From positions 1 through 41,168 of the IMG/VR virus record IMGVR_UViG_3300021959_000108: 41,168 bases of DNA; one strand, given 5' to 3'. Under the pieces are notes generated by a model. That model ran no database searches and was not told the origin of the DNA. It saw only the letters and a list, made by a program, of their open reading frames with translations. The position numbers were made by a program, and so were the translations under genes. Positions 1-41,168 of this stretch are shown in pieces (position 1 is the stretch's first letter; the number at the start of each line of letters is the position of its first letter). Origin of the DNA: a virus.

Positions 1-950
1 AATTAGAAACTATTGAAGAACTGGAAGAATGGTTTGAGGAAGAGACAAGGATGGAAGATGAACTTGCAGATCTTGATGATCCAGAAGAAGAGTTTATAGA
101 AGAAATATTTGAAGAGGAAGCTGTTGAGGAAGTCTTTGAAGCCATAGAAGAACGCATGGCTGAGGCTGAAGTAGAAGAAGAACGTATAGAAAGAGAAGAA
201 GTAACAGAAGAAAAGTTTCAAGAAGAATTTCAAATAACTGAAAGAGAAAATATAAAAGGAGAAAGCTCTATTAGTAAAGCAACTGCTTTACGTGTGGTTG
301 CTTCTACAATAATAACCGCAAATCAAAGTGTTAGTGGTACTAACTCTGGTAATTCTGTTCACGCTACAGGCAATAGTGTTGCTGCAGGTAACTCAGTAAG
401 TTCTTCTTCTAACACAGGAATAAGTACGAGTAGTTCGCCAAGTATGTCAGATCAATTTGCTTCTTCCTCAGCTCAAACAAATCAAACATTAACTATGAGT
501 GTAACTGATACAGTATCCTCATCTACAAGTATTTCAAATATAGACACCGATGTAGAAACAACAGCAGAAGTACTTGTTGCTGATATACAAGTACAAAATG
601 TTCAAAATGAAATCGTTACTGCTGTAGCAGATGTATCAACAACTTCGGAAGCAGATCAAATAGCAGATAAAATTATTGCTGCAAATATAGAAGCACAGCA
701 AGAAGAAATAGAACAAAAACAACAAGATACAGGAGAGTACGGAGATGAATCTAAACTAATAGCTTTAATAGGCTATGTTCCTGACTTTAATCAATACCAA
801 ACAGTTTCTCTACCAGATCAAGAAAAATGGTATTCAGAACGTGTAATATATACTAAAATATTAAATGATAATACTCAAGCATTCTACGGTTTAGCAAGTC
901 AAAGTATAGATACTTTATCTAAATTGAAAAAAATGCAACCTAATTTATAG
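1..950 (+). CDS. Phage tail-associated protein, 5'-truncated
   Basis: The frame is open from the first bases of the window with no stop, so the gene starts outside it; the Met codon at 51 is probably internal. The first ~75 visible residues are extremely Glu-rich and probably a charged coiled coil. A Ser/Thr/Asn-rich low-complexity stretch follows, then a helical region, then a C-terminal domain with LIALIGYVPDF, an SLPDQEKWY stretch and a DNTQAFYGLAS stretch. That C-terminal pattern recalls a protein found beside lysis genes in uncultured marine phages, which I remember only as tail-fibre-like or uncharacterised. It lies just upstream of holin-like genes and the endolysin. The structural role is an inference from position and the C-terminal motif. 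Confidence 0.6.
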   Translation, partial: LETIEELEEWFEEETRMEDELADLDDPEEEFIEEIFEEEAVEEVFEAIEERMAEAEVEEERIEREEVTEEKFQEEFQITERENIKGESSISKATALRVVASTIITANQSVSGTNSGNSVHATGNSVAAGNSVSSSSNTGISTSSSPSMSDQFASSSAQTNQTLTMSVTDTVSSSTSISNIDTDVETTAEVLVADIQVQNVQNEIVTAVADVSTTSEADQIADKIIAANIEAQQEEIEQKQQDTGEYGDESKLIALIGYVPDFNQYQTVSLPDQEKWYSERVIYTKILNDNTQAFYGLASQSIDTLSKLKKMQPNL

Positions 951-958
951 GAGAATGT

Positions 959-1300
959 ATGAATTGGTTTGAAAATAAAACAACACAAGTAATCGCTTTA
1001 GCTGGTATTGTAACAACCCTCGCTGGTTTTGGCTATACTGGTGCTACTTATGTTAATAGAATAGATAACCTTGAAGCTAAGATTGGTGGTATAGGCGATA
1101 CTGAACAAGCACAAAAAGTTATAGAAGAAAGGTTTGGTAAGATTGAAACAGCTGTTCAATTTTTAGAAAAAGAAATTGACAATTTAAACATACCAGATGT
1201 TACAGAAATTAAAACAGATATCGCTACAATTAAAGCCGATTTAATTAGTCTTGATAAAGAGATATCTAAACTAGAAAGTGGTAATCCACTAGCGGGGTAA
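959..1300 (+). CDS. Small membrane-anchored coiled-coil protein of the lysis block
   Basis: 113 residues. One hydrophobic Gly/Ala/Thr-rich segment at about residues 11-32 follows a short polar N-terminus, then heptad-like helix to the end. AGGAG precedes the ATG closely, and the gene starts 8 bases after the preceding stop and ends one base before the next start. The topology (N-terminal anchor, long coiled coil) and position beside holin-like genes and the endolysin would fit a spanin-like or holin-accessory protein, but no lipobox or family motif is visible. Function is unassigned; the gene itself is well supported by spacing and its ribosome binding site. Confidence 0.7.
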   Translation: MNWFENKTTQVIALAGIVTTLAGFGYTGATYVNRIDNLEAKIGGIGDTEQAQKVIEERFGKIETAVQFLEKEIDNLNIPDVTEIKTDIATIKADLISLDKEISKLESGNPLAG

Positions 1301-1301
1301 T

Positions 1302-1787
1302 ATGAAGTTTGATTTAATAAAAAATATGGTTGGAGCTTTAGCCCCAACACTCGGTTCAGCTTTAGGTGGTCCGTTAGGTGGTCAAGCAGCATCGGTTATC
1401 GCAGGTGTGTTAGGTTGTCAATCAGATCCTAAATCTATTAATAAAGCTATTCAATCAGCTACTCCTGAACAAATGCTTGAGCTTAAAAAAGCAGAACAAA
1501 GTTTTGAGTTACACATGAAAGAATTAGAAGTAGATGTATTTAAACTAGAAGTTCAAGATAAAGCTGACGCTAGAGGCAAGTTTAGTAAAGACTGGACAGC
1601 TAGAATTATGGGTACAGTTGTTGTAGGTGGGTTTATGGGCTACATATTTTTAGTGACACTACAACCACCAGAGCAAAACAGCGAAGCATTAATTAACTTA
1701 GTGCTAGGTTATTTAGGAGGTCTAGCAAGTGCTGTAATTTCTTTCTATTTTGGTGCTTCTAATACTCCTGATAAAGATGGCGAATAG
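1302..1787 (+). CDS. Holin-like protein with three hydrophobic segments
   Basis: 161 residues. A Gly/Ala-rich hydrophobic N-terminal stretch lies at about 9-38. A charged, Lys/Glu-rich helical middle contains KADARGKFSKDWTAR. Two clear membrane segments follow at about 102-121 and 130-153, the last ending VISFYFGAS. A charged amphipathic middle, an ADARxxxSxDW-type stretch and two terminal membrane helices recall the three-TM holin family first named from gene-transfer agents; this is from memory, not a search. It sits two genes before the endolysin. It probably forms inner-membrane lesions that let the signal-less endolysin reach peptidoglycan. Confidence 0.6.
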   Translation: MKFDLIKNMVGALAPTLGSALGGPLGGQAASVIAGVLGCQSDPKSINKAIQSATPEQMLELKKAEQSFELHMKELEVDVFKLEVQDKADARGKFSKDWTARIMGTVVVGGFMGYIFLVTLQPPEQNSEALINLVLGYLGGLASAVISFYFGASNTPDKDGE

Positions 1788-1992
1788 AAAAACAGCACAT
1801 GATGTAGCGTCAGATTTACGAGCACATGAAGCAAAATGCGAGGAAAGATGGAAAACTATTTTTGCAGAAACAGCAGATATAAAAAAAGAAATGAACGATC
1901 TAAACGGAACATTAAAGATGGCAATGTTTGGAACTTTGGGTTTTATGGCGACACTCTTGCTGGCATCTTTGACAGGAATAGTAGCAATTTAA
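1777..1992 (+). CDS. Small one-TM protein, possible holin or antiholin
   Basis: 71 residues from the ATG at 1777. An earlier in-frame ATG at 1750 would add nine residues and overlap the upstream gene by 38 bases, so the later start is preferred. The charged N-terminal helix contains HEAKCEERWKTIF, a spacing of His, Cys and Trp that recurs in small phage membrane proteins near endolysins. A single C-terminal membrane helix covers about residues 47-69. The stop overlaps the endolysin start in a TAATG arrangement, implying coupled translation. It resembles XhlA-like lysis accessory proteins in layout. Function is inferred from topology and context. Confidence 0.6.
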   Translation: MANRKTAHDVASDLRAHEAKCEERWKTIFAETADIKKEMNDLNGTLKMAMFGTLGFMATLLLASLTGIVAI

Positions 1993-2432
1993 TGCATATT
2001 TCAGACGCTGGGTATGAACTCATAAAATCTTTCGAAGGTTGTGAACTTGAAGCATATCAATGTGCCGCAGGTGTATGGACTATAGGTTATGGTCATACTA
2101 AGGACGTACAAGAAGGTGACAAGTGGTCAGAAGAAAAAGCAGAATTTATGTTATGGCGAGAACTTGAAGAGGAATACGAACATTATATCAACTCTTTAGT
2201 AACTGTACCTATAAATCAATGTCAATTTGATGCTTTAGTTTCTTGGGTTTACAATTTAGGACCAAACAATTTAAAAAAATCTAGTATGCTACGAATTTTA
2301 AATGAAGGAAAATATGATGAAGTTCCAGCTCAAATGAAACGTTGGAACAAAGCAGGTGGAAAAATTTTAGAAGGTTTAGTAAGAAGAAGAGAAGCAGAAT
2401 CAGATATGTTTGAGGGTCAAAATGCCACTTAA
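1992..2432 (+). CDS. Endolysin, GH24 T4-lysozyme-like muramidase
   Basis: 146 residues from the ATG at 1992, which overlaps the upstream stop; a longer in-frame start at 1836 would add unrelated sequence. It should cleave the beta-1,4 bond between MurNAc and GlcNAc in peptidoglycan. SFEGCELEAY supplies the catalytic Glu15. Aligned on T4 lysozyme E11-D20-T26, the triad here is E15-C24-T30, followed by IGYGHT. A Cys in the middle position is known among phage endolysins. The C-terminal half has the usual FDALVSWVYNLG and RRREAESDMF stretches. There is no signal peptide or SAR segment, so export should rely on the neighbouring holin-like proteins. Confidence 0.92.
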   Translation: MHISDAGYELIKSFEGCELEAYQCAAGVWTIGYGHTKDVQEGDKWSEEKAEFMLWRELEEEYEHYINSLVTVPINQCQFDALVSWVYNLGPNNLKKSSMLRILNEGKYDEVPAQMKRWNKAGGKILEGLVRRREAESDMFEGQNAT

Positions 2433-4293
2433 CAAATTTGTTTTTCGTCCAGGAGTATCTAGAGAAGGTACCGATTACGATAATGAGGGCGGTTGGTTTG
2501 ATGCTAACTTAGTTAGGTTCAAAGCAGGCAGACCACAAAAAATAGGTGGTTGGCGTAAAGATAACCTCACTACGTTTTTAGGTACATGTAGAGCTTTACA
2601 CGGTTGGCTTACTTTAGCAGGCACAAAACTTTTAGGGTTAGGCACAAACAAAAAATACTACATAGAAGAAGGTTCAACTTTTAACGATATAACTCCTTTA
2701 AGATCTACCACTAGTGCTGGGGATGTTACTTTTGCTAAAGTAGGCAACGGAGATGCTACAATTACAGTTAGTGATACAGCACACGGAGCAGTAGTTGGTG
2801 ACTTTGTTACCTATAGTGGAGCAGTTAGTCTAGGTGGAAATATTGTTGCTGCTGTGTTAAATCAAGAATATGAAATAGCCACGATTGTAAATGCTAACTC
2901 CTATACGATAGAAGCTAAAGATACAAGTGGAGCTACAGTTTTAGCAGCAGCAGGTGACAGCGGAAACGGTGGTGGATCTACAGTAGGGGCTTATCAAGTT
3001 ACCATAGGATTAGATATTTTTGTTACTTCTACAGGTTGGGGTGTAGGGCTTTGGGGAGACAGTACATGGGGCAGCACAACTGCTTTAACTTTAGGTAATC
3101 AGTTAAGACTTTGGTCACACGATAATTTCGGTGAGGACTTACTTATAAATCCACGTGGCGGAGGAGTATATTATTGGGACGCGACTAACGGTGTGACAAC
3201 AAGAGCTTATAACTTAGCCACACAAAGCGGAGCAGATTTAGTTCCTACACTAGGGCTACAAGTTCTTGTTAGCGAAACCGATAGACATGTTATAGTTTTA
3301 GGAGCTGATGCTATATCAGGTAGTTCTAGAACAGGAGTTATTGATCCTATGCTCATAGCTTTTAGTGATCAAGAAAATCCACTTGACTTTAATCCCAGTA
3401 ATACAAACACAGCAGGTAGTTTAAGACTTTCTGAAGGTAGTCAAATTATCGGAGGTGTAAAAGCTAGACAAGAAGTATTGATCTGGACTGATACAGCTTT
3501 ATACTCTATGCAGTTTATTGGACCACCGTTTACATTCGGTTTAAATTTAATTAATGACAGTAGTGGTCTTGTAAGTCCTAAGGGAGCTATTAGCAGTTCT
3601 AGTGGAGTTTACTGGATGGGTTACGATAGTTTTTATGTATATAACGGATCAGTGCAAAAAATACCTTGTAGTGTCTTGAGTTATGTATTTGATGACTTTA
3701 ATCCAGGTCAGGCTTTTAAAGTGTTTGCTTTCAATAATAGTGAATTTAATGAAGTAGGTTGGTTTTACCCTTCCGCTAGTTCTGATGATATTGATCGTTA
3801 TGTTATTTACAATTACGCAGAAAAAGTCTGGACTATAGGTCAGTTAAATAGAACAGCATGGTTAGATTCTGGTGTAGAAAATTATCCTAGAGCTACGACA
3901 GGTAGTTACTTGTATGAACAAGAGTTTGGTTATGATAATGACGGCAGTCCTATGACAAATGTGTTTATAGAAAGTAGTGATGTTGATATAGATGATGGTG
4001 AAAATTTTGCTTTTATTAACAGAATTATTCCAGATATTAAATTCTTGAGCAACAGCAGTTCAGGTAAAGTTAATCTGGTATTAAAAACTAGAGATTATCC
4101 AGGAGATACATTAACTACAGCTAGTACAAGTCAAATTGCTGCAGATACTTCAAAAGCAGATATACGAGCTAGAGCTAGACAAATAACATTTAGACTTGAA
4201 TCTGATGACGACGCTGGTAGTTCTGGTAATGATAATGTTGGGTGGCGTTTAGGAGCTACAAGACTTAATGTACAACCTGATGGACGTAGATGA
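2422..4293 (+). CDS. Virion tail / packaged-DNA stabilisation-like protein
   Basis: 623 residues from the ATG at 2422; a TTG at 2410 in the same frame is less likely. The N-terminus (FRPGVSREGTDYDNEGGW, then RFKAGRPQKIGGW) is a signature I recall from a large structural protein of uncultured marine podovirus-like phages, often annotated as a phage stabilisation or tail protein. The body is rich in beta-prone Gly/Thr/Ser segments (DGDATITVSDTAHGAVVGDF, then several WxxxxW blocks), as in beta-propeller head-tail proteins. It overlaps the endolysin by 11 bases and the next gene by 4 (ATGA). It probably closes the head-tail channel or forms part of the tail hub. Confidence 0.7.
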   Translation: MPLNKFVFRPGVSREGTDYDNEGGWFDANLVRFKAGRPQKIGGWRKDNLTTFLGTCRALHGWLTLAGTKLLGLGTNKKYYIEEGSTFNDITPLRSTTSAGDVTFAKVGNGDATITVSDTAHGAVVGDFVTYSGAVSLGGNIVAAVLNQEYEIATIVNANSYTIEAKDTSGATVLAAAGDSGNGGGSTVGAYQVTIGLDIFVTSTGWGVGLWGDSTWGSTTALTLGNQLRLWSHDNFGEDLLINPRGGGVYYWDATNGVTTRAYNLATQSGADLVPTLGLQVLVSETDRHVIVLGADAISGSSRTGVIDPMLIAFSDQENPLDFNPSNTNTAGSLRLSEGSQIIGGVKARQEVLIWTDTALYSMQFIGPPFTFGLNLINDSSGLVSPKGAISSSSGVYWMGYDSFYVYNGSVQKIPCSVLSYVFDDFNPGQAFKVFAFNNSEFNEVGWFYPSASSDDIDRYVIYNYAEKVWTIGQLNRTAWLDSGVENYPRATTGSYLYEQEFGYDNDGSPMTNVFIESSDVDIDDGENFAFINRIIPDIKFLSNSSSGKVNLVLKTRDYPGDTLTTASTSQIAADTSKADIRARARQITFRLESDDDAGSSGNDNVGWRLGATRLNVQPDGRR

Positions 4294-4613
4294 GCAAACT
4301 ACTGCCTACACGTTTACCCATCAGTTTGTCTCCTCAGGTAGAATCTGATACGTATAACCGTTTAGTACGTGTACTAGAACTCAACTTAGGGCAGTTCGAC
4401 CCTGATAATACACGTCAAATGAATACGGTAGAAAGAAATGAAGGGTTCTTTAATATCGGCTCTTTAGTATTTAATACAAATACTAATACATTACAATGTT
4501 GGGATGGTACTTTATGGAGAGATTTATTTACGTCTCAATTTTACGCTACAAACTCTGGCTACTCTACTACAGCTAGTTTGGGCACGGTAAGTGTTACAAC
4601 TCAACAAAATTAA
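4290..4613 (+). CDS. Small tail-associated protein
   Basis: 107 residues, starting in an ATGA overlap with the upstream structural gene. A helical N-terminal half ends near residue 60. The second half has FNIGSLVFNTNTNTLQCWDG followed by TLWRDL, the pattern GxxxYNTxTNxLxxWDGTxW of short beta repeats common in phage tail fibres and tail-fibre assembly proteins. Its C-terminus is Ser/Thr-rich, as if truncated or flexible. The next gene, an HNH endonuclease, begins inside its last codons. A tail role is inferred from the repeat and location. Confidence 0.6.
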   Translation: MSKLLPTRLPISLSPQVESDTYNRLVRVLELNLGQFDPDNTRQMNTVERNEGFFNIGSLVFNTNTNTLQCWDGTLWRDLFTSQFYATNSGYSTTASLGTVSVTTQQN

Positions 4614-5067
4614 TCACCGTTGTGTTGATTGTAAAAAAGTCAAACTTTTTATATTTTTTGATCAAAAACACAAACGTCGTCAATGTTTAAAATGTAAAAC
4701 AGCTCAAGCGGTACATCGAGTGAATCGCAGTCCTAAAAGTTATATTCGTAACTTAGTAGTACAACTACGATACAGTCGTAAAAAACAAGGACATAAGTGG
4801 GACATAGGAAAAAAAGAAATATATCAACTGTATCTCAATCAAGAAGGTAAATGTGCTCTTTCAGGAGTAGAAATGACGCATGTAAGAACACACGCTGAAA
4901 TAGGAGAGACAAACATATCAATAGACCGTATAGACCCAGAAGGTCAATACGTTATAAGCAATATACAACTCGTTTGTAAAAGGGTAAACTATATGAAACA
5001 CAATAAAGATCAAAAAACCTTTCTTAATTGGGTAAGTTTGATATACAATAATAGTAACAATGACTGA
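4591..5067 (+). CDS. HNH-type endonuclease
   Basis: 158 residues from a GTG at 4591, which overlaps the preceding tail gene by 23 bases. Two CxxC pairs near the N-terminus (CVDCKK and CLKCKTA) suggest a zinc knuckle. The C-terminal half carries the beta-beta-alpha-metal core: GKCALSGVEM, then NISIDRIDPEGQY and ISNIQLVCKRVNYMK. This order (CxLSG, SxDRIDxxxGY, NxQLVCxxxNxMK) is typical of free-standing HNH nucleases in phage genomes. It probably nicks or cuts DNA and may be a selfish homing-type insertion between structural genes, since it has no structural role. Confidence 0.85.
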   Translation: MLQLNKINHRCVDCKKVKLFIFFDQKHKRRQCLKCKTAQAVHRVNRSPKSYIRNLVVQLRYSRKKQGHKWDIGKKEIYQLYLNQEGKCALSGVEMTHVRTHAEIGETNISIDRIDPEGQYVISNIQLVCKRVNYMKHNKDQKTFLNWVSLIYNNSNND

Positions 5068-5197
5068 TCCAATGACAAAACAACAAGATTTTAAAGGATG
5101 GTTTTGGGATGATGTTAATAAACAGTTTTACAGGTGGCATGACCTCAGACTTTTGATGAACGAACGTGAAATTAAAAAGAAAGCCAGGGAAAAGTAA
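5060..5197 (+). CDS. Small hypothetical protein
   Basis: 45 residues; the ATG lies 8 bases inside the end of the HNH gene and the TAA abuts the ATG of the next gene. It has an aromatic core (FKGWFWDDVNKQFYRWHD) followed by a basic helix. No family is recognised. The tight fit between two genes and the absence of any other reading in this gap support it as a real gene. It could be a small virion or assembly protein. Confidence 0.55.
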   Translation: MTDPMTKQQDFKGWFWDDVNKQFYRWHDLRLLMNEREIKKKAREK

Positions 5198-6151
5198 ATG
5201 GGTGGATTAAAAAAAGTAGGAAAGTTCTTTAAGAAAAACTTACGAGATATCGCCACGGTTGTAGGGTTTGTAGTCGGTGGACCAGCAGGTGCTGCTATAG
5301 GACAAGGTATAGGTTCAACAGCAGAAGGCAGAAGTTTTAAAGATTCATTAACGAGTGCAGCTAAAGTTTACGGTGGTGCTCATATGGCAGTAGGGGCTGG
5401 TATTACACCAGACACCATAACTCCTGGCAGTGGAAGTTTTTTATCTAGAACTGCACCAACAGCTACTAAACAAGGTATAGGCGGATTTTTTCAAAATTTA
5501 GGTTCTTTAGGCTCAAATTTAGCTACTGGAACATCTTATGGTACAACACCTTTAGGGTTAAGTTTTAGTTCTTTAACTCCTTTACAAAAAGCAGGAGTTA
5601 CAGCTGTTGGAGGATCAATGTTAAGTGGGTTAGGGGCAGAAGAAGGTAACGCACAAATGCCAGCAGCAACAAATCCTTATCTTACCAGAGGTTTAACACC
5701 AGCTACATTAAGTAACGCATATAGTACAGCAGGCATACCTGTAGGACTACCTGGAGGTGGTAATGCATTAGCTTCTAGCTTTGCTGGGTATGACCCTATT
5801 AACCAAACCTACGCTGGTTTATTAGATCAAGGTTACGGTGATATTGCTTTTCCTGAGTTTCAACAACAGCCTATAGGAGCTAAGTTTGGGGGCGGAATAG
5901 CTAAGTTAATGGACGGTGGTTCTATACCTCAAATGGATTTAAGAGAAAACGGTGGTGATATAAATGACCCAGAAGGTTCTGGTGATGAAGATACTGTACC
6001 TGCACTACTAGCGGACGGTGAGTTCGTGATGACTAAACAAGCAGTAACAGGTATAGGTAACGGAAACCACGACACAGGCATAGCTAATCTATACGCTATG
6101 ATGGATAGAAATGAAAACAAAGCTCAAAGTATGGGCATAGGAAGAGCATAA
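5198..6151 (+). CDS. Structural/internal virion protein with C-terminal DGEFVM motif
   Basis: 317 residues. The N-terminus is basic (MGGLKKVGKFFKKNLRD) followed by a Gly/Ala-rich hydrophobic segment (about 20-42) that may insert in a membrane. The middle is Gly/Ser/Thr/Ala-rich. Near residue 230 comes GGGIAKLMDGGSIPQMDLRE. The C-terminus has EDTVPALLADGEFVMTKQAV and GIGNGNHDTGIANLYAMM. The latter block (PAxLxDGEFVMTxxAVxGxGxG) is a recurring motif in virion-block proteins of marine phages. It is translationally coupled to the next gene. A minor head or internal virion (DNA-ejection) protein is likely; the exact role is unknown. Confidence 0.65.
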   Translation: MGGLKKVGKFFKKNLRDIATVVGFVVGGPAGAAIGQGIGSTAEGRSFKDSLTSAAKVYGGAHMAVGAGITPDTITPGSGSFLSRTAPTATKQGIGGFFQNLGSLGSNLATGTSYGTTPLGLSFSSLTPLQKAGVTAVGGSMLSGLGAEEGNAQMPAATNPYLTRGLTPATLSNAYSTAGIPVGLPGGGNALASSFAGYDPINQTYAGLLDQGYGDIAFPEFQQQPIGAKFGGGIAKLMDGGSIPQMDLRENGGDINDPEGSGDEDTVPALLADGEFVMTKQAVTGIGNGNHDTGIANLYAMMDRNENKAQSMGIGRA

Positions 6152-7362
6152 TGGCTACAGAGACAGCTTACACAAGACAGGAAAGTTTACCACCAGCATA
6201 TTTACAACAGTTTTTTGCTGGTGTGCCAGGAGCCAATGTCCCTGGAATAATGCCGTTGATGAATCAAGACCTTGTTAATAAATTACAGAGCATGGGTCAA
6301 GAGGGAGGTTCTCCGTTTAATTACACAGACCCACGTATAGCTGGGTTTAGCGGGGCAGAACGACAAGGGTTTCAAAATGCAGCAGAAGGCATAGGTAGTT
6401 ATCAACCGTTTTTTAGAAGAGGTGAACAACTAGCCGAGCAAGGTGTGTCAGACGTAAGAAGAGCCAGTGACATAGGTACTCAATACATGCAACAAGCTGG
6501 TCAGGAAGGGGCAGGTGCGGTAAGAGAAGCAGCAGGAATGTTAAGGGGGTTACCTGGACAATTTAGAACAGCTCAAAATTTAGGTTCACAAGGTACAAAC
6601 ACTTTTAATCCAGGAATGGCTCAAGGGTATTTTAATCCTTTTGAAGACCAAGTAGTAGATCAAACTCTACAAGATATAGATAGGCAGTTTGGTATAGCTT
6701 CTGTACAAGATAGAGCAAATCAAGTGGCTAGTGGTGCGTTTGGTGGGAGTAGAGGTAGATTAAATCAAGAAGAGATAGCACGACAGTTTGGTCGTGGTGC
6801 AACAGAAGCAGTTGGCGGAATACGTGCTGGTGGATTTAGTCAAGCTCAAAATCAAGCACAACAAGCATTCGAACAGCAACAACGTAGACAGCTTCAAAAT
6901 GCACAGTTATACGGTAATTTTGCTGGTCAACAAGGTAACGTCGCTGGAGGACTTGGAGCGTTAGGAACAGGGTTAAGTAATATATATGGTGGAGTAGGGC
7001 GAGATATAGCTACCACAGGGCTAGGGTTAGGTCAGTTTGGCTCTAACGTAGGCGGTCAGTTAGCTGGTTTCGGTCAAGGTTTAGCTGGGTTACAAAACCA
7101 AGATACTCAAACTTTATTAGGCATAGGCGGAATGCAACGTGGATTAGATCAAGCTAACTTAGATATGAACTATCAAAACTTTGTAGGTCAATATAACTTA
7201 CCTACTCAGCTCTTTAGTCAATTTGGTCAAACTGCTGCAGGGTTCGCCCCAGCGTTAGGCGGAACTAACTTAACTCAATCTAGTACTAGTAGCCCTAGTA
7301 ATTCATTAATGCAAGGCATAGGTACAGCAGCAGCAATTTACGGTGCTACTAGACCAACATAG
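6151..7362 (+). CDS. Gln/Gly-rich virion-block protein
   Basis: 403 residues, starting at the last base of the previous stop. The N-terminus (TRQESLPPAYLQQFFAGVPG) is followed by long helical stretches rich in Gln, Gly and Ala, and by a Gly-rich repeat region around 265-320 (GLGALGTGLSNIYGG, GLGLGQFGSNVGG and similar). I recall similar proteins downstream of the DGEFVM-motif protein in marine phage contigs, without known function. The composition suggests an extended or coiled internal virion protein. There are no catalytic motifs. Confidence 0.6.
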   Translation: MATETAYTRQESLPPAYLQQFFAGVPGANVPGIMPLMNQDLVNKLQSMGQEGGSPFNYTDPRIAGFSGAERQGFQNAAEGIGSYQPFFRRGEQLAEQGVSDVRRASDIGTQYMQQAGQEGAGAVREAAGMLRGLPGQFRTAQNLGSQGTNTFNPGMAQGYFNPFEDQVVDQTLQDIDRQFGIASVQDRANQVASGAFGGSRGRLNQEEIARQFGRGATEAVGGIRAGGFSQAQNQAQQAFEQQQRRQLQNAQLYGNFAGQQGNVAGGLGALGTGLSNIYGGVGRDIATTGLGLGQFGSNVGGQLAGFGQGLAGLQNQDTQTLLGIGGMQRGLDQANLDMNYQNFVGQYNLPTQLFSQFGQTAAGFAPALGGTNLTQSSTSSPSNSLMQGIGTAAAIYGATRPT

Positions 7363-7370
7363 GATAAAAC

Positions 7371-9812
7371 ATGGCAATTGATCCGTTAAGATTTCTAAAC
7401 GAACAAAAAGCATCGGACATGCTCGATCGTAATATTCCTATGGAAACTATTATAAAAGAGACTGGCATACCTAGAGAGCGTGTTACTGCTATGTTACAAA
7501 GCCAAGGTCTAGATTCAAGTTTTCAACAAAGTAATGTGCCTGCTACTATAAATGCAGGAAGACAACTGTCTCAAACGATGCCCAGTGGTATACCGAGTGT
7601 CCCTATGAATGAAGAGATGGGGGCGTTAGTAGGTCAAGATGTAGCCGACTATCTAGTTGAAGATATAGGTGCAGATCCAGCTAACCCAGGTGAAGTATTA
7701 CCTGTATTAGATAAAAGACAAGAGACAGGTCAAATTGATTCTATTCAAATGTTAGCTTCTGGTAATGAAAAAGATGTAAAAAACATTATAAAAACCAAAG
7801 GCGAAATACTGGCGTCAGATCCTACAGACTTTGATATGGATCAAATTTACGCAGCAGCAGAATTATTACAAGGTAAATTAAAATACAATGAGGATATACC
7901 AAAACCAAGTGAAGGTCTGCCGTGGTTAATGTTAGCTTCTAAGCTAATTAAATCTGGTGCTGAAGGAGATGATTGGAGCACAGCTTTAAGTGAAAGTGCT
8001 TTAGCTTATTTTACAGCTAAAAAATCAGGTGAGTTAAATTACAAAAAAGAATTACGAGCAGAAGACAGACAAAAGTATAGTGATTACAATAACTTAGTAA
8101 TGCAGTTTGGTATGTTAGACTTTAAAAATAAAGCAGCACTTAATAAAGCGTTAAGAGATCAAAGTTTAAAAGCTCCTAAAATGTACGACGTAAGTAATAA
8201 TAGTGAATTTACAGATAAATTAACTATACCCTTATCTGATTCAGCTTTTAGTCTGTACGCTAAAAACTTCCCAGAAAATATAAGACCTGCTAAAAATGCA
8301 GATGTTCAAGCTATGAGTGTGTACACTCAAGATGGTGGCATTTTACATACAATGATGGATCAAGATGCAATCAACGCTTGGGATCCTGCTAGACAAGGTG
8401 GAGCGACATTGAGAGAAGGGCACAAAGACCCAACAAATTTAACATTATACAGCATAAAAAATAAAGATGGTGTTCAACAAGATAATAAATGGTTAACACC
8501 TGATCAATACACAGCACAACAAGAATTAGGTTTTGACCTTACAAGAATTCCTGGAGGTGCACCTAAATTTGTTATAAACAAATCTACAGGCGAGCAAGAA
8601 TTAGTAACCATGGAACAACTTATAGCTAACCCTGACGCATATAGAGACGACGGTGGTTTTAATTTCGTTATGGGAGCAGACGGTGAAGTTGCTTTTACTA
8701 GTGGTTCAGCTGGCATGCAACGTTTATTAAAAGGCAAAGGCATAAAAGCCTATGACGAGTTAGTAGGTGTAGCAGACGCTACTCAACAAGCAGTATTCAA
8801 TTATTTTAGCTCAGCAGGAGAGCAAGATAGAATATTAAAAGAGTTTTTAGAAGCTAATCCTGGTGCAAAAGATTTACCTTTCAATAATCTTGCAGGTACT
8901 GCAACTAGATTTGTAGATTCTCTAAGAATTAATTTTGAGGCTTTTAGTAATGTGTTAGGTGGTGACGCTAAAAACGGTGGTGCTACTTTTTATATTGGAG
9001 ACGAAAAAGTAACTAAAGATGCTTTGTTTACTAATTTTACTAACTCAGAAGGTTATGCAGAATTTAGAGAAAGTCCTTTAGCTAAGTTTTTTGAAGACAA
9101 TGGTGTAGTAGGAGATGCATTAGATGCAGCTTTATTTGATTTAGCTTTAGTAGGAGCATCAACTTATTCTCCTAACAAAGGTGGTTTAGATTTAAGAGCT
9201 ATTTCTGATAGAGATATGATATCGTTTATCAAACTACAAGGTGGTCAAGCTAGATCACTTAACGCTTTTATTGATATTTCAAATAGATTCAGACGTAACT
9301 TAATTAATAGAAACAGAAACGCCTTAAAGCAATTAATAAAACCAACTAACTTAATCAGAATCACTGACGAAAATGATCAACCTGATGAAACTAGAATAGA
9401 AGCTCTTAAAGGTAATGTAGCTAAAACATTATCAGAACTTGATGAGTATGAAACAAAATATCAAACTTCTTACACATATGGTTTGGGTAATCCTGGTGAA
9501 TTAATTACACCTAATACTTTTGTAGTTGACAAAAGTGTAGACGAAGACAATGATAATGTCATAGCTTACAATCCTAGAATTACCATGGACAGTCAAACAG
9601 GACAACAGTTTGGATTTACTAAAGACTATGATTTACAAACGAACACTGAACTAGAAGGCACTTTTAGAGAAATACTTAATAAATACACTGCATTAAGAAG
9701 CCGACCACCAGAATTAAACGCTTATTTTGATAACCTAGTAATGAATTTATCAGAAGAAGAAATGATAGCGTTTAAAATATTCTTACAAAAAGCTCCGCAG
9801 ACAGGTAATTAA
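7371..9812 (+). CDS. Large virion-block protein, function unknown
   Basis: 813 residues. The first ~45 residues form a short helical domain with MLDRNIPMETIIKETGIP, resembling a small helix-turn-helix or UBA-like fold. The remainder is mixed alpha/beta with no motif that I recognise. It is neither Gly-rich nor repetitive, unlike its neighbours. It lies in an unbroken run of large genes with gaps under 10 bases, typical of a structural operon. Size and position fit an internal core or ejection protein of a short-tailed phage, but that is inference. Confidence 0.6.
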   Translation: MAIDPLRFLNEQKASDMLDRNIPMETIIKETGIPRERVTAMLQSQGLDSSFQQSNVPATINAGRQLSQTMPSGIPSVPMNEEMGALVGQDVADYLVEDIGADPANPGEVLPVLDKRQETGQIDSIQMLASGNEKDVKNIIKTKGEILASDPTDFDMDQIYAAAELLQGKLKYNEDIPKPSEGLPWLMLASKLIKSGAEGDDWSTALSESALAYFTAKKSGELNYKKELRAEDRQKYSDYNNLVMQFGMLDFKNKAALNKALRDQSLKAPKMYDVSNNSEFTDKLTIPLSDSAFSLYAKNFPENIRPAKNADVQAMSVYTQDGGILHTMMDQDAINAWDPARQGGATLREGHKDPTNLTLYSIKNKDGVQQDNKWLTPDQYTAQQELGFDLTRIPGGAPKFVINKSTGEQELVTMEQLIANPDAYRDDGGFNFVMGADGEVAFTSGSAGMQRLLKGKGIKAYDELVGVADATQQAVFNYFSSAGEQDRILKEFLEANPGAKDLPFNNLAGTATRFVDSLRINFEAFSNVLGGDAKNGGATFYIGDEKVTKDALFTNFTNSEGYAEFRESPLAKFFEDNGVVGDALDAALFDLALVGASTYSPNKGGLDLRAISDRDMISFIKLQGGQARSLNAFIDISNRFRRNLINRNRNALKQLIKPTNLIRITDENDQPDETRIEALKGNVAKTLSELDEYETKYQTSYTYGLGNPGELITPNTFVVDKSVDEDNDNVIAYNPRITMDSQTGQQFGFTKDYDLQTNTELEGTFREILNKYTALRSRPPELNAYFDNLVMNLSEEEMIAFKIFLQKAPQTGN

Positions 9813-9814
9813 TA

Positions 9815-11965
9815 ATGGCACAAAATGATATTATAGATATTGATGAGGTTATAGACGAAAAGCTAATACTAGATAATAGTAGACCTCCTGGTATGGTCTT
9901 ACCACCACCAGAACAAACAATCGAACCTGGATGGTATGGTCCTAAAACACAAAAAAGAGAACTTATTTCTCCTGACGTAAAAAATTATTTAATGGATAAA
10001 TTTCCTAATCTCAGTCCAGATGTGTTCGACACAATATTAGGTAAACCGAATAGTGTAAAAGATAGATATTTTAATTTAAACCCAATCGACGCTGTAAGAG
10101 ATCTTATACGTCTTGGTATTCCTGGCGATCAACCACTTAGGGAAGACCAACAATCATTCGGTTTAAATTTAAAAGAACTGTATTCTCCTCGCACAGCTGA
10201 GATACAAGCTGTAGAACGTTCTGGTATAAATGTTGATAAAGGTGCACCGTATCAAGTACAAAAAGATGCAGCGTATTTACCAGCTGACCAACGAGACAGA
10301 GGATTAAAAGCCTTGTTATTAGAAGCATACCCTGGATCAACTTTAGAACAATTAAATTTACAAATAGAGCCACGTACTAATAGAGTACTTTACACAGACC
10401 CAGAAACTGGAAACAAACAATTTGTTTCTCCTCCAGGTATTGATTGGCCAGATGTTACAGCAGTTATGGAACCGTTAGCTTTAGAAATTGCTGCAGGATT
10501 AGCAGGGTTTGCTTATGGTACTACGGTTGGTCCAGTACAAGGCAGTGTTGTTGGGGGTGGTCTTGGATTAGCTGGCACAACTGCGATAACAGACAATGGA
10601 TTTTTTCAATTAGCAGGCACAGCAGCAGGTGCTACAGCTGGTTTTTATGGTGCACCATTAACTTTTACAGTTGGTGGAGAGACCATGGCTCACTTTATGT
10701 GGCGCTATCAAAACCTTAAAGGTATGAAAGAACGTGGCATATTAGACGAAACTTATACACCAGAAAAAATAATGCAAACAGCTATAGATGATTCTAAAGT
10801 TGTTGCTGCATGGTCATTAGGTGGTAATGCAGCTTTCGCAACTTTTGCTAAATTTATGGGGGCTAACCCTGTTAGCATAGGTATAGACAAAGAGACTTTC
10901 GTAAATGCATGGGAAACAACTCAAGATTTACAAAAAACTGGCACTAGTGCTGGAGCAGCTGTGATTGATACACTTACAACTCCACAAGTAATGGGCGTAA
11001 GTGATGTAGGAACGAGAGTACAAAGAGGCATACTTCAAAGAGAAGTTGATCTTTCAGCTGAAACTGCTGTAGACATTGAACGTAGCGTTATTGGGCAACA
11101 AAATGTTATTAAACAAGGTTACGATGAAATTTTTGAAGAGACAGGGGTGAATCCTGTTATACTGGATTTAGGTGATCCTGTTGTATTAAAACAAAGTTTC
11201 GGCAATAGAATTATAAATGATGTAGATTTAGAAGATATAAAAAACTTGCCCACAGATGAAAAAGCTCTAGCTTTTAAATTAAAAAGTGCTATGAATCGAA
11301 ATGAACCAGAAGCATTGTTTGATGAAATATGGAAAGACGGTAGAATAAGTAATACACAAACATTATTAAAAGTTTTACCAGAAGAATCTATTGCTGATTT
11401 TCAAAAATTAATCTATAGAGACTTTATAGAAAAAGGAAGCAATAGCCCTGAAGCTATTAGTAAATACTTACAACAACATGGAGAAGGTCTCAGAGTTGTG
11501 TTTGGAGACGAGTTTGTTAGCGGTTTAAACACTTACAATAAAATAATTAAAAGTGTTAATGTAGAGTCTGTTGGTGGTAAAATAGGTGATGATGAACTAA
11601 TGACGATGACTACTAATTTAGCAAGGGCATACGTCGGAATTTTTACTCGTCCTGGTAGGGTAATCACTGCTGTAAATCAAGTAAGGCGTAAAGTTAGAAA
11701 AGGTAGTTTTGAGGAAATGATTCTTAATCCAGAAAAACTATATAAAAGAATAAAACGTGGAGAGTTTTTAGAAAATCAAGCCTTTATGACTAATGCTAGA
11801 GCATTAGGCAGATACTATGGACAAGAAGAAGGCGGTACTAGTAAAGCAGAACCAGACCAACCAAGTGCGTTACCTATATCTACTCCTGACATGAGCATAA
11901 ATTTAGAAGGATTAGAACTGAACAAAGGCGGTAGCCCACTAATAGAATTAAAGTATAATTATTAA
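9815..11965 (+). CDS. Large virion-block protein with hydrophobic Gly/Ala segment, ejection-protein candidate
   Basis: 716 residues. Residues ~209-295 are strongly hydrophobic and Gly/Ala/Thr-rich (EIAAGLAGFAYGTTVG, GGGLGLAGTTAI, GTAAGATAGFYGAPLTF), enough for two or three membrane-spanning helices inside an otherwise soluble protein. Such embedded segments are known in DNA-ejection proteins that enter the host envelope. The C-terminus ends LELNKGGSPLIELKYNY, and the GGSPL motif is echoed in the next protein. There are no lytic transglycosylase residues that I can identify. It is probably an internal virion or ejection protein. Confidence 0.6.
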   Translation: MAQNDIIDIDEVIDEKLILDNSRPPGMVLPPPEQTIEPGWYGPKTQKRELISPDVKNYLMDKFPNLSPDVFDTILGKPNSVKDRYFNLNPIDAVRDLIRLGIPGDQPLREDQQSFGLNLKELYSPRTAEIQAVERSGINVDKGAPYQVQKDAAYLPADQRDRGLKALLLEAYPGSTLEQLNLQIEPRTNRVLYTDPETGNKQFVSPPGIDWPDVTAVMEPLALEIAAGLAGFAYGTTVGPVQGSVVGGGLGLAGTTAITDNGFFQLAGTAAGATAGFYGAPLTFTVGGETMAHFMWRYQNLKGMKERGILDETYTPEKIMQTAIDDSKVVAAWSLGGNAAFATFAKFMGANPVSIGIDKETFVNAWETTQDLQKTGTSAGAAVIDTLTTPQVMGVSDVGTRVQRGILQREVDLSAETAVDIERSVIGQQNVIKQGYDEIFEETGVNPVILDLGDPVVLKQSFGNRIINDVDLEDIKNLPTDEKALAFKLKSAMNRNEPEALFDEIWKDGRISNTQTLLKVLPEESIADFQKLIYRDFIEKGSNSPEAISKYLQQHGEGLRVVFGDEFVSGLNTYNKIIKSVNVESVGGKIGDDELMTMTTNLARAYVGIFTRPGRVITAVNQVRRKVRKGSFEEMILNPEKLYKRIKRGEFLENQAFMTNARALGRYYGQEEGGTSKAEPDQPSALPISTPDMSINLEGLELNKGGSPLIELKYNY

Positions 11966-11966
11966 T

Positions 11967-13310
11967 ATGAGTATTTACGATAGATTTAAAAACCAACCCC
12001 TAATGCGTATGCAAGACGGTGGAACACCAACAGATGCTGAAAACACAGAGACTGTTGATGTTGAAGTTGTTGGCATTCCTAAATATCCATACGGACATCC
12101 AAGTGAAGCGGTTGAAAACTTGCACGATAGAAGAAGAGACATAAATGAGAGTATTAAAAAGGGTTATTACAGAGGAGAGTTTCTAGATGATAATCCAAAA
12201 ACTTTTAAGGCATTGCTTAATGAACTTAAGATGATTGATAAAGAATTGCAAATGACACAAGGCATGGGTGGAAATACAAGAAGAATGAATGAAGCAAACC
12301 AAAGCATGGCAGATACACTTAAAAATTTGCGTGGATATGCAGACGGTGGTTCACCACTAACTAGAGAACAAGCTGCAGAAATACTTAATATGTCTAAAGA
12401 AGGCATTCCTATGTTTTCTGGTGACGGATCTTTTACTACGCCTAGTATAGATTTAGGTGGTGGTCTAGGAGCTATTCCTGGAGTTACTTTAAACTATAAC
12501 GACATATTAGCTGGGTTAAAAGACCAAATGTTTGGTATACCAACCGTGTTTACAGATCCAGTAGAAGAGGAAATAGAAGATGAAATAAAAACTACAGCCC
12601 CAGTTATGCCTGTTGCTCCTGTTAAAGACCCAGTTGTAGAAGTAGTAAGTGAGGAAGTTGCTGAGGAAGTAGTTCCATCGCCAACACCAGCACCAGCACC
12701 AGCACCAGCACCAGCTCCTCCAGTAGTAGATACATCTGGTATAGGTAGTTTACCTCAAGTTGTCCTTCCACCAACACCAGCTGAAGATATGAATTTAATT
12801 ACAGGTACTGATGCAGGTCTTACTGACGAAGAGATAAGTTCAGTTGCTAATCCAACGTTGACACCCACAACAGGTGCAGACTTAGCTAGATTAAATCAAC
12901 AATACAATGACACATTTTTAAGATTTTTGGCTCAAGACCCAGCTGACGCACAAGCTACAGCACAAGCCAATGAACCTGTGTATAGTGCTACAAGCCCACA
13001 AGGAACACAGTCTGGTTTACAAGCAGGTGAATACATAAGTCGTTTTGCTCAACCTAATATTCAACAACCAATAGACTACGGTTATGGGGCATCTAATAAT
13101 TACACTATGCCAGCTAACGTTCAGTTTCAAATGGATAATGTTTTTGCAGACAACAGAAACAGAGATTATTTAAGGAATCGATCAATTCAAAATTTAGATC
13201 CTTCTATAAGAAATAGCCAGTTGTACGGAGATTTATTATTCCCTGTCTTTGGTTCGGGAGTAACTTCTCTTGTCCCACAACAAGCTGTTAATGAGTTATT
13301 TAAACGCTAG
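11967..13310 (+). CDS. Virion-block protein with DGG motifs and Pro-Ala linker
   Basis: 447 residues. Near the N-terminus is LMRMQDGGTPTDAENTE and near residue 125 GYADGGSPLTREQAAEIL; both resemble LMDGGSIPQM in the 5198-6151 protein and NKGGSPL in the protein just upstream. An acidic stretch (~210-232) precedes a Pro-Ala linker near 235-250 (PTPAPAPAPAPAPAPP), which separates two regions. The C-terminal half is Gln/Asn-rich. The 3' end overlaps the convergent helicase gene by 4 bases. Function is unknown; it is likely structural or a scaffold/chaperone of the virion block. Confidence 0.55.
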   Translation: MSIYDRFKNQPLMRMQDGGTPTDAENTETVDVEVVGIPKYPYGHPSEAVENLHDRRRDINESIKKGYYRGEFLDDNPKTFKALLNELKMIDKELQMTQGMGGNTRRMNEANQSMADTLKNLRGYADGGSPLTREQAAEILNMSKEGIPMFSGDGSFTTPSIDLGGGLGAIPGVTLNYNDILAGLKDQMFGIPTVFTDPVEEEIEDEIKTTAPVMPVAPVKDPVVEVVSEEVAEEVVPSPTPAPAPAPAPAPPVVDTSGIGSLPQVVLPPTPAEDMNLITGTDAGLTDEEISSVANPTLTPTTGADLARLNQQYNDTFLRFLAQDPADAQATAQANEPVYSATSPQGTQSGLQAGEYISRFAQPNIQQPIDYGYGASNNYTMPANVQFQMDNVFADNRNRDYLRNRSIQNLDPSIRNSQLYGDLLFPVFGSGVTSLVPQQAVNELFKR

Positions 13311-14752
13311 ACTAACCAGTCAGTAATACGATCTTCACCTAGAACTAAACTAGCAATAGATTGTTTCTTCCTTAATGCTTTTACTATTTTTTCATCTACT
13401 GTTTTTTCACAAACAATATCTATGTAAGTAACTTTATTAGTTTGACCTATACGATGAGCACGGTCTTCTGATTGTAGACGTTTTTCTAAATCATAGTTGT
13501 TACTGTAATACACCACCGTACTAGCAGCAGTCAATGTTATACCGTAACCACCAGTCTGAGTATTACCTACAAAAAATCTAAGAGGACTGTCTGGGTTTTG
13601 AAACTCTTCAATTACCCTTTCACGTTCTTCTTGTTCAACTCCACCGTAGTAAGTTCCTACTGAATTATTACCATAAAGTTCTTTTAAGGTTTTTTCTATA
13701 CGTTGTATGTCATATCTGTAGTTTGCCCAAATAATCATCTTTCCATCAGTTTCTTCTATAATAGAGAGCAATTCTGGAAGCCTCTGAGAAGATATTTCGG
13801 TAGTAACTCCGTCATCGGTTACTGTGAATCCACATGAAATCTGATGCAAACGTATGATTTGCGTTATTACATGGTTTATGGTTACAGTTTTAGAATTTTT
13901 TAAAAGTGTCACTGAAAAGTTTTGTAATTCTTTATATGCTTTAGCTTGATCAGGTGTCATTTGTATTTCTCTACGCATATAAACTTTTTCAGGTAGATCT
14001 AAACAGTCTTTCTTTAAAACTCTATGGCTAAACTTTTCTAAAGTTTCATTAAGTTCTTCTAAATTTTTATATCCTGCAACAAACTTAAAAGTTCTACCGT
14101 GTCCACGTTTTTCTACTAAGTCTGCATATCTTGCACGGAAAGAATAAAAACTACTAAAGCCTAATATTGCTGGATCTAAAAACATACACTGACTATATAA
14201 ATCTAGTGGACTTTTAGTGATAGGTGAACCTGTTAAGATTCTTTTGTAATGTGCATACTTACCTAACCTTACACAATTAGCTGTGCGTTTTGCTTCAGGG
14301 TTTTTTATAGTTGTGCTTTCGTCGATTATAAACATAGTTTTATTATGTTGTATAAACCTACTAGCATATTGACAACCTTTTTTAGTACTAAAGGCATCTA
14401 TATTCATAACAAGGATTTTTAGTTTATGGTCAAACTCAAAAAGTTTAGACATTTCTCTTTCAAATTTCTTAGTATGATTACTTTGCCACTTTACTATGTC
14501 GTGTGTAACATGGTCTGGCATGTGTGATGGTATTTCTTTAGCTATCCAATTATTATAAACACCTTTAGGGGCTACAATTAAAACATTATATACTTTAGCT
14601 TGACCATACAGATGTACAAAGTTATCTATAGCTACTTTAGATTTACCACAACCCATCTCCATAAAAAGAGCATACTCTTCTTTATCACAAGACTCAGTTA
14701 AGGCTTGGCGTTGATGATCATAAGGATCTGTCTTAAATATAAATTCTGTCAT
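13307..14752 (-). CDS. SNF2-family (SF2) helicase/ATPase
   Basis: 481 residues, the only large minus-strand gene. Motifs in order: Q-like YDHQRQAL, Walker A FMEMGCGKSKVAI (~30-42), Walker B-type FIIDESTTIKNP, motif III LTGSPITKSP, then the C-terminal RecA fold with FVGNTQTGGYGITLTAAS and SEDRAHRIGQTNKV. DEST and the DRAHRIGQ motif VI mark the SNF2/RapA-like group. Short proteins of this kind are common in phages and are thought to remodel protein-DNA complexes or help replication/recombination. It diverges from the replication operon across a 447-bp control region and has a structured leader. It is convergent with the structural genes. Confidence 0.9.
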   Translation of the reverse strand: MTEFIFKTDPYDHQRQALTESCDKEEYALFMEMGCGKSKVAIDNFVHLYGQAKVYNVLIVAPKGVYNNWIAKEIPSHMPDHVTHDIVKWQSNHTKKFEREMSKLFEFDHKLKILVMNIDAFSTKKGCQYASRFIQHNKTMFIIDESTTIKNPEAKRTANCVRLGKYAHYKRILTGSPITKSPLDLYSQCMFLDPAILGFSSFYSFRARYADLVEKRGHGRTFKFVAGYKNLEELNETLEKFSHRVLKKDCLDLPEKVYMRREIQMTPDQAKAYKELQNFSVTLLKNSKTVTINHVITQIIRLHQISCGFTVTDDGVTTEISSQRLPELLSIIEETDGKMIIWANYRYDIQRIEKTLKELYGNNSVGTYYGGVEQEERERVIEEFQNPDSPLRFFVGNTQTGGYGITLTAASTVVYYSNNYDLEKRLQSEDRAHRIGQTNKVTYIDIVCEKTVDEKIVKALRKKQSIASLVLGEDRITDWLV

Positions 14753-14766
14753 TTGTCTCGTTTCTT

Positions 14767-14840
14767 AGTAAGTAAGGGTGTTAAGCCGTAACTTAACCGT
14801 TGTAGCCTGATCTATTTGTCCAGGACTTACTACCCTTACT
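14767..14840 (-). promoter_or_regulatory. Structured 5' leader (three-way junction) of SNF2 helicase gene
   Basis: On the minus strand AAGTAAGGGT near the 5' end pairs perfectly (10 bp) with ACCCTTACTT near the 3' end. The enclosed sequence forms two hairpins: CCTGG/TCAGG and GTTAAG/CTTAAC (14780-14785 with 14792-14797). This gives a closing helix and two arms, a layout shared by many riboswitches and attenuators. No known class is recognised. It lies between the promoter candidate and the start codon. Confidence 0.4.
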
Positions 14841-14848
14841 TATATATA

Positions 14849-14877
14849 ACTATAAACTACTTCTACTTAATTCTAAA
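14849..14877 (-). promoter_or_regulatory. Promoter candidate for SNF2 helicase gene
   Basis: Read on the minus strand: TTTAGA (14877-14872), 17 bases, TATAGT (14854-14849). This is close to the -35/-10 spacing of the promoter family found in the right half. It would start a leader of about 90 nt before the ATG at 14752. Confidence 0.45.
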
Positions 14878-14896
14878 ATACTATTACGTGTTTTAT

Positions 14897-14988
14897 GCCA
14901 ATAGGTAGTCAATAGGTTTTGCTAATACCCTTTGACGTCTTTAAATATATAACGTTACACGAACCCTATTACCGCTATTGGCTATTAG
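14897..14988. repeat. Inverted GCCAATAG / CTATTGGC repeats
   Basis: GCCAATAG at 14897-14904 and its exact inverse CTATTGGC at 14975-14982, with relatives TCAATAG (14909-14915) and GCTATTAG (14981-14988). The same elements recur at 39676-39764. They may be replication-initiator or repressor sites. Confidence 0.4.
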
Positions 14989-15070
14989 TCTTACTTTTGC
15001 GTTTTAAAAAATATTTAATTTCTATCTCCCTATATAGTGATAGGTTATAAATAAACATAGGGCTTTATTT

Positions 15071-15099
15071 TTTATAACATCAGGCGTATAGTTTATTTA
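15071..15099 (+). promoter_or_regulatory. Weak promoter candidate for the replication operon
   Basis: TTTATA (15071-15076), 17 bases, TATTTA (15094-15099), about 100 bp before the first gene of the operon. The match to the family consensus is loose and the surroundings are AT-rich, so chance matches are likely. Confidence 0.25.
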
Positions 15100-15154
15100 C
15101 TTAATTATTTATATATAGGTAATTAATTATTCATAGTTATCTCCCGTGAATATG

Positions 15155-15176
15155 GGGCTACTGTAAAAAGTAGCCC
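15155..15176 (+). promoter_or_regulatory. Leader hairpin before the replication operon
   Basis: GGGCTAC (15155-15161) pairs with GTAGCCC (15170-15176), 7 bp with an 8-nt A-rich loop and no T run after it, so it is not an intrinsic terminator. It sits 23 bp before the ATG at 15200, a gene lacking a strong ribosome binding site, and could influence translation or RNA stability. Confidence 0.4.
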
Positions 15177-15199
15177 AACTTTAAGATAAAAGAAACAAG

Positions 15200-15511
15200 A
15201 TGACAGTACATGTAGTTCAAAAGCCAAGTGCAAATAAAAACATTCTCTCTGCTTCAAAGTATGGTGAGTTTGATTTTATACTTGGTGACAACCCTGATTT
15301 AATGTTCAGCCCTGGACCAACTGTTGGTATGGTTCGTAAAAAACTTAAAGACTTTTCCGATGATGACTATTTACTTTTAATAGGTGATCCTGCTGCGATT
15401 GGTGTATGCGTACATTTTGCTTTACAAAATAATAGAGGTAGGGCTAAATTATTAAAGTGGGATAACCGAGAACATCAATATTACTGCGTGGAGGTAACTA
15501 CAAATGTTTGA
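15200..15511 (+). CDS. Hypothetical protein, first gene of the replication operon
   Basis: 103 residues. The middle contains FILGDNPDLMFSPGPTVGMV and DDYLLLIGDPAAIGVCVHFA. The C-terminus has KLLKWDNREHQYYCVEV, a W-D-x-x-x-x-x-Y-Y ending that I have seen in small proteins of marine phages without function. The composition is that of a compact alpha/beta protein. It opens the plus-strand operon and overlaps the next gene by 8 bases. Function is unknown; early expression is inferred from position. Confidence 0.65.
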   Translation: MTVHVVQKPSANKNILSASKYGEFDFILGDNPDLMFSPGPTVGMVRKKLKDFSDDDYLLLIGDPAAIGVCVHFALQNNRGRAKLLKWDNREHQYYCVEVTTNV

Positions 15512-16037
15512 ACCAGAAGAAAAAAATATAAACGACATTAGTTTAAAAGAACTAACTAACAGATCAGAAGAGCTAGGCGAACTATTGTCTAGGTTTGCTG
15601 ATTTAGAAGAACAAATGGGTAAATTAAAAGCTAAGACCAGAGAGTTAAGCGAAATAATTATACCTAATATGCTGAGTGAATTAGGTTTAAGTGAAATTAC
15701 CCTTAAAGACGGTAATAAAATCACTACCTCAACTTATTATTCAGCACGTATAACAGATGAAAACCGTGAAGAAGCATTCGCTTGGCTAGATGAAAATGGC
15801 TTTAGTGATATTATTAAAAACACAGTTTCAGTAAGTTTTGGCAGGGAAGAAGACGACTCTGCTAAGAAGCTCTTAGAAACTCTAGATACAGATGGGTATA
15901 AGACGGCTCAAAAAAAGCATGTCGAACCTATGACGTTGAAAGCGTTTGTAAGGGAACAAGTGGAAAAAGGTTCCGACCTGCCTTTAGAAACTTTTAATGT
16001 TTACATAGGTCAAAAAACTAAGGTAATAAAAAAATGA
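15504..16037 (+). CDS. Conserved phage replication-block coiled-coil protein
   Basis: 177 residues, preceded by GGAGG. The N-terminal ~55 residues form a long charged coiled coil (EELGELLSRFADLEEQMGKL). The middle is alpha/beta (SEITLKDGNKITTSTYYSARI). The C-terminus (MTLKAFVREQVEKGSDLP followed by NVYIGQKTKVIKK) matches a pattern I recall from conserved phage proteins encoded just before a ssDNA-binding-type gene. The coiled coil plus small domain is reminiscent of Gam-like proteins, but evidence is insufficient. It overlaps the next gene by 4 bases. Confidence 0.65.
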   Translation: MFEPEEKNINDISLKELTNRSEELGELLSRFADLEEQMGKLKAKTRELSEIIIPNMLSELGLSEITLKDGNKITTSTYYSARITDENREEAFAWLDENGFSDIIKNTVSVSFGREEDDSAKKLLETLDTDGYKTAQKKHVEPMTLKAFVREQVEKGSDLPLETFNVYIGQKTKVIKK

Positions 16038-16816
16038 GTAAAGAAAAAAGTGAAAACGCTATAAGCGAAAAAGAAAATACTAGTGTAGCTGTACCATCTG
16101 CTTTTATAGAAGATGCTAACAGTGGGCTAGAAACGTTGACTGCCGAGGATATTACTATACCTCGCTTAAAAGTACTTCAGGCTATGAGCCCAGAGGTAAT
16201 GAAGAGCGACGGTAAGTATGTCGAAGGTGCAAGTGCTGGTGACATTATAAATACTGTCACTGGTAAACTCTATACAAACGATAATCCATTGGTAGCATTA
16301 CCTGTGGCTTATAAGCGTTTATTTTTAGAGTGGGGACCAAGAGAGTCTGGGGGTGGGCTAGTAGCTCAACACGATGACGCTAGTATCTTGTCTAAAACTA
16401 CTAAAGATAACATGGGTAGAGATATGTTAGAGAATGGTAACTATATACAAACTTCAGCGACACACTTTGTGTTGTCTTTGAGTGAAGACGGTAGTTATGA
16501 CAGTGCGATGATTGCTATGGCTGGTACTCAGCTTAAAAAGTCTCGTACTTGGAACTCTGTTATGGCGAGTATAAAAATGCGTTCGGGAGATAAAGTGTTT
16601 ACCCCTGCAAGTTTTAGCCATAAGTATGTTATGAAAACCAAAGCTGAGTCTAACGACCGTGGTACTTGGTTTGGTTGGAATATAACATTAGATGGACCGT
16701 TAGGAGAAGATGAAATGTTCTTCTATCAAGCAGCAAAAGACTTTGCTAGTACTGTGGGTGAAGTAAATTTATCCCAGTCAAATGATAACGAAAGTACGTC
16801 AGAAGCACCATTCTAA
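16034..16816 (+). CDS. Probable single-stranded-DNA-binding protein
   Basis: 260 residues. The central region (AEDITIPRLKVLQAMSPEVM, then GDIINTVTGKLYT and FLEWGPRESGGG) belongs to a conserved phage family usually found next to replication genes. I recall it as a putative DNA-binding protein. The C-terminal ~20 residues are polar and acidic and end in EAPF, resembling the acidic tip of bacterial SSB that recruits helicases and polymerases. It lies directly before the primase and helicase. An ssDNA-binding role is inferred from tail, context and family; no OB-fold motif can be proven by eye. Confidence 0.55.
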   Translation: MSKEKSENAISEKENTSVAVPSAFIEDANSGLETLTAEDITIPRLKVLQAMSPEVMKSDGKYVEGASAGDIINTVTGKLYTNDNPLVALPVAYKRLFLEWGPRESGGGLVAQHDDASILSKTTKDNMGRDMLENGNYIQTSATHFVLSLSEDGSYDSAMIAMAGTQLKKSRTWNSVMASIKMRSGDKVFTPASFSHKYVMKTKAESNDRGTWFGWNITLDGPLGEDEMFFYQAAKDFASTVGEVNLSQSNDNESTSEAPF

Positions 16817-16850
16817 TAATCTGTTAGACAGGGCTTGGGATTTATTTCAG

Positions 16851-16942
16851 TCTTGCTAGTGATGCTGTAAGGTGTAGAGCCTCCAAGCTCCTGTCCTCCA
16901 GTTAGGGCTCTCACCACACTAGCTTTTTTAAAGGAGAAACTG
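16851..16942 (+). promoter_or_regulatory. Structured RNA leader, copy 1 (before primase)
   Basis: GCTAGTG (16855-16861) pairs with CACTAGC (16917-16923). Inside it GGTG-T-AGAGCC (16871-16881) pairs with GGCTCT-CACC (16906-16915). The apical loop carries CTGTCCTCCAGT, whose CCTCCAG could pair back with CTG..GG of the first junction strand (pseudoknot). A second copy with different stem bases but the same plan is at 32669-32740. AAAGGAG follows, then a TTG start. It is probably a cis-acting control element; the 126-bp gap holds nothing else. Confidence 0.55.
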
Positions 16943-18448
16943 TTGGATTTAGTAGAACAATTTAGTGAGTTATTTGCAGGGTCAAAAAGAGCTCACGGTA
17001 CTTTCACTATCAATAGTGAAAACACAGGTCAAAAACAACAAGGCGTAGCCAAAACAATTAAAACTATCGGAGCCAATTTAGATAATTGGAAGTCACATCT
17101 TGAAGGTAAACTTGGGCTAGGTATAATTCCTATCAATGAAGATAACCTAGTTAAGTGGGGAGTAGTTGATGTAGATACTTATCCCTTAGACTTACCAGAG
17201 TTAGTAAAGAAAGTAGAATCTTTTAAAGTACCTTTAGTAGTTTGTAGAAGTAAAAGTGGTGGTGCTCATATTTTCTGTTTTACTACTGATTGGGTAAGTG
17301 CAGGAGATATGCAAGATAAACTTAGAGAGTTAGCAGCAGGTCTTGGTTATGGCGGTGTAGAAATATTTCCTAAACAAAGGGAAGTATTAGTTGACCGTGG
17401 TGATATAGGTAGCTGGTTGAACATGCCATATTTTGGTGGTGAAACTTCTATAAGATATGCGTTTAATGTTAAGGGTGAGTCGCTTACTCCTGAGCAGTTT
17501 ATTGCTTTTGCTAATAGTCGTAAGGTAACTGGCGAAGAGTTACTAGAACTTTGCGTACCAGAACTAGAGGAAATGGAAGGTGGACCACCTTGTTTAAAAA
17601 CATTACTCAAACAGGGTTTTCCTGAGGGTACTCGTAATAATGGTTTGTTTAACGTGGGGGTATATTTAAAACAAGCTTCTCCTGACGTATGGCAAACTGA
17701 CATAGAAGAATATAATCGTAAATTTGTAAGCCCACCTTTACCAGCTAAAGAAGTACTAACTTTAATTAGCACATTAGATAAAAAAGAATATAACTATAAA
17801 TGTAATGATGAACCTATCCGTTCTTACTGCGACGTACAAAAATGTAGAACGTGTAAGTTTGGCGTAGGTAAAGGCAACACTGCACCTACTTTTTCTAGTC
17901 TAGCTAAATTAGATTCTAAGCCACCCCTTTGGTTTTTATCTATTGATGATAAAAGGCTTGAACTTACTACTGAACAACTACAAAATCAAACTAAGTTTCA
18001 ACGTAGTTGTATGGAAACTTTAAATATTATGCCACCTAGAACTAATGAACGTGCATGGCAAGCACAAATACAAACTCTTATGGACAATGGTATGGAAATA
18101 ATAGAAGTTAGTACAGATGTTTCATTAGACGGTCAGTTTATTGAGCTACTAGAATCTTTCTGTAGTGACCTAGCTCAAGCTAGTACAAGGGAAGAAGTAT
18201 TATTAGGTAAACCATTCACTGAAGAAGGTAAAACCTATTTTAGAATAAAAGACTTAAAAGAGTTTCTTATTAAACACAGGTTTACGGAACTAGAAACAAA
18301 TAAGATTGCCAGTAAACTAAGAGACCTTAACGCTAAACATGTGTTCTGGAATTTAAAAGGTAGGGGTACTAACGTCTGGTACATACCTGAGTTTGAGTAT
18401 AGAGATGAAACTCTAGACGCTCATGATTTTACAGAGGATATGTTGTGA
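16943..18448 (+). CDS. Archaeo-eukaryotic-type (AEP) primase, TOTE-like
   Basis: 501 residues from a TTG start preceded by AAAGGAG at good spacing; no ATG fits as well. The N-terminal ~200 residues carry AEP-primase motifs: GVVDVDTYPLD with metal-binding D76 and D78, CRSKSGGAHIF (sxH motif, ~102-111), VEIFPKQ (~140) and GSWLNMPYFGG. This set matches the primase domain of the TOTE group seen in many phages. Around residues 290-305 a Cys cluster (C-x8-C-x4-C-x2-C) suggests zinc binding. The C-terminal region is helical and may load the helicase. It should synthesise primers for PolA; the helicase gene follows with a GTGA overlap. Confidence 0.82.
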   Translation: MDLVEQFSELFAGSKRAHGTFTINSENTGQKQQGVAKTIKTIGANLDNWKSHLEGKLGLGIIPINEDNLVKWGVVDVDTYPLDLPELVKKVESFKVPLVVCRSKSGGAHIFCFTTDWVSAGDMQDKLRELAAGLGYGGVEIFPKQREVLVDRGDIGSWLNMPYFGGETSIRYAFNVKGESLTPEQFIAFANSRKVTGEELLELCVPELEEMEGGPPCLKTLLKQGFPEGTRNNGLFNVGVYLKQASPDVWQTDIEEYNRKFVSPPLPAKEVLTLISTLDKKEYNYKCNDEPIRSYCDVQKCRTCKFGVGKGNTAPTFSSLAKLDSKPPLWFLSIDDKRLELTTEQLQNQTKFQRSCMETLNIMPPRTNERAWQAQIQTLMDNGMEIIEVSTDVSLDGQFIELLESFCSDLAQASTREEVLLGKPFTEEGKTYFRIKDLKEFLIKHRFTELETNKIASKLRDLNAKHVFWNLKGRGTNVWYIPEFEYRDETLDAHDFTEDML

Positions 18449-19944
18449 GTTGGAACATAGTTCTTGGACCACCTGGAACTGGTAAGACAACGTTCTTACT
18501 TAATAAGGTAGAAGAACTATTTAAAGAAGACATACAACCTTACGAATTAGCATATCTTGCGTTTACTAAAAAAGCTGCAACTGAAGCTCTAACCAGAGCT
18601 GTAGATAAGTTTGATTATGAACAAGACCAACTTATATATTTTAGAACTATACACTCTCTATGTTATTTTTGGCAAGGACTAAGTAAGTCGGACATACTAG
18701 ACCGTAAAGATTTAAGAGCGTTTAGTAAGTTAGTAGGTGAACGTATTAACTCAGCTTGGGACGGTGAAAATTTAATGGCGTTAAATAGTCTAGGGGACAA
18801 TATGTTATTCCTAGAAAACATGGCACGTAATACCTGTAAAAGTTATAGAGATGCGTGGAACGTGGCTCAAGGTGATTTAAGTTGGATTCATTTTGATTGG
18901 TTCTGTAGTAGCTACAATAATTTTAAACAAACTAATTTCTTAATGGACTACACAGATATGCTTTCTGGCTTTGTTGATTTTGATACACGTCCACCGTTAA
19001 AAGCGTTGATTGTAGATGAGGCTCAAGACTTATCAGCTCTACAATGGAAGTGTGTTCATAAACTTGCACAAGATTTAGAACATGTTTATATAGCAGGTGA
19101 TGATGATCAAGCAATATATAAATGGGCAGGAGCTGACACGGATCACTTTATTAATTTAGCTGGTAAAGAAATATACCTAGAGCAAAGTTACAGAGTACCT
19201 AAGAAAGTGCATGATGTAGCTCTTAACATAGTTAAGCGTATTAAAAAGAGAAGACATAAAACTTGGATTCCTAGAGAAGATGAAGGAAGTGTTACTTACC
19301 ACAACAGCTATGAACATATAGACTACAGTGAGGGTGAGTGGCTTTTCTTAGCACGTAATAATTATCTGTTAAATAACGTTGAGCAACACCTTAGAACTGC
19401 TGGATATTTCTACACTAAAAACAATAAGCCTTCAGTAACAGAAAACTTAATCAAAGCTATCTTAGACTGGGAATTATTACGCAAAGGGGAAAGTATAGAA
19501 GCCTCTAGAATTAAGAAAGTATATGGCTACATGAAAACTGGTAAGGGTGTAAGAACTGGGTTTAAAACTTTAAAACAAGCTGACCCAGATACATTATTAA
19601 GTATCGAACAGTTAAAGAAAAACTATGGACTCATGATAGATGTTATATGGCATCAAGCATTTGAGTTAATTGGAGACGCTCAAAGGGAGTACATTATATC
19701 TTGTTTGCGTAAGCACCAAAAAGTAAATTCTTCACGAATTAAATTGAACACTATACATGCTACAAAAGGTGGCGAGTGTGAGAATGTAGTATTAATAACA
19801 GACATGGCTACTAGAACTTTTGACGAGTTGTACAAAAGCCCTGATAACGAGTGTCGAGCCTTCTATGTCGGTGTAACAAGAACAAAACAAAACTTACACA
19901 TTATACAAGGTAAGACGAGAAAAGAATTTAAGGTTATGATTTAA
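18445..19944 (+). CDS. UvrD/Rep-type SF1A DNA helicase
   Basis: 499 residues, GTG start overlapping the primase stop. Motif I GPPGTGKTTF (residues ~8-17), Ia YLAFTKKAATEA, II LIVDEAQDLS, III YIAGDDDQAIYKWAG, IV LEQSYRVP, V LNTIHATKGGE, VI FYVGVTRTKQNLH: the full SF1A set. It unwinds DNA 3' to 5' using ATP. It is shorter than UvrD (~720), lacking most accessory subdomains. With primase and PolA it probably forms the replication machine; no DnaB-type helicase is present in the window, so this may be the fork helicase. Confidence 0.92.
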   Translation: MSWNIVLGPPGTGKTTFLLNKVEELFKEDIQPYELAYLAFTKKAATEALTRAVDKFDYEQDQLIYFRTIHSLCYFWQGLSKSDILDRKDLRAFSKLVGERINSAWDGENLMALNSLGDNMLFLENMARNTCKSYRDAWNVAQGDLSWIHFDWFCSSYNNFKQTNFLMDYTDMLSGFVDFDTRPPLKALIVDEAQDLSALQWKCVHKLAQDLEHVYIAGDDDQAIYKWAGADTDHFINLAGKEIYLEQSYRVPKKVHDVALNIVKRIKKRRHKTWIPREDEGSVTYHNSYEHIDYSEGEWLFLARNNYLLNNVEQHLRTAGYFYTKNNKPSVTENLIKAILDWELLRKGESIEASRIKKVYGYMKTGKGVRTGFKTLKQADPDTLLSIEQLKKNYGLMIDVIWHQAFELIGDAQREYIISCLRKHQKVNSSRIKLNTIHATKGGECENVVLITDMATRTFDELYKSPDNECRAFYVGVTRTKQNLHIIQGKTRKEFKVMI

Positions 19945-19970
19945 CTTTACTTTTACTAAACAAGTAAAGT
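19944..19970 (+). terminator. AT-rich hairpin after helicase gene
   Basis: ACTTTACTT (19944-19952) pairs perfectly with AAGTAAAGT (19962-19970), then AAAATTTTAA. The stem is 9 bp but AT-rich and the T run is short. It may be a weak terminator or processing site separating the helicase from the next gene. Confidence 0.4.
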
Positions 19971-19997
19971 AAAATTTTAATGTTATAGGAGATAACT

Positions 19998-20492
19998 ATG
20001 AATATATTTTATGTAAATACAGACCCAGCTAAAGCTGCCATCTGTCTACCAGATAAACTAGTAGTCAAAATGCCTTTAGAAAGTGCTCAAATGCTTTCAA
20101 CTGCCCACCGTGTACATAACGGTGAGGAGTGGTGTGACCTTAACGGTATTTATAAAAAAGCCTATCTTAATCACCCTTGTACTATATGGGCTAGGGAATC
20201 AGTACAAAACTATACGTGGCTTTACTATCATTTTTATGCTTTATGTAAAGAATACGAAACTAGGTACGATAGGCAACACCTTAGTTTTGTTAAACTTAAT
20301 GATAAGTTATGTCAAGCACCTGTAGGTATGCCTGATATTGGTCTTACTCCCATGCCCCAAGCTATGCCCGACCAGTACAAAGACTCTGACCCAGTAAAAG
20401 CCTATCGTAATTATTTAATTAACGAAAAGCATTACGCCCAGTGGAATAAATGTACACCTAAACCTAACTGGTGGGTAAAGGAAGCAGTATGA
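19998..20492 (+). CDS. Conserved phage protein (MNIF/DP...KMPLESAQMLSTAHR family)
   Basis: 164 residues, AGGAG before the ATG. The N-terminus NTDPAKAAICLPDKLVVKMP runs into LESAQMLSTAHRV. NHPCTIWARESVQNYTWL and YRNYLINEKHYAQW follow. These blocks define a family common in phages with large replication modules; I recall it sometimes being labelled pyrimidine-dimer glycosylase-like, which I cannot confirm. Conserved His, Lys, Glu and Trp suggest an enzyme acting on DNA or nucleotides. It begins the cluster holding the thymidine-modification genes and overlaps the next gene (ATGA). Confidence 0.65.
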   Translation: MNIFYVNTDPAKAAICLPDKLVVKMPLESAQMLSTAHRVHNGEEWCDLNGIYKKAYLNHPCTIWARESVQNYTWLYYHFYALCKEYETRYDRQHLSFVKLNDKLCQAPVGMPDIGLTPMPQAMPDQYKDSDPVKAYRNYLINEKHYAQWNKCTPKPNWWVKEAV

Positions 20493-21319
20493 ATCAAGAA
20501 GAAATACAAAAGTTTTTTAATTATTTAAACGAACGTCATATTGTATATCTACGTCGCCAAAATGGCGTGTCTTATCCGTGGACTAGTGATGCCATACTAA
20601 CTGAGTATAGTTTTTGTAATGTATATCGTGAACTAGATAGAGTTACAGAATGGATACGAGTCAACTGGCGAGAACCTTATGCCGACCACCCTAACCTACC
20701 TTTTGCTATGTCTATGGCTAGGCAAATTAATTGGCCAGACACTTTAGAAGAGTTAGGTTTTCCTGAGCATTGGAATCCTAAACGTTTAAAAGCTATAATG
20801 CAAGGTAGAATGGATAGAAAAGAAAAAGTATATACTGGTGCGTACATGTTGACAGGCACGTTAGGTGGTACTAAAATAGAACAAACTATAGATAAAATAC
20901 TCACACCTTTATATGAACACCACCCACCTATGATAAAAGATTCGTTAGAAGAAACATGGAAAGGGTATCAAAAACACGCTGGGTTTAGCGGGTTCATGGC
21001 TTACGAGGTAGTGACTGATTTACGTCACACTAAGTGGTTAAGAAACGCTAAAGATATTATGACTTGGGCTAACCCTGGACCTGGAGCTCAGCGTGGCTTA
21101 AATAGAATACACCATAGAGAACTTAATAAAACGATTAAGAAGCCACAATTAAATTTTGAGATGAAAGTGTTACTAGATTGCTCCCCTGAATATTTACAAG
21201 GGCATATGCTACCACTAGAAATGAGAGATATTGAACACTGCCTTTGCGAGTTCGATAAATATGAACGTACACGTTTGGGTGAAGGCAGACCACGTGCAAA
21301 ATATAAGGTAAATAAATGA
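20489..21319 (+). CDS. aGPT-Pplase / 5-hmdU DNA kinase helical-domain-like protein
   Basis: 276 residues from the ATG in the ATGA overlap at 20489 (an upstream in-frame start adds only six residues). The N-terminal block has RHIVYLRRQNG, YPWTSD and ILTEYSFCNVYRELD, which strongly resembles the helical domain predicted by comparative genomics (Iyer and colleagues, 2013) in alpha-glutamyl/putrescinyl-thymine pyrophosphorylases and 5-hydroxymethyl-dU DNA kinases. No P-loop kinase is fused. Such proteins are thought to act on activated 5-hydroxymethyl-dU in phage DNA. The next genes encode a glycosyltransferase and a ThyA-type enzyme, which supports a hypermodification role. Family assignment is fairly sure; the reaction is not. 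Confidence 0.7.
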   Translation: MNQEEIQKFFNYLNERHIVYLRRQNGVSYPWTSDAILTEYSFCNVYRELDRVTEWIRVNWREPYADHPNLPFAMSMARQINWPDTLEELGFPEHWNPKRLKAIMQGRMDRKEKVYTGAYMLTGTLGGTKIEQTIDKILTPLYEHHPPMIKDSLEETWKGYQKHAGFSGFMAYEVVTDLRHTKWLRNAKDIMTWANPGPGAQRGLNRIHHRELNKTIKKPQLNFEMKVLLDCSPEYLQGHMLPLEMRDIEHCLCEFDKYERTRLGEGRPRAKYKVNK

Positions 21320-22089
21320 GAATTTTTATTCCTACAAGAGGTAGGGCAGACAGCCAAGTAACCTTGTCTTTCTTTCCAGAAGAATTACGCAAAGAGGTAA
21401 CACTAGTAGTAGACGAGCATGAGAAAGATTTATACTCAGCTTATGATTGTAAAATTATGGTATGTGATGACACCGTTCATGATATAGCTACTAAGCGTAA
21501 GTTTATTCATGACAACACTGACGACAATAAAATAGTTATGTTAGATGATGACTTACGTTTCTATATTCGTAAAGCTACTAACGACTGGCATTTAAGATAC
21601 CTTGAACCTGAGGAATACCCTGCGTTATTTGGGCTATTAGATGTATGGCTTGATGACTATGCTCACTGTGGCGTAAGTGCTAGGGAAGGCAACAATAGAG
21701 TTGAGGCTCTATCAGTAGAAACTACAAGGTACATGAGGTTACTAGCCTACAACTTAGATAAGTTTGACGGTGTAGAGTTAGCAAGAACTAGAGTCATGGA
21801 AGATTTTGATATTAATTTACAACTTCTTAAAAAAGGATATCCTAGTAAGATAAGTTATTACTATGCTCAAGGTCAAGGTAGTTCTAATGCTGCTGGTGGC
21901 TGTAGTGAGTGGCGTACTTTAGATGTGCAGTCCGAAGGTGCAGAGTTATTAGCTAAGTTACACCCCGAGGTAGTAACAGTAGTAGAAAAAGAAACTAAAA
22001 CTGCTTGGGGTGGTGCGATTCGTAAGGACGTAAAAGTTATGTGGAAAAAAGCATTAAAACAAGGTGCTGAAAACGGTGAACTATTTTAG
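21316..22089 (+). CDS. GT-A glycosyltransferase, probably DNA-base modifying
   Basis: 257 residues. The N-terminus MRIFIPTRGRADSQ is a GT2-like nucleotide-sugar-binding start. The metal motif is VMLDDDLRFY (D77-D79). VMEDFDINLQLLKKGYP near residue 160 resembles the ED catalytic-base region. This architecture fits the phage glycosyltransferases predicted to act on hydroxymethylated bases in DNA (TET/JBP-associated type). It overlaps the aGPT-Pplase-like gene by 4 bases and is followed 9 bases later by the ThyA-type gene, so the three are one operon segment. Donor sugar and acceptor base are unknown. Confidence 0.75.
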   Translation: MRIFIPTRGRADSQVTLSFFPEELRKEVTLVVDEHEKDLYSAYDCKIMVCDDTVHDIATKRKFIHDNTDDNKIVMLDDDLRFYIRKATNDWHLRYLEPEEYPALFGLLDVWLDDYAHCGVSAREGNNRVEALSVETTRYMRLLAYNLDKFDGVELARTRVMEDFDINLQLLKKGYPSKISYYYAQGQGSSNAAGGCSEWRTLDVQSEGAELLAKLHPEVVTVVEKETKTAWGGAIRKDVKVMWKKALKQGAENGELF

Positions 22090-22098
22090 GAGATATGA

Positions 22099-23115
22099 AT
22101 GTTAGTTATTAATTGTAGAAATGTAAATGATGGTTTTATAAGAGGTCTAGACGTACTCAATGAGTTTAGAGATGATGTCAAAGGTAGTCGTGTAGGTCAA
22201 GTTATAGAAGCTCCGTGTCCTGTGGCTACTGTATATCATAATCCTACTGAAAGAGTTTTATTCGAACCTATTCGTAAAGCTAATCCTTTCTTCCATTTTA
22301 TGGAAAGTTTATGGATGCTTGGCGGTCGTAACGATTTAGATTATGTGGTTAAATACAATAAACGCATGAAAGAATATAGTGATGATGGTGTTGTTTTACA
22401 CGGTGCCTATGGTTATAGGTGGCGTGAACACTTTGGCGGTGATCAAATAGAAGTAGTTATTCAAAGATTACAAGCAGATCCTAACGATAGACGTTGCGTT
22501 GTTCAAATGTGGGATCCGTTAGTTGATTTAAATAGAGCAGGTGTTGATGTTCCTTGTAATACTGTTATCTATTTTAAAGTACGAGATGATGAGTTGTTAA
22601 TGACAGTAAGTAATAGGTCAAATGATATAATTTGGGGAACGTTTGGTGCTAATGCAGTTCATATGTCTATGTTACATGAGTATGTGGCTAGTGCTTTAAT
22701 GTTGCATGTGGGTAAGTATACTCAAATAAGTGATAGTTTCCATGCATACACTGATGTATTTGAGGACATGCATGCTAAATTAGAAGCAGAGGATGCTTTT
22801 GATTACTACAATATGAAAGAAAGTATTAACCCATACGAAAATAAATCTATTAATCCTTATCCTATGATGTCAGTAGATTCTTTTACATGGGATACAGATT
22901 TAGTTAATTTTTTGGACCGTAAACCTTTTCAAGAAATGGAATTTACGGATGATTTTTTTACCGACGTAGCCTGTTCACTGCAGGATGCTTGGTACTGTTA
23001 TAAGAAAGAAGAGTACGAAGAGGCGTTGGTTGAAGTTCAAAGGTGTGAGGCTACTGATTGGTGCACTGCTGGGTTTGACTGGCTAAATAAAGCGATCAAA
23101 AACAAGGAAAAGTAA
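22099..23115 (+). CDS. Thymidylate synthase-superfamily enzyme, possible dUMP hydroxymethylase
   Basis: 338 residues, TAGGAG before the ATG. ThyA-fold motifs: phosphate-binding DRRCVVQMWDP, active-site Cys153 in DVPCNTVIYF, NRSNDIIWGTFGANAVHMSM (equivalent of the TS RSxDxxLGxPFNxxxY block) and SDSFHAYTD (GDxHxY equivalent). It transfers a one-carbon unit from methylene-tetrahydrofolate to a dNMP. The retained Asn in FGANAV suggests a uracil rather than cytosine substrate. PCN instead of PCH and the altered loop differ from housekeeping ThyA. Beside base-modification genes, production of 5-hydroxymethyl-dUMP is plausible, but plain dTMP synthesis cannot be excluded. Confidence 0.8.
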   Translation: MLVINCRNVNDGFIRGLDVLNEFRDDVKGSRVGQVIEAPCPVATVYHNPTERVLFEPIRKANPFFHFMESLWMLGGRNDLDYVVKYNKRMKEYSDDGVVLHGAYGYRWREHFGGDQIEVVIQRLQADPNDRRCVVQMWDPLVDLNRAGVDVPCNTVIYFKVRDDELLMTVSNRSNDIIWGTFGANAVHMSMLHEYVASALMLHVGKYTQISDSFHAYTDVFEDMHAKLEAEDAFDYYNMKESINPYENKSINPYPMMSVDSFTWDTDLVNFLDRKPFQEMEFTDDFFTDVACSLQDAWYCYKKEEYEEALVEVQRCEATDWCTAGFDWLNKAIKNKEK

Positions 23116-23798
23116 TGGCTAATATACCACAGTGGTCTTATAGTAGACTCAAAACATTTGAAGGGTGCCCAAAGAAAGCAGAGTATGCGTACATAGAAAG
23201 AATAAAAGAACCTGGCAATAAAGCCATGGACAGAGGTAAAGATATTCATAAAGAATGTGAAGAATATATAAGGGGTAGGTATGATGAGATACCTAAAGCC
23301 CTACAGGATTTTGAAGAAGCCTTTGACCTATTAAAAGATATGCATTTAAAAGGGCATGTACTTTGTGAAGGTGACTGGGCTTTTACTACTGAATGGGAAC
23401 CCACAGGTTGGTTTGATCACGATACATGGGGTAGAGCTAAAGTAGATGCTTTTGTTCATGTTGAAGGTGATAAAAACGCTAGGGTAATTGATTTTAAAAC
23501 AGGTAGGTATGATGGTAATCAAGAAGGTCATAGAGAACAGTGTGAGCTGTATGCTTCTATAGTTTTTAAAAGGCTACCAGAGTTAGAAACTATAACTACT
23601 GAGCTGTGGTATTTAGACCATGGTAAGTTAGATAGGTATCAATACGATAAAGAAACAGTAAACGCCAAGCGTGAAAGACTAAACGCTAGGGCTGTAGAAA
23701 TGACGACGACTGAGGAGTTCCCTGCTAGACCTTCCCAGTTTAAATGTAAATGGTGTTACTTTGGTAAACAAAATATTTGCCCTAGTAGACACGAATAA
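23115..23798 (+). CDS. Cas4/RecB-like PD-(D/E)XK nuclease
   Basis: 227 residues, TAATG overlap with the ThyA-type gene. WSYSRLKTFEGCPKKAEYAY, then His45 in DIHKECEEY, an Asp in AKVDAFVHV (~110) and VIDFKTGRY (~126) give the RecB-nuclease motif order. A single N-terminal Cys18 plus a C-terminal C-x2-C-x7-C (CKWCYFGKQNIC) matches the iron-sulphur arrangement of Cas4/AddB-type nucleases. It probably acts as a single-strand exonuclease in phage recombination or end processing. There is no CRISPR array nearby, so a CRISPR adaptation role is unlikely. Confidence 0.82.
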   Translation: MANIPQWSYSRLKTFEGCPKKAEYAYIERIKEPGNKAMDRGKDIHKECEEYIRGRYDEIPKALQDFEEAFDLLKDMHLKGHVLCEGDWAFTTEWEPTGWFDHDTWGRAKVDAFVHVEGDKNARVIDFKTGRYDGNQEGHREQCELYASIVFKRLPELETITTELWYLDHGKLDRYQYDKETVNAKRERLNARAVEMTTTEEFPARPSQFKCKWCYFGKQNICPSRHE

Positions 23799-23811
23799 AG
23801 GAGTAATAAGT

Positions 23812-24129
23812 ATGGCAGCAGATTTTGATAGAATTAAAAACCTAACCGAGCAGGATATAGAGTGTTTAAAAAACGCTGAAGTATCTTACGGTGACAGTTG
23901 GCGTAAACGTGGTGGCATAGGTGCTTTTATGATGTTAGCACGTAAGTGGGATAGGATAGAAAACCAAACTAATAAACAAGGTTATGATATGTTTGCTGCT
24001 ATTTTTGCTGACACTACAGATACTGGTTTACTAGATGACATACGTGACCTTAGAAGGTATCTATTATTAGTTGAGTCTTTTACAGCACAAGTACTAGAAG
24101 AAGCAAATAAACAACAAAATGATACTTGA
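23812..24129 (+). CDS. Conserved phage protein, DUF1599/NMAD1-like
   Basis: 105 residues from the ATG at 23812, preceded by AAAGGAG; a 17-residue upstream extension lacks this signal. Key blocks: VSYGDSWRKRGG, AFMMLARKWDRIEN and LLDDIRDLRRYLLLVE. The order YGxxW, KxDRIEN, DDIRDLxxYLL resembles the nucleotide-modification-associated domain 1 (DUF1599), a helical domain that comparative genomics ties to nucleotide and base-modification gene sets. Its place two genes after the ThyA-type enzyme fits. The assignment is by eye and moderate. Confidence 0.6.
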   Translation: MAADFDRIKNLTEQDIECLKNAEVSYGDSWRKRGGIGAFMMLARKWDRIENQTNKQGYDMFAAIFADTTDTGLLDDIRDLRRYLLLVESFTAQVLEEANKQQNDT

Positions 24130-24214
24130 GGCTGTAGGTATAGTTGTGGGATTATTTTTATTATTTAACATTATTATGGCTGTCTTGATCTACATCAAAG
24201 TTAGAGGATATTGA
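24119..24214 (+). CDS. 31-residue single-TM micropeptide
   Basis: ATG overlaps the end of the preceding gene by 11 bases and its TGA overlaps the PolA start in an ATGA-type arrangement. The product is almost entirely one hydrophobic helix (VGIVVGLFLLFNIIMAVLIY) with a basic end (KVRGY). No family is recognised. Coupling on both sides makes it a likely real gene, easily missed because of its length. Confidence 0.45.
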   Translation: MILEAVGIVVGLFLLFNIIMAVLIYIKVRGY

Positions 24215-26097
24215 TGCAACCTTCTTTATTTACACCTGAAACTGATTGGCTACCCCCTACTAGTTTACCTGAGCTTAGTCAGTTTAAAGAAGTAGCTATA
24301 GACTTAGAAACTTACGACCCTTTACTCATGTCTCATGGACCGTCTTGGGCGTTTGAAGGGCAAGGTTATGTAACTGGTATAGCTATAGCTACAGAAAAGT
24401 TTGCTATCTACTTACCTATACAACATGTGGGTGGAGGTAACTTAGATAAAAGAGTAGTGACTGAGTGGTTAAAGAAAGAACTTATACACGAAAACGATAA
24501 GATTTTTCATAATTCTTTATATGACATGGGGTGGCTTAGAAGAATGGGTGTTCATGTTGGCGGTAAAATACACGACACTATGTTTGCTGCACCTTTAGTT
24601 GATGAAAATCAATATGGGTATTCACTAAATAAATTAGGGCAAAGATATGTGGGAGAGGTAAAAGATGAGACACTACTTGAAGAAGCAGCAAAAGCCTATA
24701 AGATAAATCCTAAGTCTGAAATGTATAAGCTACCAGCTAAGTATGTAGGTAAGTATGCAGAACAAGATGCAGCACTCACTTTAAAACTTTGGGGTATTTT
24801 AAAAGAAGGGTTGAAGAGTGAAAACGTAGAGAAAATTTATGAACTTGAAACCAGTTTAATTCCTATTCTACTAGACATGAGATGGAAAGGTGTTCCTGTT
24901 GATATGGATAGAGCTGAAGTAGTAAGTAAAAAGTTAATGAGTGAAGAACGTTCTATACTGCAACGTATACACAAAGAATATGGTGTCACTCCAGATTTAT
25001 GGGCAGCAAAATCAGTAGCTACAGTATTTGACAGGGCAGGTCTTAGTTACCCAAGAACTCCTAAAACTAATGCCCCTTCTTTTAGTGGAGACTGGTTAGA
25101 ATCTCACGACCATAAACTAGCTAATGACATAGCAAGAGCACGTAAACTAAATAAAGCTAGAACAACATTTATAGATAAGATGGTTTTAGAACACAACGTC
25201 AAGGGCAGAATACATGGAGAACTTCATCCGCTACGCTCCGACCGTGGTGGCACTGTGACAGGTAGATTTAGTAGTAGCAACCCTAACTTACAACAAGTAC
25301 CAGCAAGACATGATGAAATCGGTCCACTCATACGAAGTATATTTGTGCCTGAAAAAGATATGCATTGGGGAGCTTTTGACTACTCTCAACAAGAGCCTAG
25401 ACTTACTGTACACTACGCTTCAATTACCGAGCAGGAAGGTGCAGCAGACGCAGTGGACGCTTATAAAAACAAGGACGCAGACTTTCATCAAGTAGTAGCA
25501 GACATGGCTAATATAAGCCGTAAAGAAGCTAAGATTATTAATCTTGGTCTTAGTTATGGCATGGGAAAAGATAAACTTATATCTCAATTAGATATTTCTC
25601 CTCAAGAAGCGGAGATATTATTTGATACGTTTCATAGGCGTGTACCTTTTATAAAAGGTTTAAGAGATCAGTGTGCTAGGCTAGGTAATAACCGTGGATT
25701 TATCACTACTGTTTTAGGGCGTAAGTGTAGGTTTAATTTATTTGAACCTAGATTTGATAGAGAAACTCCTTTACCCCATTCAGATGCTTTAGAAAAATAC
25801 GGTGAAGATATTAAACGTGCTTTTACATACAAAGCTATGAATAGATTAATACAAGGTTCAGCTGCAGATATGACTAAAAAAGCTATGGTTGAATTGTACA
25901 AAGAAGGCATTCTACCTCATACACAGATACATGATGAGCTAGATATCTCAGTGAGTAGCATAGAAGATTGTGAAAAGATTATACAGATTATGGCAGATTG
26001 TGTTCCTTTAGTTGTACCTAACAAAGTGGACGCAGAGATAGGTCATAGTTGGGGCACAGCTGTAGAAAACTACAAGGAGTTTTATAATGGTAGGTAA
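24214..26097 (+). CDS. polA: Family A DNA polymerase with 3'-5' exonuclease
   Basis: 627 residues from the ATG at 24214. DEDDy exonuclease: D30 and E32 in AIDLETYD, FHNSLYDMGWLRR, and YAEQDAALTLKLW. Polymerase motif A is AFDYSQQEPRL (~386-398), motif B RKEAKIINLGLSYG (R436 to G448), motif C IHDELD (H573-D574-E575). There is no 5' nuclease domain, as usual in phages. The residue equivalent to E. coli Phe762 is Leu444, a variant that studies of marine viral polA link to slower, more discriminating polymerases. It copies the phage genome with the AEP primase and SF1 helicase encoded upstream. Confidence 0.96.
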   Translation: MQPSLFTPETDWLPPTSLPELSQFKEVAIDLETYDPLLMSHGPSWAFEGQGYVTGIAIATEKFAIYLPIQHVGGGNLDKRVVTEWLKKELIHENDKIFHNSLYDMGWLRRMGVHVGGKIHDTMFAAPLVDENQYGYSLNKLGQRYVGEVKDETLLEEAAKAYKINPKSEMYKLPAKYVGKYAEQDAALTLKLWGILKEGLKSENVEKIYELETSLIPILLDMRWKGVPVDMDRAEVVSKKLMSEERSILQRIHKEYGVTPDLWAAKSVATVFDRAGLSYPRTPKTNAPSFSGDWLESHDHKLANDIARARKLNKARTTFIDKMVLEHNVKGRIHGELHPLRSDRGGTVTGRFSSSNPNLQQVPARHDEIGPLIRSIFVPEKDMHWGAFDYSQQEPRLTVHYASITEQEGAADAVDAYKNKDADFHQVVADMANISRKEAKIINLGLSYGMGKDKLISQLDISPQEAEILFDTFHRRVPFIKGLRDQCARLGNNRGFITTVLGRKCRFNLFEPRFDRETPLPHSDALEKYGEDIKRAFTYKAMNRLIQGSAADMTKKAMVELYKEGILPHTQIHDELDISVSSIEDCEKIIQIMADCVPLVVPNKVDAEIGHSWGTAVENYKEFYNGR

Positions 26098-26407
26098 AAG
26101 AACAGATAGACGAAAAAAATATTTTGAAATATTTATGCTTTCACTCAATAGTGAGTGCACGCTTGAAGAAATAGGTGTACGCTATAACATGACTAAACAG
26201 AGGGCTTGGCAGATTGTAAGGTTTAATGAGTTAGGCAACGGTGATTATTACGCAGGATATAACATGTATACTCAAAAACATAAAACTTTACTTCAAGACA
26301 CAAACCTTAGTACAATAGAAAGGAACAAACTTTTACGAGAATGGCTTAGGAATAAAAACGTTCGGCTTATAAAAGGTAAAAATGATGTCACAAACAAGGC
26401 TACATGA
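26087..26407 (+). CDS. Helix-turn-helix protein, sigma-70 region-4-like
   Basis: 106 residues, AAGGAG before the ATG and an 11-base overlap with polA. A basic N-terminus (KRTDRRKKYF) leads into CTLEEIGVRYNMTKQRAWQI, which has the helix-turn-helix spacing of sigma factor region 4 (TLxEIGxxxxxTxxRxxQI). The rest is charged and helical. It probably binds DNA and could act as a transcription regulator of later genes or an RNA polymerase accessory; no core-binding region 2 is present, so it is not a complete sigma factor. Confidence 0.65.
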   Translation: MVGKRTDRRKKYFEIFMLSLNSECTLEEIGVRYNMTKQRAWQIVRFNELGNGDYYAGYNMYTQKHKTLLQDTNLSTIERNKLLREWLRNKNVRLIKGKNDVTNKAT

Positions 26408-26636
26408 AACTACAGGGTTAGCTAACTCTCCATGTATCGGTGTGTGCACAGTCACTTATGGCATGACCAGAACTTGTAAAGGTTGTGGTAGAACTGCTTC
26501 AGAAATAAGAGACTGGAATACTTTTACAGATTGTGAAAAAAAGTTAATTGTTTTAAGGTGTTGGGAAGATTACCTTCCTAGACAAAAAAGAGAAGCTCAA
26601 GAAGAGCATAATAGGAGAAAAAATGAGTTGGTTTAA
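26382..26636 (+). CDS. DUF1289-family Cys-rich protein
   Basis: 84 residues (start at 26382, or 26385 one codon later). ANSPCIGVCTVTYGMTRTCK continues into GCGRTASEIRDW, giving SPCxxxC and CxGCGRTxxEIxxW, the pattern of the DUF1289 family found widely in proteobacteria. The four Cys probably bind zinc or a cluster. Its function is unknown. It overlaps both neighbours by 14-26 bases, so it belongs to the same transcript as polA. Confidence 0.78.
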   Translation: MMSQTRLHETTGLANSPCIGVCTVTYGMTRTCKGCGRTASEIRDWNTFTDCEKKLIVLRCWEDYLPRQKREAQEEHNRRKNELV

Positions 26637-26823
26637 AAAAGTATTAAAATTTTTCACACCCCTGTCTTCTGTAGAGTTACCAAATCCTCTACATGAAACA
26701 GAAACTGTTAGAGCTAGAAATAAAAAAGGCAGGTATATTGCTGATGACCCTAGCACACCAAACGTAAATGAAGCCTATAAAACTGTGCCGAAGAAAAAAC
26801 GTAAACCTCGTAAGAAAAAATAA
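26623..26823 (+). CDS. Small basic protein
   Basis: 66 residues, AGGAG upstream. The N-terminal amphipathic helix (SWFKKVLKFF) and the strongly basic C-terminus (VPKKKRKPRKKK) could interact with membrane or nucleic acid. The middle contains NPLHETETVRARNKKGRYI, a R-N-K-K-G-R-Y pattern that I recall from other small phage proteins. Function is unknown. It overlaps the previous gene by 14 bases and ends one base into the thermonuclease start. Confidence 0.6.
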   Translation: MSWFKKVLKFFTPLSSVELPNPLHETETVRARNKKGRYIADDPSTPNVNEAYKTVPKKKRKPRKKK

Positions 26824-27245
26824 TGTATGACTATAATTGCAAAGTCGAAAGAATTGTTGATGGCGACACTATTGACGTTGTTTTGGATCTCGGCTTTGAT
26901 ATTCTTTATCGTACTCGCGTCCGTCTCTACGGTATTGACACACCTGAAAGCAGGACTCGTGATCTTGAAGAAAAAGCTCGTGGCTTACTCGCCAAAGAAT
27001 ATCTTTCTACTAAAATAAAGAACGCAGAAAATATTGTTATTCAAACTAAACTAAAAGACTCACGAGGTAAATTTGGTAGAGTTTTAGGTTCAGTTATAGC
27101 TGATGGTATTAACTTAAATAACCAACTAACTCTTAACCATTACGCTGTCACATACACAGGTCAGAGTAAGAAAGAAATCGCTGACGCACATTTACAAAAT
27201 AGAGATCTCTTGATACAAGCAGGTGTGTACAAGATTAAATCCTGA
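26823..27245 (+). CDS. Thermonuclease (SNase family)
   Basis: 140 residues. The staphylococcal nuclease fold is clear: VDGDTIDV with Ca-binding D15, RVRLYGIDTPES with R34, D39, T40 and general-base E42, and GKFGRVLG with R86, matching D21, R35, D40, T41, E43 and R87 of the S. aureus enzyme. The enzyme cleaves DNA and RNA phosphodiesters with calcium. There is no signal peptide, so it would act inside the host, perhaps degrading host nucleic acid for nucleotides. It is the last gene of the replication transcript before a promoter. Confidence 0.93.
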   Translation: MYDYNCKVERIVDGDTIDVVLDLGFDILYRTRVRLYGIDTPESRTRDLEEKARGLLAKEYLSTKIKNAENIVIQTKLKDSRGKFGRVLGSVIADGINLNNQLTLNHYAVTYTGQSKKEIADAHLQNRDLLIQAGVYKIKS

Positions 27246-27304
27246 CCAAAATTTTTGCACATATTTTTTTCAAACAGCGTCTTAAAAAACTTAGTGATTA
27301 TCCT

Positions 27305-27333
27305 TTTATCATTAGTTGATCTACCCTAATATT
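27305..27333 (+). promoter_or_regulatory. Promoter, family copy before DUF932 gene
   Basis: TTTATC (27305-27310), 17 bases, AATATT (27328-27333), preceded by GATTATCC as in the other family members. Downstream the leader carries two hairpins before the ATG at 27398. Confidence 0.55.
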
Positions 27334-27338
27334 AATTT

Positions 27339-27382
27339 ACTTACTTATATAAGGGTAAGTTATTAACCAATGTCGGTTAATA
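27339..27382 (+). promoter_or_regulatory. Tandem leader hairpins before DUF932 gene
   Basis: ACTTAC/GTAAGT (27339-27344 with 27355-27360) and TATTAACC/GGTTAATA (27361-27368 with 27375-27382) lie between promoter and ribosome binding site. They may stabilise the transcript of an abundant product. Confidence 0.4.
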
Positions 27383-27397
27383 TAACGGGAGAATATT

Positions 27398-28426
27398 ATG
27401 GCAGCAGCCGTAGAAACAATGGCTTATGCAGGGGAAGTACCTTGGCATGGGCTAGGCGTAAAAGTTGATGGCAACTTAACGCCTGAGGAAATGTTAGTGC
27501 AAGCTGGTCTTGATTGGTCAGTTAGTAAACGTGACATATTTACTTATGACCACGCAGACTCTGATAAGTCGAAAGACCTTATCATGGCACCTAACCACTC
27601 ACTACTCGTAAGAGATAGTGATAATCAAGTCTTTGGACCTTGCGGACCAAAGTTTATACCAACCCAAAACCGTGATGCGTTTACCTTCTTTAAGAAGTTT
27701 ACTGACGCTGGTAATATGAGTATGTCAACCGCAGGCTCATTAAAAGACGGTAGACAAATCTGGGGACTAGCGGAAATTGATGACAGTTTTACGCTTCCTG
27801 GAGATGATAGGGTGTTAGGTAACTTGCTTGTGTCTGTGAGTCACGAGTGGGGTAAAGCTAACGAGATTAGGTTTACGCCTATTAGGGTAGTATGTAATAA
27901 CACGTTGAGTATGGCGTTAGCTGATAAAAGTCAGCCACATTTTAGAATGCCACATACTAAAGTGTTTGACGCTGACCTTATCCTGAGTGCAGAACAAGCG
28001 TTAGGACTAGCTAGTGACCGTATGAAAGAGTACAAAGAAGCAGCAGAATATCTCTGTAGTCGACAGTACAATGAAAATAGCGTTATTAGTTATATAGCCG
28101 ACTTAATGCAACCTAAGTTAGCTATGCAGCAGAAAATACTAGAGAACACTAAAAACGAGAAAGCCTACGCTGCACGTGCGAGTATGCTTGACGAGTTTCA
28201 AAGTGCCCCTAGTAAAGTGTATGAGGCGTTAGAGCAGCAACCAGGAGCTAACCTTAAATCAAGTAAAGGTACTTGGTGGGGTGCTATGAATGCTGTTACC
28301 TTTGTCGTAGACCATAAGTGGGGTCATGACCGTGACGCAGCAATGCACAACGCTTGGTTTGGCGGTAGAGCTAGTTTAAAAACTAAAGCTATGACTAAAG
28401 CTATAGAGTATGCAGAAGCAGCATAA
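27398..28426 (+). CDS. DUF932 family phage/plasmid protein
   Basis: 342 residues, ACGGGAG before the ATG. The start (AYAGEVPWHGLGVKVDG) and HSLLVRDSDNQVFGPCG, then GRQIWGLAEID, RFTPIRVVCNNTLSMAL and HAWFG-like C-terminal blocks match the DUF932 / phage-plasmid-related family. Members occur in many phages and conjugative plasmids; the molecular function is unknown, with some proposed roles in anti-defence or DNA processing. It has its own promoter and leader hairpins, suggesting strong separate expression. Family confidence is high. Confidence 0.85.
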   Translation: MAAAVETMAYAGEVPWHGLGVKVDGNLTPEEMLVQAGLDWSVSKRDIFTYDHADSDKSKDLIMAPNHSLLVRDSDNQVFGPCGPKFIPTQNRDAFTFFKKFTDAGNMSMSTAGSLKDGRQIWGLAEIDDSFTLPGDDRVLGNLLVSVSHEWGKANEIRFTPIRVVCNNTLSMALADKSQPHFRMPHTKVFDADLILSAEQALGLASDRMKEYKEAAEYLCSRQYNENSVISYIADLMQPKLAMQQKILENTKNEKAYAARASMLDEFQSAPSKVYEALEQQPGANLKSSKGTWWGAMNAVTFVVDHKWGHDRDAAMHNAWFGGRASLKTKAMTKAIEYAEAA

Positions 28427-28444
28427 CTCTATAGAGTTTCTATG

Positions 28445-28478
28445 TTTCACCACCCCTGATTATTCAAGGGTGGTGAAA
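28445..28478 (+). terminator. Strong 11-bp hairpin after DUF932 gene
   Basis: TTTCACCACCC (28445-28455) pairs perfectly with GGGTGGTGAAA (28468-28478), loop 12 nt. No T run follows, so it may end the DUF932 message with a factor, or mark a processing or 3'-end stabilising site. It lies just before the ATG preferred for the next gene. Confidence 0.5.
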
Positions 28479-28484
28479 GTCGAT

Positions 28485-28955
28485 ATGACAGAGCTACATA
28501 AAATTGTTGAGGGTCATCCACGTATAGGTGACCCTGCATTTATGTCAGCTAAAAATTGTATTTCACCAGAGAGTAAAGCAATTGAAGCATATAATACATT
28601 TGCTAAACGCAAAATTAAAACTTTTAAAAACCCTAAAGATTGTCAAATAAAACTTTGGAATCTTTTTTATAAACTGGCTATCAAACCAGAGGACATTGAT
28701 ATGAAACGCAGTTATAAAACTCAAACAGATATACCTAAACCGAATAATTATTGTAAAGAGGTTAGTGCTCGTGATCCCTACGACACTAGTCAAAAATTAA
28801 TACGAACTGATAAAATGCCTATGTCGGCTAAAAATAAAGAACGTATGAAACAATACAATAAAATTAAAACCATAAAAGATGTGTTAAACAAGGGCGTACT
28901 TACCCTTAATGATATAAAATATGATATAAAACTAGGCTATATCAAAAAAGTATGA
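28485..28955 (+). CDS. Lys-rich protein with C-terminal DxKYDI domain (paralogue family)
   Basis: 156 residues from the ATG at 28485, chosen because it lies after a strong hairpin; an in-frame ATG at 28410 overlapping DUF932 would add 25 residues. The body (MTELHKIVEGHPRIGDPAFM) is unfamiliar. The C-terminus (KERMKQYNKIKTIKDVLNKG, then LTLNDIKYDI) is clearly related to the C-termini of the small basic proteins at 33998, 40046 and 40615. Rich in Lys and Asn. Function is unknown; a shared nucleic-acid- or protein-binding module is inferred. Confidence 0.6.
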   Translation: MTELHKIVEGHPRIGDPAFMSAKNCISPESKAIEAYNTFAKRKIKTFKNPKDCQIKLWNLFYKLAIKPEDIDMKRSYKTQTDIPKPNNYCKEVSARDPYDTSQKLIRTDKMPMSAKNKERMKQYNKIKTIKDVLNKGVLTLNDIKYDIKLGYIKKV

Positions 28956-29215
28956 ACCCACAGTATGAAACGATTTGGGAAATGGTTTACTATAACCCGA
29001 ACGTGGTTGATGGAACACCTGCTCGACTCTTACTCAGGCTAGATAAAAAACATCCCGAAGCTATACATGGAGATGACTTAAATGACTGGCTAATTATTCA
29101 TAAAGATCAAATAGCTAGGTCGGTTGTAAAAGCGTTAAAGAGTAAAACAGGGTCTAGTAAGTATCAATTTACTAGAGTTTTTAAAATACCTTTTTATACC
29201 GACTCTGTAAATTAA
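28952..29215 (+). CDS. Hypothetical protein
   Basis: 87 residues, ATGA overlap with the upstream gene. Compact alpha/beta with YNPNVVDGTPARLLLRLDKK and LNDWLIIHKDQIARSV, and a basic C-terminal part. No family is recognised. Translational coupling supports a functional link with the Lys-rich paralogue before it. It is the last gene before a 160-bp promoter region. Confidence 0.55.
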   Translation: MNPQYETIWEMVYYNPNVVDGTPARLLLRLDKKHPEAIHGDDLNDWLIIHKDQIARSVVKALKSKTGSSKYQFTRVFKIPFYTDSVN

Positions 29216-29222
29216 AGCCCTT

Positions 29223-29269
29223 GTGACCGTTTTTAAGCCTTTGATTTAAATACCCTACCCTTTACCCCT
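29223..29269 (+). repeat. Dispersed intergenic repeat, copy 1
   Basis: GTGACCGTTTTTAAGCCTTT, then GATT/TAAA and TACCCTACCCTTTACCCCT, closely matches 37770-37821 in the same order. Both copies are AT-rich, intergenic and precede a promoter region. The repeat could be a conserved control element or relic of duplication. Confidence 0.5.
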
Positions 29270-29314
29270 ACTTAATACATCAACGCCTTAAAACGCCTTA
29301 AATATTTTTAGATT

Positions 29315-29344
29315 TTTATATACTTCGTATAAGATCAGTATTAA
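29315..29344 (+). promoter_or_regulatory. Weak promoter candidate before 29376 gene
   Basis: TTTATA (29315-29320), 18 bases, TATTAA (29339-29344). This is the only reasonable -35/-10 pair in this gap; it lacks the GAYTATCC prefix of the family, so confidence is low. Confidence 0.25.
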
Positions 29345-29375
29345 TATATACCTTTATTATATAAATAGGAGATAT

Positions 29376-29600
29376 ATGGAAGCCCAGAAAATAAACACAA
29401 TGTACACTATTTCTTACGGAAGTTTTGGTGGTGATATCGAAGCTCGCACAGTTATGAAAGAAAAAGATATCAACGCTGAGTGTGTTTTAATAGATGAAAA
29501 ATACAACCCTGATTTTATTCAGGTATCAGAAGTAGAAGTTACAAGCTGGTTTTATAAAGATGAAGGAGGCAATTATGAGCACACTCCAACAAGGCATTGA
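29376..29600 (+). CDS. Hypothetical protein
   Basis: 74 residues, AGGAGATAT before the ATG. Mixed beta and acidic residues with TMYTISYGSFGGDIEARTVM and PDFIQVSEVEVTSWFY. No family is recognised. First gene of a short transcription unit leading to the terminase small subunit; overlaps the next gene by 26 bases. Confidence 0.55.
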   Translation: MEAQKINTMYTISYGSFGGDIEARTVMKEKDINAECVLIDEKYNPDFIQVSEVEVTSWFYKDEGGNYEHTPTRH

Positions 29601-29829
29601 GATTCCTCGCCCACCCTTTAAAATTAAATGGCACTTCGCAGATTTTGAAATAGGAGATAGCAAAGCTATTCCTTTTGATAATAACGAACGAGAAGTTACT
29701 CGGTTTAGAGTTGCTGCCAGTGCGTATGGCAAAAGAAATGATAGAGTCTATGTAAGTAGAACTACTTACGAAGATGGTAACGGTGAAGCAGGTGATATAA
29801 AAATGTTGAGAGTATGGAGAACTGCATGA
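29575..29829 (+). CDS. Hypothetical protein
   Basis: 84 residues from the ATG at 29575, chosen over one five codons earlier because AAGGAGG precedes it at proper spacing. Contains IPRPPFKIKWHFADFEIGDS and VTRFRVAASAYGKRNDRVYV. The second part (RFRVAxxxYxxRxxxxYxxR) resembles a small domain frequent in unassigned phage proteins, sometimes with HTH-like features. Function is unknown. ATGA-coupled to the next gene. Confidence 0.55.
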   Translation: MSTLQQGIEIPRPPFKIKWHFADFEIGDSKAIPFDNNEREVTRFRVAASAYGKRNDRVYVSRTTYEDGNGEAGDIKMLRVWRTA

Positions 29830-30167
29830 AACATGAAATAAAGATTATGAATGCTACTCAGTTAGAACAAGCTAACTCAGAAGCCATAGCGAATAACTAT
29901 AACAGAACTCTTAATTTAGGCAAGTTTTATGAAAGTGTTCGTAAGTTTGGTTATGACCCTAGAGATGTTAAATACCCTGTGTTTCCCCTTATAATACATG
30001 AGCGTGCTGAAGGTAAAATAACTGAGCCTCATATGCGAGTAGAAGTTATCGGTCCATACGATGATCAAGGCATGGTTATGAAAGCAATATTAGATTGTCC
30101 TATGGAAGTGTACAAAAAATTATCTGTATATGATTATAATGCTAGTGAAGTTAAATCAATCAACTAG
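29826..30167 (+). CDS. Hypothetical protein
   Basis: 113 residues from the ATG in the ATGA overlap at 29826. The N-terminal helix is followed by FYESVRKFGYDPRDVKYPVF and HERAEGKITEPHMRVEVIGP. Mixed charge, soluble. No family is recognised. It is followed after a short gap by a 59-residue gene and the terminase small subunit, so it may be a late or packaging-associated gene. Confidence 0.55.
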   Translation: MKHEIKIMNATQLEQANSEAIANNYNRTLNLGKFYESVRKFGYDPRDVKYPVFPLIIHERAEGKITEPHMRVEVIGPYDDQGMVMKAILDCPMEVYKKLSVYDYNASEVKSIN

Positions 30168-30182
30168 GTTATACTATGGGGT

Positions 30183-30362
30183 ATGTCACAAAATGATCTA
30201 GAAAAATGGCTTACACATGTATATGCTATCCCTATTGAACTTTTGTTTATGTTTAATTTAGAAGAATCTACAGAAGAGTGGGAAGACAGAAGAGAAAAAT
30301 ATGTTAAATTACTTCTTACATTCAAAAACGTAAATGACAAAGAAACAAAAACTTACTCCTAA
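30183..30362 (+). CDS. Small acidic hypothetical protein
   Basis: 59 residues. Helical, with DLEKWLTHVYAIPIELLFMF and EESTEEWEDRREKY. It starts 15 bases after the previous stop and overlaps the terminase small-subunit start by 29 bases in another frame. No family is recognised. A real gene is likely because the composition is protein-like and no other reading fills the gap. Confidence 0.45.
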   Translation: MSQNDLEKWLTHVYAIPIELLFMFNLEESTEEWEDRREKYVKLLLTFKNVNDKETKTYS

Positions 30363-30822
30363 ACAAGAAAAATTCGCACAGAATGTAGCTAAAGGCATGT
30401 CTAAAAAAGATGCTGCTATTGATGCAGGCTACAGTGAAAAGAACGCAACTAAAGCTGGTTACGTGTTAACGAGTGATGAGAACCCATTAGTACAAGAAAA
30501 AATACAAGCCTTACAAAATAGAGCCAGTAAAAAAGCGAGTCTAGATTTAGCTACTCACCTCACAGATTTAAAAGATATAAGAGAAGGGGCTATGCGTAAT
30601 GGTGCGTGGTCTGCTGCGGTTGGTGCAGAAGTTGCTAGGGGTAAGGCAGCAGGTCTATATATTAATCGTAGTGAGCTTGTAGTCAATAAAGTTGAGACTA
30701 TGAACAAAGATCAAATACTAGAACGTATGAAAGAAATTTATCACGATACAGGTGGCATATTACCTATGGGCACTATTATCGAAGGTGAAGATTTTGACGA
30801 AAAAGACGATGATATTCTATAG
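30334..30822 (+). CDS. Terminase small subunit
   Basis: 162 residues. LTPKQEKFAQNVAKGMSKKD followed by AAIDAGYSEKNATKAGYVL is the classic N-terminal HTH of the terminase_2 family (KQxxFxxxxxxGxxxxxAAxxAGYSxxxA). A coiled central helix and an acidic tail (EGEDFDEKDDDIL) follow. It recognises phage DNA to start packaging and hands it to the large subunit. No large subunit follows in this window; the next genes are oxygenases and small proteins. The large subunit presumably lies outside the window. Confidence 0.9.
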   Translation: MTKKQKLTPKQEKFAQNVAKGMSKKDAAIDAGYSEKNATKAGYVLTSDENPLVQEKIQALQNRASKKASLDLATHLTDLKDIREGAMRNGAWSAAVGAEVARGKAAGLYINRSELVVNKVETMNKDQILERMKEIYHDTGGILPMGTIIEGEDFDEKDDDIL

Positions 30823-31393
30823 AAAAAGTTTGTTCGGTGGCTTTGACCACAAAATAGATAAATGGGATGCTCCTAGAGAAAGACTATTTGACGGTGCTAT
30901 GGTAAAAGGTAGACCAACACGTGGTTTTGGAGATGCTAGTTTTAACTATGCTGGTAAGTTGTATGAACCTGAGCTTTGGACACATCCTATGGAGCTTATC
31001 AAGTATGCTGCGGAGAATGTAGCCTCACGTTATTTTAAAAGAGACATCGTATTTAATTTTTGTCTCTGTGGTTTTTATGGTCTAGACGGTAAAGGCATTC
31101 CGCATCATTCTGACACAGTTCCTACTTTAGAAGATGTCGTAGTTTCTATATCTTTTGGTGGTCCTCGAGTTTTTGTACAACGTACTTATCAAAACCCAAT
31201 CAAAAAACAACCGAATACCAGTGAGATAGACGCCATAACAGAGAATTTTATAATAGATGAAAAACACTATATTTTAGAACATGGCGACGTTATTATGTTT
31301 GACGGTCATAATCAAATGTATTCTACTCACGCTGTAAGTGATTTAGAGTTAGCTCAAGAAAGAGTCAACCTCACTTTTAGGTCAGGGATATGA
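30809..31393 (+). CDS. AlkB-like 2OG-Fe(II) dioxygenase
   Basis: 194 residues from the ATG at 30809, overlapping the terminase gene by 14 bases; an earlier in-frame start adds 19 residues read mostly within the terminase gene. Iron ligands H100 and D102 in GIPHHSDTV, distal H174 in YSTHAV, and RVNLTFR providing the 2-oxoglutarate Arg and the AlkB-type substrate Arg. AlkB-like enzymes hydroxylate or demethylate nucleic-acid bases. It could repair phage DNA or oxidise a base, perhaps together with the thymidine modification cassette. Family is sure; substrate unknown. Confidence 0.88.
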   Translation: MIFYRKSLFGGFDHKIDKWDAPRERLFDGAMVKGRPTRGFGDASFNYAGKLYEPELWTHPMELIKYAAENVASRYFKRDIVFNFCLCGFYGLDGKGIPHHSDTVPTLEDVVVSISFGGPRVFVQRTYQNPIKKQPNTSEIDAITENFIIDEKHYILEHGDVIMFDGHNQMYSTHAVSDLELAQERVNLTFRSGI

Positions 31394-31566
31394 CAAAAGA
31401 CGTAGTTGAGATGATTTTTTATATGGATAACGCAGTAGAAGCTGAATACCCAGAAATAAGATCAGCTGCCAGTAAAGCACTACACTCTGGCAAAATTATG
31501 GGGTTCGCTGTTAACAGACCCAGTAAAAAGAAACAAGAAAGACTAGCTAAACGGAAGAAAAAATAA
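31390..31566 (+). CDS. Small basic hypothetical protein
   Basis: 58 residues, ATGA overlap with the upstream oxygenase and TAATG overlap with the next oxygenase. An N-terminal helical half (VEMIFYMDNAVEAEYPEIR) and a Lys/Arg-rich C-terminus (KKKQERLAKRKKK). No family is recognised. Coupling on both sides strongly supports it. It might bind nucleic acid. Confidence 0.6.
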   Translation: MTKDVVEMIFYMDNAVEAEYPEIRSAASKALHSGKIMGFAVNRPSKKKQERLAKRKKK

Positions 31567-32273
31567 TGTCAAACATCAAACAAATAATGCCTTATCGGTT
31601 AAAAAACTCGCTTCTAGGCGTTCAGGGAGAGTGGCTCGTGGATAAAACTACCCTCGCCCTTGTACAAGACTCCGAGAATGATATTGAACAATACGAAATA
31701 CACGAAGGACAAAAAGATCTCATTACACCTATACAAGAATATGTAACAGAAGTATTACCAGATGTTTTTACGATGCCTTTATTTACTCAAGAGTTTTGCA
31801 CTATGATGTTAGATGAAATAGAACACATGGAACATTATCTTGGTTTTGAACCTAACTCTGACGAAGATTTTTTACGTCAAATACCAGAAATCACTCTTCA
31901 CGATAACTGCCCACCCTTATTTGATAATCTGTGGTCAGTAGCTCTTAACTACCTCAACCCTGCATTTATGGCGTTGTGGCAAAGATACTCCGTGCGTCCT
32001 GGGAGTATACAGTTGGCTAACTATAACATAGCCAAAAAACAACAGGGTGCTTGGCATCATGATACGTCTGCAGATCTTAGTGTTGTGGTGCCTCTGAATA
32101 CTAGTGGGTATAAAGGTGGAGGAACTGAGTTTCACCGTAAAGGGATTGTAGACCCCTTACCCAGCGGTACAGCTTTAATGTTTCCTAGTTTTAGCCACAT
32201 GCATCGTGGACTACCTGTTGAAGAAGGGGATAGATACTTGCTTGTATTTTGGCTCATGGGTAACTTTGAGTAA
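31566..32273 (+). CDS. 2OG-Fe(II) oxygenase (prolyl-hydroxylase/PKHD-like)
   Basis: 235 residues. The C-terminal double-stranded beta helix has H164 and D166 in AWHHDTSADLSVVVPLN, then GYKGGGTEFHRKG, PSGTALMFPSFSHMHRGLPV with the distal His (H211 or H213), and GDRYLLVFWL with the 2-oxoglutarate-binding Arg. The N-terminal ~90 residues are an extra helical region. Members hydroxylate proteins or small molecules; phage members are common in marine genomes and their substrates are unknown. It lies one small gene after the AlkB-like enzyme. The large noncoding RNA region follows. Confidence 0.88.
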   Translation: MSNIKQIMPYRLKNSLLGVQGEWLVDKTTLALVQDSENDIEQYEIHEGQKDLITPIQEYVTEVLPDVFTMPLFTQEFCTMMLDEIEHMEHYLGFEPNSDEDFLRQIPEITLHDNCPPLFDNLWSVALNYLNPAFMALWQRYSVRPGSIQLANYNIAKKQQGAWHHDTSADLSVVVPLNTSGYKGGGTEFHRKGIVDPLPSGTALMFPSFSHMHRGLPVEEGDRYLLVFWLMGNFE

Positions 32274-32282
32274 ACACCATGC

Positions 32283-32311
32283 TTTACAATATTTACGATG
32301 GTAGGCTTAAT
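32283..32311 (+). promoter_or_regulatory. Promoter candidate for noncoding RNA
   Basis: TTTACA (32283-32288), 17 bases, CTTAAT (32306-32311). The -35 and spacing match the family; the -10 is weaker. It lies immediately after the 2OG oxygenase and would start transcription near 32318. Confidence 0.4.
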
Positions 32312-32317
32312 ACTACT

Positions 32318-32515
32318 AGGTTAAGCGTAAGCCGAAAGTCGCCGAGAAGGAAAACGCTACTTTGTAAGAGGTGAAGAATCCATAAGTGGCTAAGTGTGAA
32401 ACTCAAGTCGCCATAAAACGCAGTTTAACTTAGTGGTGCAGTATGGTAATGTCGACACGACTGCTTAATGAGGACTAAATAAATGCCACCAAATCCTCGC
32501 CACGACTTTTATTTT
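32318..32515 (+). ncRNA. Putative structured noncoding RNA, cloverleaf-like
   Basis: Within 32386-32503 a closing helix GTGGC (32386-32390) / GCCAC (32499-32503) encloses three arms. Arm 1: CTAAGT..AAAC (32390-32402) with GTTT-A-ACTTAG (32423-32433). Arm 2: GCA (32438-32440) with TGC, nested with GTCG/CGAC (to 32464). Arm 3: GAGGA (32470-32474) with TCCTC (32494-32498). A T-rich tail (ACTTTTATTTTATTT) follows. It is not a tRNA (arms too long, no T-loop consensus) and lacks tmRNA landmarks. Ends are estimated from the promoter and the T-rich tail. Confidence 0.4.
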
Positions 32516-32531
32516 ATTTACCCCACTGTCC

Positions 32532-32560
32532 TTTATTTCTTTTAAGATTTAAGGCTTAAT
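32532..32560 (+). promoter_or_regulatory. Promoter candidate before leader copy 2
   Basis: TTTATT (32532-32537), 17 bases, CTTAAT (32555-32560), preceded by GTCC. It resembles the promoter at 32283 and would transcribe the structured leader and the gene at 32766. Confidence 0.35.
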
Positions 32561-32668
32561 ATAAATAGGTAGTTAAGGGTTAAACTTCCCCCCTAGAAAG
32601 TTTTTCCGTTTATTAGCTTGACTACCTACCTATTTTGTTTGGCAAAGTCGGCAAGTTAAACAGTATTT

Positions 32669-32740
32669 GCCTAGTGATACTGGCAAGAGGTAGTGAAGGT
32701 CCGACTATTGTCCTCCAGTAACTTCACTATCACACTAGGC
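32669..32740 (+). promoter_or_regulatory. Structured RNA leader, copy 2
   Basis: GCCTAGTG (32669-32676) pairs with CACTAGGC (32733-32740), 8 bp. GGTAGTGAAG (32689-32698) pairs with CTTCACTATC (32722-32731), 10 bp with one G-U. The apical loop holds TTGTCCTCCAGTA, and its CCTC/CCAGTA can pair with GAGG/TACTGG of the first junction strand, a pseudoknot. Copy 1 at 16855-16923 has the same order, the same CTAGTGATRCTG and TGTCCTCCAGT strings, but compensating changes in the inner stem. It sits just before the ribosome binding site of the 32766 gene. Confidence 0.55.
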
Positions 32741-32765
32741 ACTTAATTTTACATAAGGAATAAAC

Positions 32766-33077
32766 ATGAAGAAACCAAAACTCACACTCGTAAGCGAAAA
32801 CACTAACTTGAAGACATACTATGTACCTCTTACTTTGATTCAAGTAGACTTGTATCCTGTCCGTGCTAACTCACCTGAGCAGGCTTTGCGTAAAGCCAAC
32901 GCTGGTCAGTTTGAACGTGTGGAGAAACGAGTTACCCTTGAAGAAATTCAAAGCAACGTAGTCTACACCACTACAGATATTGACCCTAACGATCTTGTTA
33001 CACGCCATGTAGACGTCTATGACGTTAAAACCTGTAACTACGACGATATTAGCGATTCTAACCCATCAGGTTTATAA
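32766..33077 (+). CDS. Hypothetical protein under structured leader
   Basis: 103 residues. Contains TYYVPLTLIQVDLYPVRANS and PEQALRKANAGQFERVEKRV, the latter suggesting a short helical repeat, then an acidic C-terminal part (DPNDLVTRHVDVYDVKTC). No family is recognised. Its interest is its regulation: it is the first gene after the noncoding region and shares the structured leader type with the primase gene, so it may be produced under the same control. Confidence 0.6.
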   Translation: MKKPKLTLVSENTNLKTYYVPLTLIQVDLYPVRANSPEQALRKANAGQFERVEKRVTLEEIQSNVVYTTTDIDPNDLVTRHVDVYDVKTCNYDDISDSNPSGL

Positions 33078-33105
33078 TTAATTTATAACTAAAAAGGAGT
33101 AACTT

Positions 33106-33309
33106 ATGTTAGAAACAGGTAATAAAAAAATATCTCAAGACGTTGAAGAGTCTATGAGAGTAATAGAAAAAGCTGTACAAGAACTACTAGAAAAAGAAAC
33201 TGACCTTATGCGTGGTGGCATGATATCTGGTGCGTTAAGCAATATTAAATTCGCACTTAGTATAGGCGATATGTATAAAGAAGCTGTAGATAAACTACTA
33301 GAGTCATGA
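33106..33309 (+). CDS. Small helical hypothetical protein
   Basis: 67 residues, AAAGGAG before the ATG. Nearly all helix: ISQDVEESMRVIEKAVQELL and then KFALSIGDMYKEAVDKLLES. No family is recognised. ATGA overlap with the following Cys-rich gene. Confidence 0.55.
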   Translation: MLETGNKKISQDVEESMRVIEKAVQELLEKETDLMRGGMISGALSNIKFALSIGDMYKEAVDKLLES

Positions 33310-33431
33310 GCGAGTGTACTAAATGTTATGGCTCAGGTTTTACAGTTGATCTGCGTAGAGATGAAGAACAAGAAACGTGGCTTTGGTCTAACAAACAACC
33401 TTGCCCTGATTGTTCTGAGGAAGAATCATGA
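33306..33431 (+). CDS. Small zinc-ribbon-like protein
   Basis: 41 residues in an ATGA overlap. Cys pairs ECTKC and CPDC about 30 residues apart make a CxxC...CxxC zinc-ribbon pattern (CxKCYGSGF resembles a DnaJ-type knuckle). First of three consecutive Cys-rich genes. Function is unknown. Confidence 0.55.
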   Translation: MSECTKCYGSGFTVDLRRDEEQETWLWSNKQPCPDCSEEES

Positions 33432-33598
33432 CTACAGAATTAGGAAGTACTTGTACTCATTGTGGGTATGCCCATGCTAAAGAAGATGAATTTAATTGTC
33501 ATAAATTTTCTAATTCTTATACTATTAATAAAGATGGCACGCTTGACTCTGTACTAGAGTGCGAGGACTGTGGTCTTAGAGTTAAGGATGCCTGCTAA
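33428..33598 (+). CDS. Small zinc-binding-type protein
   Basis: 56 residues, ATGA overlap. CTHC near residue 9, a lone Cys at 24 and CEDC near 45 form a treble- or double-CxxC layout. The C-terminus ends DAC. Likely binds zinc; partner unknown. Overlaps the next Cys-rich gene by 11 bases. Confidence 0.55.
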   Translation: MTTELGSTCTHCGYAHAKEDEFNCHKFSNSYTINKDGTLDSVLECEDCGLRVKDAC

Positions 33599-33905
33599 AA
33601 AATATCCTACCTGTGCTATCTGCGGTGCAGAAACTAATCGCTATAAATTTTGTGACGACTGTAAAGAAGAAATGTATCACTCACCCTATGCGGAAGGTGA
33701 TGTTTCTGCTGGTCCTAGAGGTATGGTAGAAGGTCTTAGAGATGTTTTACGTATAGAAGATTATGGCATACCGCAAGACATTATAGCTAAAGCCGAAATC
33801 TTTGAAGAAGTCAACGCACAAAAATGCAGAGAACATGAAAACAAAAAAGTCCGTGATGGCTTGATGCAAATGTGGCATGCTAGAGATTTAAACAACAAAA
33901 AATAA
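33588..33905 (+). CDS. Zinc-ribbon phage protein
   Basis: 105 residues from the ATG at 33588 (an earlier in-frame ATG adds six residues inside the neighbour). CAICG and CDDC near the N-terminus form a zinc ribbon. A helical part follows with GMVEGLRDVLRIEDYGIP and a charged C-terminus. No family is recognised. Last gene before the promoter at 33919. Confidence 0.6.
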   Translation: MPAKKYPTCAICGAETNRYKFCDDCKEEMYHSPYAEGDVSAGPRGMVEGLRDVLRIEDYGIPQDIIAKAEIFEEVNAQKCREHENKKVRDGLMQMWHARDLNNKK

Positions 33906-33918
33906 TTTCTGATTATCC

Positions 33919-33947
33919 TTTACATTTATACTGAGCGTATATACCCT
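33919..33947 (+). promoter_or_regulatory. Promoter, family copy
   Basis: GATTATCC followed by TTTACA (33919-33924), 17 bases, TACCCT (33942-33947); the prefix and -35 match well, the -10 is poor, with TATA-rich alternatives close by. It precedes the strongly basic paralogue gene at 33998. Confidence 0.5.
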
Positions 33948-33997
33948 ATATATAGTTTATAATTTCGTAAACTAGTTAGTATACACGGGAGTATATT

Positions 33998-34270
33998 ATG
34001 GCTAAAACAACAGCCCTTAAAAAACCTTCACTTGTTTCTGCTAAGAAACAAAGTGCGGTTGCCAAAGTAACACCAAAAGTGAAGTTTGGCAAATACGACC
34101 CAGAAGCTGTAGTCAAAGCGACTGGGAAAAAAGTAACTGCTGAAAGCAACAATGAGCGTGTTAAAGCAGTGAGTGGTAAAACAATCAAAGAAGCGATAGC
34201 TACTGGGTTGTATACCATGACAGATCTCAAATATGACATTGAACGTGTCAAGACTCTTGAGATTGTTTGA
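33998..34270 (+). CDS. Small Lys-rich protein, paralogue family
   Basis: 90 residues with a very basic N-terminal half (AKTTALKKPSLVSAKKQS, then KVTPKVKFGKYDPE). The C-terminal half (NNERVKAVSGKTIKEAIATG followed by LYTMTDLKYDIERVK) matches the family seen at 28485, 40046 and 40615: NNxRxKxV, a G-T stretch, and DLxYDIxxxK. It stands alone between a promoter and a strong hairpin, typical of a highly expressed small protein. A nucleic-acid- or virion-associated role is inferred from charge only. Confidence 0.65.
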   Translation: MAKTTALKKPSLVSAKKQSAVAKVTPKVKFGKYDPEAVVKATGKKVTAESNNERVKAVSGKTIKEAIATGLYTMTDLKYDIERVKTLEIV

Positions 34271-34282
34271 CTACCTTTGCAG

Positions 34283-34308
34283 ACTCGGGGGTAATGACGC
34301 CCCTGAGT
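34283..34308 (+). terminator. Strong hairpin after Lys-rich gene
   Basis: ACTCGGGGG (34283-34291) with CCCCTGAGT (34300-34308): 9 bp with one G-U, 8-nt loop. No T run follows; it ends 4 bp before the next promoter -35, so it probably separates two transcription units. Confidence 0.5.
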
Positions 34309-34312
34309 ATGC

Positions 34313-34341
34313 TTTACATTATAAAACATCAAACCTACTAT
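34313..34341 (+). promoter_or_regulatory. Promoter, family copy
   Basis: TTTACA (34313-34318), 17 bases, TACTAT (34336-34341), immediately after the hairpin and 35 bp before the next start codon. Confidence 0.55.
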
Positions 34342-34375
34342 TAATTTTTAATAATAAAAGCCGTAGGAGGCAAGT

Positions 34376-34783
34376 ATGAGTAAATTAAGAGTAATTACTA
34401 TTGACCCTTATAAAGAAAAAATCAGGGGAGATGAGTATGATAGCGAGAACTTTATAGACGAGTGTAAAAAGTTTATGGATTGTTCTATTATAACTATTGT
34501 AAATCTAGATGACGAGAATATGTTAATACTAGATGACGACGGTTTGTTTCGTGACCCCCAAAGATTATTTCATTGGGTAAGTATTGACGACCGTTATTAC
34601 GCTGGTAAACACCAGTTTTACGTGGGTAAGTCCGTTATAGCTGGGTATGACCAAGAAGGTGATACTACAGGTACTACCCTAGATATAAAAAGGGTAGAAG
34701 ACGAGTTAGTTAGATTTATACCAGAAGGTACAAGGCAAGAACCTAAACTTGTTGTAGATATATTAGAGGGGTTACATTCATGA
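34376..34783 (+). CDS. Hypothetical protein, DUF3846-like in part
   Basis: 135 residues, AGGAGG before the ATG. The central stretch ENMLILDDDGLFRDPQRLFH, then YAGKHQFYVGKSVIAGYDQE, recalls the DUF3846 pattern (E/D-x-GL-x-x-x-N/H, GxxxIxG) of unassigned phage proteins. Acidic overall. It opens an operon that continues through MazG and the nucleotidyltransferase with 4-base overlaps. Confidence 0.5.
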   Translation: MSKLRVITIDPYKEKIRGDEYDSENFIDECKKFMDCSIITIVNLDDENMLILDDDGLFRDPQRLFHWVSIDDRYYAGKHQFYVGKSVIAGYDQEGDTTGTTLDIKRVEDELVRFIPEGTRQEPKLVVDILEGLHS

Positions 34784-34986
34784 CACAGTATAAAGATAAA
34801 GTTGAAGAGCAAAACCAAAAGCTAAAACAAGAGAAAGAAGATAATACTCTTACGAGCATAGGTTGGCAAAGGGAAGAAATAGGTAAGCCAAATGTTATTA
34901 GGCACAAAGGCTACAAGAATAGAGTTGAGTATGAGTATAGCGATAAACGCAAAAAACCTCATACAGAAATACTGGAGAGTCTATGA
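34780..34986 (+). CDS. Small hypothetical protein
   Basis: 68 residues in an ATGA overlap. Charged coiled-coil N-terminus (KVEEQNQKLKQEKED) and basic aromatic C-terminus (HKGYKNRVEYEYSDKRKK). No family is recognised. Confidence 0.5.
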   Translation: MTQYKDKVEEQNQKLKQEKEDNTLTSIGWQREEIGKPNVIRHKGYKNRVEYEYSDKRKKPHTEILESL

Positions 34987-35192
34987 CACATACAGCAGAT
35001 AGTATTTACGCTAGAAATCGTAGGCTTAACTGGATATACAATGATGACACTGAAAGCTGGACAGCAGTAGAAGGTAATGGTATTTGTATAGCTTTTAAAG
35101 ACCCTCTAGACTATGAACAATGCGGTAAACAAGCCGAGATATTAAATCGTTTTAATGAAATGAATAAAAGTAACAGGAGTAAACTCAAATGA
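34983..35192 (+). CDS. Small hypothetical protein
   Basis: 69 residues in an ATGA overlap. RRLNWIYNDDTESWTAVEGN suggests a small beta-sheet domain, and the C-terminal half is helical. No family is recognised. Confidence 0.5.
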   Translation: MTHTADSIYARNRRLNWIYNDDTESWTAVEGNGICIAFKDPLDYEQCGKQAEILNRFNEMNKSNRSKLK

Positions 35193-35515
35193 GCTTAGAA
35201 AATAATCAATTATTAATGGGTACGTTAGTTTTTCAAATTGAAGAGTGGGCTAGAATGCGTGGTTTATTGACCGCCGACGTTAGACCAGAAATGCAGATGC
35301 TCAAGCTAGTTGAAGAAGTAGGTGAAACTGCTAAGGCTTTAGCATATGATGATATGTGGTCACTAAAAGACGGTATTGGTGATTGTCTCGTGTGCCTGAT
35401 TGTATTAGCTAAACAAAAAGATTTAACTCTTGACGAGTGTCTATTAGCAGCATATGAAGAAATCAAAGACCGTACAGGTACACTAGAAAATGGATTATTC
35501 AAAAAAGATAGCTAA
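35189..35515 (+). CDS. MazG-like nucleotide pyrophosphohydrolase
   Basis: 108 residues. KLVEEVGETAKAL and DGIGDCLVCLIVLA give the MazG helix pair (EExxE and a D/ExxD metal motif), and a third helix ends AAYEEIKDRTG. Such enzymes hydrolyse dNTPs or NTPs to monophosphates and pyrophosphate. In phages with unusual bases they may remove normal dNTPs; other marine phage MazG proteins are thought to adjust nucleotide metabolism. It lies just before a nucleotidyltransferase with a 26-base overlap. Confidence 0.85.
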   Translation: MSLENNQLLMGTLVFQIEEWARMRGLLTADVRPEMQMLKLVEEVGETAKALAYDDMWSLKDGIGDCLVCLIVLAKQKDLTLDECLLAAYEEIKDRTGTLENGLFKKDS

Positions 35516-35939
35516 GATAGGATTTACCTGTGGTGCGTTTGATTTACTACACGCTGGTCATATTGTTATGCTTAAAGAAGCTAAAGAAAACTGTGACCAC
35601 CTTATTGTGGGTCTACAGACTGACCCGACTATAGATCGAAAGAAAAAGAACCAACCTGTACAATCCATGTATGAACGGTATGTACAATTACAAGCCATAA
35701 AGTATGTAGATGAAATACTGCCTTATGATACCGAACTGAGTCTCTGTGATTTATTAGAGTCCACCCATATAGATATAAGATTCGTAGGGGATGACTACAG
35801 AGACCGTGGGTTTACAGGTATGGAGATAAGTAGGGAGTCTGGAGAAATTTACTTCACCTCTAGAAATCATAGTTTCAGCACCAGTGGTTTGCGTGACCGA
35901 GTAGTTTCTAAACCACACACTACCGATAGGAAAAAATAA
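35490..35939 (+). CDS. TagD/HldE-like cytidylyltransferase-fold nucleotidyltransferase
   Basis: 149 residues. TCGAFDLLHAGHIVML contains the HxGH nucleotide-binding motif (residues ~14-25), SMYERYVQLQAIKYVDEI the second block, FVGDDYRDRG the substrate loop and SFSTSGLRDR the ST-x-x-R motif. Family members transfer CMP or AMP to glycerol-phosphate, heptose-phosphate or similar. In a phage with a glycosyltransferase, making an activated donor for DNA modification is a possible role. Next to MazG. Substrate is unknown. Confidence 0.85.
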   Translation: MDYSKKIAKIGFTCGAFDLLHAGHIVMLKEAKENCDHLIVGLQTDPTIDRKKKNQPVQSMYERYVQLQAIKYVDEILPYDTELSLCDLLESTHIDIRFVGDDYRDRGFTGMEISRESGEIYFTSRNHSFSTSGLRDRVVSKPHTTDRKK

Positions 35940-36029
35940 ATGGGACAACTTATTAACACCATCATCTTGATTATAGCTGTGCTACTATTCATTGCTTGGT
36001 TTATGTCTGACGATAATCACCCTATGTGA
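35940..36029 (+). CDS. 29-residue single-TM micropeptide
   Basis: ATG directly abuts the upstream stop. The product is one membrane helix (TIILIIAVLLFIAWFM) with a short polar tail (SDDNHPM). No family is recognised. Together with the one at 24119 it makes two such micropeptides in the window. Confidence 0.45.
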   Translation: MGQLINTIILIIAVLLFIAWFMSDDNHPM

Positions 36030-36035
36030 CTATCC

Positions 36036-36064
36036 TTTACACTCACTAACATCAACCTTATTAT
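36036..36064 (+). promoter_or_regulatory. Promoter, family copy (consensus)
   Basis: GACTATCC then TTTACA (36036-36041), 17 bases, TATTAT (36059-36064). An excellent sigma-70-like match, 35 bp before the next start. Confidence 0.7.
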
Positions 36065-36098
36065 TTATATAGTAAATAAATAACTAAGGAGGAATAAA

Positions 36099-36299
36099 AT
36101 GCGTAAATTAAAATATGTTCAAGACCGTAACGTGCCTGATTATAAATTTAAAAAACGTTGTAAAGAATGTTATTGTGTCACTGTTAGTAATAAACCCTTA
36201 ATGAATGGTGACCCTTGTGAACCTTGCGTTATGTCTAATGGCGTAACTAAAAAATCAATACTCACCGATTACTGGAAGCCGTTTCCAGATTCAATATGA
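36099..36299 (+). CDS. Small Cys-rich protein
   Basis: 66 residues, AGGAGG before the ATG. CKECYC and CEPC form two Cys pairs 19 residues apart, typical of a zinc ribbon. The C-terminus is SILTDYWKPFPDSI. No family is recognised. Coupled (ATGA) to the next gene. Confidence 0.58.
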   Translation: MRKLKYVQDRNVPDYKFKKRCKECYCVTVSNKPLMNGDPCEPCVMSNGVTKKSILTDYWKPFPDSI

Positions 36300-36685
36300 A
36301 ATCGTTAAATAAATTATTTATCTGTTGGGAGGAAATACCTAACGATATTTACCAATCAATGGACGATGGTGTATCTATAGCTACTATAGTTAACAACAAT
36401 ATAGAACGCTTCAAGGAGTTAGGTGGTATAAATGGTATAGGTATTATGGTGGCTGAAGATGAAGAATATGCTTATATAGTTCATTATTATTATGGTGATA
36501 CTGCTAAGTCTGAGTTTACCCACATGGCGGATATATTCAGGTCAGAAAAAGTAGTAAGTAATAATGAATATCCTGACCAAGTCGACTCTGCTGATGAAGA
36601 TCATATTTATTTTAATGCTGACTCTGAAGAATCAGAAAACGGAGTTACTGGTCCTGCTGAATATTACGACGAACATGGCTTATAA
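36296..36685 (+). CDS. Acidic protein, paralogue of the 39018 gene product
   Basis: 129 residues. The first ~80 residues share an order of features with the protein at 39018: a W-E start, MDD about 15 residues on, an I-x-x-x-V-N stretch, G-x-x-NGI and an EYAYIVHYYYGD block. The C-terminal 45 residues are extremely acidic. Function is unknown. Pairing of two related acidic proteins under copies of one promoter suggests gene duplication. Confidence 0.55.
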   Translation: MKSLNKLFICWEEIPNDIYQSMDDGVSIATIVNNNIERFKELGGINGIGIMVAEDEEYAYIVHYYYGDTAKSEFTHMADIFRSEKVVSNNEYPDQVDSADEDHIYFNADSEESENGVTGPAEYYDEHGL

Positions 36686-36704
36686 AAGTCATTTATGATT
36701 ATCC

Positions 36705-36733
36705 TTTACACTCATAAGCATCATTAATATTAT
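36705..36733 (+). promoter_or_regulatory. Promoter, family copy (consensus)
   Basis: GATTATCC then TTTACA (36705-36710), 17 bases, TATTAT (36728-36733). Precedes the gene at 36779. Confidence 0.7.
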
Positions 36734-36778
36734 TTAAGTAGTTATTAAATTGTTAATAACTTTTATTGGAGATGTATT

Positions 36779-37039
36779 ATGGATCAATTAATTAAAACTA
36801 TTGGTACTAGGCAGTTAGAAAATAATCTTTTTCTAACTTTAAAAACTGACGGACTCTATGTCCATACTCGTAAGGCGTTAAACCATTCTAGGTTAGGGCG
36901 TAATCAAGTAGGGGGTGAGTACGTTACTCGCTGTAATAGTAAAGCTGTTGTAAACTATGACGATATAGGTCAAGAACTATGGGATGAGTTTAATAATGCC
37001 CCTACCGTGCTTGAATATAAACTAGGTAAAAGGTCATGA
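36779..37039 (+). CDS. Hypothetical protein
   Basis: 86 residues. LFLTLKTDGLYVHTRKALNH and then VGGEYVTRCNSKAVVNYDDI suggest a small beta domain; the C-terminal helix is short. No family is recognised. First gene of its promoter unit. Confidence 0.55.
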   Translation: MDQLIKTIGTRQLENNLFLTLKTDGLYVHTRKALNHSRLGRNQVGGEYVTRCNSKAVVNYDDIGQELWDEFNNAPTVLEYKLGKRS

Positions 37040-37374
37040 GTGACGACGTAGTAAATAACGCAGTAGTAACTATTACTACTGCTGGTCGGTATGTTGACTA
37101 TTGTGACGGTTGTCAAGCACTAGGTCAAAATCAATTTAGCGGTGTTAAACGCCACCGCTCACTACCCTTAGATACATGGTTAGTAACTATGACTAACAGT
37201 GAGTTCCCAGGTATTAATAAAGAATCAGTGTTTTGTGCTGACTGTTTAGAAAGTGCTAATAAACACGAGGCGATAAACGTTATGCACAATGGTGAGCTTA
37301 TTAAACGAGAAACCGCAAAAATGTTCTTTATGGGCGTAGGAGTACATAATTATAGTGACCCATCATTATTGTAA
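37036..37374 (+). CDS. Zinc-ribbon hypothetical protein
   Basis: 112 residues in an ATGA overlap. CDGC (~24) and CADC (~76) pairs suggest a zinc site; between them is GVKRHRSLPLDTWLVTM. No family is recognised. Confidence 0.55.
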   Translation: MSDDVVNNAVVTITTAGRYVDYCDGCQALGQNQFSGVKRHRSLPLDTWLVTMTNSEFPGINKESVFCADCLESANKHEAINVMHNGELIKRETAKMFFMGVGVHNYSDPSLL

Positions 37375-37555
37375 AAAGTGTGAAGAACCTATACACCCCA
37401 ACCGTTATAAGTTGGGGTATCGCACGTGTCTCGCTTGTGGTGATGAGGTGGCTCAACGCCTAGCAGAAGTGCGTAAGAAACAGGTCGCCCCCATTTATAA
37501 TAAGGGAGCGTACCAATATATAACTTTAGAAGATACTAAAACTATCGGGAGGTAG
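37355..37555 (+). CDS. Small zinc-binding phage protein
   Basis: 66 residues from a GTG at 37355, inside the end of the previous gene. CKKCEEPIHPNRYKLGYRTC and CLACGDE provide four Cys (a CxxC...CxxC ribbon). APIYNKGAYQYIT is a pattern that I recall from small phage proteins with the same ribbon, function unknown. The GTG is chosen because no ATG exists before the Cys motif. Confidence 0.62.
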   Translation: MTHHYCKKCEEPIHPNRYKLGYRTCLACGDEVAQRLAEVRKKQVAPIYNKGAYQYITLEDTKTIGR

Positions 37556-37557
37556 CT

Positions 37558-37749
37558 ATGATGTATGATAAACCCACTCCAGAGCAACAGGCAGAAAACG
37601 CTTTTGCTTACGGAGTAAGAGATGCGACTAACGGTCGCGAACGTAAAAACGGTTCAGACTTTTACGGACCTTATGGTCATGATTATGATCAAGGTTACGA
37701 CTCAGTTCTTGCTAAAAGGCGTAAGGCTTCCTATAAAGGTAAGTTATGA
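37558..37749 (+). CDS. Small hypothetical protein
   Basis: 63 residues, GGGAGG before the ATG. Polar, aromatic and Gly-rich (FYGPYGHDYDQGYD). No family is recognised. Last gene before the intergenic repeat. Confidence 0.5.
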   Translation: MMYDKPTPEQQAENAFAYGVRDATNGRERKNGSDFYGPYGHDYDQGYDSVLAKRRKASYKGKL

Positions 37750-37769
37750 TCGGTTATATAGGGCTTAAT

Positions 37770-37821
37770 GTGAGCGTTTTTAAGGCGTTGATTAAACTAG
37801 CCCTACCTACCCTTTACCCCT
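37770..37821 (+). repeat. Dispersed intergenic repeat, copy 2
   Basis: GTGAGCGTTTTTAAGGCGTT, then GATTAAAC, a CCCTACCTACCC stretch and TTTACCCCT repeat the sequence at 29223-29269 with small changes. Confidence 0.5.
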
Positions 37822-37828
37822 TTACATC

Positions 37829-37845
37829 AAACGGTCTGACCGTTT
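37829..37845 (+). terminator. Palindrome followed by AT run
   Basis: AAACGGTC (37829-37836) and GACCGTTT (37838-37845) are an inverted repeat separated by one base, followed by TAAAATATTTT. It may fold into a terminator hairpin with a few pairs opened, or be an operator. It lies just before the next promoter. Confidence 0.35.
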
Positions 37846-37867
37846 TAAAATATTTTAATGACTATCC

Positions 37868-37896
37868 TTTACACGGAAAATGATCATACCTATTAT
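37868..37896 (+). promoter_or_regulatory. Promoter, family copy (consensus)
   Basis: GACTATCC then TTTACA (37868-37873), 17 bases, TATTAT (37891-37896). Precedes the gene at 37924. Confidence 0.7.
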
Positions 37897-37923
37897 TTAT
37901 ATATAACTTAAAAGGAGTAAATT

Positions 37924-38178
37924 ATGAGTAATACAATTACGTATTCAAAAACTAACTTCAAGGATATATTCGGTAAAGGTAGCGACGTTCAAATATGTAA
38001 GAACGTTGACGCTCTAGAGGATATGCCTTGGAGAATTATGGGTTCGGGTACTACGTCATTTTCTAAGGTTTACGAGTGTGAACGCTTTGAAGAAGTTGAC
38101 GGTATCGGCGAACTACCTATGACCTATATTAAAGTAGACTTAGGTGCTAAACCTATTATATTGAGGGTAACGCCATGA
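37924..38178 (+). CDS. Hypothetical protein
   Basis: 84 residues, AAAGGAG before the ATG. Contains SDVQICKNVDALEDMPWRIM and ELPMTYIKVDLGAKPIILRV. Compact alpha/beta; no family is recognised. First gene of a five-gene unit with 4-8-base overlaps. Confidence 0.55.
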   Translation: MSNTITYSKTNFKDIFGKGSDVQICKNVDALEDMPWRIMGSGTTSFSKVYECERFEEVDGIGELPMTYIKVDLGAKPIILRVTP

Positions 38179-38375
38179 GTATAACTAAGTATGAAGTATT
38201 TTCTATTGACCGTGGCACTAGGTTCTTAATTATAGAACGTGAAGACGGTAGCGAGGAGGTAGTAACCAGCCTCGCAGGTAATAAAGAACACCAAAAAATC
38301 TATAAAGAATTAGCTGCCGATATGTGGGGTGCTGACTCCGTGGGTTATGGTGATTTATTAGAGGGGCTAATGTGA
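38175..38375 (+). CDS. Small hypothetical protein
   Basis: 66 residues, ATGA overlap. A beta-rich start (YEVFSIDRGTRFLIIEREDG) and a helical end. No family is recognised. Confidence 0.5.
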   Translation: MSITKYEVFSIDRGTRFLIIEREDGSEEVVTSLAGNKEHQKIYKELAADMWGADSVGYGDLLEGLM

Positions 38376-38542
38376 AAAAGTATGAAGTAAAAGTAATAGT
38401 CACTAATACGCACTACATAACTGTAGAGGCTGAGAATGAAGAACACGCTGAACAACATGGCGAAGTTTATGGTTGGTGTGCCGATAGTCCTATATCAACT
38501 TCAGTAGAAGTAGAATCAGTAACCGAGGAAAAAGATGAGTAG
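38372..38542 (+). CDS. Small hypothetical protein
   Basis: 56 residues from a GTG overlapping the previous stop (GTGA). KKYEVKVIVTNTHYITVEAE followed by ENEEHAEQHG is a small beta-beta-alpha unit seen in many unassigned phage proteins (a YxVxVxxxxYxVxAxxxxxA pattern). Function is unknown. Confidence 0.55.
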   Translation: MKKYEVKVIVTNTHYITVEAENEEHAEQHGEVYGWCADSPISTSVEVESVTEEKDE

Positions 38543-38708
38543 ATTAAAAGACTTAGTAATACAATTTGAATCAGACGCTGAGCTTGCTCTAGAAGGTGCC
38601 GAGACCTTTGATGAGTTCGCTAATAATATGTACAAGATAAACGCTGTGTACGAGCTTAGTATGTGGCAACAAGAACTGCGTGACGGCTGGGACCAAACTG
38701 TTCTATGA
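38535..38708 (+). CDS. Small acidic hypothetical protein
   Basis: 57 residues, 8-base overlap upstream and ATGA overlap downstream. Helical and acidic (ESDAELALEGAETFDEF). No family is recognised. Confidence 0.5.
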   Translation: MSRLKDLVIQFESDAELALEGAETFDEFANNMYKINAVYELSMWQQELRDGWDQTVL

Positions 38709-38953
38709 GGTACTTTATAAAGAGTAAGCGTAAACATGGTAACCCTGAAGATTTTAGGTGGCATCGTGGCTACCCTGATGAGCCTGTTATGGGAATTGTT
38801 GACGACCACGGTTCTAAAGAAAATGCGTTTAATGATTTCGCCGAGTCTTTTCATATTATTAATGATGTGTGGCTACCTATACTTGATTTTGATATTCATG
38901 TTATTGATAGTCACTACAATAATAAAACTCTTGCTTCCTTAATATATGACTAA
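38705..38953 (+). CDS. Small hypothetical protein
   Basis: 82 residues, ATGA overlap. A basic N-terminus (FIKSKRKHGNPEDFRWHRGY) with acidic helical remainder (ENAFNDFAESFHIINDVW). No family is recognised. Confidence 0.5.
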   Translation: MRYFIKSKRKHGNPEDFRWHRGYPDEPVMGIVDDHGSKENAFNDFAESFHIINDVWLPILDFDIHVIDSHYNNKTLASLIYD

Positions 38954-38955
38954 CC

Positions 38956-38984
38956 TATACCATCCTTTTGATGTTTTTTATAAT
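38956..38984 (+). promoter_or_regulatory. Promoter, family-like
   Basis: GACTAACC, then TATACC (38956-38961), 17 bases, TATAAT (38979-38984). The -10 is perfect; the -35 deviates. It precedes the gene at 39018. Confidence 0.55.
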
Positions 38985-39017
38985 AGTTATATAACTAATT
39001 ATAAAGGAGTAAAAGTT

Positions 39018-39293
39018 ATGAACAATAAAATTAAATTTGGTGACTGGTTTACGTGGGAATCTCACGACGACTATGTTGATGAAGCCATGGATGACTCTGC
39101 AGATATTGCGGTAGTTGTGAACGCTATACTGTCTGATGAAGCTAAGATGAAACAACATAACTTCAAAGACCATGGCGACGTAAACGGTATTCATTTATAT
39201 ACCTTTATGACTGACGAGTATATATTTATCTGCCACTATACCTATGCTGATGAACACCAAGCGTATGTATTCAGACACCAGAACATGTCATGA
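39018..39293 (+). CDS. Acidic protein, paralogue of the 36296 gene product
   Basis: 91 residues from the ATG at 39018, preceded by AAAGGAG and by a promoter; an in-frame ATG at 38946 is upstream of that promoter and rejected. WFTWESHDDYVDEAMDDSAD, then NGIHLYTFMTDEYIFICHYT, parallels the protein at 36296. Function is unknown. Confidence 0.6.
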   Translation: MNNKIKFGDWFTWESHDDYVDEAMDDSADIAVVVNAILSDEAKMKQHNFKDHGDVNGIHLYTFMTDEYIFICHYTYADEHQAYVFRHQNMS

Positions 39294-39613
39294 TTTGGTT
39301 TAAACTAGAAGTAATAAATGGTAATGAGGTGAACGACAGTGAACTTATTACCGCAAAAGTCACAGAGCTACTAGGCACTAAAGAACTATTATATACAGGT
39401 AGCCACGAACTCATGGAACAAGCCATAGTGGCTGAGGATAGGTTTTGGGGTGAATATAACGAATGGGAATTTGACCTTTTAAATGATAACGAGCAAGAAG
39501 AACCTTTAGAAGTGGACGTTGCCTCGGTGATAGTTATTAACACTATTGATGAAGAAAAAGTCCTTCAAATATCTACTGACGACTTACCAGCGTGGTATAT
39601 TAAAGCTCAATAA
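39290..39613 (+). CDS. Hypothetical acidic protein
   Basis: 107 residues, ATGA overlap. Two halves: WFKLEVINGNEVNDSELITA (beta/helical) and an acidic segment (DLLNDNEQEEPLEVDV) ending DDLPAWYIKAQ. No family is recognised. Last plus-strand gene before the noncoding right end. Confidence 0.55.
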   Translation: MIWFKLEVINGNEVNDSELITAKVTELLGTKELLYTGSHELMEQAIVAEDRFWGEYNEWEFDLLNDNEQEEPLEVDVASVIVINTIDEEKVLQISTDDLPAWYIKAQ

Positions 39614-39675
39614 CCCATTTCTATTATAGTAATCTGGAAAAACTATAAATCTTTTTTCAATTTTCAAGCACTTTA

Positions 39676-39764
39676 GCCAATATGCCAATAGGGCATAAGG
39701 ACTGAAGACTCTCCACTACTCCTTCTATTATGGTTATTGGCTAGGCTATTAGCGACCTATTGGC
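39676..39764. repeat. GCCAATAG direct and inverted repeats
   Basis: GCCAATA (39676-39682), GCCAATAG (39684-39691), TATTGGC (39735-39741) and CTATTGGC (39757-39764). Same 8-mer as in the divergent region near 14,900. Confidence 0.4.
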
Positions 39765-39927
39765 TAAGAAGAGGTAATAGGGTACGTGGTGGGTGGTTCG
39801 TGGTGTAGTCGAGATAAAACATGTGTTGGATTTTAATGAGGACATAGACCTCTCCAGAGTTCCCTATATAGAAACCACGGACAGAGACACAAGGCACAAA
39901 ACATATGGACAAAGAACCATGATCCAC

Positions 39928-39986
39928 CGATCGTGGTCCAAGAACCAAAGAACCAAAGAATCCCAATCCACCGATCGTGGTGCATG
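39928..39986. repeat. Two copies of CCACCGATCGTGG
   Basis: Near-palindromic CCACCGATCGTGGT occurs twice here (around 39926 and 39969), separated by tandem ACCAAAGA units. No known site is recognised; it could be protein binding or packaging related. Confidence 0.4.
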
Positions 39987-40017
39987 GACCATGCAGGTCT
40001 AATTAAAATTAAAAAAA

Positions 40018-40040
40018 GAGGGGGGCTATTGACCCCCCTT
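40018..40040 (-). terminator. Intrinsic terminator for 40046 gene
   Basis: On the minus strand GGGGGG (40038-40033), 7-nt loop, CCCCCC (40025-40020), then CTCTTTTTTT. A textbook Rho-independent terminator just after the stop codon. Confidence 0.85.
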
Positions 40041-40045
40041 TGAGC

Positions 40046-40273
40046 TTACGCTAACTTGAGCGATTTAATTTTATTTAAATCGTAGTTAAGGTCAACCTTT
40101 TTAAAACCGAGCGTAGCATAATGAGCTAACGCTTGATCGTAGGTTAAACCATTAACGCTTTTAGCACGAGCGTTATTATGATCCGCCCTAGCTTTACCAG
40201 GGACGAAGGTTAATTTACCAGTACTAACGCTAGGAGCGATAGACTGAGTTTTTTTAGCTTTATTAGTAGCCAT
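40046..40273 (-). CDS. Small Lys-rich protein, paralogue family
   Basis: 75 residues, basic (MATNKAKKTQSIAPSV). The body is LTFVPGKARADHNNARAKSV, then LTYDQALAHYATLGFKKVDL and NYDLNKIKSL. It is nearly identical in the C-terminal 50 residues to the product at 40615 and related to those at 33998 and 28485. It has its own promoter, upstream palindrome and strong terminator, so it should be expressed strongly. No family name is known to me. A DNA-binding or virion role is only inferred from charge. Confidence 0.65.
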   Translation of the reverse strand: MATNKAKKTQSIAPSVSTGKLTFVPGKARADHNNARAKSVNGLTYDQALAHYATLGFKKVDLNYDLNKIKSLKLA

Positions 40274-40338
40274 AGATATTACCTATATTAAGTGAGCTAA
40301 TTTTAAAAGGACGGAGCCCTTACTTACTTTATACTAGT

Positions 40339-40367
40339 AGTATACTAACGATCTAAAGTAAAGTAAA
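40339..40367 (-). promoter_or_regulatory. Promoter for 40046 gene
   Basis: Minus strand: TTTACT (40367-40362), 17 bases, TATACT (40344-40339). Same -35/-10 spacing as the plus-strand family. It would give a ~60-nt leader. The palindrome at 40404 lies just upstream. Confidence 0.65.
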
Positions 40368-40403
40368 GCATGATCGGTAATTAATTTAAAATCTTTTTAG
40401 GTT

Positions 40404-40417
40404 AGTAAGTACTTACT
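40404..40417. promoter_or_regulatory. Palindromic operator candidate, copy 1
   Basis: Perfect 14-bp palindrome AGTAAGTACTTACT, about 37 bp upstream of the -35 of the 40046 gene. Two more copies sit upstream of the 40615 gene. Likely a dimeric protein-binding site. Confidence 0.55.
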
Positions 40418-40422
40418 TTTTG

Positions 40423-40458
40423 TTCGCGTCCGCGAAGAATCGTCCGCCTTCGGCGGAC
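40423..40458. repeat. Two GC-rich hairpins
   Basis: TTCGCG/CGCGAA (40423-40428 with 40431-40436) and GTCCGCC-TTC-GGCGGAC (40442-40458). They stand out in AT-rich DNA. Their role is unknown; possible structure at a replication or packaging site. Confidence 0.4.
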
Positions 40459-40583
40459 CACAAACGAAGACAAGACAGACAGAAGACACAGATCACGATC
40501 TGAAGAACATGAAGAAACCAAAGAACCAAAGAACCATCATCCCCCAACCATGGAACATAGATCATGATCATTATTTAGTTTAT

Positions 40584-40606
40584 AAAAAAAGGGGGCTTAC
40601 GCCCCC
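40584..40606 (-). terminator. Intrinsic terminator for 40615 gene
   Basis: On the minus strand GGGGGC (40606-40601), 4-nt loop, GCCCCC (40596-40591), then a run of 7 T. Very strong intrinsic terminator right after the stop. Confidence 0.85.
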
Positions 40607-40614
40607 CTACCTAG

Positions 40615-40884
40615 TTAGCTAGTACTAAGGCTTTTAATTTTAAAAATATCGTAGTTTAAATCTACCTTTTTAAAACCTAGCGTAGCGTAGTGACTTAGGG
40701 CGTTAGCGTACGTATAACCGTTTACGCTTTTAGCCCTAGTATTATTATGAGTAGCCCTAGCTTTACCGCTAATAAAAGTAAGTTTAGGGTTAGTACTAGC
40801 TATATTACTAGGCGTAATAGTAGTAGTAGGGGTAACGCTAGGTTTTACGCTAGGGTTTAGGTTTTTAGCTTTATTAGTAGCCAT
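40615..40884 (-). CDS. Small Lys-rich protein, paralogue family; unusual composition
   Basis: 89 residues. The start (MATNKAKNLNPSVKPSVTPT) carries a Pro/Thr/Ser insert, then LTFISGKARATHNNTRAKSV, YTYANALSHYATLGFKKVDL and NYDIFKIKSL, matching the 40046 product. The DNA avoids TCN, TGN, NGA and NCA codons: Ser is always AGY and Arg always AGG, and CA/TG dinucleotides are almost absent apart from the start codon. This differs from every other gene here. It has its own strong terminator and two upstream palindromes. Function is unknown. Confidence 0.65.
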   Translation of the reverse strand: MATNKAKNLNPSVKPSVTPTTTITPSNIASTNPKLTFISGKARATHNNTRAKSVNGYTYANALSHYATLGFKKVDLNYDIFKIKSLSTS

Positions 40885-41168
40885 ATTTTTACCTTTTATT
40901 TAGGGCTAGTTAAGTAGTTATTAGTACCGCCCTTTAGTAGCTAATATAAAAATTATACTACTTATATACTAATACGCCTAGACTTTTTTTACTTTATTTA
41001 CTATTATTTTTTAGGTTAGTAAGTACTTACTTTTAGTTAGTAAGTACTTACTTTTTTGTCGGTGTGTCGTCACGTCCGTGCTCGGTGCTCGCTTCGCTCG
41101 CACACACACCACTACTGAATCCATTAGGAGTCGTCCTCCACCACCACCACCCCCCCCGCAGATTGACC
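40885..41168. other. Right-end noncoding region
   Basis: 284 bp. The left part is very rich in TAG and CTA and holds two AGTAAGTACTTACT palindromes; the right 100 bp is GC-rich, with GTC/CTCG runs, (CA)n, a CCTCCACCACC stretch and eight consecutive C. The plus-strand frame is open from 41015 to the end of the window and runs in phase with the truncated first gene if the two ends are joined. Confidence 0.45.
41018..41052. promoter_or_regulatory. Palindromic operator candidates, copies 2 and 3
   Basis: AGTAAGTACTTACT at 41018-41031 and 41039-41052, 21 bp apart (two helical turns), upstream of the minus-strand 40615 gene. Same sequence as 40404-40417. Confidence 0.55.

Follow-up and report, generated by a model that had tools for sequence, protein, structure and literature searches.

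Among the closest described counterparts of the locus analysed here is the thymidine hypermodification cassette of Pseudomonas phage M6, a phage with hypermodified thymidine (PMC6449724), and its relatives YuA, PaMx11 and SN1. Their HMUDK_hel protein (aGPT-PPlase1, hereafter HEL) and their ThyA homologue of the dUMP-hydroxymethylase type share 42% and 46% identity with the proteins of our locus, and in M6 both genes lie in the same order beside a family A DNA polymerase. M6 additionally encodes a 5-hydroxymethyl-dU (5-hmdU) kinase, an amino acid:DNA transferase (ADDT), a PLP enzyme, a radical SAM protein and Nmad5 (PMC9476957), none of which was found in the window, that is, the whole stretch of 41,168 nt of viral DNA that we analysed. 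Unlike M6, the window carries a single glycosyltransferase, of the TAGT family, between HEL and ThyA.

Related gene sets have been noted in other phages. In a 2022 paper on pelagiphages, a putative glycosyltransferase is listed alongside TS and aGPT-PPlase1. The HTVC023P-type pelagiphages, with which our phage shares its lineage by polymerase (49-54%), have TS and aG/PT-PPlase1 as partner genes; kinase exclusivity, active-site assignment and partner swapping do not appear in the passages of that paper dealing with these genes (PMC9599517). In the cultured Brevibacterium phage LuckyBarnes, the same three families are adjacent in a ThyA-TAGT-TAGT-HEL cluster, which differs from ours in its two TAGT paralogues, its distant sequences (about 29-30%) and its annotation as dCMP-hydroxymethylase; the authors of the LuckyBarnes report noted the hydroxymethylase and the two glycosyltransferases and suggested DNA modification. 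The TAGT enzymes of T6-like phages belong to the same Pfam family, PF20691, and have been described as probably placing a second glucose on glucosyl-hydroxymethylcytosine (PMC13390438). Finally, the predicted product of our locus, glycosylated 5-hydroxymethyluracil in DNA, resembles base J of kinetoplastids, which is made by JBP and the base J glucosyltransferase. In base J synthesis, thymine is oxidised within DNA, whereas hydroxymethylation is predicted here to take place on dUMP. Parts of the cassette have therefore been seen earlier; apparently new are the mutual exclusivity of kinase and TAGT, the swapping of partners and the assignment to dU.

Results

The window is a linear IMG/VR fragment in which a small terminase subunit gene was detected and no large terminase, portal or capsid gene was recognisable by Pfam; a search with a protein of the structural region, intended to place the phage, gave no matches. 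The family A DNA polymerase adjoining the cassette (24211..26097, + strand; PF00476, E 9e-58) is 54% identical to that of 023Pt_psg01 and 49% to those of HTVC027P and HTVC023P. Judged by this protein, the source phage is kin to ocean Pelagibacter phages, in the same lineage as the HTVC023P type.

As the sequence-only reading had described, three open reading frames are closely packed on one strand and contain the motifs ILTEYSFCNVYRELD, LDDDLRF, PCN and FGANAV. They encode HEL (20489..21319, +; 276 aa), a TAGT-family GT-A glycosyltransferase (21316..22089, +; 257 aa) and a ThyA-superfamily enzyme of the dUMP hydroxymethylase type (22099..23115, +; 338 aa). HEL overlaps its upstream neighbour by 4 bp (ATGA, 20489-20492) and TAGT by another 4 bp; 9 bp separate TAGT from ThyA, and the ThyA stop codon shares 1 bp with the start of the next gene. 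Promoter and terminator scans stayed near chance level. The upstream gene, for a pyrimidine-dimer-glycosylase-like protein (19998..20492, +; PF03013, E 2.5e-10), precedes HEL in most close relatives and is missing in others, and the downstream PD-(D/E)XK exonuclease gene (23115..23798, +; PF12705, E 9e-20) is kept behind ThyA across the clade; both are genomic context, and the model proposed below can do without the upstream gene. The exonuclease gene is followed, within the cassette region, by a small conserved protein without a Pfam family (23812..24129, +), which has 98 homologous ORFs in the loci compared; the DUF1599-like label proposed for it found no match, either with the protein alone or with any of 25 family members.

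The assignment of the first protein to the aGPT-PPlase/5-hmdU-kinase-helical type was borne out by PF18723 (154.8 bits, cut-off 25; E 4e-45) and phrog_2396 (E 6e-59), and 34 residues are invariant between HEL homologues of the kinase type and of the glycosyltransferase type. A sequence search against the PDB gave no match for HEL. Its AF2 model (pLDDT 93.5) has as best PDB fold match the glycinyltransferase PaMx11 gp46 (8z2n; TM 0.42), at a non-significant E of 0.066. Because a profile comparison of HEL with ADDT aligned only a short stretch, without significance, homology between the two rests on weak fold similarity. The glycosyltransferase call likewise held, with PF20691 at 66.3 bits (cut-off 27.5; E 5e-18) and phrog_842 at E 1e-47, a family annotated as beta-glucosyl-HMC-alpha-glucosyltransferase. 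The DDD of its LDDDLRF motif (residues 77-79) is invariant as D77-D78-D79 in 26 homologues. Foldseek matched its model (pLDDT 80) to GT-A enzymes at E about 2e-4, and a sequence search against the PDB gave no match.

The ThyA-like protein matches PF00303 (76.8 bits, cut-off 24.3) and phrog_5131 (E 4e-117) and has its catalytic Cys inside PCN. Its active site differs from those of E. coli ThyA and T4 gp42 and shares with SPO1 gp29, which is annotated as a dUMP hydroxymethylase, W80 to M, L143 to D, PCN, RSND and Asn177 (E. coli numbering). The Asn sits in a GxxGAN context identical to that of SPO1 gp29, whereas T4 gp42 has CTN and, allowing for a one-residue insertion, Asp at this position. PCN, RSND and the Asn recur in 20/20 TAGT-type representatives. 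The motifs had been called non-canonical; they are indeed unlike those of a thymidylate synthase, but they are normal for dUMP hydroxymethylases. The best relatives are M6-type proteins, with about 46% identity to the M6 homologue itself, and the closest solved structure by sequence is CMP hydroxymethylase (5b6d/5jnh). Given the SPO1 gp29-like signature, the predicted product is 5-hmdUMP rather than dTMP or hmdCMP; together with the M6 identity, this supports the earlier proposal that 5-hmdU is made at the nucleotide level.

No 5-hmdU kinase was found in the window, in agreement with the sequence-only reading: PF18748 remained unmatched even at E<=10. Since the window is a linear fragment, this absence is weak evidence in itself; the stronger test is provided by over 60 related records, which lack the kinase as well. 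PF18748 matched in 0/42 IMG/VR TAGT records, which may themselves be fragments, several of them 59-64 kb long (complete relatives, 57.6-61.5 kb), and in 0/31 TAGT-type or other-GT-type records versus 9/10 kinase-type records. Across 56 non-redundant viral HMUDK_hel loci, the kinase occurs in 18, TAGT in 20 and both in none (Fisher p 5e-5); among the 49 loci with ThyA nearby, exclusivity reaches p 3e-6, although sequences of the pelagiphage-like clade are related, so that the counts are not fully independent and clustering at 50% gives p 0.02. The Pfam profile falls below its cut-off in PaMx11 and AIIMS-Plu-RaNi and does not match the kinase of locus L139, yet the latter is detected by a profile of our own making, and when divergent kinases served as seeds for a profile, no kinase was found at the TAGT loci of the 56 representatives. 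ADDT never occurs with TAGT, and among 50 records it was confined to the 3 that bear the kinase; among the scanned window ORFs, neither ADDT (PF18724) nor a TET/JBP domain was matched, and the 2OG-Fe(II) oxygenases of the window are AlkB-like and OGFOD2-like.

Further HMUDK_hel loci carry GT-B glycosyltransferases or a methyltransferase instead of kinase and TAGT. In locus L051, an FkbM-domain methyltransferase lies between HEL and TAGT; such methyltransferases often act on sugars. On 7 contigs, HEL adjoins a possible new family of about 310 aa, which could not be convincingly assigned to a Pfam or PHROG family and did not match the GT-B families significantly. On the HEL tree, pairing with TAGT needs at least two changes, and the swap from kinase to sugar transferase recurs in many unrelated phages. 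Because its partners swap in this way, HEL is not part of kinase systems alone. Nor is it needed everywhere, since the complete record MW202897 has TAGT, ThyA and HD without HEL; a search found no relatives of its TAGT. The cassette is conserved in the clade, while four related genomes lack the entire block; for TAGT, this absence means that they are not among the matches of the TAGT search.

The MazG-like nucleotide pyrophosphohydrolase (35189..35515, +; PF03819, E 3e-7) and the TagD-like cytidylyltransferase (35490..35939, +; PF01467, E 5e-16) were correctly identified in the sequence-only reading. Many relatives have a TagD-like gene between ThyA and PolA, a position next to the cassette that makes its involvement no more than plausible. 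Speculatively, the TagD-like enzyme could activate the sugar donor and the MazG-like protein could act on the nucleotide pool. The cassettes of relatives also include dUTPase and YfbR-like HD nucleotidases, which would fit pool control.

Discussion

We consider it probable that the three linked genes form a cassette for thymine replacement and glycosylation. As suggested by its active-site signature, the ThyA-like enzyme would hydroxymethylate dUMP to 5-hmdUMP, which host or phage kinases would presumably raise to the triphosphate for insertion opposite A by the polymerase. TAGT, to judge from the gene swapping, would then move a sugar from a nucleotide-sugar donor onto 5-hmdU in DNA and so fill the place that kinase and ADDT hold in M6-like phages. 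The predicted acceptor is the hydroxymethyl oxygen of 5-hmdU; family membership does not fix acceptor and order, because the T6-like TAGT likely works on glucosylated cytosine. In the weakest of the steps, HEL would bind duplex DNA and flip or present 5-hmdU to the glycosyltransferase, as it might towards the kinase in M6-like phages. T4 beta-GT glucosylates duplex 5hmU only if it is mispaired with G (PMC4111573), so a helper protein for the 5hmU:A pair is plausible. The outcome would be a base-J-like DNA that blocks host nucleases. With the exception of the DUF1599 label, the sequence-only reading of a thymidine cassette, with hmdU made at the nucleotide level and glycosylated without a kinase, is retained, and the exclusivity of kinase and TAGT lends its kinase-free route strong comparative support.

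Other readings of the locus have to be weighed against this one. The pathway could be kinase-initiated as in M6, with the glycosyltransferase adding a further group and the kinase lying elsewhere or being too divergent, as the fragmentary window and the weak or blind response of PF18748 to PaMx11, AIIMS-Plu-RaNi and L139 would allow. We regard this as unlikely in view of the 42 kinase-free IMG/VR TAGT records, several of the size of complete relatives, the equally negative divergent-seed profile and the concomitant lack of the downstream ADDT. A cytosine target, with ThyA making 5-hmdCMP and TAGT glycosylating 5-hmC in T-even fashion, is suggested by the phrog_842 annotation, the dCMP-hydroxymethylase predicted in the LuckyBarnes report and the nearest solved structure. 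It seems very unlikely, as residue 177 is Asn and not Asp in the window, in LuckyBarnes and in all 20 TAGT-type representatives, and HEL relatives occur in the modified-thymine phages M6 and phiW-14.

It is more improbable still that ThyA is simply a thymidylate synthase, with TAGT and HEL acting on other targets such as a surface molecule of the host or virion. Thymidylate synthases are common in phages, no second ThyA was found in the window, and hydroxymethylases and synthases have been described as hard to distinguish by sequence (PMC5977210). Nevertheless, the five diagnostic sites match SPO1 gp29 and not E. coli ThyA, the closest relatives are M6-type proteins, HEL and ThyA occur together in 49/56 representatives, and the TAGT family modifies DNA bases in T6-like phages. 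We give equally little credence to the reading in which HEL works as a transferase in the manner of PUGT/ADDT, its fold relative, and the glycosyltransferase extends what HEL adds. The top fold match to the PaMx11 enzyme and the many invariant polar residues would agree with catalysis, but a separate ADDT stands beside HEL in M6-like phages and HEL is fused to the kinase in Goe26, both of which suggest that it acts at the stage of 5-hmdU, and HEL persists as its partners change.

Returning to the glycosylation cassette, we propose that HEL, for which the fold evidence is weak, may be a reader or flipper presenting 5-hmdU in DNA to whichever transferase the phage encodes. More tentatively, we can envisage a broader picture in which HEL, rather than an accessory of the kinase, would be a general 5-hmdU-presenting subunit with interchangeable decorators (a kinase together with an amino acid transferase, a GT-A, a GT-B or a methyltransferase) and in which directly glycosylated 5-hydroxymethyluracil would occur in a large and ecologically widespread set of phages, as a counterpart of base J reached by a nucleotide-level route. 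The cultured phage LuckyBarnes makes the model directly testable. If it is true, phage thymine modification would be modular, with a fixed core of dUMP hydroxymethylase and HEL and a swappable tailoring enzyme, and the Pfam domain HMUDK_hel, now named after the kinase, would be redefined. Candidate enzymes would become available for base-J-like marks on A-paired 5-hmU, a task beyond the ability of T4 beta-GT, and the range of glycosylated thymine, now kinetoplastids and a few phages, would widen to a broad class of phages from water and soil.

Results

The three ORFs that the sequence-only reading had assigned to a thymidine hypermodification cassette proved to be real, with the boundaries it proposed: HMUDK_hel (aGPT-PPlase1; 20489-21319), the GT-A glycosyltransferase TAGT (21316-22089) and a ThyA-superfamily enzyme (22099-23115) are tightly packed with short overlaps on the plus strand. 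Each product scored far over the curated Pfam cut-off (PF18723, PF20691 and Thymidylat_synt, PF00303, respectively) with concordant PHROGs, and the 20489 protein was thereby placed in HMUDK_hel and not in an unrelated family. A UvrD-like helicase lies upstream of the cassette, and a PD-(D/E)XK exonuclease and a family A DNA polymerase lie downstream. Directly upstream of HMUDK_hel is a pyrimidine-dimer-glycosylase-like gene (19998-20492), which occupies the same position in most close relatives. As had been noted earlier, no 5-hmdU kinase was found: the kinase model had no match across the window, a linear IMG/VR record representing less than a whole genome. Pfam scans covering the window ORFs of at least about 100 aa and a number of smaller ORFs yielded neither a second glycosyltransferase nor a TET/JBP enzyme. 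Two 2OG-Fe(II) oxygenases, AlkB-like (30752-31393) and OGFOD2-like (31566-32273), are present; in some relatives the replication operon contains homologues of the AlkB-like enzyme. A TagD-like cytidylyltransferase (35490-35939) is a possible source of an activated donor, and many relatives have its homologues placed between ThyA and PolA; a MazG protein in the window may also contribute.

The closest annotated relatives of the window ThyA are M6/YuA-type proteins (~46% identity), and M6 DNA contains 5-(2-aminoethyl)deoxyuridine (PMC6449724). We aligned the enzyme with SPO1 gp29 (annotated dUMP hydroxymethylase), T4 gp42 (dCMP hydroxymethylase) and E. coli ThyA. Window ThyA and SPO1 gp29 share Trp80->Met, Leu143->Asp, PCH->PCN and RSCD->RSND, as well as the dUMP-type Asn177 within a GTFGAN stretch, while T4 gp42 has CTN and Asp at the residue-177 site, a column that required hand adjustment for a one-residue insertion. 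PCN, RSND and Asn were present in 20/20 TAGT-type representatives. The PCN and FGANAV motifs earlier called non-canonical are there, and are normal for the dUMP hydroxymethylase family, to which the window enzyme is predicted to belong.

IMG/VR scans yielded 51 TAGT and 74 HMUDK_hel relatives. Family searches of 50 whole records found HMUDK_hel and ThyA in 49 each, TAGT over cut-off in 43 (42 from IMG/VR plus MW202897) and the kinase in three, the same three that carry the amino acid:DNA transferase ADDT; TAGT was over cut-off in none of these three. A wider scan seeded with one divergent HMUDK_hel gave 218 loci, of which 80 were kept. Clustering at 70% identity reduced the 143 loci flanked by 3 kb or more on each side to 56 representatives, which were searched with profiles built in this analysis: 18 carried the kinase, 20 TAGT, none both and 18 neither (Fisher p 5e-5), although such counts are inflated by shared ancestry and many records are fragments. 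Among representatives with ThyA nearby the numbers were 18, 20, 0 and 11 (p 3e-6), and clustering at 50% identity gave p 0.02 for all loci and 0.007 for ThyA-nearby loci. Every kinase and TAGT gene is on the same strand as HMUDK_hel. In a Pfam search of whole records, PF18748 matched 0/31 TAGT-type or other-GT-type records versus 9/10 kinase-type records, and divergent kinases can escape such searches, as did that of locus L139, caught by our own profile. On the HMUDK_hel tree, some branches of which are long, at least two changes are needed for the TAGT label and at least two for the kinase label.

Loci without kinase and TAGT usually have another candidate enzyme adjoining HMUDK_hel. These include a GT-B glycosyltransferase with a weak Pfam match (loci L104-L107, L155, L181) and a GT-B-like protein (L148, L149, L159, L193; together with TAGT in L102 and L143), which hhalign linked to the former at E 1e-4 but a probability of only 57%. 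A SAM methyltransferase lies beside HMUDK_hel in L109, and an FkbM-domain methyltransferase lies between HMUDK_hel and TAGT in L051. On seven contigs missing kinase and TAGT (L142, L145, L153, L154, L179, L194, L196), a family of ~310 aa adjoins HMUDK_hel and ThyA; it had no convincing Pfam or PHROG identity, and its C-terminal 'SPANRFYE' block is reminiscent of GT-B enzymes, to which the hhalign link was not significant. A gene between HMUDK_hel and ThyA in L145 (8810-9589) has a weak sulfotransferase-like match (PF13469, E 3e-4, under cut-off), and a sulfated base decoration is possible there. Six further loci (L135, L161, L175, L188, L198, L146), mostly on very large contigs (100-460 kb), have HMUDK_hel without ThyA within ~8 kb; in L135 it adjoins an inosine-uridine nucleoside hydrolase homologue.

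Among named phages, M6 gp54 (7426-7989), annotated 'terminase small subunit', is the kinase by its PF18748 match (E 8e-18) and is followed by HMUDK_hel, Nmad5 and ThyA; in Goe26, kinase and HMUDK_hel are fused in one protein. The Brevibacterium actinophage LuckyBarnes has consecutive ThyA, two TAGT and HMUDK_hel genes and no kinase match. Its published report suggested DNA modification and predicted gp41 as a dCMP-hydroxymethylase; since gp41 aligns with the dUMP-type Asn and PCN motif, a modified thymine appears more likely. The complete 40.4 kb phage MW202897 encodes TAGT, a dUMP-type ThyA and an HD nucleotidase, and HMUDK_hel is absent from its record, making it one counter-example to a need for HMUDK_hel and an exception to its pairing with TAGT. 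In Microbacterium phage Bustleton, the ThyA homologue close to a distant HMUDK_hel has the CTN and Asp residues of T4-type dCMP hydroxymethylase, a hint that HMUDK_hel may also serve hydroxymethylcytosine.

The window polymerase is 54% identical to that of 023Pt_psg01 and 49% to those of Pelagibacter phages HTVC027P and HTVC023P and of DSL-LC04, and all share the primase-helicase-polymerase order. HMUDK_hel and ThyA are absent from these four genomes, which were also not among the matches of a TAGT search over the whole phage collection. The cassette was therefore gained or lost as one block.

Discussion

The window cassette resembles a hypermodification cassette in its working, yet lacks the kinase and ADDT that define the M6 pathway. 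Its components are already known, and a 2022 report (PMC9599517) describes TS, aGPT-PPlase1 and a putative glycosyltransferase co-occurring in this phage lineage. Within the literature surveyed here, and allowing for related clusters that Lee 2018, Lee 2022 and Iyer 2013 may describe, three points appear to be new: TAGT strictly excludes kinase and ADDT, several unrelated partners are exchanged around an unchanging HMUDK_hel/ThyA core, and LuckyBarnes receives a predicted dU assignment.

Sequence comparison documents here which three families are present, that their genes are linked, and that kinase and TAGT exclude each other. In the pathway we propose, the ThyA-like enzyme would form 5-hmdUMP, which would be incorporated into DNA, and TAGT would move a sugar onto the hydroxymethyl group in place of phosphorylation. 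Most speculatively, HMUDK_hel may act at the 5-hmdU step, for example in base flipping. AlphaFold models the protein with high confidence (pLDDT 93.5), and the top PDB fold match is 8z2n, the PaMx11 5-phosphomethyl-dU glycinyltransferase (probability 0.98 but E 0.066, TM 0.42), with helix-hairpin-helix DNA glycosylases next and far behind. In duplex DNA, T4 beta-glucosyltransferase acts on 5hmU only when it faces G (PMC4111573), so it would be sensible to have a helper where 5hmU faces A. Because HMUDK_hel is partnered with kinase, GT-A, GT-B and methyltransferase alike, a shared job at the 5-hmdU step would be the simplest reading of its role.
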